Source: Acidobacteriota bacterium (GTDB lineage Bacteria; Acidobacteriota; Holophagae; Holophagales; Holophagaceae). From it: a stretch of DNA of 64,000 bases. The notes beneath the pieces are model-generated. The model was not told the DNA's origin. It ran no database searches and saw only the letters and a program-made list of their open reading frames with translations. The number at the start of each line of letters is the position of its first letter. The first letter of the stretch is position 1. A program made the position numbers and the translations under genes. The stretch spans positions 1 to 64,000 of the forward strand of contig JACQZU010000020.1 in assembly GCA_016213735.1 (NCBI GenBank), given 5' to 3'. Below are positions 1 through 64,000 of the stretch, in pieces.

Positions 1-36
1 CGGGGGGCCCAGGCCAGAGGCCGTTTGCCCCCCGGA
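1..36. repeat. GC-rich palindromic repeat, copy 1 (cut by window edge)
   Basis: This 36-base unit recurs at 83-118 with one mismatch (A16 versus G). Its ends are complementary (CGGGGGGC against GCCCCCCG), so it can fold into a hairpin with an internal GGCC-rich loop. It lies downstream of the secDF stop and could act as a mRNA-end or REP-like element. The left part of the element probably lies outside the window. Confidence 0.6.
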
Positions 37-71
37 AAGGCAGAAGCGAGGAGCGGCTGGGCCGCGACGGA

Positions 72-118
72 GCGCGGGGGCCCGGGGGGCCCAGGCCGGA
101 GGCCGTTTGCCCCCCGGA
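72..118 (-). repeat. GC-rich palindromic repeat, copy 2 (REP-like)
   Basis: Read on the minus strand it runs TCCGGGGGGC, an 18-base loop, GCCCCCCGGG, then CCCCCGCGC. The same three blocks in the same order occur at 7510-7551 and at 42333-42385 on the plus strand, where only the loop differs. The hairpin stands 5 bases after the secDF stop codon, a position where such an element could stabilise or end the mRNA. There is no T-tract, so an ordinary intrinsic terminator is unlikely. Confidence 0.6.
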
Positions 119-123
119 CAACC

Positions 124-2949
124 TCAGGCGTGCTGCTTGAGCTTGTCCTTGCCGCCGAACCACTGGTCCCAGTACACGACCACAGGGCTGGCGATGTAGA
201 TCGAGGAGTAGGTGCCGGTGATGACGCCCACGAAAATGGGGAAGGCCAGGTCGCGGAGGGCCGGGCCCCCGAAGGCGAAGAGGCAGAAAGCGACGAAAAG
301 CACCGAAAGGGAGGTGAGGATCGTCCGGCTCAGGGTCTGGTTGATGGAGTCGTTCACCAGTTTGCTGATGTTGGCCCTGCGGTACTCGGGCTTGTGGCTG
401 TTCTCGCGGATCCGGTCGAAGACCACGATGGTGTCGGCCATGGAATACCCGATGAGGATGAGGAAGCTGGCCACCACCGGGACGCTGAATTCGAAGCCGA
501 AGACAACGAAAAGGCCCAGGGCCATGAGGACGTCGTGGATCAGGGCCACGATGCCCCCCACGGAGAAGCTCATGGTGAAGCGGAACATCACGTAGACGAG
601 GATCGCCCCCATGGCCCAGAGGACCGCCTGGAGGGTCTTCCAGGTCCACTCGCCCGAGATGGCCGGGGAGAAGCTCTCGTTCTTCAGCACGATCATGGGG
701 CCGAGCCGGTAGCCCTTCTCGATCCCCTGCCGAAGCACGGGAGGAAGCTCCTTCGGCAGCTGGTCGAAGCTGGTCATGGGACTGGCGTTTTCCCGGGCCT
801 TGATCACCCGGTCGGCCAGGGGCTCGTAGGTGGCCCTCAGGATGTTCTCGTCGCCCTTCACCTGAAGGGGATTCTCACGGATCCACTGGTCCATGAGTTC
901 CAGGCCGGCGGCCGTGTTCAGGTCCTTGCGGGCATCCCCGGACTGGGGGTCCAGGGTCTTGAGGATGGACTTGATGCGGTCGAACTGGAGCGTGGCCTCC
1001 TTCTCGTCCTGGCCCTTCCGGGCCTTGAGCTTGATCGAGTAGTCCGAGACCTCCTTGCTGCCGGTGTAGGCCACCACGGCGGCGTCGGGGAGGCCGTTCT
1101 TCACGAGGGCGGCCCGGACGTCCTCCTGCTTCACGTCCCCCTTGAAGCGGACCATCATGTCCACCCCGCCGATGAACTGCATGCCCAGCTTGAGGCGGCC
1201 GTCGGTCCCCTTCCATGGCTGGGCCGCGACGATGCAGATCAGGATGATGCCCCAGGAGATCGCCAGGGCAAGGTGCTTGAACTTCATGAAATCGAACTTG
1301 GGGCTGTGGAAGACATTCAGGGTTCCGATGCTGAGGTCCTTCGTGTCCGGATGACGCTCCAGGACCCAGTCATAGATGAAGCGGCTGATGTAGATGCTCG
1401 TGAACAGGCTGGCCACCACTCCCACGGTGAGGGACACCGCGAAGCCCTTGACGGGCCCCGTTCCGAAAATGAAGAGGAGGAGGGCCGCGAAGAGCTGGGT
1501 GACATGGCTGTCGACGATGGTCCAGAAGACCCGGGAGAAGCCCGCGTCGATGGCCCCGGCCACGCTCTTGCCCTTGCCCATTTCCTCGCGGATGCGTTCG
1601 AAGATGAGGATGTTGGCGTCCACCGCCATGCCGATCGTGAGGGCGAAGCCGGCGATTCCGGGGAGGGTGATGACCGCGTGGAAGCTGCCCATGAGCCCCA
1701 GCATCACGATGACATTCACCGTGAGGGCGACGATCGCGTTGAGGCCCGACCATCGGTACCAGAACACCATGAAGGCCACGATCGTCAGGAAGCCGATGAG
1801 GCTGGCGCGGACCCCCGAGCGGATGGAGTCGGCCCCCAGGCTGGGTCCCATGGACTTCTCTTCCAGGAATTTCATGGAGGCCCGCATGGCCCCGCTCTTG
1901 AGCTTGAGGGCGAGGTCGTCGGCGTCGGCGGCGGTGAAATTGCCGGTGATACGGACCGCGTTGCCGGGGATCTTCTCCCGGGCGCTGAGAACGCTGACGA
2001 TCTTCTTGTCGAGCACGAACGCGAAGTAGCGGCCGTCCTCCACGCTCCAGACCGAGACCTGGTAATTGGCGTCGGCACCCTTCTTGTCCAACACGAAGGT
2101 GACTTCGTTGGCCTCGGTGGTGGGATCCACCGCCCGATGGGCTTCGGTGATCGAGGAACCGTCGAACTGGACCTTGTTCTCCAGGAGGTACCAGGCCTTC
2201 ACGATCTCCTTGCCCTCCGCAGTCTTCTTGGGCGTCGAGGGTGCACCGGGGGTCTTCACCTCGGTGACCGGCTCGGGCAGGAGCTCGGTGTCGGGGGGCA
2301 GGACACCGCCCAGGGTCGACAGGGCCAGGTCCCGGTCCGGGTAGCCCCTGGGGGTGCTGCCCTTGGAGACCATCCGCAGCTCCAGCCTCCCCGGCGTGGA
2401 GAGCAGCCCCTTGATGCGCTCGCGTTCGGCTTCCCCCACCCCTGGGAGTTCCACGACGATGCGATTGCCCTCCTGCCCGCTGGGGGTGATCTCGGGTTCC
2501 GCGACGCCGAACTGGTTCACACGGTTCTCGATGATCTGGAGGGCCCGCTTGTTGGCCTCGGTCTTCAGGTAGTCCTGGTAGGTCTTCTTCTGGGTGAGGG
2601 TGGCCCGGGTGCCCTCGTACTTGATGTCGTACTCGCCCGCGTAGCCGGAGAGGGCCTTCTCCAGGATGGCGCTCTGGTCCGCCGCCACCCCTTCCACGAG
2701 GACCGAGGTGCCGCTGTAGCGCACGGCAGCGCCCGGTACTTGCTTGCTCTGGAGCCGCTCCTCCACCTTGTCCCGGAGCAGGCGCATGTCGTAGTCCAGC
2801 GCCTCGTGGCCCTGGACCTCCAGCTCGAAATGGACCCCGCCCCGGAGGTCGAGGCCCAGGCGGATCTTGTTCAGGGGGGTGAAGAAGTACCCGCACCCGA
2901 AGCAGATCGCCAGGGTGAGGATCAGACGCCAGAGACTACGCTTGGTCAT
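124..2949 (-). CDS. secDF: Protein translocase SecDF fusion
   Basis: This inner-membrane accessory of the Sec channel uses proton motive force to pull exported proteins to the periplasm. At 941 residues it equals SecD plus SecF, so it is a fused form. An N-terminal membrane helix (about 8-26) is followed by the SecD motif LGLDLRGG, the first periplasmic domain, and a five-helix block (about 375-535) containing GMAVDANILIFERIREE. A second half starts near residue 555 with LGMQFIGG and ends in the SecF helix block with SMADTIVVFDRIREN. It lies 137 bases after yajC on the same strand, and a CACAGA-type repeat fills that gap. Identification is firm. Confidence 0.97.
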   Translation of the reverse strand: MTKRSLWRLILTLAICFGCGYFFTPLNKIRLGLDLRGGVHFELEVQGHEALDYDMRLLRDKVEERLQSKQVPGAAVRYSGTSVLVEGVAADQSAILEKALSGYAGEYDIKYEGTRATLTQKKTYQDYLKTEANKRALQIIENRVNQFGVAEPEITPSGQEGNRIVVELPGVGEAERERIKGLLSTPGRLELRMVSKGSTPRGYPDRDLALSTLGGVLPPDTELLPEPVTEVKTPGAPSTPKKTAEGKEIVKAWYLLENKVQFDGSSITEAHRAVDPTTEANEVTFVLDKKGADANYQVSVWSVEDGRYFAFVLDKKIVSVLSAREKIPGNAVRITGNFTAADADDLALKLKSGAMRASMKFLEEKSMGPSLGADSIRSGVRASLIGFLTIVAFMVFWYRWSGLNAIVALTVNVIVMLGLMGSFHAVITLPGIAGFALTIGMAVDANILIFERIREEMGKGKSVAGAIDAGFSRVFWTIVDSHVTQLFAALLLFIFGTGPVKGFAVSLTVGVVASLFTSIYISRFIYDWVLERHPDTKDLSIGTLNVFHSPKFDFMKFKHLALAISWGIILICIVAAQPWKGTDGRLKLGMQFIGGVDMMVRFKGDVKQEDVRAALVKNGLPDAAVVAYTGSKEVSDYSIKLKARKGQDEKEATLQFDRIKSILKTLDPQSGDARKDLNTAAGLELMDQWIRENPLQVKGDENILRATYEPLADRVIKARENASPMTSFDQLPKELPPVLRQGIEKGYRLGPMIVLKNESFSPAISGEWTWKTLQAVLWAMGAILVYVMFRFTMSFSVGGIVALIHDVLMALGLFVVFGFEFSVPVVASFLILIGYSMADTIVVFDRIRENSHKPEYRRANISKLVNDSINQTLSRTILTSLSVLFVAFCLFAFGGPALRDLAFPIFVGVITGTYSSIYIASPVVVYWDQWFGGKDKLKQHA

Positions 2950-2978
2950 GGATGCACCAGGTGGGAGAGAGGGCTGGT

Positions 2979-3071
2979 CACAGAGGGCGCAGAAGGGTCA
3001 CAGAAAGCACAGAATGAGAAAACAAAAGGCACTTCGGTGATGTTCTGCGCGCTTCCGTGCCTGCTGTGTTC
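2979..3071. repeat. CACAGA-type intergenic inverted repeat between yajC and secDF
   Basis: The left part carries CACAGAGGGCGCAGAAGG and a second CACAGA...CACAGAA copy. The right part carries the opposite orientation (TTCTGCGC, then CTGTGTTCC). Together they form an imperfect inverted pair around an A-rich centre. A related CCAAGA-type inverted pair lies after tRNA-Lys at 41449-41519. It is not coding and interrupts an otherwise tight operon. Confidence 0.45.
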
Positions 3072-3086
3072 CTGAGGCCGACCCTG

Positions 3087-3422
3087 CTATTCCTTGGGCT
3101 CGCCCTCGGAGGCGAGGGCCGCCACGGCCTGGCGGCGGGCCTTCACGACAGAACTGCCCAGCTTGATGTAGATGAGCTTGGCATCCTTGTCGTCCACCCG
3201 GTCGATGGTGGCGAACAGGCCCGAGGAGAGCAGGACTTCGTCCCCCGCCTTCAGCTTGGAAAGCCGGGCCTCCATCTCCTTGCGGGCCTTGCTCTGGGGC
3301 CGGATGAGCAGGAAGTAGAAGAGCACGCCCATCACCACCATCATGGTCATGGGGTTCGCCAGGATGGCGAGGGGGCCGGAGGGTCCGGCCGGCGGCGTCT
3401 GGGAAAGGATGGCGATGGTCAT
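3087..3422 (-). CDS. yajC: Sec translocon accessory protein YajC
   Basis: This small single-span membrane protein copurifies with SecDF. It has 111 residues with one hydrophobic segment at about 25-45 (MVVMGVLFYFLLIRP), the conserved RPQSKARKEME stretch, and a soluble tail. The tail carries the family pattern of a charged KAGDEVLLSSGL followed by IDRVDDKDAKLI. Its start codon directly abuts the tgt stop codon. tgt-yajC-secD-secF is a common bacterial order, so context and sequence agree. Confidence 0.95.
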   Translation of the reverse strand: MTIAILSQTPPAGPSGPLAILANPMTMMVVMGVLFYFLLIRPQSKARKEMEARLSKLKAGDEVLLSSGLFATIDRVDDKDAKLIYIKLGSSVVKARRQAVAALASEGEPKE

Positions 3423-4571
3423 TCAGGGCTCCTCGGTGGTCCAGGCCTCCCGGGTGCGGCGCGCGAAATCCTCGAAACGGGTTTCCAGCAGGGCCCGCCG
3501 CGCGTTCCGGGTCAATCCGACAGTGTAGCTCAGGTTGTGAATGGTGTTGAGCGTGGATGCCAGCGGTTCCCCGGCCCGGAAGAGGTGGTGGAGGTAGGCC
3601 CTGGAGAAGCTGCGGCAGGTGTAGCAGGCGCAGTCGGGATCCAGGGGCAGGTCGGCCTCCCGGTGGCGGGCGTTCTTGATGTTGAGCCGCCCCCGGGATG
3701 TGAGGAGGCGCCCGTGCCGGGCCTCCCGGGTGGGCAGCACGCAGTCGAAGAGGTCCACTCCCTGCGCGATCCCCGACAGGAGGTCCTCCGGGGTGCCCAC
3801 GCCCATGAGGTAGCGGGCCCGGTCTCCCGGGAGCTCCTTCACGAGGGCCGCCAGGGTGGCCTCCATCTCCGCCTTCGGTTCTCCAACGCTGAGGCCTCCC
3901 ACGGCGAAGCCCTGGAAGGGGGTGCGGGCGTCCAGCTCCAGAATCCGGTCCAGGTGCTCTCGCCGCAGGTCCAGCTGGGTGCCCCCCTGGAGAATGGCGA
4001 AGAGACCCTGGTGGGGGGCGAGCTCGCAGGCGCGGCAGCGGGCCAGCCAGCGGGTGGTCCGGGCCACGGAGCGCTCCAGTTCGGCCCGGGCCGTTCCCCC
4101 GGGCGGACATTCGTCGAAGGCCATGACGATGTCCGACCCCAACTGCCGCTGGATCTCCATGCTGCGTTCGGGTGACAGGAAGTGCCTCGAACCGTCCAGG
4201 TGGCTGGCAAAGGTGACACCGTCCTCCTCGACCCGACGCAACGATGACAGTGAGAAGACCTGAAATCCTCCCGAATCCGTCAGGATGGGACCTTCCCATC
4301 CCATGAAGCGGTGAAGGCCCCCCAGGCGGGCCACCTGTTCCCCGCCGGGGCGCAACCCGAGGTGGTAGGTGTTTCCCAGGATGACTTCGGGGGCGATCTC
4401 GGCAAGCTGGGCTGGGGTGACGGCCTTCACCGCGCCCTGGGTTCCTACCGGCATGAAGGCCGGCGTTCTCACGGGGCCATGGGCGGTGGAGAAGCTCCCC
4501 GCACGGCCGGTCGCTCCGCGGCCGGGGGTTTCCTGTTGAAAGATGAAGGGAAGGTCGTATGACGTAGGAAT
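3423..4571 (-). CDS. tgt: Queuine/preQ1 tRNA-guanine transglycosylase, probable ATT start
   Basis: This enzyme swaps the wobble guanine of GUN-anticodon tRNAs for the queuosine precursor. Visible are LTDSGGFQVFSLS (catalytic Asp), AFDECPPGG, QGG, GGLSVGEPK, DLFDCVLPTR (nucleophile Asp) and the zinc site CACYTC...HH. The first GTG, at 4472, would give 349 residues and remove the usual N-terminus. The same frame stays open upstream and encodes GRAGSFSTAHGPV, the expected family segment before TPAFMPVGT. No ATG, GTG or TTG occurs in that extension. An ATT at 4571-4569 lies 8 bases after an AAGGA and gives 382 residues, close to family length. The function is firm; the start is inferred. Confidence 0.93.
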   Translation of the reverse strand: MPTSYDLPFIFQQETPGRGATGRAGSFSTAHGPVRTPAFMPVGTQGAVKAVTPAQLAEIAPEVILGNTYHLGLRPGGEQVARLGGLHRFMGWEGPILTDSGGFQVFSLSSLRRVEEDGVTFASHLDGSRHFLSPERSMEIQRQLGSDIVMAFDECPPGGTARAELERSVARTTRWLARCRACELAPHQGLFAILQGGTQLDLRREHLDRILELDARTPFQGFAVGGLSVGEPKAEMEATLAALVKELPGDRARYLMGVGTPEDLLSGIAQGVDLFDCVLPTREARHGRLLTSRGRLNIKNARHREADLPLDPDCACYTCRSFSRAYLHHLFRAGEPLASTLNTIHNLSYTVGLTRNARRALLETRFEDFARRTREAWTTEEP

Positions 4572-4683
4572 GACAATTTTCCTTGAAGAAGGGGAATCGT
4601 CACGGACAGGTGACGGATTTGCGCACCCCTGTCATCGCCGTGGAAATTCTTTCAAATCCAGGATTGGGAAGGGTTCCCGCGCC

Positions 4684-4712
4684 TTGACGCCCCCTTGGGG
4701 CCTTGCCATCTT
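4684..4712 (+). promoter_or_regulatory. Predicted sigma70-type promoter for tonB-exbB-exbD
   Basis: The -35 is TTGACG (4684-4689) and the -10 is CATCTT (4707-4712), with a 17-base spacer. The same pair of hexamers with the same spacer lies upstream of the tRNA-Leu gene on the other strand (25057-25029). The start codon of tonB is about 100 bases downstream, leaving a leader long enough for the hairpin at 4750-4779. Confidence 0.55.
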
Positions 4713-4723
4713 AGCGCCAGGGC

Positions 4724-4789
4724 ATGTCCCAGTTCTTTCATCTTTTCCCAGCCGGATCCCAGATCACGCGGATCCGGCTTTCCTTTTAA
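4724..4789 (+). promoter_or_regulatory. tonB leader: terminator-like hairpin and 21-codon leader ORF
   Basis: A perfect 10-bp stem (AGCCGGATCC at 4750-4759 with GGATCCGGCT at 4770-4779) is followed at once by TTCCTTTT. This is an intrinsic-terminator layout pointing at tonB, and no gene on this strand precedes it. A 21-codon ORF beginning MSQFFHLF runs from 4724 to TAA at 4789 across the hairpin. Together these suggest attenuation of the tonB operon. The regulator or signal cannot be read from the sequence, and the leader ORF has a poor ribosome-binding site and may be chance. Confidence 0.45.
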
Positions 4790-4813
4790 CCCAGGGTCTT
4801 TCACGGGAGCCGC

Positions 4814-5620
4814 ATGAGCACCGACCCGAAGACAGCCCAGCCCCCAGGCGGCGCCAAGCCGCAAAGCCTGGAGGACGCGGTCTACACTCCATCCCTCGCG
4901 TCGGGAAACTCGACGATCAACAAGGGCAATCCCTTGGTGACGATCCCGGTCACCATCCTGGTCTACGGAAGTTTCGTGGGCGTGGGATTCTGGCTGGGAG
5001 CCCAGACCAAGGCTGGAAAGGCCGCCCTGAAAACCGTTGGCGTCACCCTCGACCAGCCCGAGGAGGCTCCGCCACCGCCTCCTCCTCCCCCGCCGCCGCC
5101 GGCTCCCGTGGCCGCCCCCGTGGTGGTGAAAAAGGACTTGGAGCAGAAGGAACCCCCTCCGCCGCCCGATCCCAGCAAGGACATCGTGCCGGACGTGGTG
5201 CCCAAGGAACTGCCCAAGGAGGACCTCTCCGCCAAGTACGCCGTGGGTGGCAATGCAGCCACCGGGGCCCCCTCGGGGGTCGTGGGCGCCGGGACCGGCA
5301 CCCAGTCGGTGATGGGGGCGGCCTCCCAGACCCGGGTCGTGGATTTCGACTTCAGCCAGATCAAGATCAAGGTCCAACCCCCCGCGCCGCCCTACCCGGC
5401 CATGGCCCGCATCGCCAAGATCCAGGGCACGGTGGTGGTGGAGATCGTGGTGGGCACCGACGGCGTTCCCGTCTCGGCCAAGGCCGTGGACGGTCCGCCC
5501 CAGCTCCGGCCCACCGCCGAGAGCTACGCCATGCAGTGGCGCTTCGAGCCCGCCATGCTGAACGGGGTGCCCCAGAACGCCCGATTAAAACTGACCATGC
5601 CCTTCAAGCTGCGCGCCTAG
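4814..5620 (+). CDS. tonB: TonB-family energy-transducing protein
   Basis: It links inner-membrane proton motive force to outer-membrane receptors, or plays the equivalent TolA-like role. Its 268 residues comprise a cytoplasmic N-terminus, one membrane anchor (about 43-60, [14 protein letters not shown]), a proline-rich stretch (about 78-100) and a TonB C-terminal domain (about 185-268). That domain has the typical [19 protein letters not shown] and [18 protein letters not shown] precedes the ATG. ExbB and two ExbD genes follow on the same strand, forming a complete motor unit. TonB versus TolA-like use cannot be settled from sequence. Confidence 0.92.
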
Positions 5621-5642
5621 CGCGGCGGCCCGAAGGCCCGAG

Positions 5643-5661
5643 GCGGGGCCGGACGCCCCGC
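5643..5661 (+). other. Stem-loop in the tonB-exbB spacer
   Basis: A 7-bp GC-only stem (GCGGGGC with GCCCCGC) closes a 5-base loop in the 115-base gap between tonB and exbB. There is no T-tract. It may set relative expression of tonB and the motor genes by mRNA processing; that role is inference. Confidence 0.35.
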
Positions 5662-5735
5662 AAGCCAAGGCGCGACTGCGTCGAACCTGAACCTGAAACC
5701 AAGCGATCCCATCCCCATCGAAAGGAACCCATCCC

Positions 5736-6461
5736 ATGAACCTCCTCGCCAGCACCTTCAACCTCGCCCTCGCCGAAGGCGGCGGCGGCTTCACGCTGAA
5801 GGAATTCTTCATGCAGGCCACGCCCTTCAACAAGGGCATCATGCTCCTGCTGGTCTTCCTGGTGCTGTACCAGGTCTACTACGTCATCGAGCGCCTGGTC
5901 ATGTACAGCCAGTCCGGCGCCGCCTCCGAGAAGTTCCTCAAGCTCTTCATGGACACCCTGCGCCGGGGCGACTTCGAGGCCTCCAAGCGCGCCGCCACCA
6001 CCCACCAGAAGAGCCACATCGCCCTCGTGCTCAAGCACGGGCTGGACATCTTCCAGTACGAGAAGCAGCTCAAGCTCACCAATGCCAACCATGACGTGAT
6101 CCAGCCCGTGGAGCGCGCCATCGAGCGCGGCACCGCCGAGGTCACCGAGCTGCTGAAGAAGGGCATGGCCACCCTGGCGACCATCGCCTCCCTCAGCCCC
6201 TTCATCGGCCTGCTGGGCACGGTCATCGGCATCATCGCCGTGTTCGCCGACCTGAAGGCCAAGGGCGCGGGCGACATCAACGCCCTGGCCGGCTCCATCG
6301 GCGAGGCCCTCGTGACCACGGCCCTGGGCCTCGCGGTCGCGATCCCCGCCGCCTGGTTCTACAACATCCTGACGAACAAGCAGGACCAGATGATCATGAA
6401 CATCAACAACGCCGCCTCCCAGATGGTGGACGAGTTCATCCGCCGCGAGAGCCAGGCCTAG
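5736..6461 (+). CDS. exbB: MotA/TolQ/ExbB proton channel family protein
   Basis: This is the pentameric scaffold of the TonB or Tol motor in the inner membrane. Its 241 residues hold three predicted membrane spans: about 32-52 ([17 protein letters not shown]), 145-170 ([19 protein letters not shown]) and 185-210 ([21 protein letters not shown]). The family signature GLLGTVIGI and the loop [15 protein letters not shown] are present. It sits between tonB and two exbD genes. ExbB and TolQ cannot be told apart by sequence here, but the adjacent tonB favours ExbB. Confidence 0.93.
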
Positions 6462-6500
6462 TCCCACCCCCTTTCCCATCGCCAACCCAAGGAGACACTC

Positions 6501-7004
6501 ATGGGTGCACAAGTAGGCGGAAAGGCCGGCGGCGTCAGGTCCGACATCAACGTCACGCCCCTCGTGGACATCGTGCTGGTGCTGCTGATCATCTTCATCG
6601 TGATCACCCCGGCCGTGAACGACGCCGTGAGGCTGCCCCTGGCCCGCCACAGCGAGAAGGTGAACAAGGAGCCGGGCGCCAAGTACCTGACCCTCATGCT
6701 CACCGCCAAGCCCGATCCCAACAACAAGGACGCCAAGGTGATGGACAAGGTCCTCATCGACGACCAGGAGGCCCAGAAGTCGGGGACCTTCTTCAAGATC
6801 GAGTCCGAGGCCGACAAGAAGAAGCTGGCCGAGTACATCAAGAAGTACACGGACTACCTGGCCGACAAGCGCGTCTTCGTCAAGGCCGACGCCGACCTTC
6901 CCTTCAAGTTCGTCAACGAGCTCTTCCAGGTCTGCCGGGAGGGCGGGGCCGATGAGGCCTCCGTCGTCACCAGCGAGGACAAGAGCGGCAAGGAGGTGAA
7001 GTGA
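6501..7004 (+). CDS. exbD: Biopolymer transport protein ExbD/TolR (first copy)
   Basis: This is the proton-carrying partner of ExbB. It has 167 residues with one N-terminal span (about 22-42). The motif [17 protein letters not shown] holds the conserved membrane Asp. The remainder is a periplasmic domain rich in Lys and Glu, with an insert after the span that makes this copy differ from the second one. It is preceded by AAGGAGA at the usual distance and overlaps the next gene by 4 bases, which indicates coupled translation of the two ExbD subunits. Confidence 0.93.
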
Positions 7005-7504
7005 TGGCCGGCCACGGACACAAGAAGAAGGTCCTCCACGGCAACACGGCGCGGTCCGACATCAACGTCACGCCCCTCATCGACATCGTGCTGGTGCTGC
7101 TCATCATCTTCATCGTCATGGTGCCGGGGCTGTCCAAGGCGGCCAAGATCGTTGTTCCTCAGATTGTTAAGACCGACACCCCGCCCCCGCCGAACCAGAA
7201 GGACGACCGCATCGTCATCTCCATCCTGGAGAACAACGACGTCATGCTCCAGAGCGACAAGATGGACCTCAAGGACCTGGCTCCGGCCCTGACCAAGGTG
7301 GTCCAGCTCCAGCCCATGAACATGCGGAAGGTCTTCATCAAGGTGGACGAGGAAGTGAAATACCAGCGCGCCGTGGACGTCCTGGACCAGGTCCGGCGCG
7401 CCTCCGACCAGGCCAAGCGGGAGACCGCCGCCAAGCCGGAATGGCTGGGCCAGGATGGCGGCGACGTGAAGGTGGTCGCCTCCGTGAACAAGAAGAAGAC
7501 TTGA
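7001..7504 (+). CDS. exbD: Biopolymer transport protein ExbD/TolR (second copy)
   Basis: The second ExbD paralogue also has 167 residues. The span [20 protein letters not shown] (about 22-42) keeps the conserved Asp. A short basic N-terminus ([12 protein letters not shown]) and a proline linker (TPPPPNQ) follow the pattern of the family. It overlaps the first exbD (ATGA). Two unlike ExbD subunits beside one ExbB are frequent in Deltaproteobacteria and Acidobacteriota and may form a mixed dimer in the motor; that is inference. Confidence 0.93.
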
Positions 7505-7600
7505 TGTCCTCCGGGGGGCACCGCTTCGCTCGGCCCCCCGGACCCCCGCGCAAGGGACGGGCGAAGCCCGTCCCTTGCGGATGTCCTCCGGTGGGCACCG
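7503..7600. repeat. REP-like palindrome with a 21-base direct repeat
   Basis: The unit TCCGGGGGGC (7510-7519), loop, GCCCCCCGGA (7533-7542), CCCCCGCGC (7543-7551) is another copy of the element at 72-118. A 21-base direct repeat flanks the hairpin at 7550-7578. It begins GATGTCCTCCGG at both 7503-7523 and 7580-7600, with one mismatch. The block fills nearly all of the gap between convergent exbD and murC. Confidence 0.55.
7550..7578. terminator. Strong bidirectional hairpin between exbD and murC
   Basis: A perfect 13-bp stem (GCAAGGGACGGGC with GCCCGTCCCTTGC) closes a GAA loop midway between the stop codons of exbD and murC, which face each other. No T-run follows on either strand, so it may act through mRNA protection or Rho-assisted termination rather than as a classic intrinsic terminator. 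Confidence 0.5.
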
Positions 7601-7625
7601 GCTTCGCTTCGCCGGGAAGGGCCTG

Positions 7626-8993
7626 TCAGGGCAGGGCCAGGAAGGCCGGGCCCGCCTGGGTGATGGTGCCTGCCCCGAAAGTGATGACAAGGTCCCCAGG
7701 CCGGGTGAGCGCGTCCAGGGCGGCGGGAAGTCCGTCCAAGGTGGGCACGAAGCGGACTTCCCGCTGACCGTGCTGGGCCAGGGAATCGGCCACCGCCTGC
7801 CCGGTAATGCCCTGGATCGGGGCCTCCCCGGCGGGGTAGACCTCGGTGACCAGCACCAGGTCGGCCTCGAAGAAGGCTTGGCCGAACTCGCTCAGGAGGG
7901 CCCTCGTCCGGGAGTACCGGTGGGGCTGGAAAGCGGCCACGATGCGGCGGTCCGGGAAGCCCCGGCGCGCCGCCCCCAGGGTGGCGGCGATCTCCGTGGG
8001 GTGATGGCCGTAGTCGTCCACCACCAGGACGCCTTTCCGCTCCCCTTTTTTATGGAAGCGGCGCTCGGCCCCCACGAAGCTGGCCAGGCTGCTGTGGAGG
8101 ATCTCCCGGGGGACGTCCATCTCCAGGGCCACTCCGATGGCCGCCAGGGCATTGAGCACCATGTGGTGCCCGGGCACCCCCAGGCTGAATTCCCCGAGGT
8201 CGTCGCCGTAGGCCTTCACCCGGAAGTGGGTGCGGAAGCCCTCCTGGCGGATGGCCAGGGCCCGCAGGTCCACCTGGGGGTGGGTGCCGTAGGTCCGCAC
8301 CAAGCGGTTCAGACGGGGCCGGATGGCGGCCACGTTGGGGTCGTCCAGGCAGGCGAACACCGAGCCGTAGAAGGGGACCCGGTTGGCGAAGGCGGTGAAG
8401 GCGTCCTGGATCTCGGCGATGTCGCGGTAGTGGTCCAGGTGCTCCCGGTCGATGTTGGTGATCACCGCGATGGTGGGAGAGAGCAAAAGGAAACTGCCGT
8501 CGCTCTCGTCGGCCTCCGCCACCAGGTAGGCCCCTTTGCCGAGTTTGGCGTTGCTGCCGATGGTTCCCAGGCGCCCGCCGATCACGATGGTGGGATCGAT
8601 GCCGCCCTGGTTCAGGATCTGGGCGATCATGCTGGTGGTGGTGGTCTTGCCGTGGGAGCCAGCCACCGCGATGCCATACTTCATGCGCATCAGCTCGGCC
8701 AGCATCTCGCCCCGAGGCACCACCGGAATGTTGGCCTGGTGGGCGGCCACCACTTCCGGGTTGTCCCCCTTCACCGCGCTGCTGATCACCACCACCTGGG
8801 CACCCTGGATGTTTTTCGCATCGTGGCCGAGGTGGAATGCCACACCCAGCTCTTTCAGCCGCTGGGTCGATGGGGTGTCCCTCAGGTCGCTTCCGGTGAC
8901 CTGAAAGCCCAGGTTCACGAGGACTTCGGCCAGTCCGGACATTCCGATTCCGCCGACCCCGACAAAGTGGATGTGCTGGATTTTACCGAACAT
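7626..8993 (-). CDS. murC: UDP-N-acetylmuramate--L-alanine ligase
   Basis: This cytoplasmic enzyme adds L-Ala to UDP-MurNAc in peptidoglycan synthesis. From the ATG at 8993 it has 455 residues, normal for MurC. Visible are the N-terminal nucleotide-binding loop HFVGVGGIGMSG (about 8-19), the P-loop AGSHGKTTTTSM (about 110-121), EADESDGSF, the central NIDREHLDHY and the C-terminal DDYGHHPTEI and FQPHRYSRT. The frame is open further upstream but shows no homology there, so the MFGKIQ start is preferred. It stands alone rather than in a dcw cluster. Confidence 0.96.
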   Translation of the reverse strand: MFGKIQHIHFVGVGGIGMSGLAEVLVNLGFQVTGSDLRDTPSTQRLKELGVAFHLGHDAKNIQGAQVVVISSAVKGDNPEVVAAHQANIPVVPRGEMLAELMRMKYGIAVAGSHGKTTTTSMIAQILNQGGIDPTIVIGGRLGTIGSNAKLGKGAYLVAEADESDGSFLLLSPTIAVITNIDREHLDHYRDIAEIQDAFTAFANRVPFYGSVFACLDDPNVAAIRPRLNRLVRTYGTHPQVDLRALAIRQEGFRTHFRVKAYGDDLGEFSLGVPGHHMVLNALAAIGVALEMDVPREILHSSLASFVGAERRFHKKGERKGVLVVDDYGHHPTEIAATLGAARRGFPDRRIVAAFQPHRYSRTRALLSEFGQAFFEADLVLVTEVYPAGEAPIQGITGQAVADSLAQHGQREVRFVPTLDGLPAALDALTRPGDLVITFGAGTITQAGPAFLALP

Positions 8994-9115
8994 CGGGACG
9001 GCGACCCCCCGGACCAGTCTAGACCCTCCGGCCTTGCGGCCGGGGGGAGGGGGCCCGAAACTGAATCGGCGTGGCACGGTTATGGATGAGTGCCGCGCGA
9101 ATCCGCGGAGGTCCC

Positions 9116-9958
9116 ATGAGCCGTTTTCAGAACTTGACCATGCTGGCCGCCATCCTTGCCTGCACGCTCCCCCTGTCTGCCCAGCGAGGGGCCCCTGCCT
9201 CGGGGCCCAGGGGTGGCGGAGGTCCCGTCGGGGGCTCCGGGGAAAGGGCCATCGGGGGGATGTCTGGCAGCCCAACATCGATGCAGGGAATGGACCACCC
9301 CATGCGCTTCGGGGCGTCGGAGCTCAGGCCCATGGGGACCCGTCCCAACGGGGCCCCCAGGGTCCAAAAAATCCAGTATTTCAAGGGGACCCGGGTGGTC
9401 TATCCCCCGCCTTTCCACCGCTGCGAGGTGCTTCCCGACATGAAGTACTGGGCGGGGCGCGACCTCATGGCCGAGATCCAGTGGATGGCCAGGGCAGGAT
9501 TCATCCCTGTGACGCCCGTGGACCCCGGCACGGAGAGCCTCGTGGACTTCGCCTGGCGGCCGGCGGGATGGAAGGCCTACGGATTCGCCGTACCCCCCGG
9601 CGGGAAACTCCAGGTGGAACTGCAGCACGAGAAGCTCGGCTGGTTCCGCCTCATGGCGGTCGACCGGTGGGGCAAACCCGGGCCCGGCATGCTCCAGGCG
9701 GCCATCGCCTACCGGCCGACCATCGTGACCCTCACCAATCCGCGGGCCAAGGCCGATTGCGTCTACGTCATCGTGGACGATCCAGGCTGGTGGTCCGACA
9801 AGGAATCTCCCTACACGCTGGTGGTGCGCAGGGACTGGGATCCCAGGGCCGACCTGAGCGAGGCCAAAATGGTGGCTGGGATCTGGGGCGCCTCCCCCAG
9901 CGTGAGCGCCGAGTTCCGCGGGCCAAGCCTCACCGGACCCGCGGTCTACCCCCGCTGA
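9116..9958 (+). CDS. Secreted protein of unknown function
   Basis: I do not recognise this family. The ATG at 9116 follows GGAGG at good spacing and gives 280 residues. The start encodes a signal peptide (MSRFQNLTMLAAILACTLPLSAQ), probably cleaved after SAQ. A Gly/Ser/Met-rich low-complexity stretch follows (about 24-70). The rest is a beta-rich domain with repeated Trp and aromatic residues (DMKYWAGRDLMAEIQW, VDDPGWWSDKESPYTLVVRRD). It diverges from murC and converges on the lipid kinase gene 13 bases away. A periplasmic or surface beta-sandwich is a reasonable guess. Confidence 0.7.
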   Translation: MSRFQNLTMLAAILACTLPLSAQRGAPASGPRGGGGPVGGSGERAIGGMSGSPTSMQGMDHPMRFGASELRPMGTRPNGAPRVQKIQYFKGTRVVYPPPFHRCEVLPDMKYWAGRDLMAEIQWMARAGFIPVTPVDPGTESLVDFAWRPAGWKAYGFAVPPGGKLQVELQHEKLGWFRLMAVDRWGKPGPGMLQAAIAYRPTIVTLTNPRAKADCVYVIVDDPGWWSDKESPYTLVVRRDWDPRADLSEAKMVAGIWGASPSVSAEFRGPSLTGPAVYPR

Positions 9959-9971
9959 AAACACCCCAGGG

Positions 9972-10907
9972 TCAACTCCAGGGGCAGGCCCCCGTGACCT
10001 GCATCCGGAAGGCCCTGGGCTCCACCGCGAGGTCCGCCCGGTCCCGGGAGGCCACGGGTTCGCCGTCCAGGTGCCAAGGCAGGGCAGCCTCGGTTTCCAG
10101 TCGCCCTCCCGGGAAGGGCCCTTCTCGCCGGAGGAGGGAATGGCCCCCCTCCTTGAAGAGGGGAGGCAGTTCCGAAAGAAGGTCGAAGGCCCCCGGGCGG
10201 TCCAGGACGGCCCACTGGAGCAGGCCGTCCGTGGGGTTCGCGCCTGGCGCGATCCAGAGCCCCGACCCGTACTGAGGCAAGTTGGCCAGGCAGAGGCTCC
10301 AGGCCGAGGAAGGGAATCGCTGAAGGCTGGGGGCCCTCCGGGGCGGAAGCGGCTCCGCCTCCGAAGGGAATTCCGGCGACCACGTCACGAGGAAGTCCGT
10401 GGTGGTCCTCCAGAGGTTGAGGCAATCCCGGGCGTAGCCAAGAAACCCTCGCCCCTCGCCGGATTCGAAGGCCCGCGCAACCTGAGCCTCGAAGCCGGTT
10501 CCGCAGAGGTTGAAGAAGGGCTCTCCGTCCAGGAGGCCCACGTCCATCCGGAACTCCCTTCCCTCCAGGAGGCGCTGAACCGCACCGTGGGGCTCCAGGG
10601 GTGTGCGGAGCCCACGGGCCAGACCGTTCCCGCTGCCCCCCGGCACGGCCCCGAGGGGAACGGGGCATCCCGCCTTCAGGAGGGCCCGGGCCGCGTGGTG
10701 GATGGTCCCGTCCCCTCCCCAGACCAGCAAGGGCCCCCCGGCCGCCCGGGCCCGGCCGATGGCCTCTTCGAAGTCCCAGGGGGGGCCCAGGGGGAGGGCC
10801 TCGAGGCGCTCCCGGAAGGGAAGCGCCAGGCGGGACAGGAGGGCGTCCGGATCCTTCTGACCCCGGCCGGAGCGGGGGTTGAACAGCAGGGGGATGCGGT
10901 CAGGCAT
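9972..10907 (-). CDS. Diacylglycerol kinase-family lipid kinase (YegS/DagK-like)
   Basis: It probably phosphorylates a lipid alcohol such as diacylglycerol or undecaprenol-linked lipid. The catalytic-domain signature is clear: LLFNPRSGRGQ at the N-terminus, then WGGDGTIHHAARALL and AVPGGSGNGLARGL. A C-terminal beta-sandwich carries GTGFEAQVARAF and the closing LDGEPV. The ATG at 10907 overlaps the RluA gene by 8 bases (ATGCCTGA), which fixes the start and gives 311 residues. The substrate cannot be told from sequence. Confidence 0.88.
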   Translation of the reverse strand: MPDRIPLLFNPRSGRGQKDPDALLSRLALPFRERLEALPLGPPWDFEEAIGRARAAGGPLLVWGGDGTIHHAARALLKAGCPVPLGAVPGGSGNGLARGLRTPLEPHGAVQRLLEGREFRMDVGLLDGEPFFNLCGTGFEAQVARAFESGEGRGFLGYARDCLNLWRTTTDFLVTWSPEFPSEAEPLPPRRAPSLQRFPSSAWSLCLANLPQYGSGLWIAPGANPTDGLLQWAVLDRPGAFDLLSELPPLFKEGGHSLLRREGPFPGGRLETEAALPWHLDGEPVASRDRADLAVEPRAFRMQVTGACPWS

Positions 10908-11787
10908 CGCCCATCTCCGGGGTGCGGAAGCGCTCCGGGGGGGCCGTCCATTCCATGGGTGTGCCCAGGACGGGGTGGGGCATCCGCAGTTTCCACGCGT
11001 GCAGCCACAACTGGTCAGACGCCTCCCCGCCATAGAGGGCGTCTCCCAGGACCGGGGATCCGAGGTGGGCCAGGTGGACGCGGATCTGGTGAGTCCGACC
11101 GGTCCGGGGGGAAGCCACCACCCAGTGGCCGGATACCAGGCCCGCCGCCTCTTCCGCCCCGGCGGGCCGGAATTCCGTCCGGGCGGGGCGGGGATCCAGG
11201 AGGTCCCCCGTGCAGCCGAAACGACCCGGAACCGAGTGCCGGACGCGGCCGACGGGAAGCTCGGCCACGCAGGCCTCCAGGGGTTCCGAGACCCGGGCCA
11301 GGTACAGTTTCTCGGCCTCCCGCCCCTCGAAGGCGCGGGTGAGTCCGGCGTTGGCCTCCCTCCCCAGTCCGAACACCACGACCCCCGAGGTTCCCTGGTC
11401 CAGGCGATGGTGGAGGAAGATGTGGAGATCGGGACGCTGGGCGCGCAGAAGGGCCAGGAGGTCGTGGCGGTCCGTGGCCCAGGTCCCCTGGGTGGGGAGC
11501 CCGGCCGGTTTGTGCACCACCATCAAGTAGGGGTCTTCGTAGAGGATGGGGATGAGGAGGTCGGGCGGCGAGCCCAGGGCGTCGTCCACCGCCACCCGGA
11601 CCTCGGTTCCCGGCGGAACGATTCTTCCCGCCACCCGCACCCGGGATCGGGCGACTTGAACCCCTCCCAGCTTGAGGGCCTCCCGGGCCTGCCGCCGTGA
11701 CAGCCCGGTGCGGGCCGCGATGAGCTGGTCCAGGCGAAGGTTCCCCTCCCCGGGTTCCACGGTGAAGGTCCAGCGGCGGAGCGTCAT
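10900..11787 (-). CDS. RluA-family pseudouridine synthase
   Basis: It isomerises specific uridines in rRNA or tRNA. The 295 residues hold an N-terminal S4 RNA-binding domain (RLDQLIAARTGLSRRQAREALK, about 18-40), then the catalytic motif HRLDQGTSG (about 127-135) with its Asp. The closing family motifs SPRTGRTHQIRVHLAHLG and DALYGG follow. The start overlaps the upstream gene by 4 bases and the end overlaps the lipid kinase by 8, so the three are translated together. The specific target (RluC/D or a tRNA site) is unclear. Confidence 0.92.
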   Translation of the reverse strand: MTLRRWTFTVEPGEGNLRLDQLIAARTGLSRRQAREALKLGGVQVARSRVRVAGRIVPPGTEVRVAVDDALGSPPDLLIPILYEDPYLMVVHKPAGLPTQGTWATDRHDLLALLRAQRPDLHIFLHHRLDQGTSGVVVFGLGREANAGLTRAFEGREAEKLYLARVSEPLEACVAELPVGRVRHSVPGRFGCTGDLLDPRPARTEFRPAGAEEAAGLVSGHWVVASPRTGRTHQIRVHLAHLGSPVLGDALYGGEASDQLWLHAWKLRMPHPVLGTPMEWTAPPERFRTPEMGDA

Positions 11788-12470
11788 GGGTCCACCCTAG
11801 CCCAGGCGCGGCACATCCGGCGCAAAGGGGGGTGGGTGAGGCGGGCGGCCTCCACCAGGCGCTGTTCGGGATCCAGGGCCTTGATCCAGGGCGCGGCCTG
11901 GCCCAGCACCAGGGACGCTTCGGGGAGGAGGAAGGTGCGATCCATGGCCTGGAGCACCTGAGCGATGACGGGGGGCATTCCGGCGAAGCTGGAGTTGAGC
12001 AGGGCTTCATCCTGGGCGCGGGTCAGGGGAGGCTGGAGCAGGACCAGGAGGGCATCCAGGTTCATGCGCGGATTCCTCAGAAGGTTATGGATCACGCGGG
12101 AATCGGGCACCCGCCAGGCCTGGGGCCAGAGCTTTCGGGGAAGGCGAAGCGCCAGGCTCCGGCGTTCCCCGCTGCTGAGGCCCTGCCAGATCGTCTGGAG
12201 GCGCTCTCCGGCCATCTGGCGGGCCTGGGGGTGGGCTCCGGCATCGTTGGCGATGGCCGCCAAGGGCAGGGCCGGAAGCCGGGGCAGGAGGTTGGCCCTG
12301 AGGTGGGCCGGGCATCGGGGATGCTGGGCGATCCAGCGGAGGAGGAGGGGCCGCTTCCTGAGTTCCGGGAGCTGGGCGGCGGCCTCCAGCCACCCCCTTG
12401 GGGGGGCGGGCTGGCGGAGGAGCCTCAGGAAGCGGGCCCACTCGATGTCGGGGGGCAGGGGCCAGGACAT
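11784..12470 (-). CDS. Helical-repeat-like protein of unknown function
   Basis: I do not recognise a named family. The protein has 228 residues from the ATG at 12470 and is mostly leucine-rich helices. Recurring turns are HPRCPAHLRANLLPRL and LLRNPRMNLDALLVLL, a spacing reminiscent of HEAT-like or DUF2336-like repeats. There is no signal peptide and no membrane span. It heads the operon with RluA and the lipid kinase (ATGA overlap) and diverges from the DUF2520-type gene across 72 bases. A scaffolding role is a guess only. Confidence 0.6.
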   Translation of the reverse strand: MSWPLPPDIEWARFLRLLRQPAPPRGWLEAAAQLPELRKRPLLLRWIAQHPRCPAHLRANLLPRLPALPLAAIANDAGAHPQARQMAGERLQTIWQGLSSGERRSLALRLPRKLWPQAWRVPDSRVIHNLLRNPRMNLDALLVLLQPPLTRAQDEALLNSSFAGMPPVIAQVLQAMDRTFLLPEASLVLGQAAPWIKALDPEQRLVEAARLTHPPLRRMCRAWARVDP

Positions 12471-12542
12471 GGGATTCTTCGACGCGGTGGATCCGCCGGG
12501 GACCCAAAGGCATTCTCCCCCGGGGTGGGGCACACTGGGGGG

Positions 12543-13178
12543 ATGACCCACGAATTCAGCGTCCTGGGCCGTGGTCGGGCCGGCCGGGCCCTGGCCACCG
12601 CCTGGGGGGAACGGGCGGCCCTTTGTCCTTCCACCGCGCGTCCAGAGGGCGTCGTGCTGCTGGCCGTTCCCGACGACGCCGTGCCGGTCCTGGCGGAATC
12701 CTTCCCGGGCCGTTGTGCCCACCTGTCCGGCAGTCTCCACCTGGACGGAATCCCCTCCCTGCATCCCCTCACCAGTTTCTGCGGAGAGCCGCGGGACTGG
12801 AGCGGCACGCCCCTGGCCGTCACGGGGGACGCCGACCCGGTCCTCGTGGAGGCCTTCAGCCTCCTCGGGTTCCACCCTTTTCTCCTGCCCCCCGGGAAGA
12901 AGGCCCTTTACCACGCGGCCGCGGTGCTGAGCAGCGGACATGCCGCCACCCTTTGGCTGGGGGCGGCCCGTCTCCTGGAGGAGGCGGGGGTCCACCTCCC
13001 CGGCCGCGGCCTGGCGCCACTGGCCGAGGCCACCCTGGAGAATCTTCTTCGGCTGGGCCGCGAGGGGCGCACGGGCCCCTTCGTCCGTGGGGACCTCGCC
13101 ACCATCCAGCGTGATCTGGAGGCGCTTCCCGAACCCTGGCGAGCGGTGTTCCTGGGCCTGGGTGAGCTCGGCGCCTGA
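12543..13178 (+). CDS. Rossmann-like / DUF2520 domain protein
   Basis: This is a 211-residue protein with an N-terminal nucleotide-binding fold (FSVLGRGRAGRALATAWG, about 5-22), followed by LLAVPDDAVPVLAE. The C-terminal helical part resembles DUF2520: FHPFLLPPGKKALYHAAAVLSSGHAATLWLGAARLLEEAG, then LENLLRLG and FVRGD. The architecture matches proteins annotated as NADP oxidoreductase-like partners of pantothenate or ProC-type enzymes. No activity is assured. The ATG at 12543 is the only start that begins the Rossmann strand correctly. It precedes the malic enzyme by 68 bases. Confidence 0.8.
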   Translation: MTHEFSVLGRGRAGRALATAWGERAALCPSTARPEGVVLLAVPDDAVPVLAESFPGRCAHLSGSLHLDGIPSLHPLTSFCGEPRDWSGTPLAVTGDADPVLVEAFSLLGFHPFLLPPGKKALYHAAAVLSSGHAATLWLGAARLLEEAGVHLPGRGLAPLAEATLENLLRLGREGRTGPFVRGDLATIQRDLEALPEPWRAVFLGLGELGA

Positions 13179-13246
13179 TCCGTGGAAGCCGGAAGGGGGG
13201 GTCCTCCACTGGAGTAAGGTAGAACCATCCCTCCGGGAGGACGTCG

Positions 13247-14587
13247 ATGAACATCGAAGGGGCCGAAAAGATCTACAAGACCCTGCGGGTCCTGGTGAAG
13301 GACAAGCCAGGCTACCTGGGCCGCCTCTGCACCGTGATCGGGGAGCACGGCGCCAACATCGGGGAGATCGCCCGGATCAAGGTGGGCGTCCAGTTCAACA
13401 CCCGTGACGTCTCCTTGACCGTGGGGAGTGAGGATCACCTCCGGGAGATCATGGAGGCTGTCGGGAAGCTCGAGGGGATCATCATCGAGGAGGTGATCGA
13501 CCCCGTCCTGGAACTCCACAAGGGAGGGAAGATCCGAAGCACCAGCCGGGTCAGGCTCGAGAGCCTCGCCCAGATGCGGCGCATCTACACCCCTGGGGTG
13601 GCCAACGTGTGCCGGGCCATCCAGGCGGACCCGGAGCTGGCCCACGAGTACACCTCCATCGATCACAGCGTGGCCATCGTCACGGACGGTTCAGCCATCC
13701 TGGGCCTCGGCAACATCGGGCCCGTGGCCGGAATGCCCGTCATGGAAGGGAAGGCCGTGCTCTTCGACAAGCTGGTGGGCCTGTCGGGGATCCCCATCCT
13801 CCTGGGCACCCAGGACGTGGATGCCATCGTCGAGACTGTCGTGAACATCGCGCCCACCTTCGGAGCCATCAAGCTGGAGGACATCGCTGCCCCTCGCTGC
13901 TTCGAGGTCGAGCGGCGCCTCATGGAGCGCCTGGACCGGCCGGTGATGCACGACGACCAGCACGGGACGGCCACCGTCGTGCTGGCGGCCTTGCTGAACG
14001 CGACCACCTACGTCGGGGTGTCCCTGAAGAACCAGACCGTGGGGATCATCGGCCTGGGAGCCGCCGGGATGGGGATCGGGAACCTTCTCCTGGCCCACGG
14101 TGTGAAGCACCTCATCGGCACCGACCTGAAGGACGAGGCCAAGTCGATGCTCGCGGAACGGGGCGGCCATCCCACCACCCTCCCGGAGTTGATGGCCCAG
14201 GCCGACATCGTCATCGCCACCACGGGCGTTCCGGGCCTTGTCAAGGAGGAGATGGTGCGCCCGGGACAGATCATCCTCGCCCTTTCCAATCCCAATCCGG
14301 AGATCCGGCCCGACGCGGCAAGGGCCGCCGGGGCGGCCTTCGCGGCCGACGGCCGCTCGGTGAACAACGCCCTGGCCTTTCCTGGAATCTTCAAGGGAGC
14401 CCTTCAGGCCAGGGCCACGCGAATCAACGACCGCATGAAGATCGCCGCCGCACGGGCCATCGCGGCGGCCGCCGAGAAGGGAGAGCTGGTGCCCCAGATC
14501 CTCGACCCCCAGGTCCACCTGGCCGTCACGGCGGCGGTGGAACGGGCCGCCCTGGAGTCGGGGGTGGCCCGGAGCCAGGGCGATTGA
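13247..14587 (+). CDS. NAD(P)-dependent malic enzyme with N-terminal ACT domain
   Basis: It decarboxylates malate to pyruvate. Residues 1-90 form an ACT-like fold (LRVLVKDKPGYLGRLCTVIGEHGANIGEI), a ligand-sensing domain also found in amino-acid enzymes. The malic-enzyme core follows: RIYTPGVANVCRAI, the catalytic region SVAIVTDGSAILGLGNIGPVAG, MPVMEGKAVLF, the metal site KLEDIAAPRCFEVE, HDDQHGTA, the cofactor loop IGLGAAGMGIGNLL, and ALSNPNPEI. The 446 residues equal ACT plus a short bacterial-type malic enzyme. It begins 9 bases after GGGAGGA. The ACT domain suggests allosteric control, with an unknown ligand. Confidence 0.95.
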   Translation: MNIEGAEKIYKTLRVLVKDKPGYLGRLCTVIGEHGANIGEIARIKVGVQFNTRDVSLTVGSEDHLREIMEAVGKLEGIIIEEVIDPVLELHKGGKIRSTSRVRLESLAQMRRIYTPGVANVCRAIQADPELAHEYTSIDHSVAIVTDGSAILGLGNIGPVAGMPVMEGKAVLFDKLVGLSGIPILLGTQDVDAIVETVVNIAPTFGAIKLEDIAAPRCFEVERRLMERLDRPVMHDDQHGTATVVLAALLNATTYVGVSLKNQTVGIIGLGAAGMGIGNLLLAHGVKHLIGTDLKDEAKSMLAERGGHPTTLPELMAQADIVIATTGVPGLVKEEMVRPGQIILALSNPNPEIRPDAARAAGAAFAADGRSVNNALAFPGIFKGALQARATRINDRMKIAAARAIAAAAEKGELVPQILDPQVHLAVTAAVERAALESGVARSQGD

Positions 14588-14662
14588 GGGTGGATCCCCA
14601 CCTCTTCCCCCTCGGCAGTTCCACGATACCGAGCTAAGCTGGGATCAAGATCCGAGGCCACC

Positions 14663-15364
14663 GTGACTTCCCCGTCCGCTCCTTCACCCGAGCAAGTGCC
14701 CGTATACAGTCCCGAGCGCCTCTCCGAAGGGGGCGGCCGGATGTCCTTCCGCCAGGGCCTCGAACGCCTGAGCGCCCAGGGCGAGCTCAAGGCCAGTCTG
14801 CTCCTCGTGGCCCTCACCCATTTCGCGGCCCGAGGCTACGAGGGGGTGCAGGTGAAGGAGGTGGCGGAGGAGGCCGGGGTCTCGAAACCCACCCTCTACT
14901 ACCATTTCGGGTCCAAGGAGGGGCTGTTCCGGCAACTCTGCCTCGTGACGCTATCCGTGACGGAACGCAGGGTGCAGGCCATGGTGGCGCCCCTCCTGGA
15001 TCACCCGGCGGACAGCCCCGAGACGGTCCGGGCTGCCTGCGAGCGCCTGGCCTCGGAATACATGGAACTGCTGCTGGAGGTGCCGGAGTTCACGGGTTTC
15101 ATCCTGCGATCCATCGCCGTTCCGGCCCCCGATTCCGGATTCCGGGACCTCATGCCGCTGGCGGAGCGGGCCCTCAGCCCCATCGGCCTGTTCCTGCACC
15201 GTATGTTCGGCTTCCCCCTGGACGCAGCCCGCCGGGAAGTCATGCTCTTCACGGGCATCATGGCCCAGCTCCTGGAGGAAAAGCTCCGGAGACCCGATTT
15301 CGTCGTCGGGGAGGCGGAGCTGCATTGGGCGGTTGGACGCTGGCTCCGGGGTCTGCAAGGCTGA
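14663..15364 (+). CDS. TetR/AcrR-family transcriptional regulator
   Basis: This is a one-component repressor-type protein of 233 residues. The helix-turn-helix (about 50-85) reads LLLVALTHFAARGYEGVQVKEVAEEAGVSKPTLYYHFGSKEGLF, a textbook TetR N-terminus. The C-terminal ligand domain is variable and unrecognised. The start used is GTG at 14663, and ATG at 14741 (MSFRQG) would also keep the whole DNA-binding domain. It lies between the malic enzyme and the M61 peptidase, 16 bases before the latter, so it may control that peptidase-glycosyltransferase pair. No operator is evident. Confidence 0.92.
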   Translation: MTSPSAPSPEQVPVYSPERLSEGGGRMSFRQGLERLSAQGELKASLLLVALTHFAARGYEGVQVKEVAEEAGVSKPTLYYHFGSKEGLFRQLCLVTLSVTERRVQAMVAPLLDHPADSPETVRAACERLASEYMELLLEVPEFTGFILRSIAVPAPDSGFRDLMPLAERALSPIGLFLHRMFGFPLDAARREVMLFTGIMAQLLEEKLRRPDFVVGEAELHWAVGRWLRGLQG

Positions 15365-15380
15365 TCCCGGAGAAGTGCGC

Positions 15381-17162
15381 ATGCCCAGGCATTCATCCAA
15401 AGACCCCATCCGGGCCCTGCTGAGGCCCCTCGCCCTGGCGCAGCACGAACTGGAGGTCGAACTGCTCCTCCCGGCGGACCTGAGCCGCCAAGGTCCCTTG
15501 ATGAGCCTCCCCGCATGGACGCCAGGCTCCTACCTGATCCGCGACTATGCGCGCCTGCTGGACCGGGTGGAACTCCGGGATGCCCGCGGGCGGCGCTGGC
15601 CCGTGGAGAAAGTGGACAAGCAGAGCTGGAAGCTCCCTCCCCTCAAGGGGGAGGCCCGCCTGAGCTACCGCCTCTTCTGCAACGAGCTCACCGTGCGAAC
15701 GAACCACATGGACGCCACCCACGCCCACCTGGTGGGGGCTGCGACCTTCCTCCATTCCAGGGACGAGTTGGACCGTCCCTACCAGGTGAACTTCGAGGGG
15801 TTCCCTTCTTCCTGGGACGCCGCCACGTCCTTGCCCGAACGCCGCGGGGCCCTTCTGGCCGAGGACTACGACACCCTGGTCGACAGCCCCATCGAACTGG
15901 GGACATTCCGGAGGCACGCCTTCCGGAGCCTGGGATCCACCTTCGAGGTGGCGATCACCGGGCCCCACCGCGGGGACGAGGGGCGGATCCTCGAAGGGAC
16001 ACGCAAAATCGTGGACGTCTGCGGAAGCTGGTTCGGGGGCTTCCCCTTCAGGCGCTACGTCTTCCTGCTCACCTTCAGTCCGGGCGCCCGGGGCGGCCTG
16101 GAGCACAGGTCCAGCACCAGCCTGCTCCAAGACCCCTTCGCCCTGGAGGAGCCCCAGGGCTACCACGACCTCTTCACGCTGGTGGCCCATGAGTTCTTTC
16201 ACGCCTGGAACGTCAAGCGCATCAAGGATCGCCGCCTGGACCGCTTCGACTATTCGCGGGAGAACCATTCCCGCCTGCTCTGGTTCCACGAGGGCCTCAC
16301 GAGCTACCTGCAACACCTGGTGGTGATGCAGGCGGGCCTGGTGCCCTTCCAGGCGGTTGCCCGGAGCCTGGCGGGGACTTGGGGCGACTACGCCCAAAGG
16401 GCCGGCATGCGAGAACAGTCCCTCGAGGAGAGCAGCTTCGACGCCTGGATCCGGCAGTACAAGCCCAACGAATTCTCCCCCAACAGCACCGTGGGCTACT
16501 ACGACAAGGGAAGCCTGGTGGGCTGGCTGATGGATGCCCACATCCGGCTCGGCTCCGGAGGTCGGCGGAACCTCGTGGACCTCTTCCGGCGGCTCTGGGA
16601 ACAGAAGGGAGAAGGGGGAATCTCCGACGGGGAGATCCGGAGCGCCTTCGCCGAATTGACCGGGGAGGATCCCGGCGCCTTCTGGGACGCCTACATCGCG
16701 GGCCGGGAGACCCTTCCGGCGGACCCCATCGAGCGCGCCTTCGGCCTTCGCTTCGAGCGTGGGACGGGCGAGGCCACCGATGTTGCCTCTACGTCCGGAC
16801 CCGGGGCCTGGGCCGGGTTCACCGTGCATCGGGAGGAACCGAGCATCCTCAATGTGGTGCCGGGGGGACCGGCCTGGAAGGCGGGCCTCAGCTACGGGAT
16901 GGAGGTCCTGGCCGTGGACGGGTGGAGGGTGGACTCGGCCCCGCAGCTCCGCAGGCGGGTCCAGGGCGGGCGGCCCGGGGGGACCGTCGAAGTCCTTGCT
17001 GCCACGAGAGGGAGGGTGGGGGCCTACCGGCTCCGTCTCGAGGAGGCACCTCCCTCCACCATCCGGATCGCCCCCGACGCCCGGGCCACGAAGCACCAGC
17101 GGGACCGTTTCGAGGCCTGGAGCGGCCAGCCCTTTCCCCGGGTGCGGGCCCGGGTCCGATGA
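15381..17162 (+). CDS. M61-family glycyl aminopeptidase-like metalloprotease with PDZ domain
   Basis: This is a zinc peptidase of 593 residues. An N-terminal beta domain contains the M61 marker WTPGSYLIRDYAR (about 38-50). The catalytic domain holds VAHEFFHAWNVKRI (HExxH, about 270-283), a downstream Glu in LWFHEGLTSYLQHL, and YYDKGSLVGWLMD. A PDZ domain follows (about 485-575; NVVPGGPAWKAGL and YGMEVLAVDGWRV). The ATG at 15381 follows GGAGA, and no signal peptide is visible. The stop overlaps the glycosyltransferase start (ATGA). The protein family is certain; physiological substrates are not known. Confidence 0.93.
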   Translation: MPRHSSKDPIRALLRPLALAQHELEVELLLPADLSRQGPLMSLPAWTPGSYLIRDYARLLDRVELRDARGRRWPVEKVDKQSWKLPPLKGEARLSYRLFCNELTVRTNHMDATHAHLVGAATFLHSRDELDRPYQVNFEGFPSSWDAATSLPERRGALLAEDYDTLVDSPIELGTFRRHAFRSLGSTFEVAITGPHRGDEGRILEGTRKIVDVCGSWFGGFPFRRYVFLLTFSPGARGGLEHRSSTSLLQDPFALEEPQGYHDLFTLVAHEFFHAWNVKRIKDRRLDRFDYSRENHSRLLWFHEGLTSYLQHLVVMQAGLVPFQAVARSLAGTWGDYAQRAGMREQSLEESSFDAWIRQYKPNEFSPNSTVGYYDKGSLVGWLMDAHIRLGSGGRRNLVDLFRRLWEQKGEGGISDGEIRSAFAELTGEDPGAFWDAYIAGRETLPADPIERAFGLRFERGTGEATDVASTSGPGAWAGFTVHREEPSILNVVPGGPAWKAGLSYGMEVLAVDGWRVDSAPQLRRRVQGGRPGGTVEVLAATRGRVGAYRLRLEEAPPSTIRIAPDARATKHQRDRFEAWSGQPFPRVRARVR

Positions 17163-17836
17163 GCCCTCCACGCATCGCGGCGCTCATCCCGGCGCACAAC
17201 GAGGAGGGCACCATCGGGGGGGTGGTCCGGGGGCTTCGGCCCTTCGGGCTCCACCGGATCCTGGTGGTGGACGACGCGTCGGACGAAGGCACCGGGGCCG
17301 AAGCCGGGGCGGCCGGGGCTGAGGTTCTGCGACTGGAGCCGGGGCAGGGGGGCGGCAAGGCCCAGGCCATGCGGGCGGGAATCGCGGCCCTGCGCCCGGA
17401 CGAATTCGACTACTACCTCTTCCTGGACGGCGATGGCCAGCACGACCCCCGGGACCTCCAGAACTTCCTCGACTGCCTCGAGGCCGAGCCGGGCTCGGAT
17501 TTCCTGCTCGGGAGCCGCTACCTCGAGCGCCACCGGATCCCCGCCGCCCGATGGCGCACCAACGCCCTGGGAACCTGGACCCTGGGCCGCATCGCCGGAG
17601 TCCGGTGGGAGGACAGCCAGTGCGGATTCCGGATGATCAAGAAGAAGGTCCTGGATCGGATCGAACTCCGATCCAGGGGCTTTGCCATCGAGATGGAAAT
17701 GGCGATGAAGGCCGCCGACTGGAAGCTCCGCTGGGTCCACGTGCCCATCCAGGCCATCTACCACGAGGGATGGGCCAGCCACTTCAAGGGCGTGAAGGAC
17801 ACCTACCTGATCGCCTGGTGGTCCCTGTCCTGCTGA
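17159..17836 (+). CDS. Family 2 glycosyltransferase (dolichyl-phosphate-glucosyltransferase-like)
   Basis: This is a 225-residue GT-A fold enzyme. ALIPAHNEEGTIGGVV and ILVVDDASDEGT form the nucleotide-sugar site, FLDGDGQHDP holds the DxD metal motif, and GSRY and EDSQCGFRMIKKKVL are typical of the DPM1/Alg5-like branch. It is short, with no clear C-terminal membrane helices beyond a weakly hydrophobic tail (YLIAWWSLSC). The start overlaps the M61 stop by 4 bases. Acceptor and sugar cannot be deduced. Confidence 0.9.
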   Translation: MSPPRIAALIPAHNEEGTIGGVVRGLRPFGLHRILVVDDASDEGTGAEAGAAGAEVLRLEPGQGGGKAQAMRAGIAALRPDEFDYYLFLDGDGQHDPRDLQNFLDCLEAEPGSDFLLGSRYLERHRIPAARWRTNALGTWTLGRIAGVRWEDSQCGFRMIKKKVLDRIELRSRGFAIEMEMAMKAADWKLRWVHVPIQAIYHEGWASHFKGVKDTYLIAWWSLSC

Positions 17837-18038
17837 ATCGGCCCCTCCCCCCAGGCCGGAGCCGGGGGCAGGCCGCCGTGCTTGAACCGGCGTCCTGGGG
17901 GCCCCTTGACTCCGGGGCAGAATCGGCGGGGCTGCCCCGTCCGCCCAGGATCCTTGACTCCCTTCACGGCTTATCCTGATGGGAGCGGGCCTCTGGAGGC
18001 CCCGCCCGCATCCGAACTTCCCTGAAGGAAAATCCGAG

Positions 18039-18875
18039 ATGAGCCAGGCCTCCCCTCCCGCCCGGATCAATCCCCTGGATTGGGACCTGGGCAACGTGCC
18101 CCCCGGCATTCCCTGGGGGGGGGTGGACGAGGCCGGGCGGGGGGCCTGGGCGGGCCCCGTGGTGGCCGCCTGCGCCGTGCTAGACCCGGCCTGCGTTGCG
18201 CGCTGGGGCCACGTGCTCCGCTCCGCCCGCGACAGCAAGCGGCTGCAGCCGGACCGGCGGGAGGTCCTGGCGGCGGAGCTGCGCACGGTCCTGCCCGCCT
18301 GGTCGGTGGTGGAGGTGGACAACCTCGCCGTGGACAGGGAGAACATCCTGGAAGCGACCCTCTCGGCCATGCGGGGCGCGGTGAGGGGGCTGGGGATCGT
18401 CCCCCGCATCCTTTTCGTGGACGGGGACCGGGCTCCACGCAGCGGGCTTCCCGAACGCCTGGTGGTGGACGGAGATGTCCTCAGCTGCGCGGTGGCCTGC
18501 GCCTCGATCCTGGCCAAAGCCCACCGGGACGCGTGGATGCGCGAACAGGGAGCCCGATGGCCGGACTACGGGTTCGCCCGGCACAAGGGCTACGGGACCC
18601 CCGAGCACCGCGGGGCCCTGGATCGCCTCGGGCCGTCGCCCATCCACCGCCTGAGCTACCGTCCGGTGGCGGCCCGCTTGCGTCCGGACGAGGCCCTGAG
18701 GGACCGCCTCCGGGAGACCTTGGACCGCCCGGCCTCGGTGGAGGATCTCAAGTCCTGGGTCGAGCAGGAGCTGCGTCCTGCCTACGGACAACTCAAACCC
18801 TTGTGGGTGGAGACCCTTCGCCGACGCTATGCGGAGCGCCTGGCCCAACTGGCCGCCGGGGAGGGCCTGGAATGA
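18039..18875 (+). CDS. rnhB: Ribonuclease HII
   Basis: It nicks RNA embedded in DNA, starting ribonucleotide excision. The catalytic carboxylates are visible in VDEAGRGAWAGPVV, DSKRL, LFVDGDRAP and ASILAKAHRDAWM, and HKGYGTPEH also fits. The ATG at 18039 follows GAAGGAA and gives 278 residues. That is about 60-70 more than most RNase HII; the surplus is a charged helical C-terminus after HRLSYRPV (about 215-278). The stop overlaps the next gene by 4 bases. Upstream, 17837-18038 shows no gene. Confidence 0.95.
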   Translation: MSQASPPARINPLDWDLGNVPPGIPWGGVDEAGRGAWAGPVVAACAVLDPACVARWGHVLRSARDSKRLQPDRREVLAAELRTVLPAWSVVEVDNLAVDRENILEATLSAMRGAVRGLGIVPRILFVDGDRAPRSGLPERLVVDGDVLSCAVACASILAKAHRDAWMREQGARWPDYGFARHKGYGTPEHRGALDRLGPSPIHRLSYRPVAARLRPDEALRDRLRETLDRPASVEDLKSWVEQELRPAYGQLKPLWVETLRRRYAERLAQLAAGEGLE

Positions 18876-19252
18876 ACCGTCTCCGAATCGCCGTCGCGGT
18901 GATCCGGCGGGACGGACGCTGCTTCCTCCAGCGGCGGGAACCCGGGCCCGCCTTCCTGGCGGGACTCTGGGAATTCCCAGGAGGGAAAATCGAGGGGGGC
19001 GAATCCGCCGAGGAAGCCCTGGTTCGCGAGCTGAGGGAGGAACTGGCCTGGAGGCCTGGACGCCCCCAGGCTTTGCAGGCGTTCGTCCACGACTATCCTG
19101 GGCTGATGGTGGAACTTCATCCCTTTCTCTGTGAGACCCAGGGATCCCTGGGCACGCGCCTGGCCTGGGGCTGGTTCCTGCCCGCAGAGATTCACCGTCT
19201 TCCACTGCCTGAGGCCAGCCGGGCCCTTCTGGACCGCTTGGGGCTTCGGTGA
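18872..19252 (+). CDS. NUDIX hydrolase, MutT-like
   Basis: This is a 126-residue enzyme that probably cleaves oxidised or surplus nucleoside triphosphates. The Nudix box is intact as GGKIEGGESAEEALVRELREEL (about 35-56), preceded by LQRREPGPAFLAGLWEFP, the MutT/(di)nucleotide pattern, and followed by WGWFLPAEI. It overlaps rnhB upstream (ATGA) and the permease downstream (GTGA). A shared theme with RNase HII of nucleotide hygiene is plausible. The exact substrate is unproven. Confidence 0.93.
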   Translation: MNRLRIAVAVIRRDGRCFLQRREPGPAFLAGLWEFPGGKIEGGESAEEALVRELREELAWRPGRPQALQAFVHDYPGLMVELHPFLCETQGSLGTRLAWGWFLPAEIHRLPLPEASRALLDRLGLR

Positions 19253-20136
19253 GGCGTGCGGGGAGACAGCTCCTCCGGGCCCTGGCAACCCTGGCGGGGA
19301 TCTGGCTCTTCATCAACCTGCTGCCCCGCTGGCTGCCCGAGGATCCGGCCCGCGTGGCGGCGGGTGAGTTCGCCACCTCCGCCGATGTGGAGGCCATCCG
19401 GCGCCTCCTGGGCCTGGACCTCCCCTGGGCCCCGGCCTTGAAAGCCTCGGCGTCGAGGCTGGCACGGGGCGATCTCGGCACGAGCGTGCGCTATCGCCGT
19501 CCGGTGGCCGAAATATTGGGGAAAGGCTTTCCCGTGAGCCTCCGCCTGGCCCTCCTGGCCATGGGCCTGAGCGCCTGCCTCGGGTGGATTCTTGCGCTGG
19601 GGCGCTCTCCCCGGGTCCGCTGGCTCCACGCCGCCGCTGTGGCTTCTCCGGTCTATGTCCTCGGACCCCTTCTGCTCTGGGCCATCGCCCAGCACCTGCC
19701 GGGTATCCCGGTGGCTGGAATCGCGGGGTGGCGCTCCTGGATCCTGCCCTCCCTGGCCCTGATGATCCCCCTGGCGGGTCACCAGGCTCGGATTCTCCAC
19801 AGCCAGCTGGAACGGCTGCCCGGGCAGCTGGGCCCCCGGTGCTGGGAAGCTCTCGGGGTGCCGGCGCGGCTCCGCTGGGCCCGCTGGCTCCTTCCCGCGG
19901 TGAGCGGACCCTGGCTGACGGTGCTGGGGCTCCAGCTGGGCGGGCTCCTGGGGGGGGCGGTCCTCGTTGAGAACATCTTCGGAATTCCCGGCCTCGGCCA
20001 ATTGCTGGTGGGTGCCCTGTCCAGCCGCGACCTGCCCCTGGTCCAGGGTGCCGTTCTCCTGGGGGCCTCCCTTTTCGTGCTGGCTCAGCTCTTGGTGGAG
20101 TGGTGCCAGGTGTTCCTGGATCCGAGGCTTTCATGA
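19249..20136 (+). CDS. DppB/OppB-type ABC transporter permease
   Basis: It forms the membrane channel of a peptide/nickel-type ABC importer. Its 295 residues have five to six hydrophobic spans. LGLDLPWAPAL and GDLGTSVRYRRPVAEIL near residues 55-85 are the family N-terminal signature. The cytoplasmic coupling region is EALGVPARLRWARWLLP, and ENIFGIPGLGQLLVGALSSRDLPLVQG closes the pattern. It starts at GTG overlapping the Nudix stop. No ATPase or solute-binding protein occurs in this window, so partners must be elsewhere. Confidence 0.9.
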   Translation: MRRAGRQLLRALATLAGIWLFINLLPRWLPEDPARVAAGEFATSADVEAIRRLLGLDLPWAPALKASASRLARGDLGTSVRYRRPVAEILGKGFPVSLRLALLAMGLSACLGWILALGRSPRVRWLHAAAVASPVYVLGPLLLWAIAQHLPGIPVAGIAGWRSWILPSLALMIPLAGHQARILHSQLERLPGQLGPRCWEALGVPARLRWARWLLPAVSGPWLTVLGLQLGGLLGGAVLVENIFGIPGLGQLLVGALSSRDLPLVQGAVLLGASLFVLAQLLVEWCQVFLDPRLS

Positions 20137-20900
20137 AGGGGCGCTGGGCCGATGGGGTCGCCCTGGGATTTCTTCTGCTGCTCCTGGCGGGGTGGATGGG
20201 AGGCGGAGACGGGCAGGTGGACCTGGTGAACCGGCTCCAGGCCCCCTCCTGGACCCATCCCTTCGGCACGGACGAACTGGGTCGCGACCTCCTCCGACGA
20301 TGGTGGGCGGGGGGGGCCCGTTCCCTCAGCCTGGGAGCCGGCCTCACGGCCTTCCACCTCGCGGCGGGTTTCGCCCTGGCCCTCGCCGCCGAGGGCCGGA
20401 CCTGGGCGAAAGGCTGTCTGCTGGCCGGGGCGGATCTGCTGGCGGCGATCCCCGCCACGCTATTGGCCCTGTTGCTGCTGGCCCTGCTGCGCCCCGGCTT
20501 GGGCAGCCTCCTCGCCGCCCTGGCGCTCGGAGGATGGATTCCCTACGCCCGCATCTGTCTCAACCGCCTGGAAGTGCTTCGGCAGGATCCGAGCCTGGCC
20601 CAGGCCCATCTGTTGGGGGCTGGGCGGGGCCACATCCTCCTCCGCCACCTGTTCCCCAGGCTGTGGCCGCTGCTCTGGGCTCAGGCCAGCGTGGGACTGG
20701 GGGCGGTGGTCCTTGTGGAGGGGGGGCTCAGCTTTCTCGGGGTGGGACTGCCCCCCGAACAGGCCAGCTGGGGCGGGATGCTCGGCACGGCGCGCGCCTT
20801 CTTCCTCGTGAGTCCCTGGCCCCTGTTATGGCCTTCGGCGGGCCTCCTCGGCCTTCTGCTGGCCTTGGGAAGATCCCGGGGCAGGGAACCGGGCTGGTAA
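20133..20900 (+). CDS. DppC/OppC-type ABC transporter permease
   Basis: This is the second permease of the same importer, 255 residues, with about five spans. HPFGTDELGRDLLRRWWAGGARSLSLG (about 45-70) is the DppC signature. The coupling loop is QAHLLGAGRGHILLRHLFPRLWP, and EGGLSFLGVGLPPEQASWGGML ends the pattern. It overlaps the first permease by 4 bases and stops 31 bases before tolB. The protein is somewhat shorter than usual at its N-terminus. Confidence 0.9.
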   Translation: MKGRWADGVALGFLLLLLAGWMGGGDGQVDLVNRLQAPSWTHPFGTDELGRDLLRRWWAGGARSLSLGAGLTAFHLAAGFALALAAEGRTWAKGCLLAGADLLAAIPATLLALLLLALLRPGLGSLLAALALGGWIPYARICLNRLEVLRQDPSLAQAHLLGAGRGHILLRHLFPRLWPLLWAQASVGLGAVVLVEGGLSFLGVGLPPEQASWGGMLGTARAFFLVSPWPLLWPSAGLLGLLLALGRSRGREPGW

Positions 20901-20931
20901 CCTGGAGCATCGATACGGATGGGGAGCGGGA

Positions 20932-22236
20932 ATGAAACGAATGCTGTTCGCCCTGGCCCTGGCTGGAGCGGCCCTTCCCGGGGCCGGACAGGCTCCGCCC
21001 ACGCGGACGGAGGTGACCCTGGAATCCAAGTCCTCCGGCAAGCTGGGCACGGCGGTGGCCCTCCCCCAGGTCCAGGGCCTGGACGAGGCAGGGGTCGCGC
21101 GGGACTTCCATGACGTGCTCAAGAACGACCTGGAGGACGCGGGCCCCTTCGCCGTGCTCAAGAGCACCAAGTTCCCGAAAGGCACCGAGGCGGCCACATT
21201 CAAGGCCTGGGCTGATCTGGGGACGGAGTGGCTCATCGCCTCCAAGGTCTCGCGGACGGGACCCGACCAGGTGATGGTTGCGCTCCAGGTCCTGGATCCC
21301 AAGGCGGGGAAGCCGATCTTCAACAAGAACTACACGGGCCAGGAAGGCGGCGCCATCCTGCGGCGGATCGCCCACACCGCCTCCGACGACCTCGTGGCGA
21401 GGCTCACCGGGGAACGGGGCGTGGCCAACACGCGGATCGTCTTCGTCCGCCAAGTCTCCCGGGAGGTCAAGGAGATCTACCAGGTGGACCGGGACGGCGG
21501 CGGAATGATGGCCTTGACCCGCCACGGAAGCCTGACCATCTCCCCCACCGTGGCCCCGGACGGCAGGCTCGCCTACATCACCTACAAGGGGGGAGCGCCC
21601 GAGATCTGGGGACAGAAAGACCGGGGCGGCCCTCACATCAAGCTCTACCCCGTGGGGACCCAGCCCCTCGGCCAGTGCTCCGCTCCCAGCTGGTCCCCCG
21701 ACGGAAAGCGCCTGGCCTTCGTTCAGAGCGATCGCCGGGGAAACAGCGACATCATGGTCCTGGACATCTCCTCCGGCCGCGTGCGCCGTCTGACCGACAG
21801 CAACTGCATCAACACCGAGCCCAGCTGGAACCCCGCGGGAACCCAGCTGGCCTTCACCTCCGACCGGGAGGGCGGCCCCCAGGTCTACCTCATGGAGGAG
21901 GACGGATCGAATGTCCGGCGGCTGACCACCGAAGGAACCTACAATGCCAGCCCGTCCTGGAGCCCCAACGGTGCCATGGTGGCCTATGTGTCGCGATTCG
22001 AGGGAAAGTTCGACCTCTTCGTGTTCAAGCTCGGCGAGGGCAAGGCCTACCAGATCACCACGGGACTCACCTCCAGCGAATCCCCCTCCTGGTCCCCGGA
22101 CGAGCGGAAGCTGGTCTTCGTGAGCACGCGGGCCGGCGGGATGCAGTTGTACACCACGGACCTGAGCGGCAGCCAGATCCGCAAGGTCATGGATGCCCAG
22201 GGGTGCCAGAGCCCCAGGTGGAGCCGCTCCCGGTGA
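20932..22236 (+). CDS. tolB: Tol-Pal system protein TolB
   Basis: This periplasmic beta-propeller helps Tol-Pal constrict and maintain the outer membrane. Its 434 residues begin with a signal peptide (MKRMLFALALAGAALPGAGQA). An N-terminal alpha/beta domain follows (about 22-155), then a propeller whose blades show PSWSPDGKRLAFVQSD, PSWNPAGTQLAFTSD, PSWSPNGAMVAYVSR and PSWSPDERKLVFVST. Pal and CpoB follow on the same strand. The motor genes of this window lie about 13 kb upstream. Confidence 0.95.
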   Translation: MKRMLFALALAGAALPGAGQAPPTRTEVTLESKSSGKLGTAVALPQVQGLDEAGVARDFHDVLKNDLEDAGPFAVLKSTKFPKGTEAATFKAWADLGTEWLIASKVSRTGPDQVMVALQVLDPKAGKPIFNKNYTGQEGGAILRRIAHTASDDLVARLTGERGVANTRIVFVRQVSREVKEIYQVDRDGGGMMALTRHGSLTISPTVAPDGRLAYITYKGGAPEIWGQKDRGGPHIKLYPVGTQPLGQCSAPSWSPDGKRLAFVQSDRRGNSDIMVLDISSGRVRRLTDSNCINTEPSWNPAGTQLAFTSDREGGPQVYLMEEDGSNVRRLTTEGTYNASPSWSPNGAMVAYVSRFEGKFDLFVFKLGEGKAYQITTGLTSSESPSWSPDERKLVFVSTRAGGMQLYTTDLSGSQIRKVMDAQGCQSPRWSRSR

Positions 22237-22250
22237 AGCCGTCCAAAAAT

Positions 22251-22280
22251 TTCCTTCCAGGTCGCCTGATCCGTTCTAAT
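22251..22280 (+). promoter_or_regulatory. Possible promoter upstream of pal
   Basis: A -10-like TCTAAT (22275-22280) lies 18 bases after TTCCTT (22251-22256) in the tolB-pal gap, 26 bases before the pal ATG. The -35 match is weak. It could provide extra pal transcripts, as is common for this abundant lipoprotein. Confidence 0.3.
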
Positions 22281-22305
22281 CTTTAGCCCGTTGGAGGAGC
22301 CATCG

Positions 22306-22848
22306 ATGCGCCCAGACCGAATCCTTCCGCTCACCGCCTCCGCCCTCGTCCTCGGCGTCGGCCTCGCCTGCAGCAAGCCCGAGCCCGCGCCTCCGATCCG
22401 CACGGAGCCCAGGGCACCCGCCACCGACACCGGCACGGCCCCCACGGCGCCCGCCGACACGACGGGGAAGGTCTCCGCGGTGGACACCATGGAGATGGCC
22501 CGGAAGGCCGCGGCCGCCGCACTCAAGGACATCAACTTCGACTTCGACAAGTCCGACATTCGGGAAGCCGACAAACCCAAGCTCCAGGCCATCGCGGGCT
22601 TCCTCAAGAACTACGCCCAGGTCCGCCTGACCGTGGAAGGGCATTGCGACGAGCGGGGCACGGTGGAGTACAACATCGCCCTGGGCGACCGCCGGGCCCA
22701 TGCAGCCCTCCGGTACCTGGCCGGCCTGGGAGTCTCGGAGAATCGCCTCAGCCCCGTGAGCTTCGGCAAGGAGCGTCCCAGGGTCACCGGTCACGACGAA
22801 CAGAGCTGGTTCGAGAACCGCCGCTGCGAATTCAAGATGGCCAATTGA
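22306..22848 (+). CDS. pal: Peptidoglycan-associated lipoprotein Pal
   Basis: This outer-membrane lipoprotein binds peptidoglycan. The ATG at 22306 sits 8 bases after GGAGG and gives 180 residues. The lipobox is VGLAC (Cys at about 23). A proline/alanine-rich linker leads to an OmpA-like domain (about 75-180), with INFDFDKSDIREADKPKL, VEGHCDERGTVEYNIALGDRRA and RRCEFK. It lies between tolB and cpoB, the normal order. Confidence 0.96.
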   Translation: MRPDRILPLTASALVLGVGLACSKPEPAPPIRTEPRAPATDTGTAPTAPADTTGKVSAVDTMEMARKAAAAALKDINFDFDKSDIREADKPKLQAIAGFLKNYAQVRLTVEGHCDERGTVEYNIALGDRRAHAALRYLAGLGVSENRLSPVSFGKERPRVTGHDEQSWFENRRCEFKMAN

Positions 22849-22893
22849 ACCTCCCGGGGGGCCCTTTGTGCCTGGCCCCCAGAAATCTCGCCC

Positions 22894-22918
22894 AGAAGCC
22901 CGGCCGAGCCGGGCTTCT
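22894..22918 (+). terminator. Terminator-like hairpin after pal
   Basis: A perfect 11-bp stem (AGAAGCCCGGC with GCCGGGCTTCT) closes a CGA loop 46 bases after the pal stop. Only a short T-poor tail (GCTTCTCG) follows, so it may be a weak terminator that lowers cpoB expression relative to pal. Confidence 0.5.
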
Positions 22919-22999
22919 GCTTCTCGAGGACGGGACCGCGCCAATGGGGCCCTCCCCCGGGTCCGCGTGCTAGGATTTCGGGGATCTTCCGAGGCCCAG

Positions 23000-23722
23000 A
23001 TGCCACGCGCCCAATCCCTGCTCACCCTTCTTCCTGCCGCTGCGCTGGTCCTCGCCACCGCTTGCGGCTCGGAGGACCAGCTGAAACGGGTGGAACAGGA
23101 GGTGGGAGACATGAAGCTGGAGGTCTTCCGGCTTCGCCAGCAGGTGGAGGAGGCGAACCGGAAGCTGGACGCCGAGCAGCGCGCCGCCAACGAGGGGCGT
23201 TCCATGGACCGGCGTTTCCAGGCGGACCTCCAGGAAACCCTCCGGCAACTCCAGGATTCCACCCGGGTCCTCAGCGCCCGGGTGGGCGGAATTCCCAGGG
23301 TCGCCCCCCCCAAGGCATCCGGATCGGAATCCGCTCCGACCGTTCCCGAGGACGAGAAGGCCTTCGGGGCCGCCCAGCTTGACTACAACCGGGGCAACTA
23401 CGCCCTGGCCGCCGAAAGCCTCGACCTCTTCATGAAGAGCTATCCCTCGAGCTCGAGGCGCCCCGATGCCCTCTTCTTCCAGGGCCTCTGCCACTTCAAT
23501 CTCAAGGCCTACCCCAAGGCCCAGGACGCGTTCGACCAGGTGCTCCGGGATTTCCCCAACAGCGGCCAATTCCTGCCCTCCAAGCTCAAGAGGGCCCAGT
23601 GTCTGAACCGCCAGGGTCTCAAACCGGCGGCTATCCGGGCCTTCAAGGAACTCGTGGAGGGTTTCCCCGGAACCCCCGAGGCCCGGACGGCCCAGCAGGA
23701 ACTGAGCGACCTGGGTTTCTGA
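23000..23722 (+). CDS. cpoB: Cell division coordinator CpoB / YbgF-like lipoprotein
   Basis: This envelope protein works with Tol-Pal. It has 240 residues. The N-terminus is a lipoprotein signal (LVLATACGS, Cys at about 21). A coiled coil follows (about 25-90, heptads in QLKRVEQEVGDMKLEVFRLRQQ), then a linker and three TPR-like repeats (about 120-240), such as LDYNRGNYALAAESLDLFMKSYP and FFQGLCHFNLKAYPKAQDAFDQVL. Most YbgF proteins are secreted without a lipid anchor; the lipobox here is a variant. It faces mutY across 15 bases. Confidence 0.9.
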   Translation: MPRAQSLLTLLPAAALVLATACGSEDQLKRVEQEVGDMKLEVFRLRQQVEEANRKLDAEQRAANEGRSMDRRFQADLQETLRQLQDSTRVLSARVGGIPRVAPPKASGSESAPTVPEDEKAFGAAQLDYNRGNYALAAESLDLFMKSYPSSSRRPDALFFQGLCHFNLKAYPKAQDAFDQVLRDFPNSGQFLPSKLKRAQCLNRQGLKPAAIRAFKELVEGFPGTPEARTAQQELSDLGF

Positions 23723-23737
23723 GGCAGGGACGGCCCT

Positions 23738-24838
23738 CTAGGCCAGACTCGAAAGGATCCTGCCCAGGGGGACACCGGAGCAGGAATCGGACCCGTCGCC
23801 GTCCGCCAGGGCTTTCCGGAGCCGCTGGTCCCGCCGACCCATGGGAAGCGAGGCCAGCCGCGACCGGGTGACCCAGGTGAAGGATTCCGCGTGCGGTGGA
23901 GGACTGGCGACCCGCACATGGAGGGGCCGCACCCGCTCCCTGCGATGGGTGTAGATCTGAACCCACCCCGGGATCTCCCGAACTTGGACTCCAGAGGGGA
24001 CTTGCGTCCCCGTCGTGCCATCCCCCCCTCCGGACAGAGATTCGGGCCACCGCCACAGGCCCGAAAGCAGGCCCCGTTCCCGGGGGCGGGACAGAAGCCA
24101 ACGCCCGCGCCACTCGAGGGCCAGGAGCCACAGTTCCACCTCCTTGGGAGCGGGCCTCTGGACCGGTAATGGGATTCCCTCCTGGTCCCCCTTCGCCAGG
24201 GATCGGCAGGCACCGGCCAGCGGGCAGACAGGACAATTCGGGGTCCCTGGGACGCAGACCAGGGCCCCCAAATCCATGAGGGCCTGGGTCACCCTGGAGG
24301 GACCCAGGGTGGCCAGGGCCGGGGCAAGCCAGGTCCGGAGGGAGGCCCCGTGTGCCCTGGGGGCCCGGAGGTGCAGCAGTCGGGCGAGCACCCGGTAGAG
24401 GTTCCCGTCCAGCGCCGGCACCGGAAGCTGGAAGGCGATGGAGGCCAAGGCCGCCGCAGTGTAGGGGCCCACCCCAGGGAGCCTCTCAAGGGCCCGAGGT
24501 TCCCTAGGCCACCCTCCGCTCGAGAGTCGCCGGGCGGCCGCCTGAAGGTGTCGGGCCCGGCGGTAGTACCCCAGGCCCTGCCAGTGGCCCAGCACTTCCT
24601 CAGGGTCTGCCTCCGCGAGGGAGACCAGGTCGGGGAAGCGTCGCATCCAGGCCTCGAAATAGGGGATCACCGTGGAGACCTGGGTCTGCTGGAGCATGAG
24701 CTCCGAGACCAGGACCGCGTAAGGGTCTGGGTGCTCTCCCTCCAGGTCCACCGCCCGCCATGGCAGCCGTCTTCCGCGGGTCTCGAACCACGGGAGGAGG
24801 GGAGCCAGAAGGCCAGGGCTGGAGGGCCAGGTCCGCAT
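23738..24838 (-). CDS. mutY: A/G-specific adenine glycosylase MutY
   Basis: It removes adenine mispaired with 8-oxoguanine. From the ATG at 24838 it has 366 residues. Visible are LPWR, SELMLQQTQVSTVIPYF with the catalytic Glu, the helix-hairpin-helix LPGVGPYTAAALASIAF, ALDGNLYRVLAR with the catalytic Asp, and the [4Fe-4S] ligands CVPGTPNCPVCPLAGAC (C-x6-C-x2-C-x5-C). A C-terminal Nudix-like recognition domain follows (about 225-350). An in-frame TTG twelve codons upstream is a less likely start. Confidence 0.95.
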   Translation of the reverse strand: MRTWPSSPGLLAPLLPWFETRGRRLPWRAVDLEGEHPDPYAVLVSELMLQQTQVSTVIPYFEAWMRRFPDLVSLAEADPEEVLGHWQGLGYYRRARHLQAAARRLSSGGWPREPRALERLPGVGPYTAAALASIAFQLPVPALDGNLYRVLARLLHLRAPRAHGASLRTWLAPALATLGPSRVTQALMDLGALVCVPGTPNCPVCPLAGACRSLAKGDQEGIPLPVQRPAPKEVELWLLALEWRGRWLLSRPRERGLLSGLWRWPESLSGGGDGTTGTQVPSGVQVREIPGWVQIYTHRRERVRPLHVRVASPPPHAESFTWVTRSRLASLPMGRRDQRLRKALADGDGSDSCSGVPLGRILSSLA

Positions 24839-24929
24839 GCTCCCAGGGCACCATGGATGGGTCCCGGGGGCCAAGCGCCCAGTTGCAGCTGGCCCCCGGA
24901 GTCGCTCGGAACGATCCGGGGGCCTTCGT

Positions 24930-25015
24930 TGGTGCCCGCGAGCAGACTCGAACTGCTACGGCTTGTGGCCACCACCCCCTCAAGATGGCGTGTCTACCAA
25001 TTTCACCACGCGGGC
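24930..25015 (-). tRNA. tRNA-Leu (anticodon GAG)
   Basis: The transcript folds as a class II tRNA. The acceptor stem is GCCCGCG with CGCGGGC, then A73 and an encoded CCA. A D-arm contains TTGGTAGA. The anticodon stem CCATC/GGTGG closes a 7-base loop TTGAGGG with GAG at 34-36. A long variable arm and the T-arm GCAG-TTCGAGT-CTGC complete it. It reads CUC and CUU codons. It lies 50 bases after secG on the same strand, the same adjacency as secG-leuU in E. coli. Confidence 0.96.
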
Positions 25016-25028
25016 AGCGCGGACACTC

Positions 25029-25057
25029 AAGATGCCACGGAGATCCGCCTCCGTCAA
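25029..25057 (-). promoter_or_regulatory. Predicted promoter for tRNA-Leu
   Basis: On the minus strand, TTGACG (25057-25052) and CATCTT (25034-25029) are separated by exactly 17 bases and end 13 bases before the mature tRNA 5' end. Both hexamers and the spacing are identical to the predicted tonB promoter. It would let the tRNA be made independently of the secG transcript. Confidence 0.55.
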
Positions 25058-25065
25058 CGCTCCGG

Positions 25066-25419
25066 CTATTTCTTGGGGGCGGGAGCGGGTGCCTGAGGCG
25101 GGATCGAGGGAGCGGCGGGTGGCGCGGCGGGTGGCGCGGGCTTCACCTTGCTCAGCTCGTCGAGCCGGTCCGAGACCCGGCGATTCTCGCGGACGATGAC
25201 CATCTCGATGGCCAGGGAGGTGATCATGAACCCGGCGGCGAGCCAGTAGGTGAGCTTGGCCAGGAATGGGGCGGCGCCACGGGCCCCGAACGCCGTGTTG
25301 GCGCCTCCGCCGCCGAAGGCGCTGCCGAGTCCACCGCCCTTCGTTCCGGGCTGGAGCAGGATGCCCCCGATCAGCAGCAGGGCGACCAGGACATGGAGGG
25401 TGACGAGCAGGCCATTCAT
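25066..25419 (-). CDS. secG: Preprotein translocase subunit SecG
   Basis: This small inner-membrane subunit of SecYEG has 117 residues and two spans (about 3-23 and 53-73). The cytoplasmic loop between them contains LQPGTKGGGLGSAFGGGGANTAFG, the family signature. An Ala/Pro-rich tail (about 93-117) is longer than in most SecG but typical of high-GC species. It lies 36 bases after the DAHP synthase stop and 50 bases before tRNA-Leu. Confidence 0.95.
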   Translation of the reverse strand: MNGLLVTLHVLVALLLIGGILLQPGTKGGGLGSAFGGGGANTAFGARGAAPFLAKLTYWLAAGFMITSLAIEMVIVRENRRVSDRLDELSKVKPAPPAAPPAAPSIPPQAPAPAPKK

Positions 25420-25455
25420 CGGGACTCCGAACCCACCATTGTATCGCCGGGGGGG

Positions 25456-26490
25456 CTAGAAAGCGAGCCCCGGCGCGGGCGGGGAGGCCTGGCGCGCGCG
25501 GTGCACCGCCTCCGCCTGGACCACCAGCCGCTGGAAATCGGTGGGCAGCAAGGCCTGGGGCCCGTCGCTGAGGGCCTTTTCGGGGGCACAGTGGGTCTCC
25601 ACCAGCAGACCGTCGGCCCCGGCGGCCACGGCGGCCAGGGCGCAGGGGATCACCAGCTCTCTCCGTCCCACCGCATGGCTCGGGTCCACCATCACGGGCA
25701 GGTGGGTGAGGCATTTGGCCGCGGGTACGACTGAGATGTCGAGGGTGTTGCGGGCGTGGTTCGACCAGGTCCGGATTCCTCGCTCGCAGAGCACCACCCG
25801 GGGGTTCCCTTCCCCGAGGACGTACTCCGCGGCGAGAAGCCACTCCTCCAGGGTTGCGGCCGGGCCGCGCTTGAGCAGGACGGGCTTCCGTGAACGCCCC
25901 GCCCGGCGGAGCAGGGCGAAGTTCTGCATGTTCCGGGCGCCGATCTGGACCAGGTCGGCGACCTCCTCCACCTCGTCGAACACGTCCACCTCAGTGGCCT
26001 CGGTGACGATGCCCAGGCCGAATTCCCTGCGAACCCCCTCCAGAAGGCGGAGGCCTTGACTGCCCATGCCCTGGAAAGCGTAGGGGCTCGTGCGGGGCTT
26101 GAATGCGCCGGCCCGGAGCAGTCGAAGGCCGGCGCCGGCCACGTAGCGGGCCACGGCGTAGAGCTGCTCTTCGCTTTCCACTCCACAGGGGCCCGCCACC
26201 AGGACGAGTTCTCCTCCGCCGATGGCCACGCCGGCCACCTCCACCACGGATGGGTGGGGCGCCGCGTCCGCGGACGCGAACTTGAAAGGGGAAGTGATCG
26301 GCACCACCTTCCGCACTCCGGGCAGCACTTCCAGCCGTTCGGCCTTGAAGACCTTCGAGGCGTGCGGGGCCACGACGCTGAGGGCCTCTCCCGCCTCCTG
26401 GATCCTGCCTTTCAGACCTCCGGCATCCAAGAAGGCCAGGACTCCCTGCGCCTGGTCCAGGGTGGCTGCGGCCTCCATCAGGATCAGCAT
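25456..26490 (-). CDS. aroF: 3-deoxy-7-phosphoheptulonate synthase, type I beta
   Basis: It makes DAHP from phosphoenolpyruvate and erythrose 4-phosphate, the first shikimate step. Residues 1-72 form the ferredoxin-like regulatory domain found in the T. maritima/Bacillus type. The barrel follows with LVAGPCGVES, RAGAFKPRTSPYAFQG, EATEVDVFDEV, QIGARNMQNF, LLKRG, LCERGIRTW and VDPSHAVGRRELV. Its 344 residues match that class. The ferredoxin-like domain is known to mediate tyrosine feedback in relatives; whether it does here is inference. Confidence 0.95.
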   Translation of the reverse strand: MLILMEAAATLDQAQGVLAFLDAGGLKGRIQEAGEALSVVAPHASKVFKAERLEVLPGVRKVVPITSPFKFASADAAPHPSVVEVAGVAIGGGELVLVAGPCGVESEEQLYAVARYVAGAGLRLLRAGAFKPRTSPYAFQGMGSQGLRLLEGVRREFGLGIVTEATEVDVFDEVEEVADLVQIGARNMQNFALLRRAGRSRKPVLLKRGPAATLEEWLLAAEYVLGEGNPRVVLCERGIRTWSNHARNTLDISVVPAAKCLTHLPVMVDPSHAVGRRELVIPCALAAVAAGADGLLVETHCAPEKALSDGPQALLPTDFQRLVVQAEAVHRARQASPPAPGLAF

Positions 26491-26664
26491 GCTCGCTCCG
26501 CCTCCATCCTACCTGGGCTGGGCATGACCCTTGCCTGCTTCGGTCCCAGGGCCTCCAGACTCAACTGAAAGGCCCTCAAGGCGTTTTCTTTTGCAACTCG
26601 GGTGCTCTTTCGCCTCCTTGCGGCTCCAGGAACGGGGAAGCATCCTGAACCAAGAGGTCTGAAC

Positions 26665-27432
26665 ATGCTCCCTCGCCTCGTTTCCCTCGCCATCCTGGCC
26701 GCGGCCCTGGGGTGCCAGCGGCCCGAAGTGGAGGCCTTCCGGCGCCAGCCCGTTCCCATCCTGGTCCGCCTTGAAATTCCCCCGGACACTCCCGGCGGGG
26801 AACAGGTCCGCCAGGAATACGCCGCGGCCCTCCGGGCCCGCCTGGCCACCCGGAGCACCGTGGTGGTGGAAGGCGCGCGGGCCCCGGAGGACGCCGCCGA
26901 ATTGCAGGTCAACATCCGCTCCATCCGCAGCGGAGACCGCCCGGCCAGCGCCGCGGCGGTGGGGGTGGCCACGGGGATCGCCGTCGGAACCCTTTCCGCC
27001 CTGGCCGGGAACCGTCACGCCACCTTCGACGGATTCTGGTGGGGCCTCTGGGCCGGGTCCCATGCCGCCGCGGAGCGGCGGCACTCGGAGTACAGCCTTG
27101 GCTACCGGCCCAACCGCGTCAACGCCGTGGTGACCCTTCGCCGGCCGGCCTTGGCCCGGCAGGGACGGGACGAGGTGTTGGCCGATTTCGATGTGGACGG
27201 TCGCGAAGTGATCCAGGCCATGCGCCCCCTGGGGGCCGCGGAGCGGGAGGATGAATTCCGCATCCGGGAGGAGGAGGCCCGTGCCTTCGCCAGGGTGGTG
27301 GTGGAGGAACTTGAACGGCGCTTCGAGTGGACCCCGCGGAGCCAGCCCAGTTTCTACGGGCTTCCCGAGCGAGAGCCCGATCCCCGGCCCGCGGAGGCCC
27401 CCGCGGTTCCCCGCAAGGACGGCCCCCCCTGA
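26665..27432 (+). CDS. Lipoprotein with glycine-zipper-like segment, unknown function
   Basis: No family is recognised. The protein has 255 residues. The N-terminus is a lipoprotein signal (MLPRLVSLAILAAALGC, Cys at about 17). A segment near 95-115 (AAAVGVATGIAVGTLSALAG) has small-residue spacing like a glycine zipper and may insert in a membrane. FWWGLWAGSHAAAERRHSEYSLGY follows. The C-terminus is proline-rich. The stop overlaps the next gene (TGATG). The 174 bases upstream hold an imperfect CTTTCGCCTCCTTGCGG repeat-like stretch and no other gene. Confidence 0.7.
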   Translation: MLPRLVSLAILAAALGCQRPEVEAFRRQPVPILVRLEIPPDTPGGEQVRQEYAAALRARLATRSTVVVEGARAPEDAAELQVNIRSIRSGDRPASAAAVGVATGIAVGTLSALAGNRHATFDGFWWGLWAGSHAAAERRHSEYSLGYRPNRVNAVVTLRRPALARQGRDEVLADFDVDGREVIQAMRPLGAAEREDEFRIREEEARAFARVVVEELERRFEWTPRSQPSFYGLPEREPDPRPAEAPAVPRKDGPP

Positions 27433-28184
27433 TGGCGGTGGAGTCCCTGCGCTGCCCCTCCTGCGGGGCCCCGGCGGCCTCCTCCCAGCTTCAGTGCGCC
27501 TTCTGTGGATCCCAGCTCGCCACGGTCTCCTGTCCGGAATGCTTTGCCGCGGTGTCCCTCGGGGCCCGGCACTGCCCGGACTGCGGGGCTCCCCTGGAGC
27601 GTCCGGAAGGGCAGGCGGCGGAACTCCAGTGTCCAGACTGCGCCCAGGCCCTGGCGCGCAGCCTCTTGGGAGGCCTTTCCATCCTCCAATGCCACAAGTG
27701 CGGGGGGGTCTGGCTCGGAAGGGAGGACTTCGAGGCCCTGGGACGGGATCGCGAGACGAGGGATCTCTACCTCCAGCACCATCCCCCGGCGGCCTCCTCG
27801 GACGAAAATTCCCTCCTGTTCCGATACCGTCCCTGCCCGGCCTGCGGCCGGGTGATGAACCGGACCAACTACGCGCGGATTTCAGGGGTCATCGTGGATA
27901 CCTGCAGGGAGGACGGCCTCTGGTTCGACCGTGATGAGCTGGGACGCATTCTGCGTTTCATTGAGGCGGGGGGCCTCCATCGGGCGGCCGAGCGGGAGAA
28001 GGCGGAGATCCAGGTTCAACGGGCGGCCCTCCGGCAGGAGATGGCCCTTCGGGAGCACGGCGCCTTGAACGCCTCGGGGGCCGATCCGGTCCGCACCCCC
28101 CTGTCCCCAGGGAGCAGCGCCGGGCTTCTGGGCGACGCCCTGGTCGGCGTCGCAGAGTTCCTTTGGGGGCTGTTCAGACGTTGA
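27432..28184 (+). CDS. Zinc-ribbon (zf-TFIIB-like) protein
   Basis: The protein has 250 residues with several Cys pairs: CPSCGAP, CAFCGS, CPECF and CPDCGAP in the first 60. CPDCAQAL and CHKCGGVWLGREDFEAL follow at about 75-105. A second zf-TFIIB unit reads CPACGRVMNRTNY and VIVDTCREDGLWFDRDELGRI at about 138-175. The -GGVWLGREDFE- and -DGLWFDRDELG- turns are diagnostic of PF13453. The tail is charged, then hydrophobic (LLGDALVGVAEFLWGLF). It is coupled to the preceding lipoprotein and overlaps tpiA tail-to-tail by 11 bases. Its role is unknown. Confidence 0.8.
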   Translation: MAVESLRCPSCGAPAASSQLQCAFCGSQLATVSCPECFAAVSLGARHCPDCGAPLERPEGQAAELQCPDCAQALARSLLGGLSILQCHKCGGVWLGREDFEALGRDRETRDLYLQHHPPAASSDENSLLFRYRPCPACGRVMNRTNYARISGVIVDTCREDGLWFDRDELGRILRFIEAGGLHRAAEREKAEIQVQRAALRQEMALREHGALNASGADPVRTPLSPGSSAGLLGDALVGVAEFLWGLFRR

Positions 28185-28917
28185 CCTGCGCCGAGCGCAC
28201 CAGGGCCAGGAATTTGGTGGGGTCCAGGCTGGCCCCCCCCACCAAGCCCCCGGCCACATTCGGGATGGCCAGCAACTCATCGAAGTTTTCGGGGGTAACA
28301 CTGCCTCCATAGAGGATAGGAACGGATTCCCCAGCCGGGCCCAAATGCCGAACCAGTTCCACCCGGATGAAGTGGTGGGCCTCTGCCACTTGTCCTGGCT
28401 CCGCCCTGCGGCCAGTGCCGATGGCCCAGACGGGTTCGTAGGCCAGGGTCAGGGGACCGGGCCCCGAGTCGCCCAGGATCGCCAGTTGGGATCCCAGCAC
28501 CTCGAGGGTCCGACCCGCTTCCCGTTCTTCCAACCGCTCCCCCACGCACAGCAGGGGTTCCAGGCCGTTGGAACGGGCGGCGGGCAATTTCCTGGCGAGG
28601 AGGGCGTCTGTCTCGCCGAAGAACTGGCGCCGTTCGCTGTGCCCCAGGATCACCCCCGCGCAGCCGAGGTCCCGCAACTGGGCCATGGACACTTCGCCGG
28701 TGAAAGCGCCCTTCGCTTCCTGGTGCCCGTTCTGGCCCAGAATCTCAACCCCCCGTCCCTCGAAGGCCGCCCAGGCGGGTGCCAGGAGTGGAAAGGGAGG
28801 GGCCACTCCAACCCGCACTCCGGGATGGGCCCCGTAGCCCTGGAGGAAGGTGGAGGCGAAGGCTTCCAGGTCCGCCCGGAGGTGGTTCATCTTCCAGTTG
28901 GCGACGAGCATTCGCAT
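28174..28917 (-). CDS. tpiA: Triosephosphate isomerase
   Basis: It interconverts dihydroxyacetone phosphate and glyceraldehyde 3-phosphate. Catalytic residues are visible: Lys in NWKMN (about 8-12), His in VILGHSERR and Glu in AYEPVWAIGTG. The phosphate loop GGSVTPEN and GGLVGGASL complete it. The 247 residues are normal, and ATG at residue 3 (MLVANWK) is an alternative start. It begins 3 bases after pgk stops, so pgk and tpiA form a glycolytic operon. Confidence 0.97.
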   Translation of the reverse strand: MRMLVANWKMNHLRADLEAFASTFLQGYGAHPGVRVGVAPPFPLLAPAWAAFEGRGVEILGQNGHQEAKGAFTGEVSMAQLRDLGCAGVILGHSERRQFFGETDALLARKLPAARSNGLEPLLCVGERLEEREAGRTLEVLGSQLAILGDSGPGPLTLAYEPVWAIGTGRRAEPGQVAEAHHFIRVELVRHLGPAGESVPILYGGSVTPENFDELLAIPNVAGGLVGGASLDPTKFLALVRSAQVNV

Positions 28918-28920
28918 GCT

Positions 28921-30117
28921 TCACCTCTCCAGGGCGGCGACGCCGGGGAGCTCCAGGCCGCTCAGGAATTCCAGGCTGGCGCCACCCCCCGTGCTGACGT
29001 GGCTGAGTTTGTCCGCAATCCCGGCCTTGTTGGCCGCGGCCACGCTGTCGCCTCCCCCCACCAGAACGAAGGCGCCCCGGTTCGCCGCGGCGGCCATTTC
29101 CTCGGCGATGCTCAAGGTTCCCGCGCTGAAGCTGTCCATCTCGAAGACCCCCATGGGACCGTTCCAGACCAGGGTCCGGGCGGAGCGGACCTCCTGGCTG
29201 AAGGCCGCCACGGTCTCGGGGCCGATGTCGAGGCCCATTCGGTCCTCGGGGATGTCCTGGTCCTGGGTGATCGCACACTCCGCGTCCGCGTCCAGGCGGT
29301 CGGCCACGACGTGGTCCAGGGGCAGGAGGATGCGGGTGCCCCGGCCTTCGGCCTCGGTCAGGATCTCCCCGGCCAGGGCCACCTTGTCTTCCTCACAGAG
29401 GCTGCGGCCGATGGCCACTCCCCGGGCCTTCAGGAGGGTGAAACTCATGGCGCCCCCGATGAGGATGGCTTCCGCCCGGCCGAGGAAGTGCCTGATGAGA
29501 TCCATCTTGTCGGAAACCTTGGCGCCTCCGAAGACCGCCACGAGGGGAGGTTCCGGGTGCGCCAGGACCCGGGCCAGGGCCTTCAGTTCCTTCTCCATGA
29601 GGAACCCCGCGGCGGTTCTCTCCGGGGGGAAGTGGGCCACCATGCCGCTCACCGAGGCATGGGCCCGGTGGGCCGCGCCGAAGGCGTCATTGACATAGGT
29701 GTCGGCCAGGCGGGCGAGGGCTTCCGCGAATTCGGGACGGTTCTTGGTCTCCCCCTTGTCGAAACGCAGGTTCTCCAGGACCAGGACCTGGCCGGGAGCC
29801 AGGGCCCGGGCTTCAGCTTCCACCCCCTCGCCGACGATCCCGCCGGCCAGCCTTGCATGAAATCCCTGGGCCCGGACCCACTCTGCCACGGGGCCCAGGC
29901 TGAAGTCCGCCTCGAAACCGGTGCCACCGGGCCTTCCGAGGTGGGAAGCGAGGACCACGGAAGCCCCCTTCTCGAGAAGGTGGCGCAGGGTGGGCAGGGT
30001 CTCTCGAATCCGCGTTGCATCCTTGATGGTGCCTTCCTTGATGGGGACGTTGAGGTCGGCCCGCAGGAAGACGCGGCGGTCCCGGAGGTCCAGATCGTGA
30101 AGGGTCCTGAAGGGCAT
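28921..30117 (-). CDS. pgk: Phosphoglycerate kinase
   Basis: It makes ATP from 1,3-bisphosphoglycerate. From ATG at 30117, behind GAGGTG, it has 398 residues. Visible are the substrate-binding RADLNVPIKEG (about 18-28), SHLGRPGG, ENLRFDKGE, VNDAFGAAHRAHAS, the hinge FGGAKVSDKM, NGPMGVFE and the nucleotide loop VGGGDSVAA. Immediate neighbour tpiA supports the assignment. gap is not in the window. Confidence 0.97.
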   Translation of the reverse strand: MPFRTLHDLDLRDRRVFLRADLNVPIKEGTIKDATRIRETLPTLRHLLEKGASVVLASHLGRPGGTGFEADFSLGPVAEWVRAQGFHARLAGGIVGEGVEAEARALAPGQVLVLENLRFDKGETKNRPEFAEALARLADTYVNDAFGAAHRAHASVSGMVAHFPPERTAAGFLMEKELKALARVLAHPEPPLVAVFGGAKVSDKMDLIRHFLGRAEAILIGGAMSFTLLKARGVAIGRSLCEEDKVALAGEILTEAEGRGTRILLPLDHVVADRLDADAECAITQDQDIPEDRMGLDIGPETVAAFSQEVRSARTLVWNGPMGVFEMDSFSAGTLSIAEEMAAAANRGAFVLVGGGDSVAAANKAGIADKLSHVSTGGGASLEFLSGLELPGVAALER

Positions 30118-30180
30118 GGGGCACCTCGGGGAGGCATCGTGGATCGGGGCCCATTGTCGCAGCATGCGCCCCGGCCTGCC

Positions 30181-30945
30181 TCAGGCCCGTCGGCGGAACA
30201 CCCCGATCCAGCGCGGGCTGCGGGCGGCGAAGGGCTCGCCCCCGTAGCCCCCGAGGGTCCCCGCCAGGTCCAGGCCGGACTGTTCCGCCATCTCCGTCAA
30301 TTCCGCCGGCTGGTAGAGGTGCACGCTTTCGAGGGCCTCCCTGCGTTCTCCGGTGCTGAGGCGGAGGAGGTGCATGCGCTTCACGATGCGGGAACCCTCA
30401 AGGCACCTCCGGATGTGGACCCTGAGGTCCCCCCGTTCCTGGACCTCGTCGGGCACGAGCGTTTGAAGGGCCAGGAAGGGATTGAAGTAGTCCAGCCAAA
30501 GCACCCCCCCGGGGCGCAGGCGCCGGGACAGGGAGGCCATCAGGCTGCGATTCTCTTCATCGCCGAAATACCCGAAGGGGGTGAACCACAGGCAGATCCC
30601 GGTGAGACTGCCTTCCCGGATGGGAAGGTGGCGCATGTCGGCCCGAAGGAGCCAAGGCTTCAGGTTCCGAGGGGCCCTCCCGAGGAGCACCGGGCTCAGG
30701 TCCAATCCGAAGGCGAGGGGATTGTGGCGTCGCAGGGCCAGGAGGTGTCGCCCCGACCCGCAGGCCAGGTCCAGCACGGGCCCCTCGCGGAGCTCGGGCA
30801 GGAGGCGAATGGAGGTTTGGACGCCGCCTTCGGCTTCCTCCGCGTCGCGGTCCGCATAGAGGTCAGCGTAGTCCTGGTCGAACCAGCCTTCAAACCAGGA
30901 CTCGGGCCGCGTCTCCACCCCCAGAGGATGCCAGCGTTCCGCCAT
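30181..30945 (-). CDS. Class I SAM-dependent methyltransferase
   Basis: The protein has 254 residues. The SAM-binding motif is VLDLACGSGRHLLAL (about 56-70), followed by GLDLSPVLL with the acidic end of strand 2, then ADMRHLPI and the post-IV motif LRPGGVLWLDYFNP. An N-terminal segment (FDQDYADLYADRD) resembles the small-molecule methyltransferases that start with YDxxYxDxY. Substrate is unknown. It diverges from rbfA across a 72-base gap. The ATG at 30945 is preferred to open frame upstream that overlaps the rbfA promoter area. Confidence 0.88.
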   Translation of the reverse strand: MAERWHPLGVETRPESWFEGWFDQDYADLYADRDAEEAEGGVQTSIRLLPELREGPVLDLACGSGRHLLALRRHNPLAFGLDLSPVLLGRAPRNLKPWLLRADMRHLPIREGSLTGICLWFTPFGYFGDEENRSLMASLSRRLRPGGVLWLDYFNPFLALQTLVPDEVQERGDLRVHIRRCLEGSRIVKRMHLLRLSTGERREALESVHLYQPAELTEMAEQSGLDLAGTLGGYGGEPFAARSPRWIGVFRRRA

Positions 30946-31017
30946 ACTGGGACAAGGTCCGGGCCCGCCGTGCGACCCGCCCTCCCAGGCCCTTCCGGTC
31001 GGGATCCGGAGACAGCC

Positions 31018-31416
31018 ATGCAACGTCCCGAACGCCTCGAAGACCAGCTCCAGTTCCTGATCTCAACCCTCATCCAGCGGGAGCTCCGGGACCCTGACCT
31101 GGGGTTCCTGACGGTGACCGCGGTTCGCCTCAGCCCCGACCGGGGTCTGGCCAAGGTCTTCTTCACGGTGCTCGGAGAGGCCGGCCAGGAAGAGCGCACC
31201 CGGAAGGCCCTGGGCCGGGCGGCGGGATTCCTCCGCACCCATCTGGCCCAGCGGCTCGCGCTCCGCAGGGTGCCCGAGCTCCGTTTCTTCCCGGACGCCA
31301 CCCTCGAGGAAGGCAACCGGATGGATGCCCTGTTTGCCCGGATCCACGAGGAAGAGGCTAGCCGTCCCCCGGAAGCCAAGGGCGAGCCACCAGCGGAAGA
31401 CGTTCCGGACTCATAG
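31018..31416 (+). CDS. rbfA: 30S ribosome-binding factor RbfA
   Basis: It assists maturation of the 16S rRNA 5' end and cold-shock ribosome assembly. The 132 residues have the KH-like fold features: RPERLEDQLQFLISTLIQRELRDPDLGFLTVTAVRLSPDRGLAKVF at 2-50, then RTHLAQRLALRRVPELRFFPDATLEEGNRM. The tail (about 115-132) is acidic and variable. It is not next to infB or truB here, which is unusual but not rare. Confidence 0.93.
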   Translation: MQRPERLEDQLQFLISTLIQRELRDPDLGFLTVTAVRLSPDRGLAKVFFTVLGEAGQEERTRKALGRAAGFLRTHLAQRLALRRVPELRFFPDATLEEGNRMDALFARIHEEEASRPPEAKGEPPAEDVPDS

Positions 31417-31582
31417 AATCCGAGGTTTTGCCGATTTTTCCGGCATCGGGTGCCATGATTCACGCTCCAGGTCCATGCATTCGCGATGACCCCCCCGTGG
31501 TCGGCGGAGGGAGGGAAGAGGGCCCGAGGTTTGGGCGGCCTGGCCCGTGCCCCGCCGGCCCGGCCCCGGGAGACCTGGGGTG

Positions 31583-33187
31583 GTGACTTCGGCGCGGAGG
31601 CGCTTCCCCCTGTCCATCCGGGCCCGGGTGACCTGGGCCATCATGCTGACCACCAGCCTGGCCCTCTTCGCCGCAGCCACGGCCTTTACGGTCCTCGGCT
31701 TTTTCGCCCACAAGCGGGTCATCATTCAGGACACCGAGATCCTCTGCCAGGCCATGGCCCAGAGCCTCGACGCCGCCCTGGAGTTCGGCAACCGGAGCGA
31801 CGCGGAACGCCTCCTGAGATTGACCTTCGGACCTCAGGAACGGGTCACCGAGGCCTGGGTGTTGGATGAAAGGGGAGAACCCTTCGCGAGCTACGCCCGG
31901 GAAGGAACCCCTGGGCAAACCCCTCCCTCCGTACGGTTGGAAGACGCCTCCAGGTTCCATTGGCCCACCCTGGAGGTCGCCCGGAGGGTGCGGGTCGGTG
32001 CCACCGGGAAGGTCGGTGGTGGAATCCTGGTCCGCATCCAACTCGGGGAAATGCGGGATCAGCTGCTCCTGGGGGCCGGAGTCACCCTGGCCTTCCTGGT
32101 GGTGATCCTGGGAGGCACCTTCCTTCTGGCCCGGGCCATCCGGGGGAGGATCACCCAGCCCATCCAGGACCTCCAGGAGGCGGTGGGGATCGTCAGCGCG
32201 GACAAACGGTACTCGGTTCGGGTTCCCCAGCGGGAAAAGGACGAACTCGGCCAACTGGTGGCCGCATTCAACGAAATGCTCATCCGGATCCAGACCCGGG
32301 ACCGGGAACTGGAGTCCATCCGGGAGCACCTGGAGGATCTCGTGGACCTGCGGACCGCCGAACTCCTCGACGTGAACCACCAACTGTCGGAAGCCAAAGA
32401 AAGGTCGGAAGAGGCCAGCAGGGCCAAGAGCACCTTCCTCGCCAGCATCAGCCACGAACTGAGGACGCCGCTCAACGCCATCATCCTCTACAGCGAACTC
32501 CTCCGGGACGACGCCGAACGATCGGGGGACCGCCAGACCGGAGAAGACCTCGGCAAGATTCTCTCTTCGGGAGAGCACCTCCTTGCCCTGATCAACGACG
32601 TGCTGGACCTGGCCAAGATCGAGAGCGGGCGGGTCCACGCGGAGGCGGAGGAAATGGATCCTGGTCCCTTGGCCTGGGAGGCGGTCCACGTCGTCGAACC
32701 CCAGGCGCTCCGGTCGGGGAACCGCATCGAGGTGGAGATCCGGGAGGGCTGTCCCCCGGTCCGCGCCGACAGGACCAAGCTCAAGCAGGCCCTGGTGAAC
32801 CTTTTGGGCAACGCGTGCAAGTTCACGAGGGACGGCCTGGTGAAGCTCAGCGTGAGTTCCTCCCACGATGCCGGAAAAGCCTGGGTCCACTTCCAGGTCC
32901 AGGACTCCGGAATCGGCATCCCGCCCGAGCAGATGGAAAACATCTTCTCGGAGTTCATGCGGGGGGATGCGGGGGTGAGCCGCGCTTTCGCGGGAACCGG
33001 GCTGGGCCTGGCCATCAGCCGCAGGCTGGTTCGCCTGATGGATGGGGACATCCGCGTGGAGAGCGAGGTGGGACGAGGTTCCACCTTCACCATCCACCTT
33101 CCGGCCGGGACCGGGGTGGGAGCTGATCGACCGCTGGACTCGGCGAACCCGGGCTCCGTGCGCCGTGGAGACACTGATGAAACCTAG
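31583..33187 (+). CDS. Membrane sensor histidine kinase (HAMP-HisKA-HATPase)
   Basis: From GTG at 31583, 10 bases after GGGAG, it has 534 residues; another GTG at 31547 is possible. It has a first span (about 18-43), a periplasmic sensor region, a second span (about 163-185), HAMP (ITQPIQDLQEAV...DELGQLVAAFNEM), a coiled coil and HisKA with phospho-acceptor FLASISHELRTPLNAI. The ATPase domain has NLLGNACKFTRDG, DSGIGIPPEQMENIFSEF and GTGLGLAISRRLV. The sensor region has no recognised ligand motif. The next gene, a receiver protein, overlaps its end by 11 bases. Confidence 0.93.
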   Translation: MTSARRRFPLSIRARVTWAIMLTTSLALFAAATAFTVLGFFAHKRVIIQDTEILCQAMAQSLDAALEFGNRSDAERLLRLTFGPQERVTEAWVLDERGEPFASYAREGTPGQTPPSVRLEDASRFHWPTLEVARRVRVGATGKVGGGILVRIQLGEMRDQLLLGAGVTLAFLVVILGGTFLLARAIRGRITQPIQDLQEAVGIVSADKRYSVRVPQREKDELGQLVAAFNEMLIRIQTRDRELESIREHLEDLVDLRTAELLDVNHQLSEAKERSEEASRAKSTFLASISHELRTPLNAIILYSELLRDDAERSGDRQTGEDLGKILSSGEHLLALINDVLDLAKIESGRVHAEAEEMDPGPLAWEAVHVVEPQALRSGNRIEVEIREGCPPVRADRTKLKQALVNLLGNACKFTRDGLVKLSVSSSHDAGKAWVHFQVQDSGIGIPPEQMENIFSEFMRGDAGVSRAFAGTGLGLAISRRLVRLMDGDIRVESEVGRGSTFTIHLPAGTGVGADRPLDSANPGSVRRGDTDET

Positions 33188-33602
33188 GATTCTCCTCGTC
33201 GAAGACAACGAGCTCAACCTCGACGCCCTCTCCCGGTTGCTGGAGCGCCGCGGATACACCGTGCTCCCGGCCAAGACCGGGGCGCAGGGGGTCCAGCTGG
33301 CCGTGGAGGCTCTCCCCGATCTGGTGCTCATGGACCTTGGCCTTCCCGATTTCAGCGGCCTGGAGGCCACCCGCCGGATCAAGGCCGACCCCGGGTGCCA
33401 GGGGCTGCCGGTCCTGGCCCTCACCGCCCACGCCCTCACCTCCGACCGGGAGAACGCCTTTGCCGCTGGGTGCGACGACTTCGACACGAAGCCCGTGGAG
33501 ATGAACCGCCTCTGCGCCAAGATCGAAGCCCTGCTGGCAAGGCGAGGTCCCGGTTGCGGCGTCGAAGATCCCGACCCCCCTGGAAGGGGACCTCGGGGGT
33601 GA
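33177..33602 (+). CDS. Single-domain response regulator (CheY-like receiver)
   Basis: The protein has 141 residues. The receiver domain has the acidic pair in LLVEDNELN, the phospho-acceptor Asp in DLVLMDLGLPDFSG (about residue 52), the Thr/Ala switch in LALTAHA and the Lys in FDTKPVEM. No output domain follows, only a short Pro/Gly tail. Such receivers next to hybrid-like kinases usually relay phosphate or act by protein contact. It overlaps the kinase gene, so the two form a pair. Confidence 0.94.
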   Translation: MKPRILLVEDNELNLDALSRLLERRGYTVLPAKTGAQGVQLAVEALPDLVLMDLGLPDFSGLEATRRIKADPGCQGLPVLALTAHALTSDRENAFAAGCDDFDTKPVEMNRLCAKIEALLARRGPGCGVEDPDPPGRGPRG

Positions 33603-33663
33603 TCCCCCGCAGGAGTGAGCTGAGGATGGGCGGAAACCCCCTGGGGTCCGAGTTCCCGGAGAA

Positions 33664-34545
33664 CTATCGGTCGGACCAGTGGAACTTCTGGCGCAGGATT
33701 CCGAAGAAATCCATCTCCTGGGGGCGGAGAAGAACCAGGGGCTTCTCCGCCGGCCCCAGCTCCAGGTGATCTCCGTGCTGGAGGGGCATGGCCATCTGGC
33801 CGTCCAGCGTCAGGTGGGCGTCGTCGGTCTCCCCCACGGAAATGCTCACCTCCAGTTCTCCGGGAACCACCATGGGCCGGAGGGTGAGGCTGTGGGGGCA
33901 AATGGGTGAGATGACCCACACGGCCAGGCTGGGATGGAGAATGGGGCCCCCGGCGGAGAGGGAGTAGGCCGTGGATCCCGTCGGGGTCGCCACGATCAGC
34001 CCGTCAGCCCGGATCATGGCCGCCTGCTGGCCGCCCACCCAGAGATTGAAGTCCATGATCCGGGCCAGGGATCCCCGGGTCATGACCGCGTCGTTCAGGA
34101 TCGACTGCCTGGCCAGGGTTCGTCCGTCCCGGACCAGCCGGGCCAAGAGCATCCTCCGCTCCTCCCGGCGGAGTCGGCCCTCGAAGAATGCCTCCACCGT
34201 GGCCCGGGCGGAAGCCGCGGGCTGGGCGGTGAGGAACCCCAAACTCCCGAGGTTGAGGCTGAGGAGCGGAGTCCCTCTCGCCCCGAGCAGGCGGGAAGCC
34301 CAAAGCATGGTCCCATCCCCCCCCAGCACCAGACCGAGGTCCGGGGGAGGATCTCCCGCGCCCAGTTCAGGATCCCGGCGAAGGTCCCCCGGAGGAAGGC
34401 CCGCAGCCTGCCACGCAGGGCCCAGGCTGGGGTGGCCCACGGCCGTCCATCCGCGCTCAAGGAAGAGGGGGACCGAATCCCGGAGGGTCTGGGCCAGGTT
34501 GGGGGATTGGACCTTCGCCACCACGGCGAGGACGGGGGGGGGCAT
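33664..34545 (-). CDS. nadK: NAD kinase
   Basis: It makes NADP from NAD and ATP. The protein has 293 residues. VLGGDGTMLWASR (about 73-85) is the diagnostic loop. LNDAVMTRGSLARIMDFNL and ADGLIVATPTGSTAYSLSAGGPI are the other two family motifs, and LTLDGQ follows. GGGAGGA lies 8 bases before the ATG. It converges on the receiver gene and diverges from mrcA across 98 bases. Confidence 0.96.
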   Translation of the reverse strand: MPPPVLAVVAKVQSPNLAQTLRDSVPLFLERGWTAVGHPSLGPAWQAAGLPPGDLRRDPELGAGDPPPDLGLVLGGDGTMLWASRLLGARGTPLLSLNLGSLGFLTAQPAASARATVEAFFEGRLRREERRMLLARLVRDGRTLARQSILNDAVMTRGSLARIMDFNLWVGGQQAAMIRADGLIVATPTGSTAYSLSAGGPILHPSLAVWVISPICPHSLTLRPMVVPGELEVSISVGETDDAHLTLDGQMAMPLQHGDHLELGPAEKPLVLLRPQEMDFFGILRQKFHWSDR

Positions 34546-34643
34546 GGAGGCATTCTAGGTTCCTCCCAAGGAATCCACCACGATTCAAGGGATCCCCAAG
34601 CCTCGGCTCACCTCCAGGGGCGGTGTTGGCTAACCTGGAGGGG

Positions 34644-37151
34644 ATGCCTGCCAAGAACAAAGCCCCGGGAAATCCGAAACCGAAGCGCTCGTGGGTCCGC
34701 CGGATGGTGCTCTGGGGGTTGTCGGCCATGCTGCTGGCCGGGACCGTCGTCTTCGCGGTGGTGTATTCCGTCATGGCCCGGGACGCGGATGGGTTCCTGG
34801 CCCTGTTCGCGCTCCGGGTGCCCAAGACCATCACCAAGGTGCTGGACCGCAACGGCGACGTGATCGGCGTCTTCGCGGAGGAGCACCGGGTGGTGATCCC
34901 CTACGGCGACATTCCCAAGGCGTTCACCGGTGCCATCGTCGCCACCGAGGACCACGACTTCTGGAACCACCGGGGCGTGTCCCCGAGGGGATTCCTCAGG
35001 GCCGGGTACAACTTCGTGACATCCCTTGGGCGGCGTCGGGAGGGGGCCTCCACCTTGACCATGCAGCTGGTGCGCACGGTGACCGCCAAGCGCCAGAAGC
35101 GCATCGACCGCAAGATGAAGGAGATCATCATCGCCCAGAAGCTGGAGCGGGCCTACAACAAGAAGCAGATCCTGGAGAGCTACGCCAACGAGGTGTACTT
35201 CGGCGGCGGCCGCTACGGGATCGAATCCGCGGCCCAGTACTATTTCGGGAAGAGCGCCCCCCAGTTGAACATCGAGGAATGCGCCCTCCTGGCGGGCATC
35301 GTCCAGAACCCCGCCTGGTACAACCCCTACAATCCCGACCCCAAGTCCCGTGCGGGGGCCAAGGCCCGAAGGAACCACGTCCTTCGGCGCATGGTGGCCG
35401 AAGGCTACCTCAAGGCCTCCGACGCCCAGGTGCTGGCCGAGCGACCCATCCGCCTCGCCCGGGAGAACCCCGGTGAGGAAGAACTGGCTCCCTACGCGGT
35501 GGAGGAGGTCAGGAAGTACCTCTACGAGAAGTACGGCCGGGCCCGGGTCCTGGAGGGGGGCCTGGAGGTCCATACCACCATCGATTCCGTCTGGCAGGAT
35601 GCCGCCAACGAGGCGGTTCGCAGTGGAGTCCGGGCCGCGGACCGCCGCCGGGGCTTCCGCAAGGACGCCCTCCAGTTCGTCCAGGATCCGGATTCGGTCC
35701 AGCTGCCTGGGTGGCGCAGGTACTTCGTGGAGGGGGACGGTGTCCACGGAGTGATCCTCGGCTGGAAGGGGCTGAAGGCTTCGGTCCGCATCGGGAAGAC
35801 CGTCCTGGAGGTACCTGACACGGCCTTTTCCTGGGCGGGGGGGAAGAACCTTCCGAGCCTCTTCCCCAGGGGCGCGGCCCCCCTCTTCATCGTGAAGGAG
35901 GCGGACGACGGGACCCCGAAGCGCCTCGAGCTCGACCAGGAACCCCAGGTGGAAGGCGCCCTCCTCGCCACGGATCCCCGCACAGGGGAGGTCCGCGCCA
36001 TGGTGGGAGGCTACGACTTCAAGCGCAGCAAGTTCAACCGCGCCTGGCAGGCCGAACGCCAGGTGGGTTCCACCATGAAGCTCTTCGTCTACACCACGGC
36101 CTTCCTCCAGGGAAAGAGCCCGGCCACGCTGGTGGAGGACATCCCCACCCGCTTCATCGATCCCCAGCAGTTCGCCGTGACGGACCTCGGGGGGGGAAAA
36201 TTCGAGTACCACACGCTGCACCCCAACGCGAAACTCTACGAGCCCAGGAACTACGAGCGGGATTTCTGGGGCCCCATCCCCATTTGGGAAGCCATCCGGG
36301 ACAGCCGGAACGTCCCCGCGGTACGGACCCTGGACGAGGTCGGGATCGCGAATGTGGTGGAGACCGCCAAGAAGATGGGCATCACCTCCAACGTCCCGCC
36401 CTATCCCAGCATGGCCCTGGGGGCGGCCGACCTCCCCATGAAGGAGATGATGCGGGCCTACGGGACGGTGGCCAACGAGGGGCAGCAGGCCCCGCCGCCC
36501 TTCCTCATCCGGAAGATCCTTGACCGGACTGGAAAGGTCCTGGAATCGCGGGAGCAGAGCCCCGGGGAACAGGTGATCGACAAACAGACCAACTTCCAGA
36601 TCCTCCAGTGCCTCCAGGGGGTGGTGCAGCGGGGCACCGGGGCCCGGATCGCTTCCGAAATCCAGTGGCCCCTCGCCGGGAAGACCGGGACCACCGACGA
36701 ACATACCGACGCATGGTTCCTCGGATTCTCGACGCGGATCGTTTGCGGCGTCTGGGTGGGCCTGGACGAAAAGAAGACCATCTTCAAGGGCGCCGACGGT
36801 GCGAAGGCCGCCGTGCCCATCTGGATCGAGTTCATGAAGGCGGCTCTCCAGGGCACCCCCAAGGAGGAATTCCCGGTTCCCGAGGGCCTGGAGTGGGCCG
36901 ACATCGACCGCGTCACGGGCCTCAAGGCCACCGGGGCCACTCCAGCCTCCGAGCGCCTGCACCTGGCCTTCAAGCCAGGACAGATCCCCTCCCAGGAAAG
37001 CGACTCAGAGGCCATCGCCCGGGTGCGCGAGGCCCGGGAGAGGGCCCGTACGCAGGGATGGGACGAGCGGATCCTCGGGGCGCGGCAGGCCAAGCCCGCA
37101 GTCAAGGAGGGGGAAGGGGCCAAGGTCCCCGATCCCAACGGCGTCCCCTAG
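34644..37151 (+). CDS. mrcA: Bifunctional penicillin-binding protein 1A
   Basis: This class A PBP polymerises and crosslinks peptidoglycan in the periplasm. From ATG at 34644 it has 835 residues; in-frame GTG and TTG up to seven codons upstream are alternatives. One span (about 18-40) precedes the GT51 domain, with ATEDHDFWNHRGVSPRGFLRA, GASTLTMQLVRTV, KEIIIAQKLERAYNKKQILE and NEVYFGGGRYGIESAAQYYF. The transpeptidase domain has GSTMK (Ser nucleophile), DSRN and GKTGTT. A Pro/Lys-rich tail ends it. Confidence 0.96.
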   Translation: MPAKNKAPGNPKPKRSWVRRMVLWGLSAMLLAGTVVFAVVYSVMARDADGFLALFALRVPKTITKVLDRNGDVIGVFAEEHRVVIPYGDIPKAFTGAIVATEDHDFWNHRGVSPRGFLRAGYNFVTSLGRRREGASTLTMQLVRTVTAKRQKRIDRKMKEIIIAQKLERAYNKKQILESYANEVYFGGGRYGIESAAQYYFGKSAPQLNIEECALLAGIVQNPAWYNPYNPDPKSRAGAKARRNHVLRRMVAEGYLKASDAQVLAERPIRLARENPGEEELAPYAVEEVRKYLYEKYGRARVLEGGLEVHTTIDSVWQDAANEAVRSGVRAADRRRGFRKDALQFVQDPDSVQLPGWRRYFVEGDGVHGVILGWKGLKASVRIGKTVLEVPDTAFSWAGGKNLPSLFPRGAAPLFIVKEADDGTPKRLELDQEPQVEGALLATDPRTGEVRAMVGGYDFKRSKFNRAWQAERQVGSTMKLFVYTTAFLQGKSPATLVEDIPTRFIDPQQFAVTDLGGGKFEYHTLHPNAKLYEPRNYERDFWGPIPIWEAIRDSRNVPAVRTLDEVGIANVVETAKKMGITSNVPPYPSMALGAADLPMKEMMRAYGTVANEGQQAPPPFLIRKILDRTGKVLESREQSPGEQVIDKQTNFQILQCLQGVVQRGTGARIASEIQWPLAGKTGTTDEHTDAWFLGFSTRIVCGVWVGLDEKKTIFKGADGAKAAVPIWIEFMKAALQGTPKEEFPVPEGLEWADIDRVTGLKATGATPASERLHLAFKPGQIPSQESDSEAIARVREARERARTQGWDERILGARQAKPAVKEGEGAKVPDPNGVP

Positions 37152-37270
37152 CGGGCTCCGCCGCTCCCGCGGGAACCCCGATCCTGTGGAATGGGCACCC
37201 CACCGATGAACTGGTTATTCTGGCGGACTCCCCCAGGGCGTCCGCCGCGAGTGAGGCACAGGAGCCGATC

Positions 37271-37768
37271 GTGACCACCATCCTGCTGATCCGGCACGGC
37301 ATCGCCCAGGATCCCCGGCCGGGCCTTCCGGATGCCGAGCGGGCCCTGACCGAGGAAGGCTGGAAGAAGACCCGGAGCGCCATGCACGGCCTGCTTCGCG
37401 CCGGCTACACGCCGCGGAAGGCCTACAGCAGCGGCTTCCGCCGGGCCGCGGAAACCCTTGGATGTCTCACGGAGGCCACCCTCGCGGCGGGGCTGCCGGC
37501 CTTCCCCTGCGGTGTCTGGGAAGGACTCTCGCCCGGAGGCGATCCCGTCGAGGTGGAGCACTGGATCCTGGCCCGTCTCCAGGACCTTGAGCCACCCGGA
37601 GTCCTGGCCCTGGTCAGTCACCAGCCCCTCCTGGGGGAACTCGTATTCTGGCTCACCGGCAAGAACCTGGAGGTGAAGAAGGCCTCCTGCACGGTGGTCG
37701 AGCGGCGCGCGGGGAGATGGAGTCTCCTCCGCCATTTTTCCCCCGCGGAATTGCGAAAAAAATCCTGA
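37271..37768 (+). CDS. sixA: SixA-like phosphohistidine phosphatase
   Basis: The protein has 165 residues. The histidine phosphatase motif LLIRHGIAQDP is at the N-terminus (about 6-16). LTEEGWKKTRSAMHGLL, YSSGFRRAAETL and LALVSHQPLLGELVFWLTG complete the SixA pattern. GTG at 37271 follows AGGAG with 6 bases between, and no ATG is nearby. The next gene starts within its stop codon (TGATG). In E. coli SixA acts on phospho-His of NPr or HPt-type proteins; the target here is unknown. Confidence 0.88.
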   Translation: MTTILLIRHGIAQDPRPGLPDAERALTEEGWKKTRSAMHGLLRAGYTPRKAYSSGFRRAAETLGCLTEATLAAGLPAFPCGVWEGLSPGGDPVEVEHWILARLQDLEPPGVLALVSHQPLLGELVFWLTGKNLEVKKASCTVVERRAGRWSLLRHFSPAELRKKS

Positions 37769-38595
37769 TGAGACCTCCCCCCCTCTACGCGAGGCTGGCC
37801 TCAGGGCTTCGACTCCACCACCGGATCCAGGGAAATCCCGAGGGTCCCTGGATGGTCCTGCTCAATGGCCTGCTCTCCGACACCACCATGTGGGCCGGGG
37901 CCCTGCCGGAGCTGTGCCGGGATTTCCGCGTCCTTACCTTCGATTCACGGGGGCAGGGGAAGTCCGACGCCCCGGAGGAGGGTCCCTACCCCACCTCTCT
38001 TCTTGCGGAAGAGGCCTGGGAGTTGATGGAGATCCTCGGAGTGGAGCGCCCCTGGCTGGTGGGGCTCAGCAACGGGGCCTCCATCAGCCTCGAGCTGCTG
38101 AGCGCCCGGCCGGGCGCCTTCCGCGGGGGGGTCTTGGTCAGCGCCCTTTCCCGCATGGATTTCGCCATGGACCTGAAGGTGCGGCACTGGGCAGGGTGCC
38201 TGGAACAGGGCGGCCCCCTGCTGCTCTTCGATGCAGTGGCCCCCTTCCTCTGGGGGGACGCCTTCCTGGAAGCCCGCCACGCGGTGTTGCGGGCCTACCA
38301 CCAGGTGGTCTCCGGGGATGGTCGGCCCGAAGCCCTGCGGGGGGCCCTCCACCAGATCATGGGCGCCCTGGGCTGGGACATCCGTGAGCGCCTGGGCCGC
38401 ATCGTGGACCCCCTTCTCCTCCTCTGCGGGGAGGAGGACCTGCTCACACCGCCCTGGAAATGCCGCCAGACCGCCTCGTTCATTGGAGGGGCCCTGTTCG
38501 AGGTGGTGCCGGGCATCGGCCACGCCTACCCCGTGGAGGCCCCCCGGCCTTTCGCCGCCCGGGTGCTCGAGTTCGTCCGGGCCCACCCAGCCTGA
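37768..38595 (+). CDS. Alpha/beta hydrolase
   Basis: The protein has 275 residues. The oxyanion strand is VLLNGLLSDTTMWAGAL, followed by FDSRGQGKSDAP. The nucleophile elbow is GLSNGA (Ser at about 99), the acid lies in LLLCGEEDLLTPP and the catalytic His in VPGIGHAYPVEAP. This is the BioH/PcaD/menaquinone-type subgroup. No substrate can be named. The start overlaps the sixA stop, and rho follows 108 bases later from its own promoter. Confidence 0.88.
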   Translation: MRPPPLYARLASGLRLHHRIQGNPEGPWMVLLNGLLSDTTMWAGALPELCRDFRVLTFDSRGQGKSDAPEEGPYPTSLLAEEAWELMEILGVERPWLVGLSNGASISLELLSARPGAFRGGVLVSALSRMDFAMDLKVRHWAGCLEQGGPLLLFDAVAPFLWGDAFLEARHAVLRAYHQVVSGDGRPEALRGALHQIMGALGWDIRERLGRIVDPLLLLCGEEDLLTPPWKCRQTASFIGGALFEVVPGIGHAYPVEAPRPFAARVLEFVRAHPA

Positions 38596-38622
38596 AGGGT
38601 CCAGGCGCAGCGGGGCCAGGCC

Positions 38623-38651
38623 TTGGAATCCTGCCGGGGATGGGCTACCAT
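38623..38651 (+). promoter_or_regulatory. Predicted promoter of rho
   Basis: TTGGAA (38623-38628), a 17-base spacer, and TACCAT (38646-38651) form a good sigma70-type pair 52 bases before the rho ATG. The leader is short, with no obvious long attenuator, unlike the autoregulated rho leader of E. coli. Confidence 0.5.
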
Positions 38652-38703
38652 CGGACATTCCAGCCAACGCAACGCTGATTTCTTTCCCGTGGGGGGCGAC
38701 TCC

Positions 38704-39996
38704 ATGTCCCCATCCTCCGTTTCCTCCGCCGGCCCGAATCTCCAGGGCCTCAAGGAGATGTCCATCGGGCGCCTGGCGGAGCTGGCGAAGGAAGTGGGGG
38801 TCGAGAACCCGCTCTCCATGCGGAAACAGGAACTGATCTTCCGCATCCTGGAAGCCCAGGCCGCCAAGGAGGGAATGTTCTTCGCCGAGGGCGTCCTCGA
38901 GGTCCTGCCGGAGGGATTCGGGTTCCTGCGGGCGCCGGAGCACAACTACCTGGCGGGCAATGACGACATCTACATCGCGCCGAGCCAGATCCGGGCCCTG
39001 AACCTCCACACCGGAGACACCCTCAGCGGCATGATCCGCCCTCCCAAGGACGGCGAGAAGTTCTTCGCGATGATGCGGGTGGATGCGGTCAACTTCGATC
39101 CCCCGGGACTTGCCAAGGACCGGGTGCACTTCGACAGCCTGGTGCCCCTCTACCCCACCGAGCGCATCACCATGGAGCGGGATCCCCAGGAACTCTCCAC
39201 CCGGGTGATGGACCTCATGACCCCCCTGGGCAAGGGGCAGCGGGCCCTGATCGTGGCCCCGCCCCGCACCGGAAAGACCGTCCTGCTCCAGAACATTGCC
39301 AACTCCATCACGGCCAACCACCCGGAGATCTTCCTCATCGTGCTCCTCATCGACGAGCGGCCGGAGGAGGTCACCGACATGGAGCGCCACGTGAAGGGGG
39401 AGGTCATCAGCAGCACCTTCGACGAACCGGCCACGCGCCACGTCCAGGTGGCCGAGATGGTCATCGAGAAGGCCAAGCGCCTCGTGGAGCAGAAGAAGGA
39501 CGTGGTGATCCTGCTGGACTCCATCACGCGCCTGGCCCGGGCCTACAACACCGTGGTGCCCCCCAGCGGCAAGGTCCTCAGCGGCGGGGTGGACAGCAAT
39601 GCCCTGCAGCGCCCCAAACGCTTCTTCGGGGCGGCCCGGAACATCGAAGGGGGCGGCTCGCTCACCATCGTGGCCACGGCCCTCATCGAGACCGGCAGCC
39701 GAATGGACGACGTGATCTTCGAGGAATTCAAGGGCACCGGCAACAGCGAGATCGTCCTGGACCGGAAGCTCAGCGACAAGCGCATCTACCCCTCCATGGA
39801 CATCCAGCGCTCCGGAACCCGCAAGGAGGACCTGCTCATCGAGGCTCCGCGCCTGGCCAAGATCTGGGTGCTGCGAAAGATCCTCACGAGCAGTGGCCCC
39901 GTGGAGGCCATGGAGCTGCTCCTGGACCGCCTGGGCAAGAGCCGGAGCAACGACGAGTTCCTCTCGAACCTCCAGGAATCGGCCGGGCGGCGCTGA
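38704..39996 (+). CDS. rho: Transcription termination factor Rho
   Basis: This is the hexameric RNA helicase that ends transcription. It has 430 residues. The N-terminal helix bundle ([34 protein letters not shown], about 16-50) is followed by the cold-shock-like RNA-binding fold ([15 protein letters not shown]...[12 protein letters not shown]). The ATPase core has [11 protein letters not shown] (Walker A), [43 protein letters not shown], the secondary RNA site GKVLSGGVD and the arginine finger region. No large insertion is seen. Confidence 0.97.
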
Positions 39997-40060
39997 AACC
40001 CCGGGCGCCCTTGTCCCTGGCCGGGGGGCGGACCGAAGATGGAGCCGGGAGGGCCTCCAG

Positions 40061-40219
40061 ATGTCCGAAAGGATCGACTTCCAGGTCCGGCCCTCGCGGG
40101 CGTGCGCCGAGGGCCGGGCCCAGGCCCTCGGTGGGGCGGGCTCACCGCACCCCTCCCTGGACCGGGGGGAGGCCCTGCAGGAGGAGATCGGCACCCTGAC
40201 GGAACCCTCGGGGTCCTGA
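40061..40219 (+). CDS. Possible 52-residue protein upstream of alcohol dehydrogenase
   Basis: An ATG behind GGGAGGG opens a 52-codon frame beginning MSERIDFQVRPSRACAEG. It ends 2 bases before the dehydrogenase ATG, a spacing that suggests coupled translation. The composition is unremarkable and no family is recognised. It may be a leader ORF or chance open frame in GC-rich DNA. Between rho and this ORF (39997-40060) there is nothing else identifiable. Confidence 0.3.
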   Translation: MSERIDFQVRPSRACAEGRAQALGGAGSPHPSLDRGEALQEEIGTLTEPSGS

Positions 40220-40221
40220 GC

Positions 40222-41205
40222 ATGCGCGCCCTGCGACTCCACAGCCCCGGATCCCCGCTCGTCCTGGAGGAACTGCCCCGTCCGCTGCCCGGCCCCGGGG
40301 AACTCCTTCTCCGTGTCGAGGCCTGCGGGGTCTGCAGGACGGACCTGCACCTGCTCGAGGGCGAACTGGAAGGGGCGCGGCTCCCGGTCGTCCCGGGCCA
40401 CCAGATCGTGGGGATCGTCGAGGCCCTCGGAAAGGGCGCCACGGGATATCAGACCGGCCAGAGGGTGGGCGTCCCCTGGCTGGGCGGAACCTGCGGAACC
40501 TGCCCCTTCTGCGCCGGGCGACAGGAGAACCTCTGCGACGGAGCCCGGTTCACGGGCTGCAGCCGGGACGGCGGCTTCGCCGAATTCGCCACGGCCGAGG
40601 CCGCCTTCGCGATTCCCCTGCCCGGAGGTTACGCCCCCGCGGAGGCTGCGCCGCTCCTCTGTGCGGGCCTCATCGGCTACCGGACCCTCCGCCTCGCCGG
40701 GGACCCGCGTCGGGTGGGGATCTACGGCTTCGGCGCTGCGGGCCACCTCGTGGCCCAGGTGGCCGCCTTCGAGGGCCGGGAGACCTTCGCCTTCACCCGG
40801 CCGGGAGATTCTGCTGCCCAGGCCTTCGCCCGAAGCCTCGGAGTCGCCTGGGCCGGGGACAGCGGGACGGCGCCTCCGGCAGAACTGGATGCCGCCCTGA
40901 TCTTCGCGCCGGTGGGGGCCCTGGTGCCTGAAGCCCTGCGCCGGGTCCGCAAGGGCGGCGCGGTGGTCTGCGGGGGCATCCACATGAGCGAGATCCCCCC
41001 CTTTCCCTACCAGCTGCTCTGGGGCGAGAGGGTCCTCCGCAGCGTCGCCAACCTTACCCGCCAGGACGGACGGGACTTCTTTGCCCTGGCCGCCCGGGCC
41101 CGCCTGCGGGCCGAGGTCCAGACCTATCCCCTGGAGCGTGGAATGGACGCCCTCGAGGACCTCCGCCTGGGGCGTCTCCAGGGCGCCGGGGTGCTGCTGC
41201 CTTGA
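40222..41205 (+). CDS. Zinc-dependent alcohol dehydrogenase family protein
   Basis: The protein has 327 residues. The GroES-like domain carries VEACGVCRTDLHLLEGEL with the first zinc Cys, VVPGHQIVGIVEALG where the second zinc His sits, and the structural zinc set CGTCPFCAGRQENLC. The cofactor domain has VGIYGFGAAGHLVAQVA. The usual GHE is GHQ here, so the catalytic-site Glu is replaced by Gln. Medium-chain YahK/AdhA-like enzymes are the closest pattern. Substrate is unknown. Confidence 0.9.
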   Translation: MRALRLHSPGSPLVLEELPRPLPGPGELLLRVEACGVCRTDLHLLEGELEGARLPVVPGHQIVGIVEALGKGATGYQTGQRVGVPWLGGTCGTCPFCAGRQENLCDGARFTGCSRDGGFAEFATAEAAFAIPLPGGYAPAEAAPLLCAGLIGYRTLRLAGDPRRVGIYGFGAAGHLVAQVAAFEGRETFAFTRPGDSAAQAFARSLGVAWAGDSGTAPPAELDAALIFAPVGALVPEALRRVRKGGAVVCGGIHMSEIPPFPYQLLWGERVLRSVANLTRQDGRDFFALAARARLRAEVQTYPLERGMDALEDLRLGRLQGAGVLLP

Positions 41206-41270
41206 GGCGGCGGAACCCGCTCCACCCCTCCGCAAACCCAGGCCCCGCGCCCCCTCCCGGCTCTTCCGCC

Positions 41271-41298
41271 TTGCCTTCCCCGCCCGTTCTGGTAGGCT
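41271..41298 (+). promoter_or_regulatory. Predicted promoter of tRNA-Lys
   Basis: TTGCCT (41271-41276), a 16-base spacer and TAGGCT (41293-41298) lie immediately before the tRNA, whose 5' end is 7 bases after the -10. This leaves almost no leader, as is common for stable RNA promoters. Confidence 0.45.
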
Positions 41299-41304
41299 GT
41301 CCGA

Positions 41305-41381
41305 GGTCCCTTAGCTCAGTTGGTTAGAGCATCTGACTCTTAATCAGAGGGTCCCCGGTTCGAGCCCGGGAGGGACCACCA
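41305..41381 (+). tRNA. tRNA-Lys (anticodon CTT)
   Basis: The acceptor GGTCCCT pairs with AGGGACC, followed by A73 and encoded CCA. The D-arm has AGCTCAGTTGGTTAGAGC. The anticodon stem CTGA/TCAG closes the loop containing CTCTTAA with CTT at 34-36. The T-arm is CCCGG-TTCGAGC-CCGGG. It reads AAG codons. A single tRNA stands here, 99 bases after the dehydrogenase. Confidence 0.97.
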
Positions 41382-41448
41382 GCGGGGCCGTCCAAGGTGG
41401 GCGGCCCTTGGTTATTTGATACGAATTTTCGATCAAGGGGAAAGAATC

Positions 41449-41519
41449 CACCGCCAAGACGCCAAGACACCAAGAAAAGGAAATCCAGTGCTCATGCAGT
41501 TCTTGGCGTCTTGGCGGTG
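41449..41519. repeat. 18-bp perfect inverted repeat after tRNA-Lys
   Basis: CACCGCCAAGACGCCAAG (41449-41466) and its exact reverse complement (41502-41519) flank 35 bases. The left arm continues ACACCAAGAAA, echoing the CCAAGA unit. The stem could end the tRNA transcript. The unit resembles short dispersed intergenic repeats; the CACAGA element at 2979-3071 has the same type of layout. 41382-41568 contains no gene. Confidence 0.6.
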
Positions 41520-41568
41520 AGTGTTGCCTTTTCGAAATATTGAACGCCCTCTGGAATGAGACCATTCC

Positions 41569-42006
41569 TCAGGGCTGCTTCTCCACCCGCAGCCAGGCGA
41601 CGTAGTCGGCGGGGGGAATGGGTTTGCCGGACTTGGGGCTGGGGCTGAGTCCTGCGAGCTGGATGCGGAAGCCCATGAATTCCCCGCTGCGGGGTTCCAG
41701 TCCGGTGTGCAGGCGGAGGAGCTTGGACGGGGCGTCGCAGCCCGGATAGCAGGGGGGGTCGGCCACCAGCTCGATTTCGGCGTCCCCGGCCCAGACGCAG
41801 TTCACGTCCACGGGGCAGCGGGAGTCCCCGGCCACCTTCGTGAAACTCAGGCGAAGGCCCCCGATGAGGGCGGTCTTCCCGAAGGGCAGGGGCACCGCGT
41901 CCGCCGGCGGCGCGGTGGTGTAGGCCGCGGCCGGCCCCGAGTGCCCAGCCCCCCCGCAGCCGGGAAAGAGGGCGAGGCTGAGAAGGATGGGGGAGCCACG
42001 GGCCAT
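41569..42006 (-). CDS. Small lipoprotein with DSRCP...CVWAG motif
   Basis: The protein has 145 residues. The N-terminus is hydrophobic and ends LALFPGCGG, a plausible though imperfect lipobox (Cys at about 17). The mature part contains GDSRCPVDVNCVWAGDAEIEL, a Cys-paired motif I have seen in many uncharacterised periplasmic proteins, and a closing YVAWLRVEK strand. A small beta-sandwich is likely. It is 101 bases after the polymerase stop on the same strand. No function is known. Confidence 0.7.
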   Translation of the reverse strand: MARGSPILLSLALFPGCGGAGHSGPAAAYTTAPPADAVPLPFGKTALIGGLRLSFTKVAGDSRCPVDVNCVWAGDAEIELVADPPCYPGCDAPSKLLRLHTGLEPRSGEFMGFRIQLAGLSPSPKSGKPIPPADYVAWLRVEKQP

Positions 42007-42107
42007 GGGGAGCTTCCCTTCGGTTTCCAGAAGGCAATGTACAGCGGTGGAGGGATTCCGCAATGGCCCGGGGGCCTCCCAGGCCCGGCTCTCCGTCAAG
42101 CTTCCCC

Positions 42108-45107
42108 CTATCCCAGCTCCAGCACATCCAGGCCGTCCTGGCGCACGCTGCGGCCCTGGACGCTGAGCACCTCCCCCACGCGGTAGGGGCGGGTGCGGCG
42201 GGCGAAGGCGTCGGGGAAGCACACCGCCTCGCAGAGGCCGGTCTCGTCCTCGAAGGTGACGAACTGCATGGGCTCGCCCTTCTCGGTGGGGACGACCTTC
42301 TCGGCCACCACGAGCGCCCAGAAGCGAAGCTGTCCGGGGGTTCCGCGCTTCGCTGCGCTGCGCGCATACCCCCGGGCCCCCGCGCCCGGGTCCAGCGAAG
42401 CTGTCCCCGGGCTTTCCCCCCGGTTCACGTCCGCCACCCGGTGGGGGCCGCCCCCGCGGCGCACCCGGGCCAGGGCGGCGGGGTGGATCTCCAGGGTGAG
42501 GTCCAGGGTCTCCAGCTCCAGGTCCGCGCGGTCGAAGGGGTCCGTGGGGCGGGGACGGATGCCCACGGGCACACCGCCCAGGCGCGCCCAGAGCAGCTTG
42601 GTGCGGTCCCCGTCCGGGGCGAAGGCGTCGAAGGCGCCGGCGGCGCAGAGGGCTTCCGCCGTGGGCACACTGAGCTTCACCCGGCCCAGCAGCTCGTCCA
42701 GGCTGGCGAAGGGGCCGTCCCGCTCCCGGGCTTCGAGGAGCGCCTCCACTTCCTCCCGCCTGGCGCCCTTCACCTGCATGAGGCCCACGCGCACCGCCAG
42801 CTCCCCCTCGGCGCGGAAGGGCCAGGCCGAGTGGTTGGCGTCGGGGCCCCGCACCGTGAGCCGGTGGCGCCGGGCGTCCCCCAGGTAGGCCACGGCGGGG
42901 TAGAAGCCGCCCTGGTTGGTGATGACGCTGGCGAAGAAGGCCGCCGGGTGGTGGGCCTTGATCCAGGCGCTCTCGAAGCTCACCTGGGCGTAGCTCGCGG
43001 AGTGGGGCTTGCAGAAGGAGTAGCCCCGGAAGGTGCGGATCATGTCCCAGGCCTCCTCCACAACTCCGGGCCGCACGCCCCGGGCCTCGCAGCCCCGGCG
43101 GAAGCGGGCCTCGAAGAGGGGCAGGCGGGCTTCGCAGCCGGGCTTGCCCAGGAGCTTGCGCAGCTGGTCCGCCTCGAAGTGGGTCCAGCCCGCCAGCTCC
43201 ACCCCCACCTTGATGACGTCCTCCTGGTACACCAGCACCCCGAAGCTCTCCGAGAGGAGGTTCGTGAACACGGGGTCGCTGGGGATGTAGACCTCCTCGC
43301 CCCGGCTGCGCTTCACGTAGCGGTCGATCCAGCGGTTGGCGGCCGGGCGGATGAGGCTGCTGTGGATCACCAGGGTCTCGAAGTCTCCCTTCTTCACCCG
43401 CTGCTGGAGCTGGCGGGTGGCGGGGCTCTCCACGTAGAAGACGCCGATGCTGTCGCCCCGGGCGAGCAGGGCCTGGGTGGCGGGGTCCCTGCGCGCGTGG
43501 GTCCCAGGATCCGGGGCCACCTTGCCCCCCAGGACGGCGTAGGCGTCCCGGATCACCGCCAGGCTGCGGTTCCCCAGCAGGTCCAGCTTCACCAGGCCGT
43601 AGTTCTCCACGCCGTCCTTGTCCCACTGGGTGATGGAGACGCCCTCCTTGGCGGGGGCGGGGCGGAAGGCGGCGTGCTCCCACAGGGGCCCGGGCGTGAC
43701 GATGGTGCCGCCGGGGTGCACGGAGAACTGGCAGAAGTGGCCCCGCAGGGCCGCGGCCAGGCGCAGCACCTCGCCCCAGGCCCTGTTCTCGGAGGCCCGC
43801 TCCAGCCCGCCCTCCCAGCCGCGCACGTAGCGGGCCAGCTGCTTCAGCTCGTTCTCGGGGCGGCCGAAGGCCAGGGCCACCGCCCGCAGGGCGGCCTTGG
43901 ACTTGAAATACACGTGGTTGGAGACCATGGCCACCCGGTCCCGGCCGTAGCGCTGGAAGACCTTGAGGATCACCGCGTCCCGCTCGTCCCAGGCGAAGTC
44001 AATGTCCATGTCCGGCGGGTCCTGGCGCTCCTTCGTGAGGAAGCGCTCGAACATCAGGTGGGTGTCCACGGGGTCCACGTTGCTCAGGCCCAGGGCGTAG
44101 CTCACCAGGCTGGCGGCGCCGCTGCCGCGCCCGCAGATGCGCGTCACCTGGGCGGCCCGCACGATGTCCTGCACCAGGAGGAAGTAGCCCGCGAAGCCCT
44201 TCTCCCGGATGAGCTCCAACTCGCGCTCCATGCGGCTCTCGTGCTCGCCCCCGGGGGCCCCGTAGCGCTGCCGGAGGCCTTCCAGGACCCGTTCCCGCAG
44301 CACCGCGTCCAGGTCCGCGCCGTCCAGCCCCAGGGGCCGGGTGTTCACCCAGGCGCCCCAGTGGATGGACCAGCCGGAGATCCGCTCCAGCACCTCGGCG
44401 GTGGCCCGGGCCACCGCGGGCTCGGCGGCGGGGAAGCGCCGCTCCCAGGCCTCCCGGGGCACGGCGGCCTCCCGGGGGTCCCAGAGGGCTTCCGTGCGGG
44501 CCAGGGTGCCCTGGGTGGCGATGGCGCGCTTGAGGCGGTGCAGCTCCAGGCCCGCGGGGCTTCGGAAACGCAGGGCCTGGGGCGCCACCACCGGCAGCCC
44601 CGCCGCCAGGGCGCGCCGGGCCTCCTGGACCCGGCAGGGATGGGCCAGCAGGGCGGCGTAGCGGCCCTCCCGCAGCAGGGCGTCCAGGCCGTCCAGCTCC
44701 TCCGCCAGGAGGACGCAGCCATCGGGGGGTTCCTCGATCCGGCAGCTCTCCGGGACGGGTTCGCCCAGCCGCGCCGCCTCCGCATGGGCCTGGGAGCTGA
44801 GCAGGCGGTTCAGCGCGGCGTAGCCCGCGTCGCTGCAGGGCAGGGCGCCGACGGCCCGGCCCCGCCACGCGAAGCGGCAGCCCAGGTGGATGCGCAGGGT
44901 GTCCGAAGGGTCCGGCGCCAGGCCCTCCAGCTTCCGCGCCCGCCGCGGCCATTCCAGTTCCTCCCGCAGCTTGGGATAGCCCGAGAGATCCCGGTCCCAC
45001 AGCACCAGGTCCCCGTAGCCCAGGCAGCGCGCGAGCTTCAGCAACTGCTTCGCCGGATAGACCCCCTCCCCAATGGAGAAGTCGGAGATGCCGAGGGCGA
45101 AGGGCAT
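42108..45107 (-). CDS. DnaE-type DNA polymerase III alpha subunit with degenerate PHP domain
   Basis: This 999-residue C-family polymerase is the size of the error-prone DnaE2/ImuC or short DnaE class. The polymerase core is intact: CGRGSGAASLVSYALG, the catalytic pair in PPDMDIDFAWDERDAVI, VKLDLLGNRSLAVI with the third Asp, SFCKPHSASYAQVSFESAW, and helix-hairpin-helix and OB parts (FVTFEDETGLCEAV). The PHP domain has lost its metal ligands: where others read HxHSxxSxLDG it has LGISDFSIGEG, and the TDH strand is LWDRDLSG. About 33 residues before FWALVV are encoded by a REP-like repeat. No imuA or imuB is adjacent. Confidence 0.92.
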   Translation of the reverse strand: MPFALGISDFSIGEGVYPAKQLLKLARCLGYGDLVLWDRDLSGYPKLREELEWPRRARKLEGLAPDPSDTLRIHLGCRFAWRGRAVGALPCSDAGYAALNRLLSSQAHAEAARLGEPVPESCRIEEPPDGCVLLAEELDGLDALLREGRYAALLAHPCRVQEARRALAAGLPVVAPQALRFRSPAGLELHRLKRAIATQGTLARTEALWDPREAAVPREAWERRFPAAEPAVARATAEVLERISGWSIHWGAWVNTRPLGLDGADLDAVLRERVLEGLRQRYGAPGGEHESRMERELELIREKGFAGYFLLVQDIVRAAQVTRICGRGSGAASLVSYALGLSNVDPVDTHLMFERFLTKERQDPPDMDIDFAWDERDAVILKVFQRYGRDRVAMVSNHVYFKSKAALRAVALAFGRPENELKQLARYVRGWEGGLERASENRAWGEVLRLAAALRGHFCQFSVHPGGTIVTPGPLWEHAAFRPAPAKEGVSITQWDKDGVENYGLVKLDLLGNRSLAVIRDAYAVLGGKVAPDPGTHARRDPATQALLARGDSIGVFYVESPATRQLQQRVKKGDFETLVIHSSLIRPAANRWIDRYVKRSRGEEVYIPSDPVFTNLLSESFGVLVYQEDVIKVGVELAGWTHFEADQLRKLLGKPGCEARLPLFEARFRRGCEARGVRPGVVEEAWDMIRTFRGYSFCKPHSASYAQVSFESAWIKAHHPAAFFASVITNQGGFYPAVAYLGDARRHRLTVRGPDANHSAWPFRAEGELAVRVGLMQVKGARREEVEALLEARERDGPFASLDELLGRVKLSVPTAEALCAAGAFDAFAPDGDRTKLLWARLGGVPVGIRPRPTDPFDRADLELETLDLTLEIHPAALARVRRGGGPHRVADVNRGESPGTASLDPGAGARGYARSAAKRGTPGQLRFWALVVAEKVVPTEKGEPMQFVTFEDETGLCEAVCFPDAFARRTRPYRVGEVLSVQGRSVRQDGLDVLELG
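42333..42420 (+). repeat. REP-like palindrome inside the DnaE-type gene
   Basis: TCCGGGGG (42333-42340), a 28-base loop containing CGCTTCGCT, CCCCCGGG (42369-42376) and CCCCCGCGC (42377-42385) follow the same order as at 7510-7551. A second hairpin arm pair (GTCCCCGGGC and the preceding GCCCGGGTCC) continues to about 42415. It lies in frame in the minus-strand polymerase gene and adds a Gly/Ala/Arg-rich stretch before the OB fold without breaking it. Confidence 0.55.
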
Positions 45108-45245
45108 GGGGGAGGGGAGTTCGCGTTTCGGTTTGGGCCGGTGGGGGCGGTCGGGCGAAGCCCCGGTGGACCGGGGATCCGAGTATGGCGTAAAAAAAGC
45201 GAAAATCAAGATCACAGATGACCGGCCCCTGGAGCAGGAGACCCT

Positions 45246-45584
45246 TCAACGATTCCGCTTCGGTTTCGGCTTGGGCTTGGGCGGGGGCAGGTTCCTGGCC
45301 GTCGCGGCCGCCAGCGCGCTCAACCATTCCCCGTCGTCCCAGCGCTCCTCGGGGACCTGGACGTAAAGTTTCGCGCCGGGGTAGGGCGGTCCCATGGGGG
45401 CGCCGGGGAAGAGGCGGTCGGAGGCTTCGGTGGGCTTGAGGAAGAGCTGGTCGTCGGCCACCAAGGCGAAGACCTTGCCGTGGAGGTAGAGGGCGTACTC
45501 CCCGAACATCTTCCGGGCGCTCACGGGGCCGGCCTCCCGGAGCTGGTCCAGCAGGAAGTCCACGGTGCGCTGCTGGGTGGCCAT
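45246..45584 (-). CDS. TfoX N-terminal domain protein
   Basis: The protein has 112 residues. The TfoX-N pattern reads FLLDQLREAGPVSARKMFGEYALYLHGKVFALVADDQLFLKP at about 9-50, then PPYPGAKLYVQVPEERWDD. The tail is a Lys/Pro repeat (PPPKPKPKPKRNR), perhaps for nucleic-acid contact. TfoX/Sxy is tied to competence in gamma-proteobacteria, but stand-alone TfoX-N proteins are widespread with no proven role. It starts 4 bases after the VOC gene ends. Confidence 0.87.
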   Translation of the reverse strand: MATQQRTVDFLLDQLREAGPVSARKMFGEYALYLHGKVFALVADDQLFLKPTEASDRLFPGAPMGPPYPGAKLYVQVPEERWDDGEWLSALAAATARNLPPPKPKPKPKRNR

Positions 45585-45588
45585 GTTT

Positions 45589-46062
45589 TCACTCCCCCCG
45601 GTAGGCCCGTTCCAAGGCGGCCAGGTCCAGTTTGGCCATGCTCCAGACGGCGTGCAGGACCCGGGCCTTGGTGGCGGGGTCACTGCTCTGGAGCCATTCC
45701 CAGAGCACCCCTGGGACGATCTGCCAGGAGAGGCCGTAGCGGTCCCTGATCCAACCGCATTCCACCTCCCCGCCGCCTTCGGAAAGGGCGCTCCAGTAGT
45801 GGTCGATCTCCGCCTGGTTGGCGCAGTTCACCACGAAGGAGACCGCGGGGTTGAAGCGGTGCATCGGGCCGCCGTTGAGGGCGATGAAGTCCTGGCCGTC
45901 CAGGGTGAAGTCCACGGTCATCACGGCGCCGGGCGTCATGGGCGCGTCCTCGGGGAAGTGGTGCACCGCCTTCACCGCGGAGCGGGGGAAGACCGAGGCG
46001 TAGAAACGCGCCGCCTCCTCCGCCTGGGTGTCGAACCAGAGGAAGGGGGTGAGGCGCGGCAT
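45589..46062 (-). CDS. VOC-superfamily protein (PhnB / 3-demethylubiquinone-type)
   Basis: The protein has 157 residues. FLWFDTQAEEAARFYASVFPRS at the N-terminus, MTVDFTLDGQDFIALNGGP and SWQIVPGVLWEWLQ are the PhnB-like signatures. Members of this group are often labelled 3-demethylubiquinone methyltransferase, although they lack a SAM-binding fold. Function is unknown. It is in an operon with the TfoX-N gene. Confidence 0.88.
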   Translation of the reverse strand: MPRLTPFLWFDTQAEEAARFYASVFPRSAVKAVHHFPEDAPMTPGAVMTVDFTLDGQDFIALNGGPMHRFNPAVSFVVNCANQAEIDHYWSALSEGGGEVECGWIRDRYGLSWQIVPGVLWEWLQSSDPATKARVLHAVWSMAKLDLAALERAYRGE

Positions 46063-46147
46063 GGGGGCTCCGGAGAATGGGAGATGAAACCACGAAGGCC
46101 CCGGAGGGTCACCCCCACGGAAGATCGGCCTCCCGGGGAGTGGATCG

Positions 46148-47860
46148 CTACGAAAAGATCTTCCGGTCCCGGACCTTCCGGGGATCCGTGTAGTGTTCCT
46201 CCCACCACGGCTGCTCCCCGGCCTGCCTGGGCGGCCTCTTCAGGGAGAGTTCTTTCTTGGCCTGCTTCGATTCCGCCTGGGCGACGCGGAAGTGGTAGTG
46301 GTCGAAGATCCGCAGGGCCTCGACCATGAAGGAGGTGGCCACCTTGCGGTCGCGGATCAGCAGGAGGTTCTCCCCGTTGCTGGTGTCCGAGGCCCCGGAG
46401 AAGTTGTAGGAGCCCAGCCAGACCCGGGCGTCCGGGGTGTCGAAGTCCACCACCAGGAACTTGTGGTGCATCCGGATTCCGCCGCCCCCCGTGGGTTCCT
46501 TGGAGAAGGGAGCGGGCAGGTCCTTCCCCAGGGCCGCGGGATAGACCGGGGCGAGGTTCCCGTCGGGCTTCTGCAGCACCAGGCCGCCCACTTCGCGGTC
46601 GGAGATGCCGTACACGAAGATCCCCTCCTGGTCGGACACCTTCTGGATCGCGTCCAGGACGGGCCCGGGGGTCTGGTACAGGAAGGCCAGGGAGTAGAAC
46701 AGGGAAGAGCGGGTCTCCTCCGCCACGTCTCCCGCGACCACTTCCAGCTGCGCGTTGTCGGCCCCGTGGGGGGAGAAGGTGGCCCAGACTTCCAGGTCCT
46801 TCAGCCCGAGTTCGTGCCACTGGGCTGCTTCCGTGCCGCCGAAGGCCGCTGCGGAACCGTCCCAGTACGCCTCGAAGGCGTCCAGGAAGGGTTGGATCGC
46901 GCTGGGCCCGGTGAGGATCAGGGCGTGGTTGTTCTGCACGAAGAATCCCCGCCAACTCAGGTTGGTGGAGCCGCAGAGGGCCTTCTTCACCATGGGGCCG
47001 TCCACCACGATGGTCTTGTTGTGCTGGAGGCTCTTCATGTGCTGGCGCTTCACCTGGGCCTTGCCGGCCGAAGCTGCAAGGCGGGTGGCAGCCTGGCTTT
47101 CTGCAGAGCTGGCGGGCTTGTGGGTGCCGCTGTCGTCGATGATGATCTTCAGTCGGCTCCCCAGCCGCTCCAGGCGGGAGACGACCTCCGGATCGTTCAG
47201 GTCGTAGGCGACGACGCGAACCTGGGCCTTGGTGTCCCCCAGGGCCTCGTCCAGGAGCTCGAGGATCGCGCTCCGGGCCTCGAAACCCATCCAGGCCAGG
47301 GCCTCCTCGGCCTTCGGATGGCTGGGGCTGAATTCCAGACCTTCCTCGGCCTTGGGAGGCAGGAGGGCGGAGACGGGACCGGCCGATTCGAACCGGTCCA
47401 CGAAGGCCTGGGAGGAGACGAAGCCCCGGGTGAAGGCCACGTTGAGGCGGCCCGGGCAGGTCTCACGCTGGAGGGCCAGGGAAGCCTCCTGGGGCTCTCC
47501 GTAGGTCAGCTTGTCCTCCGGGTCCAGGAAGACCGGGGTCACCCGATAGGTGAAATCTCCTTCCAGGTCAGCGTTCCGGGGGAAATGCACCCACCGGAAC
47601 TTCTGGATCGGCGAAAGGCGGGTGGAACGGGGATCGGGTGGGCTGCCCTTCAGGGGAGGCTTGAATTGGAGCCGGTTCGGCAGGGGGAAGAAGGCTGCGC
47701 CCCCGGGTTCCTTGTACTCGATGGCGAAGCCCACGAATTCCTTGGGTGGCTTGCCCTTTTTCCAGTCCATGGCCAGCAGGGCCATCCCGTCGCCCCGGTG
47801 GATCTTGAGGGTGAAGGGGGCGGCCGTGTTCCGCCCCACCACTTGGAATTCCGTCCCCAT
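46148..47860 (-). CDS. Phospholipase D-like protein with two HxK motifs
   Basis: The 570-residue protein has no signal peptide. An N-terminal beta domain (about 1-130, FTLKIHRGDGMALLAMDW) resembles a fibronectin-like module. Two PLD half-sites follow: QHNKTIVVDG (about 278-287) with GSTNLSWRG, and MHHKFLVVDFDTPDARVWLGSYNFSG (about 475-500). Both HKD cores are intact, so activity is expected. Phosphodiesterase or nuclease use cannot be distinguished. The gene has an AT-rich upstream region with a palindrome (47933-47952). Confidence 0.88.
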   Translation of the reverse strand: MGTEFQVVGRNTAAPFTLKIHRGDGMALLAMDWKKGKPPKEFVGFAIEYKEPGGAAFFPLPNRLQFKPPLKGSPPDPRSTRLSPIQKFRWVHFPRNADLEGDFTYRVTPVFLDPEDKLTYGEPQEASLALQRETCPGRLNVAFTRGFVSSQAFVDRFESAGPVSALLPPKAEEGLEFSPSHPKAEEALAWMGFEARSAILELLDEALGDTKAQVRVVAYDLNDPEVVSRLERLGSRLKIIIDDSGTHKPASSAESQAATRLAASAGKAQVKRQHMKSLQHNKTIVVDGPMVKKALCGSTNLSWRGFFVQNNHALILTGPSAIQPFLDAFEAYWDGSAAAFGGTEAAQWHELGLKDLEVWATFSPHGADNAQLEVVAGDVAEETRSSLFYSLAFLYQTPGPVLDAIQKVSDQEGIFVYGISDREVGGLVLQKPDGNLAPVYPAALGKDLPAPFSKEPTGGGGIRMHHKFLVVDFDTPDARVWLGSYNFSGASDTSNGENLLLIRDRKVATSFMVEALRIFDHYHFRVAQAESKQAKKELSLKRPPRQAGEQPWWEEHYTDPRKVRDRKIFS

Positions 47861-47932
47861 GGCCTCCTCCTCCGGAACCGCCGGGTTTCCAGGGCCCAGG
47901 GTTCGGCAGCGAGGAAAAAATGGACCATTTCC

Positions 47933-47952
47933 AATTTGAATTCAATCAAATT
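47933..47952. promoter_or_regulatory. AT-rich palindrome upstream of the PLD-like gene
   Basis: AATTTGA and TCAAATT are exact inverted arms about a 6-base centre (ATTCAA). They lie within a 60-base AT-rich island (47912-47970) in otherwise GC-rich DNA, 73 bases before the PLD-like start codon and inside its expected promoter. This layout suits an operator or UP element; the binding factor is unknown. Confidence 0.4.
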
Positions 47953-48008
47953 ATTCCTAATGACTGATGGATTCCGGGGCGTGGCTCCTCCCGGGCCCGC
48001 GGTGATCT

Positions 48009-49409
48009 TCAGAATCCCTGCTGGCCCTCGGCGGCCTGCTCCATGTAGCCCTGGAAGGCCTTCATCACGAGGCCGTGCATCGCGGCCTGGGTGAAACGGT
48101 AGACCATCCAGGGCAGGGCGGGGTCGAAGTCGTGGATGGCCACCAGGGTGAAGCGGCCGTGCAGCAGGTCCCGGAACTCCAGGCGGGCCTCCCGCCGGCC
48201 CAGGGTGCCCGAAAGGAACCCGCCGGTGATGAAGTACATGCGCCGGTCCGGGGTGCTGTGGGAGGGCTGGAAGTCCAGGCGCAGCAGCCGCGGTCCCCAG
48301 GGCCGCTGGCGGATCGTCCAGGAACCGTCGGGATCCCGGACGGCGACGATGAAGGCCTTCATCAGCGTGCCCAGCCAGGCGAAGTAGCGGTCCGCCATCC
48401 ACTGGGCGTTTCGCCCTTCCGGGAGGTGCATCCGCTGGATGGAGCGCACCCGCCCCATCTCCCGGAGGCGGTCGTCGTCCAGGTGGCGGGTGGTCCCGGG
48501 GGACCCTGATCGCTGCGCCCGCACCGCGGCTTCGAGGGTCTGGCGGAAGGGCACCCACTGCGCGACCACCGCCTGCTGCACGGGGTTCTCCGTGCCCCGC
48601 TCGCCGGCGGAGAAGAGGTCCATGAGGTAGACCAGGAAGTCCGGATGGAGGCGCGGGCCCAGGGCCTGCATGAGGGTCCAGAAGGGCCCTTCGGGCAGGT
48701 TCCGCCAGCGCAGGAAGCGCGCCCTCCGCCCCAGGAGGGCCGCGGTGTCCTCCAGCAGACCCTTGAGGGTGACGGCCTCGGGTCCGAAGACGTCGAAGGT
48801 GCCGCCGTAGGATTCAGGATGGCCCACGCAGTGCCGCACGGCGGCCAGGAAGGCCTGGAGGGTGAGGGGATAGACGGGCGACTCGGCGTGGGCGGGCAGG
48901 GGGATGAGGGGCAGGCGGCGCACCACGTGGGCCAGGAGCTTGGTGAACTCCCCGCCGGGACCCAGCACCAGACCCGTGCGCAGCACCGTGAGGGGCACCC
49001 CGTGCCCCGCGAGCACCTCTTCCATCTCCCGCGCCCGCCGGGCGGTGGGCCGGTCGGGCCTCACCATGAGCACCGAGCGGCAGAGGATCTGCTTCACGCC
49101 GTTGCGGGCGGCGGCCCAGGCGAAGTTGTCCGCCACCAGGAGGTCCATGTCCTGGGTCTGGGCCTGGTCCAGGCGGGCCGAGGGGTCCCGGTTGTGCACC
49201 AGGTACACCGCCGCGTCCACCCCCTCCAGGGCCTCCCGCAGCTCCTTGCGGGAGAAGTGGTCGCAGGGCCGCACCTCGATGCCCTCCCGGGGGGCGTGGC
49301 GGGCCATGGAGCGGGTGAGGATGCGGATGTCCAGGGACGGGTCCAGGGCCTCCACCAGGGCGGCCCCGATGAAGCTGCCGGTGCCTGCGAGGGCGATGCG
49401 GAAGGCGAT
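48009..49409 (-). CDS. NAD(P)-binding Rossmann protein with DUF2867-like C-terminus, probable ATC start
   Basis: The protein has 466 residues. The N-terminal fold is FRIALAGTGSFIGAALVEAL (about 3-22), then HNRDPSARLDQAQ and VLRTGLVLGPGGEF, the atypical SDR pattern. The C-terminal third (about 300-466) resembles the DUF2867/SRPBCC group, with MYFITGGFLSGTLGRREARLEFR. No ATG, GTG or TTG starts the Rossmann strand. ATC at 49409-49407 lies 6 bases after GGAG and would give the usual short N-terminus. Distant in-frame TTG exists but adds about 30 residues without family character. Confidence 0.85.
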   Translation of the reverse strand: MAFRIALAGTGSFIGAALVEALDPSLDIRILTRSMARHAPREGIEVRPCDHFSRKELREALEGVDAAVYLVHNRDPSARLDQAQTQDMDLLVADNFAWAAARNGVKQILCRSVLMVRPDRPTARRAREMEEVLAGHGVPLTVLRTGLVLGPGGEFTKLLAHVVRRLPLIPLPAHAESPVYPLTLQAFLAAVRHCVGHPESYGGTFDVFGPEAVTLKGLLEDTAALLGRRARFLRWRNLPEGPFWTLMQALGPRLHPDFLVYLMDLFSAGERGTENPVQQAVVAQWVPFRQTLEAAVRAQRSGSPGTTRHLDDDRLREMGRVRSIQRMHLPEGRNAQWMADRYFAWLGTLMKAFIVAVRDPDGSWTIRQRPWGPRLLRLDFQPSHSTPDRRMYFITGGFLSGTLGRREARLEFRDLLHGRFTLVAIHDFDPALPWMVYRFTQAAMHGLVMKAFQGYMEQAAEGQQGF

Positions 49410-49543
49410 GGTGGACTCCGGGACGATTCGGCTGGGTGGACCTCTAGGGTAGTCCCCCGGGGAGGGGACTTGGATGCCCAAGGAGCCGGTCGGGCGTGGG
49501 TTCCGGTCCTGGCCCAGGGAGAGAGGGCCGTCGGAGCAAGGAC

Positions 49544-50872
49544 CTAGTGGCCGCCTTTGCCGGGCCGGGCGTGCCAGATGCGGGTGAGGAGCAGGGTGCC
49601 CAGGACGCCCCAGGGAAGGAGGAACAGGGGCCACCACCCCCAGTCCTTGGTGGTGATCCACCCCAGGGCGTAGGACTGCAGGCCCGTGCCCAGGTACACG
49701 AAGCCGTCAATGACGCCCACCGCAGTGGCGGCGGCCCGCCTGCCCCCGAAGTCCATGGTGGCGGTGCCGGAGAGGAGGCCGTGGGTGCCGATCACGGCCA
49801 CGCTGATGAGGAAGACCAGGACCACCAGGGGCCAGGCGCTGTGGAGGCTGAAGGCCATGGCCCCGCAGCAGGCGGTGAGGAGGCTGTAGAGGAAGAAGGC
49901 CGCCGGCGCGCGCCGGGACTGGAAGAAGAGGTCCGAGACGTAGCCCGCGCTCATCCCGCCGATGATGCCCGCCACCATGAGCAGGAGGCCCCAGTTGGAA
50001 AGGGCGAAATCCCAGGCCCTGGGGTTCCCGCTGTGAACCGCCAGCTGCTCCTTGGCGTAGATGCGGAACCAGTGCATCACCCCGTTCCGGAGCACCCCCG
50101 TGCAGAACTCCACCAGGGCGATGGTGAGGAGCACGGGGTGGGTGAGAATGCGCTTCATGAGCTGGAACGGGGCCGGCGGGGGGCCATCCTCCCCGCTGCT
50201 GGCGTCTCCCGTGTCGAAGTCCGGCAGCCCGGCGTCCGAGGGCTGGTTGCGCAGGAAGATGAACTCGAAGAGGCAGAGGGCCGCGAGGATGCAGCCTGGA
50301 ATGATGAAGACGTGCCAGTTCGGGTCGATGCCGCCGGCCCCCGTGCCCTTGAGCATCCTGAGCAGGCGCTCGTTCAGGTCGAAGGCCAGGAAGATTCCCG
50401 AGGCGATCATGATCCCGAAGATCCCGCTGAACTTGCCCCGCTCCTGAAGGTGGAACCAGTGGGCGTTGACCTTCACGATGGCCACCGCCCCAAAGCTCTG
50501 GAAGTACATGTTGAGGCCGTAGAGGACCGCCAGCGTGGTGAGAAGGGCCTGCTTGCCGAGGCCCCCCAGGAGCGCATGCCACACGGCGAAGCCCATGGAC
50601 AGGTTCGCGTCGGCGGCCCCGGCGGCGGCAACCAGCATGGCCCGCCGCCCCCCCCAGCGGTCCGTGAGGGGGCCGTTGATGACGAAGGCCAGGCCGTAGA
50701 CCACGGCGCCCAGGGCGAAGATCTCCCCGAAGGACACCTTGGAGATGAGCGTCCCCAGGGCCCCCTGGGCCACCGTGAGGTTGTAGCGCCCCATGTAGAG
50801 GGCCGCGTAGGTCATGCCCAGGGGGAACCAGTTCAGCAGGCGCCGGAATCGGAAGGCTGGGGAATGATCCAC
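49544..50872 (-). CDS. MFS transporter, organophosphate:phosphate antiporter-like
   Basis: The protein has 442 residues and about 12 spans. RFRRLLNWFPLGMTYAALYMGRYNLTVA at the start and GPLTDRWGGRRAML at the A-loop are typical of the GlpT/UhpT/UhpC branch. VNAHWFHLQERGKFSGIFG and GTATMDFGGRRAAATAVGVIDGFVYLG are conserved in that branch. The family exchanges glycerol phosphate or hexose phosphate for phosphate. A sensor role like UhpC is also possible. It follows the LeuA-like gene by 68 bases. Confidence 0.88.
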   Translation of the reverse strand: MDHSPAFRFRRLLNWFPLGMTYAALYMGRYNLTVAQGALGTLISKVSFGEIFALGAVVYGLAFVINGPLTDRWGGRRAMLVAAAGAADANLSMGFAVWHALLGGLGKQALLTTLAVLYGLNMYFQSFGAVAIVKVNAHWFHLQERGKFSGIFGIMIASGIFLAFDLNERLLRMLKGTGAGGIDPNWHVFIIPGCILAALCLFEFIFLRNQPSDAGLPDFDTGDASSGEDGPPPAPFQLMKRILTHPVLLTIALVEFCTGVLRNGVMHWFRIYAKEQLAVHSGNPRAWDFALSNWGLLLMVAGIIGGMSAGYVSDLFFQSRRAPAAFFLYSLLTACCGAMAFSLHSAWPLVVLVFLISVAVIGTHGLLSGTATMDFGGRRAAATAVGVIDGFVYLGTGLQSYALGWITTKDWGWWPLFLLPWGVLGTLLLTRIWHARPGKGGH

Positions 50873-50940
50873 GCGGGTCTCCAGCGCCTCGGGCGCTCTG
50901 GGACCAGAATCGCAGGCCCCGGGCCGGGCCGCCAGGGCGG

Positions 50941-52155
50941 CTAAAGGTCCCGCACGGCGGAACGGATTTCCTGCTCGCCCAGGATTCGGTTGCTGTGCTT
51001 GGCCAGGTGGAGGATGCGCTCGATGCGGTCCGGAGTGGCGTCGTAGCCATTCAGCTCAAGCCAGTACTCGACGTTGCTGTGGCCCGCCATGGGGCCGATC
51101 TCGATCTCCTGGCGCCGGTTCACCATGGAAGCAGGCACCCCGGAATAGACGAGGTCGGCCAGATCCACGTCCCCGCGGCGCAGGGCCTTCACGATTGCGG
51201 CGGCATGGACTCCGGTGCCCGTGCGGAAGGCGTCCCGCCCCAGCATGGGGTAGTTGGCGGGGATCTCCATGCCCACCAGCTCGGCCACCCGTTCGGCCAG
51301 GGCCGGCAGGTCCGAAAGGTCCCCTCGCCACTTGCCCAGCAGGGTGAAGTTCATGAGGAGCTGGTCCAGGGCCACGTTCCCGCAGCGCTCGCCGATGCCC
51401 AGGATGGAGCCGTGGAGTCGGTCCGCCCCTGCCTCCCAGGCGGCGATGGCGCCGGAGGTGGCCAGGCCCCGGTCGTTGTGGCCGTGCCAGTCCAGGCGGA
51501 TGGCCCGGTCGCCGATGATGTCCCGCTTCACGAAGCGCACCAGGTGGGCCGCCCCGTCCGGCGTGACATGCCCCACCGTGTCAGAGAGGCAGAGCGCCTG
51601 GGCCCCCTCGTCCAGGGCCGCGCCGTAGATGGCCTTGAGGGTCTCGGGATGGGCCCTCGTGGTGTCCTCGGTGACCATCATGACCCGGACCTGGTGCTTG
51701 CGGCAGAACCCCACCGCGTTGCGCACCAGGCGCACCAGGTAGTCCACCTCCCAGCCTTCCACGTCCATGCGGATGGCACTGGAGCCCAGGAAGGCGCCAG
51801 CCTCCAGGGGAATGCCCACCCTCTGCTGGATCTCGGCGACGGGCGCCAGGTCGGCCTCCAGGGTGCGGACCGCCACGTTGGGATGGATGGGAAGGCGGTG
51901 GTCCCGGATCTCCACCATGAGGGCCTTCACGGCGGCCAGGGCCTTGGGCCCCGCGCCCGGCATGCCGATGTTCACCGCATCCACGCCGAGCTTGGCCAGG
52001 CGGTGAAGAAGGTCCCGCTTGGCGGGAATCTCGGGATCACGGACCGAGGGGCTCTGCAGGCCATCCCGGAGGGTTTCGTCGTTGAAGACCGGGATGCGAC
52101 CGTTCCCGGGGTCGGCGTAGGCGTTCCAGTCGTGGATCAGCTGCGGAAGGGGCAT
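50941..52155 (-). CDS. LeuA/homocitrate synthase-family acyltransferase (DRE-TIM)
   Basis: The protein has 404 residues. VFNDETLRDGLQSPSV at the N-terminus carries the metal-binding Asp and catalytic Arg. GAFLGSSAIR, LCLSDTVGHVTPDGA, LDWHGHNDRGLATS with both His ligands, and GIGERCGNVALDQLL follow. The C-terminal leucine-binding regulatory domain of full LeuA is absent. It could make isopropylmalate, citramalate, homocitrate or Re-citrate; sequence alone does not decide. It stands 77 bases from the Ppx/GppA gene on the same strand. Confidence 0.88.
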   Translation of the reverse strand: MPLPQLIHDWNAYADPGNGRIPVFNDETLRDGLQSPSVRDPEIPAKRDLLHRLAKLGVDAVNIGMPGAGPKALAAVKALMVEIRDHRLPIHPNVAVRTLEADLAPVAEIQQRVGIPLEAGAFLGSSAIRMDVEGWEVDYLVRLVRNAVGFCRKHQVRVMMVTEDTTRAHPETLKAIYGAALDEGAQALCLSDTVGHVTPDGAAHLVRFVKRDIIGDRAIRLDWHGHNDRGLATSGAIAAWEAGADRLHGSILGIGERCGNVALDQLLMNFTLLGKWRGDLSDLPALAERVAELVGMEIPANYPMLGRDAFRTGTGVHAAAIVKALRRGDVDLADLVYSGVPASMVNRRQEIEIGPMAGHSNVEYWLELNGYDATPDRIERILHLAKHSNRILGEQEIRSAVRDL

Positions 52156-52232
52156 AGGGGGTCAAGCGTATCGGAAGCGGGACGGGGGGCAGAACGGGGG
52201 AAGCAAGAATTCTGGGGAAGGGGCCTCCATCC

Positions 52233-53735
52233 TCAAGCCATTCCGGCCCGGATCTCCACCGGCCGGTCGAGAAGGCGGAAAAGGAGGTCGCCCTTGTCCT
52301 GCAAGGCTTCCAGCTCCGCCCTCAGGTCTCCCAGGCCCTCCACGGAGAGCGTGAAGTATTCCCCCTCGTCCCTGAGCTCCACCCGGCGCACCACCTGCCG
52401 CCGCCGGCGGTCCAGGGCATCCGCCGCCCTGAGAATGGCGGCGAGCTTGACCACCACCTGGCGATGCCAGGGCGCCAGCAGGCGGAACTCCTGGTGGCGC
52501 TTGGGGCTGGGGTCCTTGCCCCGGTGGTGGCGGACCACCTGGGCCAGGATCTCGGCTTCCTGGGGCCAGAAGCCCTGGAGGCCGCCGTTCCGGATCAAAT
52601 AGGCCCCGTGCTTGTGGTGGGCCTTCTCCGAGACTGAGAACCCGATGTCGTGGAGGCGGGCCGCCAGGGAAAGCCACTCCCGCTCGGGCTCCCCCAGCTC
52701 GAACTGGGGCTGGACCGCGTCGAAGAGCTGTTCGCAGAGACGCTGGACCTGGAGGCTGTGGCCCGGGTCAGGGTCCAGGCGCTCGGCCAGGGCCTCCACG
52801 GAGGCCCGCCGCCGGTCGGCCAGAGGCGGAATGTAGGAACCGCCATGGCGCAGGGCCTCCCAGATCATGCCCTCCCGCACCCCCACGGGCAGCACCCGGA
52901 CCTGCTCCGCCCCCAGCCAGCGCAGCAGGGCGCCGGCCCAGGAGGCCCCCACGTGCAGCACTTCTGCACGTTTGGGCTCCACCCCCAGCTTCTCCATGCG
53001 GAACTGGGCATCCCCCCGCCACAGGCGGCGCTGGAAGCGCTTGAGCTGGATGCGGGTGAAGGATCCTTCGGCCCCGCAGGCTTTGGATAGGTCCAGCAGG
53101 GTGCCCGCCGTGCCGAGGACCAGCTTCGGGGCGGGCAGCTCCTTGGGCAGGCGCTTCCGGGCCTTGCGCAGCACTTTACGGAAAAATCGCTCGGCCCGCT
53201 GGAGGTCTGCCGGGGCGGGAGGATTGGCGGTGGCCACCTTGTCGGCCAGGCGCTGCACGCCCCAGGGCAGGCTGAGGGAAGCCTGGGCCCGACCTCCCTG
53301 CACCCAGGTGATCTCCGTGCTGCCGCCCCCAATGTCCAGGAGGGCCACGGGCTCCTCCGGGAATGGAATGGCGTGGCTCACGGCCTGGAAGATGAGGCGG
53401 GCCTCCTCCTCGCCGGATATCACCCGGATGGGGACCCCCAGGCGGGCCGCCTCCGCGAGGAATCGGGGAGCGTTCCGGGCCTCCCTCAGGGCTGCGGTGC
53501 CGCAGGCCAGGACGGTCTCGCAGTGGAAGCCCCGGACGATCTCGCCCATGAGGGCGAGGGTCTCGAGGCCCGTCTGGAAGGCCTCCGGGGAGATCTCGCC
53601 GCTGGTGGCGGTGCCCCGGGCCAGCCGCACCATGGCTTTCTCCCGGGCCAGGACGCGCTGGTTCCCCACGGCGTCCGCCTCCACCACCACCAGATGGATG
53701 GAATTGGAGCCGACGTCGATGGCCGCGATGCGCAT
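52233..53735 (-). CDS. Ppx/GppA exopolyphosphatase with HD domain
   Basis: The protein has 500 residues. RIAAIDVGSNSIHLVVVEA (phosphate loop 1), ACGTAALREARN, VISGEEEARL and ALLDIGGGSTEITW form the ASKHA-type core (about 1-310). The C-terminal HD-like domain has LAARLHDIGFSVSEKAHHKHGAYLIRN, the VVRHHRG helix and DALDRRRRQ. The family hydrolyses polyphosphate and/or pppGpp. No ppk is in the window. A divergent 671-base region separates it from the aldolase gene. Confidence 0.93.
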   Translation of the reverse strand: MRIAAIDVGSNSIHLVVVEADAVGNQRVLAREKAMVRLARGTATSGEISPEAFQTGLETLALMGEIVRGFHCETVLACGTAALREARNAPRFLAEAARLGVPIRVISGEEEARLIFQAVSHAIPFPEEPVALLDIGGGSTEITWVQGGRAQASLSLPWGVQRLADKVATANPPAPADLQRAERFFRKVLRKARKRLPKELPAPKLVLGTAGTLLDLSKACGAEGSFTRIQLKRFQRRLWRGDAQFRMEKLGVEPKRAEVLHVGASWAGALLRWLGAEQVRVLPVGVREGMIWEALRHGGSYIPPLADRRRASVEALAERLDPDPGHSLQVQRLCEQLFDAVQPQFELGEPEREWLSLAARLHDIGFSVSEKAHHKHGAYLIRNGGLQGFWPQEAEILAQVVRHHRGKDPSPKRHQEFRLLAPWHRQVVVKLAAILRAADALDRRRRQVVRRVELRDEGEYFTLSVEGLGDLRAELEALQDKGDLLFRLLDRPVEIRAGMA

Positions 53736-54406
53736 GGGGTTCCCCGGGGTGGTCCCGTCGTGGGCTGGAAGGGTAGCCTAGTGTGCCCCGCTCTGAAAAC
53801 CGGCATCAATCCCGGGACCCGGCAGCTTCCCCGGGGTCCGGGGAGGGTCCACCCCGCGGGGCCCATGCTGCACTCAGGTTTCACGCGTCCCCCTCCGAGA
53901 CTCGGACCAAACCCCCTCCCAGGAGGATCAGGGGCCTGGCCAGGAACACCCGCGGGTGCAGCGCCTCTCCGCGAACCCACCCGCCCAGGAGGTGGCCCGG
54001 GAAGGCCCCGATTCGGAAGTCACGCCTTCCTCCCAGGGAGGTCGGCCGAGGTCCCTTCCTTGAGGAAAGGTGGGAGCTACTCCAGCAGCAGGCACACCCG
54101 GGCCCTCTCCTCGGCCGCCAGGCGGGATTCCGGGTCGAAGCCCGTGGGGCCGCACGATTCCTTTGCTTTCCGGGGAAGGAACACCATTGGGACCCCGATG
54201 CGGTGGGGGCGAGGTTCCGGGCCACGTGACACCGCCGGGCCAGCTGGATTCGGCGGACCAGCTCGACGATTTGTCCACTCAGGAATGGAAATTCAACGAT
54301 TTCCCCGGACCCCGCATCCTCCCCGCTTCCTGAAGGCGGAGCCCTTGCCAATTCCTCCCCGGCGCAGTCAGATGGAACGGTTGCAGCCCTGCTTCCGGAG
54401 GTGCCC
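53736..54406. other. 671-base gene-poor region between ppx and fba
   Basis: No conserved gene is recognised. Open frames on both strands show no family character. The best small candidate is a 36-codon minus-strand frame (54187-54077) beginning MVFLPRKAKESCG and ending in the helical AAEERARVCLLLE. It could be a remnant or a small protein, but its GGGG ribosome-binding site is weak. The right end holds the aldolase promoter. This is the longest gap in the window. Confidence 0.4.
54345..54373 (+). promoter_or_regulatory. Predicted promoter of class I aldolase
   Basis: TTGCCA (54345-54350), a 17-base spacer and TCAGAT (54368-54373) precede the GGAGG and ATG at 54407 by 33 bases. The -35 matches five of six consensus bases; the -10 is weaker. 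Confidence 0.4.
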
Positions 54407-55324
54407 ATGGCCACGGCCCGCGTGAAAGAAATCATTTCCTGGTACGCCAGCGACAACCCGGGGGTGAAGGCCAACCTGGCCCGGATGATGAACACCGGGC
54501 GCCTCGCGGGGACGGGAAAATTCGTGATCCTTCCCGTGGACCAGGGTTTCGAGCACGGTCCCGCCCGGAGCTTCGCGCCCAATCCACCTGCCTACGACCC
54601 CCGCTACCACGTGGAGCTGGCCATCGAGGCCGGGTGCAACGCCTACGCGGCCCCCCTGGGTTTCCTCGAGGCGGTGGCCTCGGACTACGCCGGGGACATC
54701 CCCCTCATCCTCAAGCTGAACAACAGCGACGGCCTCAGCAAGCAGGAACCCTGCAGCGCGGTCACCGGCAGCGTGGAGGACGCCCTGCGGCTCGGCTGCA
54801 CGGCCATCGGCTACACCATCTACCCCGGCTCCAGCGACCGCAACGTGATGTACGAGGACCTCCGGGAACTGATCCTGGACGCCAAGGCCGTGGGCCTGCC
54901 CACCATCGTCTGGGCCTATCCCCGGGGTTCGGGCCTGGCCAAGGAGGGCGAGCAGGCCGCGGACGTCACCGCCTACGCGGCCCAGATCGCCTGCCAGCTC
55001 GGGGCCCACGTGGTGAAGGTGAAGCCCCCCAAGGCGAACACCTACGGGGCCGAGGCCACCAAGGTCTACGAGAAGCACGGCCTTCCCACCGGCACCCTGA
55101 AGGAGCGCATCGCGGAGGTGGTTCGCAGCGCCTTCAATGGCCGTCGCATCGTGATCTTCAGCGGGGGCGAGGCCAAGGGGACCGACGAGGTGCTGGCGGA
55201 GGTGAGGGAGATCGCGGCAGGAGGTGGGTTCGGCTCCATCATGGGGCGGAACGCCTTCCAGCGGCCCAAGTCCGAGGCCATCCAGCTGCTCCACGCGGTG
55301 ATGGACGTGTTCGCCAAGGCTTGA
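54407..55324 (+). CDS. Class I fructose-bisphosphate aldolase (DhnA family)
   Basis: The protein has 305 residues. VILPVDQGFEHGPARSF (about 42-58) carries the DhnA-type signature. IPLILKLNNSDGLSK, IGYTIYPGS, VWAYPRGSGL, HVVKVKPPK with the Schiff-base Lys and IVIFSGGEAKG follow. ATG at 54407 is 5 bases after GGAGG; a GTG 2 codons upstream is less likely. With pgk and tpiA it covers lower glycolysis. Confidence 0.93.
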   Translation: MATARVKEIISWYASDNPGVKANLARMMNTGRLAGTGKFVILPVDQGFEHGPARSFAPNPPAYDPRYHVELAIEAGCNAYAAPLGFLEAVASDYAGDIPLILKLNNSDGLSKQEPCSAVTGSVEDALRLGCTAIGYTIYPGSSDRNVMYEDLRELILDAKAVGLPTIVWAYPRGSGLAKEGEQAADVTAYAAQIACQLGAHVVKVKPPKANTYGAEATKVYEKHGLPTGTLKERIAEVVRSAFNGRRIVIFSGGEAKGTDEVLAEVREIAAGGGFGSIMGRNAFQRPKSEAIQLLHAVMDVFAKA

Positions 55325-55364
55325 TCGCCTGAGGTCAGGGCCAGCCAGGATGGGGCCGGGGCCG

Positions 55365-55386
55365 CTCCCGTGGGACCACGGGGGAG
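55365..55386. terminator. Hairpin between convergent aldolase and UDG-like gene
   Basis: CTCCCGTGG (55365-55373) can pair with CCACGGGGGAG (55376-55386) with two extra G residues, forming a GC-rich hairpin midway between two facing stop codons. There is no T-tract on either side. Confidence 0.4.
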
Positions 55387-55402
55387 GCGCCCCCGGTCCG
55401 CC

Positions 55403-56266
55403 TCAGTCCTCCAGCAGGCGCCTCTCGACGCGAAGCAGGTCGGCAGCCCACTCGATCCAACGCTCACGGGCCTCAGGCTCTGGGCGCTTGGTGGTGCCCA
55501 GGACGTCCCGGGTGGGGTCCGGCAGGGAGAGCAGGGGGATTCCGGGAAGGCCGAACATGCTGGCGCAGGTCATGAAGCGGGCGGGTTCGCCCACCGTGAC
55601 GACCTTGAGGCGCCCCATGGACCGCTCATCGCACTCCTGGATGAGCACCTGCATCCGCTTCAAGTTCCAGCTCTTGATCACCTGTTCGAAATCCGCTGGT
55701 TCCCCCCTGCGCCGGAAGCCGATGTAGGTCATGGCGAGACCCTGGGTGCGGGGAGGCCGCTCCTCCCAGAAACCGCCCTGGCCCAGGGCCTGGCCGGCGT
55801 CCTTCCGGTGGACCAGGCCCGAGCGGCCCAGGGCCTGCCACAGCAGGGAACCACCATCCTGGTCGTCGCCCCAGAAGGGAAGGGCTTCCCCCATGGCCCG
55901 GTCGTCGGCGAAGCCCCCGATGAGCAGCACCAGGATGGGCCCGCTCTCCGGAAACAGGAGGGGCACCTGGAGGGGGGTGAAGGCCCGCCGGTCCGGGAAA
56001 CCGTGCGGCAGGTTCGCGCCCCGTGCGGCACTGCGCCGCTCCTGGGGAGGGGCATGGTGGTGGCGGACTCGGAGGGCCGAGCCCTCTTGGGTTCTCTCCA
56101 CTTCCACCCGGCCCTGCTCCAGCCTGGCCTGGATCTCCTCGGAACTGAACTTCCCCGTGGTGTGCGCGGTGGGCCCCTTCCGCAGTTCCTCCGGTACCTG
56201 GAGGGGCTGGGTGTCCGCCGGACCCTTTCGTTCCGCGCGGGTGGGCTTGGGGTTGGGATTTTCCAT
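55403..56266 (-). CDS. Unknown protein, possible uracil-DNA-glycosylase-like fold
   Basis: The protein has 287 residues from ATG at 56266. The first 70 are disordered and rich in Pro, Lys and Glu. The rest carries ILVLLIGGFADDRAMGEALPFWGDDQDGGSLLWQALGRSGL, a layout like the GxP...PFxGxxGxxLxxxLxxxGL start of family 4/5 UDGs. Later VVTVGEPARFMTC and LPGIPLLSLPDPTRD fall where the second strand and the HPS-type motif would be. The canonical catalytic residues are not obvious, so activity is doubtful. It is a single gene between two converging neighbours. Confidence 0.5.
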   Translation of the reverse strand: MENPNPKPTRAERKGPADTQPLQVPEELRKGPTAHTTGKFSSEEIQARLEQGRVEVERTQEGSALRVRHHHAPPQERRSAARGANLPHGFPDRRAFTPLQVPLLFPESGPILVLLIGGFADDRAMGEALPFWGDDQDGGSLLWQALGRSGLVHRKDAGQALGQGGFWEERPPRTQGLAMTYIGFRRRGEPADFEQVIKSWNLKRMQVLIQECDERSMGRLKVVTVGEPARFMTCASMFGLPGIPLLSLPDPTRDVLGTTKRPEPEARERWIEWAADLLRVERRLLED

Positions 56267-56523
56267 GGTCGTGGGGGACAAGTATGGCGCAGGTGGGCCC
56301 GACTTCACCGGAGATCTCCTCCATCCCCGTTCAGGCTTTCCCCTCAGCCAGGGCCCCGGCCGCCACCGCCTCGGGCGCCTGGGGAGGTCCCGGCGGGGGA
56401 GGAGGGGCCGGCTGGGACTCTTTTGTGGTGCGCCGCCTCGCGCAGGGGCTGGTCCTTAACCCCTGGTAGGCGTTGCACCCTCCCCAGGCCCACTCCATCC
56501 TCAGGAATCCTTTGGGGGTCCCC

Positions 56524-57732
56524 ATGGCTTTGACCGTCGATGGCATCTTCTCGCTCATGCCCGAACTCTTCCTGCCCGAGAAGGCGGCCGGCCTGAACGC
56601 CTCTGTCTCCTACAAGGTGACGGGCGAGGGTGGCGGGGACTACACCTGCGTGATCCAGGACGGCGCGTTCAGCCTTGTCCGGGAGATCAGGTCCGGGGCC
56701 ACGGCATCCGTGGAGATCTCGGCGGAGGACTGGATCGCCCTGAACGAGGGCCGCCTGGACGCCATGCAGGCCTTCATGACCGGAAAACTCAAGGGGGGCG
56801 GGGACCTGGGCCTGCTCCAGAAATTCCCCCGCTTTTTCAGGAAGCCCGAGGCCAAGAAGGGCCCCGGAAAGCCCCTGGCCGAGCTCCTGAAGGAACGCCT
56901 TCCCCTGCTGAAAGAACCGATCAGGATCACCCTCGGGGGGCAGGACTTCGGGGAGGGGCCCAGGTTGAGCGGGGAAGAGGGCCCCCTCCGGGGGCTGGTG
57001 TCGGGCCTGGGCGATCCGGGGCCGGCCCTGCTGGGAGGAACGCTGCGCTTCGCCGGGGACATGTCCGTGCTCCGGAGCGCCTGGAAGGCCTGGTCAGCCC
57101 AGCCCGCGATCGGCTTTCCCGACACCCCCGGCGGCAAGGCCCTGGCCACCTTGGTCCGGCGGTACAGAGGAGGGGCGGCGGGCAGCCTGGAACTGAAGGT
57201 GGAGGGCCAGTCCTACACCCTGGCCTTCTCCGAGCAGGGGCTCTCCATCCGCCCAGGAGAATCCGATGGGGGTGCCACCCTCGTCATCGGCGACGGGGAC
57301 TTCGCCGCCCTCAACCAGGGAAAGCTGAACCTGGTCTCGGCCCTGCTCGAGGGCCGGATCAGCGTGAAGGGAGACTTCAGCCGGGTGGCCAGCTACACGG
57401 CCCACTTCGAGGCCGCGGTGAATCCGGCCCAGGCTCTCCTGGAATCCATGCCGGAACGCTTCAATCCAGAGAAGGCGGGGGACCTCGAAGCCTGCGTGGG
57501 CTACGAGCTCGGCGAGGTGGCCTACACCCTCTGGGTCCGGGAAGGGAAGGCCATGGTGTTCCCTCGCCTGCTTTCTCCCTGCGACACCACCCTGAAGGCC
57601 AGCCCGGAGGATTTCGTGGGTTTGAACACGGGGACCCTGAACGCACAGGAGGCCTTCATGTCAGGAAAAATCCGCATCGAAGGAGATCCCCTGCTGATGC
57701 AAAAAGTCTCCAAGTGCTTCCGCCGGGCCTGA
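56524..57732 (+). CDS. Protein with three tandem SCP2-type sterol-binding domains
   Basis: The protein has 402 residues. Similar units occur three times, each ending in the same pattern: LNEGRLDAMQAFMTGKLKGGGD (about 75-96), LNQGKLNLVSALLEGRISVKGD (about 260-281) and LNTGTLNAQEAFMSGKIRIEGD (about 374-395). A divergent region (about 105-200) may be a fourth, decayed unit. SCP2 domains bind fatty-acyl or sterol-like lipids in a cytosolic cavity. No enzyme domain is attached. The 257 bases upstream hold no gene. Ligand is unknown. Confidence 0.85.
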   Translation: MALTVDGIFSLMPELFLPEKAAGLNASVSYKVTGEGGGDYTCVIQDGAFSLVREIRSGATASVEISAEDWIALNEGRLDAMQAFMTGKLKGGGDLGLLQKFPRFFRKPEAKKGPGKPLAELLKERLPLLKEPIRITLGGQDFGEGPRLSGEEGPLRGLVSGLGDPGPALLGGTLRFAGDMSVLRSAWKAWSAQPAIGFPDTPGGKALATLVRRYRGGAAGSLELKVEGQSYTLAFSEQGLSIRPGESDGGATLVIGDGDFAALNQGKLNLVSALLEGRISVKGDFSRVASYTAHFEAAVNPAQALLESMPERFNPEKAGDLEACVGYELGEVAYTLWVREGKAMVFPRLLSPCDTTLKASPEDFVGLNTGTLNAQEAFMSGKIRIEGDPLLMQKVSKCFRRA

Positions 57733-57774
57733 GCGGGGAACCCTTCTCAGGGGCCTGTTCCGCCGGGGGGCCAG

Positions 57775-58338
57775 CTAGTCCTTGAGGAGGGCCGTCTCGT
57801 CGGTCCTGAGGAGGCCCCACTTCCCTCCGGAGCGCTCGAACTGGGCGTGGCGCTCCATGGGCTGGTCCAGCCGGACCCCCTCGTGGGTCAGGGCGTAGAC
57901 GGGCCACAGGGGGGTGGGCTTGGTGAATTTCACGAGGAAGGTCACCTTCACGGGACCGTCCTTTCGCCGGGGGTCCATCGGCTCCATGCGGGTGGATCCC
58001 ACGAACTCGGCCGTGGCCGCCTGGGCCAGGATGTTGTCCAGGCCGGGCCGGACCGTCTTGGGGGCCTTGGGGCTGACGGCATAGCTGTAGCGCACCTTTC
58101 CGTCCTTCTCGCTCTCCTTGATCTCGAACCAGCCGTCCTTGTTGAGCAGCTCGTTGATCTTCCTGAACCGCTCCTGTTTGGCGGACCCCTTGTCTGCCGT
58201 GGCGCTGAGGGGGACCTTCACGACCACCGGGGCCGGATAATCGGGCTTGATGAGCTTGTCGGCGGTGGCCTTCTCCAGTTTCGCGGAGCCGCAGGCCAGG
58301 GGAAGGAGCAGGGCAGGCAGGGCCAGGATGGGTCGCAT
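57775..58338 (-). CDS. Lipoprotein of unknown function
   Basis: The protein has 187 residues. The lipobox is LLLPLACGS (Cys at about 16). The mature protein has a basic, mixed alpha/beta content with YPAPVVVKVPLSATADKGSAKQERFRKINELLNKDGWFEI, then repeated charged strands (SYAVSPKAPKTV, VKVTFLVKFTKPTPLWPVYALTHEGVRL). I do not recognise a family. It diverges from larE by 43 bases and faces the SCP2 gene across 42. Confidence 0.7.
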   Translation of the reverse strand: MRPILALPALLLPLACGSAKLEKATADKLIKPDYPAPVVVKVPLSATADKGSAKQERFRKINELLNKDGWFEIKESEKDGKVRYSYAVSPKAPKTVRPGLDNILAQAATAEFVGSTRMEPMDPRRKDGPVKVTFLVKFTKPTPLWPVYALTHEGVRLDQPMERHAQFERSGGKWGLLRTDETALLKD

Positions 58339-58381
58339 GGGGTGTCTCCGGAGGCTGCCCGAAGGATGCCACACTTGGGGT

Positions 58382-59221
58382 ATGCCCGCCGATGCCCTGG
58401 AAGCCCGCCTCCTCGATGCCTGCCGCCGGCTCGCGGCGGGAGGGCCTTGCGTGGTGTGCTTCTCCGGGGGCCTGGATTCCACCGTGGTGCTGGCGGCCTG
58501 CCTCCGGGCCGACCTCCCGGCGGCGGCCCTCCTTGCGGTGGGACCCAGCCTCGCGGAGGCCGAGCGGACCGAAGCGAGGGAACTCGCGGCCCTCCTGGGC
58601 GCCGAACTGGTGGAAATGGCCGCCGGGGAAACGGAGTCCCCCTCCTACCGGGCCAACGCCGGGGATCGCTGCTACCACTGCAAGTCCGCGCTGTACCGGG
58701 TGGCCGCTGAGCTCGCCGCCCGTCGCTTCCCGGGGGCCAGGATCTTCAACGGAGCCCAGGCCGATGATCTGGGGGATTTCCGCCCTGGGATGCGGGCGGC
58801 CGAGGAAGGGGGCGTGCTGGCCCCTCTCCTGGAGGCCGGCCTGGGCAAGGAGGCCATTCGCATCCTGGCGCGCCGCTGGGGCCTGCCCAACGCCGAGAAG
58901 GCCGCGACGCCCTGCCTGGCGAGCCGCTTCCCCGTGGGGACGGAGGTCACCCCCGAACGGCTGGCCCAGGTGGAAGCCGTGGAGGCATTCTGCAGGGCCT
59001 CGGGGCTCTGGCCGGCCCGGGCGCGCTATCACGGGGCCGTCGTGCGGCTCGAGATCGCTCGGGAATCCATGGAGCTGGCCCTCCGGGAACCCCTGCGTTC
59101 GAGGCTCGAGGAAGCGTGCTGGCGCGCGGGATTCCGATTTGCAGCCCTGGACCTCGGCGGCATCCAGAGCGGCAGCCTGTCCTTCAGCCTTGAGGCCGGA
59201 AGCGCCAGGGCTGAGGCCTGA
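58382..59221 (+). CDS. larE: LarE-type sacrificial sulfur transferase
   Basis: It supplies sulfur from its own Cys during synthesis of the nickel-pincer nucleotide cofactor. The protein has 279 residues. VVCFSGGLDSTVVLAA (about 23-38) is the PP-loop. GDRCYHCKSALY and NGAQADDLGDFRPG follow, and KAATPCLASRFPVGT holds the sacrificial Cys. larB follows 29 bases later, and no larA or larC is in the window. ATG at 58382 is the start that precedes the PP-loop in the normal way. Confidence 0.93.
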   Translation: MPADALEARLLDACRRLAAGGPCVVCFSGGLDSTVVLAACLRADLPAAALLAVGPSLAEAERTEARELAALLGAELVEMAAGETESPSYRANAGDRCYHCKSALYRVAAELAARRFPGARIFNGAQADDLGDFRPGMRAAEEGGVLAPLLEAGLGKEAIRILARRWGLPNAEKAATPCLASRFPVGTEVTPERLAQVEAVEAFCRASGLWPARARYHGAVVRLEIARESMELALREPLRSRLEEACWRAGFRFAALDLGGIQSGSLSFSLEAGSARAEA

Positions 59222-59250
59222 GGGATAATGGGAACCTGGAGCTGGACGGG

Positions 59251-59898
59251 ATGAGCGACATCCGCTGGGACCATGATCGCGAGGCCCGGACGGGCATTCC
59301 CGAGGTGATCTTCGGGCGCCCGAAGACCGTCGAGCAGCTCATGCTGCTCTTCATGGAGGGGAAGGGGCTCCGGCTCGCGACCCAGCTCAGCCCGGAGCAG
59401 ATGAACGCCCTCCTCCAGCTGCCGGACGTGGCGGTGGACGAGGAGAGCCGCACGGCCGTGCGGCATCCCCGGCCTCCCCGGGACCTTCCGCCCGTGGGCA
59501 TCCTCACCGGTGGGACGAGCGACATCCCCGTCGCCGCCGAGGCGAGGGCCGTTCTCGCGGCCCTGGGATTCCCGGCCCGCACCTTCTTCGACGTGGGGGT
59601 GGCGGGGATCCATCGGCTTCATGGGGTGATGAAGGAGATCCGGGAATGCCCAGTCCTCATCGTCTGCGCGGGGATGGAAGGTGCCCTTCCGAGCGTGGTG
59701 GCGGGCCTGGTGGAAGCACCCGTGGTGGCGGTTCCCACCAGCGTGGGTGCGGGAATCAGCGAGGGGGGGCGGGTGGCCCTTCACGCCATGCTGGCCTCCT
59801 GCAGCCCGGGGATTGCCGTGGTCAACATTGACAACGGGTTCGGGGCCGCCTGCATGGCGATGAAGATGATGAACCAGGTTGTGAAAGGCCGGGCCTAG
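59251..59898 (+). CDS. larB: LarB, pyridinium-3,5-biscarboxylic acid mononucleotide synthase
   Basis: It carboxylates and hydrolyses nicotinic acid adenine dinucleotide, the first step of the nickel-pincer cofactor. The protein has 215 residues. IPEVIFGRPKTVEQ, VGILTGGTSDIPVAAEARAVL, VGVAGIHRL, VCAGMEGALPSVVAGL, VPTSVGAG and VVNIDNGFGAACMA are all typical. The resemblance of its core to PurE is expected. It lies between larE and dusB on the same strand. Confidence 0.94.
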   Translation: MSDIRWDHDREARTGIPEVIFGRPKTVEQLMLLFMEGKGLRLATQLSPEQMNALLQLPDVAVDEESRTAVRHPRPPRDLPPVGILTGGTSDIPVAAEARAVLAALGFPARTFFDVGVAGIHRLHGVMKEIRECPVLIVCAGMEGALPSVVAGLVEAPVVAVPTSVGAGISEGGRVALHAMLASCSPGIAVVNIDNGFGAACMAMKMMNQVVKGRA

Positions 59899-59922
59899 CC
59901 TGGAGGATGGTCGAGCCCCCGC

Positions 59923-60906
59923 ATGGCCTTCCCCCACGACCCTTTCCACATCGGCCCGGTGAAGATTCCCCACCCCCTGGTGATGGCCCCCCTTCACGAA
60001 ATCACGGATCAGCCCTTCAGGAGGATGATCCGTGAGGTGGGTGGAGTGGGGCTGGTGGTCTCCGAGATGATCAGCAGCGAAGGGCTCATCCGCCACGCCC
60101 GGAAGGCCGAGCGGATGATGGCTTCGGACGGGGAGCATCCCTACGCCATGCAGCTGTCGGGAAGCAGCCCCGAGGTCCTGGCGGAGGGGGCGCGGCTCTG
60201 CGAGGCCAGCGGTGCGGACCTGGTGGACCTCAACATGGGCTGCCCGGCCAGCAATGTCACCCGGGGTGGGGCCGGATCGGCCCTGCTGAAGGATCTCCCC
60301 CGCGCGGAGGCCTGCCTCTCCGCCATGGTGAGGGCGGTGCGCATCCCGGTGACGGTGAAGATGCGCGCAGGGTGGGACGCGGGGCAGAAGGATCGAGGCA
60401 CCTTCCTGGATTTCCTCCGCATGTTCGAGGCGGTGGGGGTCCGGGCCCTGGCGATCCACCCGCGCACCCGCACCCAGCACTACGATGGCAGGGCGGATTG
60501 GGCCGTCATCGCCCGGGCGGTGGAGACGGGACCCCTGTTCCCCGTCATCGGGAACGGAGACGTTTCCTGCCCCGGGGATGCGCACCGAATGGTCCGGGAG
60601 ACGGGCTGCGGGGCGGTGATGATCGGGCGTGCGGCCCTGACCAATCCCTTCATCTTCCGGCAGGTCCTGGATCCAGGCTTCGAGGTCACCGAAGCCATGC
60701 GGATCGACCTGACCCTCTCCTTTTTCCGGCTCCTCCTGGACCTTCTGGAGCCCCGGGAGGCCCTGCACAAGATCAAGAAGATCGGGGGATGGTTCACCCG
60801 GGGCATCAGCGGGGGCGCGGCCTTCCGGCGGCGGCTCAACGACTGCCAGGATCCGGAAGCCCTGCTCCGGGACCTGGAGGCCCTCAAAGGCCCGGCGGCC
60901 GCCTGA
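59923..60906 (+). CDS. dus: tRNA-dihydrouridine synthase (DusB-like)
   Basis: This FMN enzyme reduces specific uridines in tRNA. It has 327 residues. VMAPLHEITDQPFRRMIRE, MQLSGSSPEVL, VDLNMGCPASNVTRGGAGSALLKD with the catalytic Cys, VTVKMRAGWD, IHPRTRTQHYDGRADW, VIGNGDV and MIGRAALTNPFIF are present. It sits 24 bases after larB. Its TGA and the stop of the facing gene form the palindrome TGATCA with no base between. Confidence 0.94.
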   Translation: MAFPHDPFHIGPVKIPHPLVMAPLHEITDQPFRRMIREVGGVGLVVSEMISSEGLIRHARKAERMMASDGEHPYAMQLSGSSPEVLAEGARLCEASGADLVDLNMGCPASNVTRGGAGSALLKDLPRAEACLSAMVRAVRIPVTVKMRAGWDAGQKDRGTFLDFLRMFEAVGVRALAIHPRTRTQHYDGRADWAVIARAVETGPLFPVIGNGDVSCPGDAHRMVRETGCGAVMIGRAALTNPFIFRQVLDPGFEVTEAMRIDLTLSFFRLLLDLLEPREALHKIKKIGGWFTRGISGGAAFRRRLNDCQDPEALLRDLEALKGPAAA

Positions 60907-61896
60907 TCAAGCCGCGCCCTGGGACAGGGCCTCCTCCAGGGTGAAGGGCTCCGCCTGCCTCCAGGCCTCCTTGCGGATGGGGCAGTCGGTCAGGGGGCAG
61001 CGGGGGCAGAAGAGCTGTGCGCAGGGGTCCACGTGGGTATGGAGTTCTCCCTCCACACCGGCGGTGGCCAGGGCCCTGCGTCCGAAATCCTCGGCCAGGT
61101 CGTGGGCCTGCCGGATGGGATAGACCTCCGGGAGCACGATGTGGATGTCCACGTGGGTGTACCGCCCGCTGCGGAACGTCCGCATCTCGTGGAGGGCCAG
61201 GATGTCGGGCGGGCGGACCCGGTTCATCACCGCGAGGATCTTCTCCAGGGTCTCGGGGTCCTCCTGGTCCAGCAGGGCCGCGGAGGATTCCCTCACCAGC
61301 CTGAAGCCCGTGAAGGCAAGGAGGACGCCCACGGCCAGGGCGATGGCTGGATCCAGCCAGGCGAGGCCCGTGAATTTCACGAGGAGGAGGCCCGCCCCGA
61401 TCCCGAGGGTCGTGTAGAAGTCGGACAACACGTGGTGCCCGTCCGCCTCAAGGGCCTTGGACTTCTTCCGCCGCCCCATGGCCACCAGGAAGGCTCCCAG
61501 GAGCCCGTTCAGAAGGCCGGCTAGGAAGTTGATGGCAACGCCCAGCCCGAGGTTCTGGAGCCGAGGACCCGTCATGAGGGCGTGGATCGCCTCGTAGACG
61601 ATGATGACCGCGGCGAGGGAAATGAGGCCGCCTTCGAACACCGCCGAAAAATGTTCGATCTTGCCGTGGCCGTAAGGGTGCTCACGGTCCGCGGGCTTGC
61701 CCGAGAACACAACCGCCCCCAGGGCGAACACCGCGGCCACCACGTTCACCACGCTCTCGTAGGCGTCAGAGAGCAGGGCGGTGGACCCCGAAATGCGGAA
61801 AGCGAAAAACTTGAGACCAAGAATGGCGGAACCCGCGGCGATGGAAAGCAGGGCGATCCGGATCCTGGAGCGCTGTTCCCGTTGTTCCCCCGGCAT
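60907..61896 (-). CDS. Cation diffusion facilitator with Cys-rich tail
   Basis: The protein has 329 residues from ATG at 61896, behind GGGAGG. It has six spans. STALLSDAYESVVNVV and EADGHHVLSDFYTT carry the metal-site Asp and His residues of the CDF family. YGHGKIEHFSAVFE and the C-terminal cytoplasmic domain (YTHVDIHIVLP) complete it. The tail has CAQLFCPRCPLTDCPIR, a C-x4-C-x2-C-x4-C set that may bind another metal. Zn or Fe export is likely. The metal is unproven. Confidence 0.9.
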   Translation of the reverse strand: MPGEQREQRSRIRIALLSIAAGSAILGLKFFAFRISGSTALLSDAYESVVNVVAAVFALGAVVFSGKPADREHPYGHGKIEHFSAVFEGGLISLAAVIIVYEAIHALMTGPRLQNLGLGVAINFLAGLLNGLLGAFLVAMGRRKKSKALEADGHHVLSDFYTTLGIGAGLLLVKFTGLAWLDPAIALAVGVLLAFTGFRLVRESSAALLDQEDPETLEKILAVMNRVRPPDILALHEMRTFRSGRYTHVDIHIVLPEVYPIRQAHDLAEDFGRRALATAGVEGELHTHVDPCAQLFCPRCPLTDCPIRKEAWRQAEPFTLEEALSQGAA

Positions 61897-62015
61897 CCCG
61901 CCTCCCTGGCCCACCCTAGCATCCCTCCCGGGAGTGGGCTTCGGGCAGACGAATGAAAAAAGAAAATATTGCGAAAAACGAAAAAGAAACGAAACTAGTC
62001 ATTGGGAGGGATCCC

Positions 62016-62204
62016 ATGAAGCTGTTCGGTTACCGTTTCCCCGGCTATTTCATGGAATACGGCCCCGTGGAGGCCCGGGACATGGAGGAGGCCCGCCTGG
62101 TGGTCCGCCAACGGCTCGGAGTGCGCCGCCTGCCCCCCGGGCTCTCCATCTGGGACCTGGCCGAGCGGCCCCTCGCCCGCTGGCGGGTGGCGGAGGCTTC
62201 CTGA
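62016..62204 (+). CDS. Small protein of unknown function (62 residues)
   Basis: ATG at 62016 follows GGGAGGG by 5 bases and opens a 62-residue frame: MKLFGYRFPGYFMEYGP, a central MEEARLVVRQRLGV helix, then a short LSIWDLAERPLARW helix. The composition is coherent with a small folded protein. An ATG at 61953 would add 21 residues, lies in AT-rich DNA and lacks a ribosome-binding site. It is flanked by a CDF gene (divergent) and an unknown minus-strand gene. No family is recognised. Confidence 0.6.
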   Translation: MKLFGYRFPGYFMEYGPVEARDMEEARLVVRQRLGVRRLPPGLSIWDLAERPLARWRVAEAS

Positions 62205-62223
62205 TCCTGTCCCCTCCCGACCT

Positions 62224-63420
62224 TCAATCCTCGAACAAGGAGCGGGCCATCCCTCCATCCGGTGACGGGGGCATCGGAAAACGGTCGTGAGGTTCCCAGG
62301 GATCCTCCGGGTCGGCGGTCCAGGGGATGGGGTGGCCCGGGGGCAGCCAACGGATGGCCGGGGGGTGCGAAAGCGTTTCCACCAAGGCCTGGGCGGCCCG
62401 GCCCGACGGGGGACCGGGAACCAGGAGGAACGCCAAGGGGGATTCCCTCTCCTTCCCCGACCAGGGCTCGGGCCAGGAGCAACGGGTTGAAAGCGGAGAG
62501 GGGCGCCAGGGCGCCGCTCCGAAGCCAGGGGAGAAAGTGGCTGGTTCAGGGGGCAAGGACAGGGAAGCTCGCCAGCGAAGCCCCTCCCGCATGGCCTGCC
62601 GGCCCAGCAACGCTCCGGCCCCCGGGTCGAAGCCGGGACCAAGGAGGCAGGGAATCCTGAGGGATTCCTGGAGGGAAGCGCGCAGGGCTTCGGCCCCTTC
62701 CCAGGCGAGCTTCCAATCCCCCCCGGATTTGAGGAACTGGGCCCCCCCCAGGAGGCTGATCCTCCAGGTCCCCTGCCGGCGCTGGAAGGGAAGGGCCTGG
62801 GGCCACCCACCCCCCTGGAGGCGCAGGCTCATGGCCCGCTCGAGGGAGGCCTGGGTTTCTTCCAGGCTTCGGACGAGACCGGGCAGGTCCAGGGCCCCCA
62901 GGGCCGGAAAAGGCACTTGGACTTCGCCCCAATGGAATCCAGGCAGGGGTTCGGGCCAGGCTCCCGGTCGGGAACCCTCCCGGACGGGCAGCAGCCCGCG
63001 CCCGGGGAGGATCCAGGAGCCCCCGGCGGAGGGAATCCATCCCAGGTCCCCCTCGAGCCAGGCCCGGCCAAGGGTCGCCGGGGGCTGGGGTGCGTGGACC
63101 CAGGCGCGGAAGGCCCCCCTGGGGAGTTCGGCGCCCAGGGACTCGGGTACATGGTGGACGAGGCCCGGGATGGCCGTCGCAGCGATCCAGAATCCCAGCC
63201 ACTGTTCCGGCGGGAGTTGCCGGAGCCACCCAGGGACCCGATGCCAGACGAGGTCCAGGCCTCCTGGGAAGGCTCCCACCAGGGCGGCCAGGGTCTCCAA
63301 GGCGGCGAAGGCGGGCGCCGCCCCAAGCCCGGCCCCATCCAGAAGGGAAACCGGGACCCAGCCACGCCACGGGCCATCGGGGGCCCGGCGAATGAGGTAA
63401 CCGGGTCCTTCCAGGATCAT
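62224..63420 (-). CDS. Unknown protein coupled to thiD
   Basis: The protein has 398 residues from ATG at 63420, which overlaps the thiD stop (ATGA). It has no signal peptide, span or recognised motif. It is rich in Pro, Trp and Gly (GGLDLVWHRVPGWLRQLPPEQWLGFW, WVHAPQPPATLGRAWLEGDLGW, WRISLLGGAQFLKSGGDWKLAWEG). The spacing of WxxxLP elements suggests tandem beta modules. The tight coupling hints at a role near thiamine or at shared expression only. Confidence 0.6.
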   Translation of the reverse strand: MILEGPGYLIRRAPDGPWRGWVPVSLLDGAGLGAAPAFAALETLAALVGAFPGGLDLVWHRVPGWLRQLPPEQWLGFWIAATAIPGLVHHVPESLGAELPRGAFRAWVHAPQPPATLGRAWLEGDLGWIPSAGGSWILPGRGLLPVREGSRPGAWPEPLPGFHWGEVQVPFPALGALDLPGLVRSLEETQASLERAMSLRLQGGGWPQALPFQRRQGTWRISLLGGAQFLKSGGDWKLAWEGAEALRASLQESLRIPCLLGPGFDPGAGALLGRQAMREGLRWRASLSLPPEPATFSPGFGAAPWRPSPLSTRCSWPEPWSGKERESPLAFLLVPGPPSGRAAQALVETLSHPPAIRWLPPGHPIPWTADPEDPWEPHDRFPMPPSPDGGMARSLFED

Positions 63421-64000
63421 GCGGCCCCCCCCGGCGGCAAGGTGGGCCGCCCGAAGGAGCCTGGAACCGCCGAGGAGCCCCGGCGCCCATCCAGCCATCG
63501 GGAGGCCTCCAGGGCCGCCTCCCGGGATTCGCGTCCGAGAAGCCGGAGGGCCAGCCAGGCCGAGGCCAGGGCGCAGCCGGTGCCCCGAATGGAGCCTGGT
63601 TGGCGGACCCGTGGCCCGAGCCCCTTGACCCCCGCCGGGGTGATCCAGAGGTCCTCGACCACCGCGCCTTCGCGGTGTCCTCCCTTCATCCAGACCGCCT
63701 CTGCCCCCGCGTCCAGAAGGGGCTGGACCATGGCCCCGGGCTCTGCCAGCCGGGCCCCGGCCGCCCGTCCCAGGGCCTCCGCCTCGACCCAATTGGGAGA
63801 CACGATCCAGCCTCCAGCCGGAAGGATCTCGCCGGCCATCTCGAGCAGGGTCTCCCCCGAATGGAGGGGAACGCCCCGGGTGGGGCCCAGGATGGGATCC
63901 CAGATCCGGAACCGGGGCCCGAGTTCCTGAAGCCTCCCCAAGAGTTCCCTCCGCAGTCGAGGAGGGAGGGCCATCATTCCCACCTTGAGCCCCCAAGCGC
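63417..64000 (-). CDS. thiD: Phosphomethylpyrimidine kinase-like protein (5' end outside window)
   Basis: The frame continues to the window edge, where it reads AWGLKVGMMALPPRL. That matches the middle of ThiD, so roughly the first 70 residues are missing. RIWDPILGPTRGVPL, VSPNWVEAEAL, VWMKGGHREG, VEDLWITPAG and RGTGCALASAWLALRLLG follow the HMP-P kinase pattern, with GTGC at the anion hole. It phosphorylates hydroxymethylpyrimidine (phosphate) in thiamine synthesis. The PNXXEA position is PNWVEA, as expected. It overlaps the next gene by 4 bases. Confidence 0.85.
   Translation of the reverse strand, partial: AWGLKVGMMALPPRLRRELLGRLQELGPRFRIWDPILGPTRGVPLHSGETLLEMAGEILPAGGWIVSPNWVEAEALGRAAGARLAEPGAMVQPLLDAGAEAVWMKGGHREGAVVEDLWITPAGVKGLGPRVRQPGSIRGTGCALASAWLALRLLGRESREAALEASRWLDGRRGSSAVPGSFGRPTLPPGGAA

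Follow-up and report, generated by a model that had tools for sequence, protein, structure and literature searches.

A palindromic repeat family of Holophagaceae with an in-frame copy in the linker of a DnaE2-like polymerase gene

Conserved protein genes are known to tolerate palindromes that have entered them without disrupting the reading frame, the Rickettsia palindromic elements (RPEs) (PMC2229807, PMC10969869), and one RPE host enzyme is active despite its insert (PMC2229807). REPs lie mostly just 3' of genes and are sometimes intragenic, with hosts that include DnaE2 and the DnaE of R. conorii (PMC3733652, 2013), and one REP insertion site, in recB, is shared by two Xanthomonas (PMC3733652). 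The CGTC-tagged REPs are defined by a CGTC (or TGTC/CCTC) tag and a stem of 8-9 bp that opens with A/T pairs and encloses a loop of 4-5. In-frame palindromic repeats, DnaE2 included, are thus already known (PMC3733652, PMC2229807), and the coding insertion described here is not the exception that the initial annotation of the locus took it for. What is new is a repeat family of Holophagaceae, for which no published description was found in the open-access papers searched, and a single linker that harbors two unrelated repeats.

The locus lies in a stretch of 64,000 nucleotides (the window) from an Acidobacteriota genome, and polymerase homologues place the organism within Holophagaceae, outside the Geothrix group. 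The host gene (42108-45215, minus strand) encodes a second DnaE-type polymerase of 1035 amino acids with the Pfam domains DNA_pol3_alpha, finger, HHH_6 and OB; a replicative DnaE homologue is encoded on another contig (C23). Judged by sequence, the window enzyme appears DnaE2/ImuC-like, closest to the error-prone DnaE2 group. Its nearest NCBIfam model is 'error-prone DNA polymerase' (NF004225, E 1.9e-139, below the cut-off of the model), and in G. oryzisoli an IMS (ImuB-like) gene precedes dnaE2 (L115:767-2167), whereas the genes immediately upstream of the window polymerase are TfoX_N (45246-45683) and others, not imuB. A tRNA gene (41305-41378, plus strand; Rfam tRNA, 72 bits) is located near the 3' side of the polymerase gene.

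Just before the OB domain, as initially annotated, the polymerase gene harbors an intact palindromic repeat of 80 bp and two hairpins (42333-42412, plus strand; delimited by covariance model and alignment), which is read antisense and in frame and encodes residues ~935-961. Hairpin 1 (42333-42376, plus strand), recognized from the fold, its listed pairs and its arms TCCGGGGGTT...ATACCCCCGGG, leads through the invariant junction CCCCCGGGCCCCCGCG (42369-42384, plus strand) into hairpin 2, CCCGGGTCCAGCGAAGCTGTCCCCGGGC (42385-42412, plus strand; from the fold), the hypervariable half of the repeat. The order within the repeat is hairpin 1 (TCCGGGGGTTCCGCGC...GCGCATACCCCCGGG; TCCGGGGG...CCCCCGGG), junction CCCCCGCG and hairpin 2. 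Because the second hairpin belongs to the element, the repeat extends to 42412, so that the position first assigned to it stands but its end does not. The repeat is open in nearly all reading frames, with almost no stop codons, and no Rfam match over it was obtained at E <= 1. A direct repeat of 13 bp, GGACAGCTTCGCT, occurs at the host junction (42323-42335, minus strand) and, offset by 71 bp, inside hairpin 2 (42394-42406, minus strand). A simple target-site duplication appears unlikely since the two copies are 71 bp apart, lie in differing reading frames and are unique to the window copy, only CCCGG being common to both junctions in the other carriers. The offset is not a multiple of 3, and a deletion between the direct repeats would therefore break the frame; we treat the 13-bp repeat as chance or secondary.

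The polymerase copy belongs to a family dispersed through the genome. Three sequence blocks that had been noticed in the same order at three window sites (42333-42384 and 7510-7550 on the plus strand, 118-73 on the minus strand) do recur in that arrangement, three times in the window versus none in 200 first-order Markov shuffles. Genome-wide, the pattern TCCGGGGG-N8..38-CCCCCGGA occurs 12 times versus once for its reversed control, and the junction CCCCCGGRCCCCCGCG has 16 exact matches (control 0); the junction is also present in nearly all genomes of a large genus (g4, taken as Geothrix), with controls near zero. The proposed genome scan for further copies was likewise productive: a covariance model trained on 32 repeat copies returned about 58 matches at E <= 1, among which the polymerase copy is third best (68 bits, E 2.8e-8), a rank that is only indicative because this copy was in the training set. 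In the window, an intergenic copy directly follows a TGA stop codon (7509-7584, plus strand), another (39-118, minus strand) is the first of a tandem array running on to position 1, and a weak covariance-model match (E 0.03) lies at 22852-22926 on the plus strand. Contigs start in tandem arrays of this family, as at positions 1-118 of the window and at ends of C1, C8 and C23; since the assembly breaks in these arrays, copy number is probably underestimated.

Genomic copies were located by search and by reading chosen stretches. Among 76 non-polymerase copies, 44 follow a long coding-like frame of their own strand and begin no more than 14 nt past its stop codon (control window 0), and 31 begin exactly 5 nt past it, a regularity that characterizes the Holophagaceae family identified here. 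A T-rich stretch often lies 3' of hairpin 2. The repeat may plausibly have a role at transcript 3' ends, and the exact spacing suggests either a 3'-end function or an insertion preference linked to the stop codon.

The label REP-like, used in the initial annotation, holds for a short palindrome that recurs in many intergenic sites close to the 3' ends of genes, as in RAYT-associated REPs, but not in the strict sense. The REP-associated tyrosine transposase that the initial annotation proposed to look for was not found, the Y1_Tnp domain (PF01797) giving no match in the window's genome (97% complete) in a search that was positive in an E. coli control, and a RAYT-driven REP was rejected on this ground; nor is a GTAG tetranucleotide conserved at the repeat end, where aligned copies start with TCCGG. 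Like GTAG- and CGTC-tagged REPs, the Holophagaceae repeats lie mainly just after genes and are occasionally intragenic, with a DnaE2 host; unlike them, the unit comprises two hairpins, and the repeat is common to a bacterial family and has been remodelled over speciations. As to the CGTC tag, many copies have TGTC or CCTC before the stem, with a stem that opens with C/G pairs and with longer loops. The in-frame palindrome in a conserved gene, missing from orthologues, recalls the RPEs. However, RPEs enter many unrelated genes, whereas the polymerase copy is the only one of 39 tested in the window's genome that lies within an open coding frame, and the sequence and architecture, with an invariant GC junction between two hairpins, are distinct. 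With regard to a MITE, the 13-bp direct repeat at its 71-bp offset is present in the window copy only, and no mobilising transposase was identified.

Alignment with more than 55 Holophagaceae orthologues revealed that most lack the insert, a comparison that the initial annotation had proposed for the residues between RVADV and FWALVV. These orthologues follow the pattern RVADV-(7 to 9 residues)-RFWALVV, and the 33 residues between RVADV and RFW in the window polymerase correspond to a net gain of 24-26 residues, not the 33 first proposed, because the repeat-free enzymes already possess a short linker. In an AlphaFold model (mean pLDDT 81.7), residues 934-959 form the sole internal stretch with pLDDT below 50, and the repeat-encoded residues are thus predicted to be disordered between ordered domains.

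At least six further species, the majority of them Geothrix, have an insert at this position (loci L114, L115, L120, L121, L122 and L157), the carriers being G. limicola, G. oryzisoli, Geothrix sp. SG200, Geothrix sp. GS30 and the MAGs NC_groundwater_866 and CTSoil_006; several carriers are MAGs. Short, long, degenerate and triple versions are found, the last with three tandem in-frame copies and more than 90 extra residues in the single MAG CTSoil_006 (L120, about 5600-5960). One further genome, G078, may hold a remnant of the insert. In G. fermentans, the linker (L131:5695-5853) contains an unrelated palindrome with CACGGAGG arms and many copies in its own genome, indicating that the site was hit at least twice. 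A linker longer by six residues (AKVLAGEKPGR-type) is common to five species (L117, L118, L119, L125 and L127) and may represent either the scar of a loss or a small insertion that arose independently. That the linker tolerates inserts, as initially suspected, is supported by the predicted disorder, the several lengths among carriers and the unrelated repeat in G. fermentans.

The polymerase inserts appear to share one origin, being much closer to one another than to any copy elsewhere in the genomes that carry them. In the hypervariable right half, those of four genomes have a mean mutual score of 30.3, versus 14.5 +/- 3.4 for random genomic copies, and none of 20,000 random draws reached that value. 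The window insert bears a Geothrix-type TCCGGGGGTTCC arm that is absent from the listed copies of its own genome; it matches the polymerase inserts of other species rather than own-genome copies, and looks inherited, contrary to the recent mobility first read from it. Divergence of the insert cores is similar to that of the flanking gene or slightly lower. On the polymerase tree the carriers are dispersed, requiring at least 7 changes, and a single carrier clade was rejected (p-AU 5e-57); this scatter probably reflects one insertion followed by repeated loss or remodelling.

We therefore favor, with a probability of roughly 0.7, a single old insertion into the linker of a DnaE2-type polymerase that was inherited and then repeatedly lost or remodelled. 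The ancestor of Geothrix and a neighbouring genus would have gained one antisense copy of the family-wide repeat in the short linker that joins the helical C-terminal region to the OB fold, where its frame-keeping length and near absence of stop codons would have produced about 26 disordered residues tolerated by the enzyme. The insert, presumably near-neutral, would then have been passed on by vertical descent rather than horizontal exchange and, depending on lineage, would have gained an internal hairpin, decayed, expanded into three tandem copies or disappeared, the losses perhaps occurring through hairpin-assisted slippage between short CCCGG repeats, while an unrelated palindrome would have taken the linker site in G. 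fermentans.

The many independent losses that this history demands weigh against it, and the main rival, in which short homologous exchanges of the 3' region of the polymerase gene carry the insert from species to species, would account for the scattered carriers without them. Exchange could also explain why window-to-Geothrix pairs are 89-92% identical in the insert versus 79-83% in the flanking gene (P about 0.02-0.06 per pair), and it is kept alive by the insert cores of L115 and L122, which are identical (71/71) while their flanks are 90% identical. Yet the flanks of carriers within about 200 bp have no raised identity relative to non-carriers, in a comparison of low power, and insert groupings track the gene tree where resolved, the L115 and L122 inserts pairing together just as their genes do; on balance we regard exchange as unlikely, if a serious contender. 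The alternative that each lineage independently acquired a genomic copy at a preferred target is exemplified by the unrelated repeat of G. fermentans but is very improbable for the main family, given the cross-species resemblance of its inserts and the arm of the window insert missing from the listed own-genome copies. That the gene has decayed or that the repeat adds nothing to the translated protein, the GC-rich ORF being open by chance, is hardly credible, for although most frames of a high-GC palindrome are open, the OB domain 3' of the insert is conserved in frame at about 65-77% identity to orthologues, and every carrier, isolate genomes included, keeps the reading frame.

A further and quite doubtful proposal is that palindromic repeats of Holophagaceae repeatedly land and are remodelled in the DnaE2 linker since the polymerase benefits from such inserts or its expression is tuned by them; if true, repeat gain, tandem growth and loss would be a natural means of varying a mutagenic polymerase. 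One enzyme site here offers a natural series, from empty through single, long, eroded and triple to replaced by an unrelated repeat, and as isolates of the group are in culture, what becomes of in-frame palindromic repeats once they are part of a protein can be tested directly.
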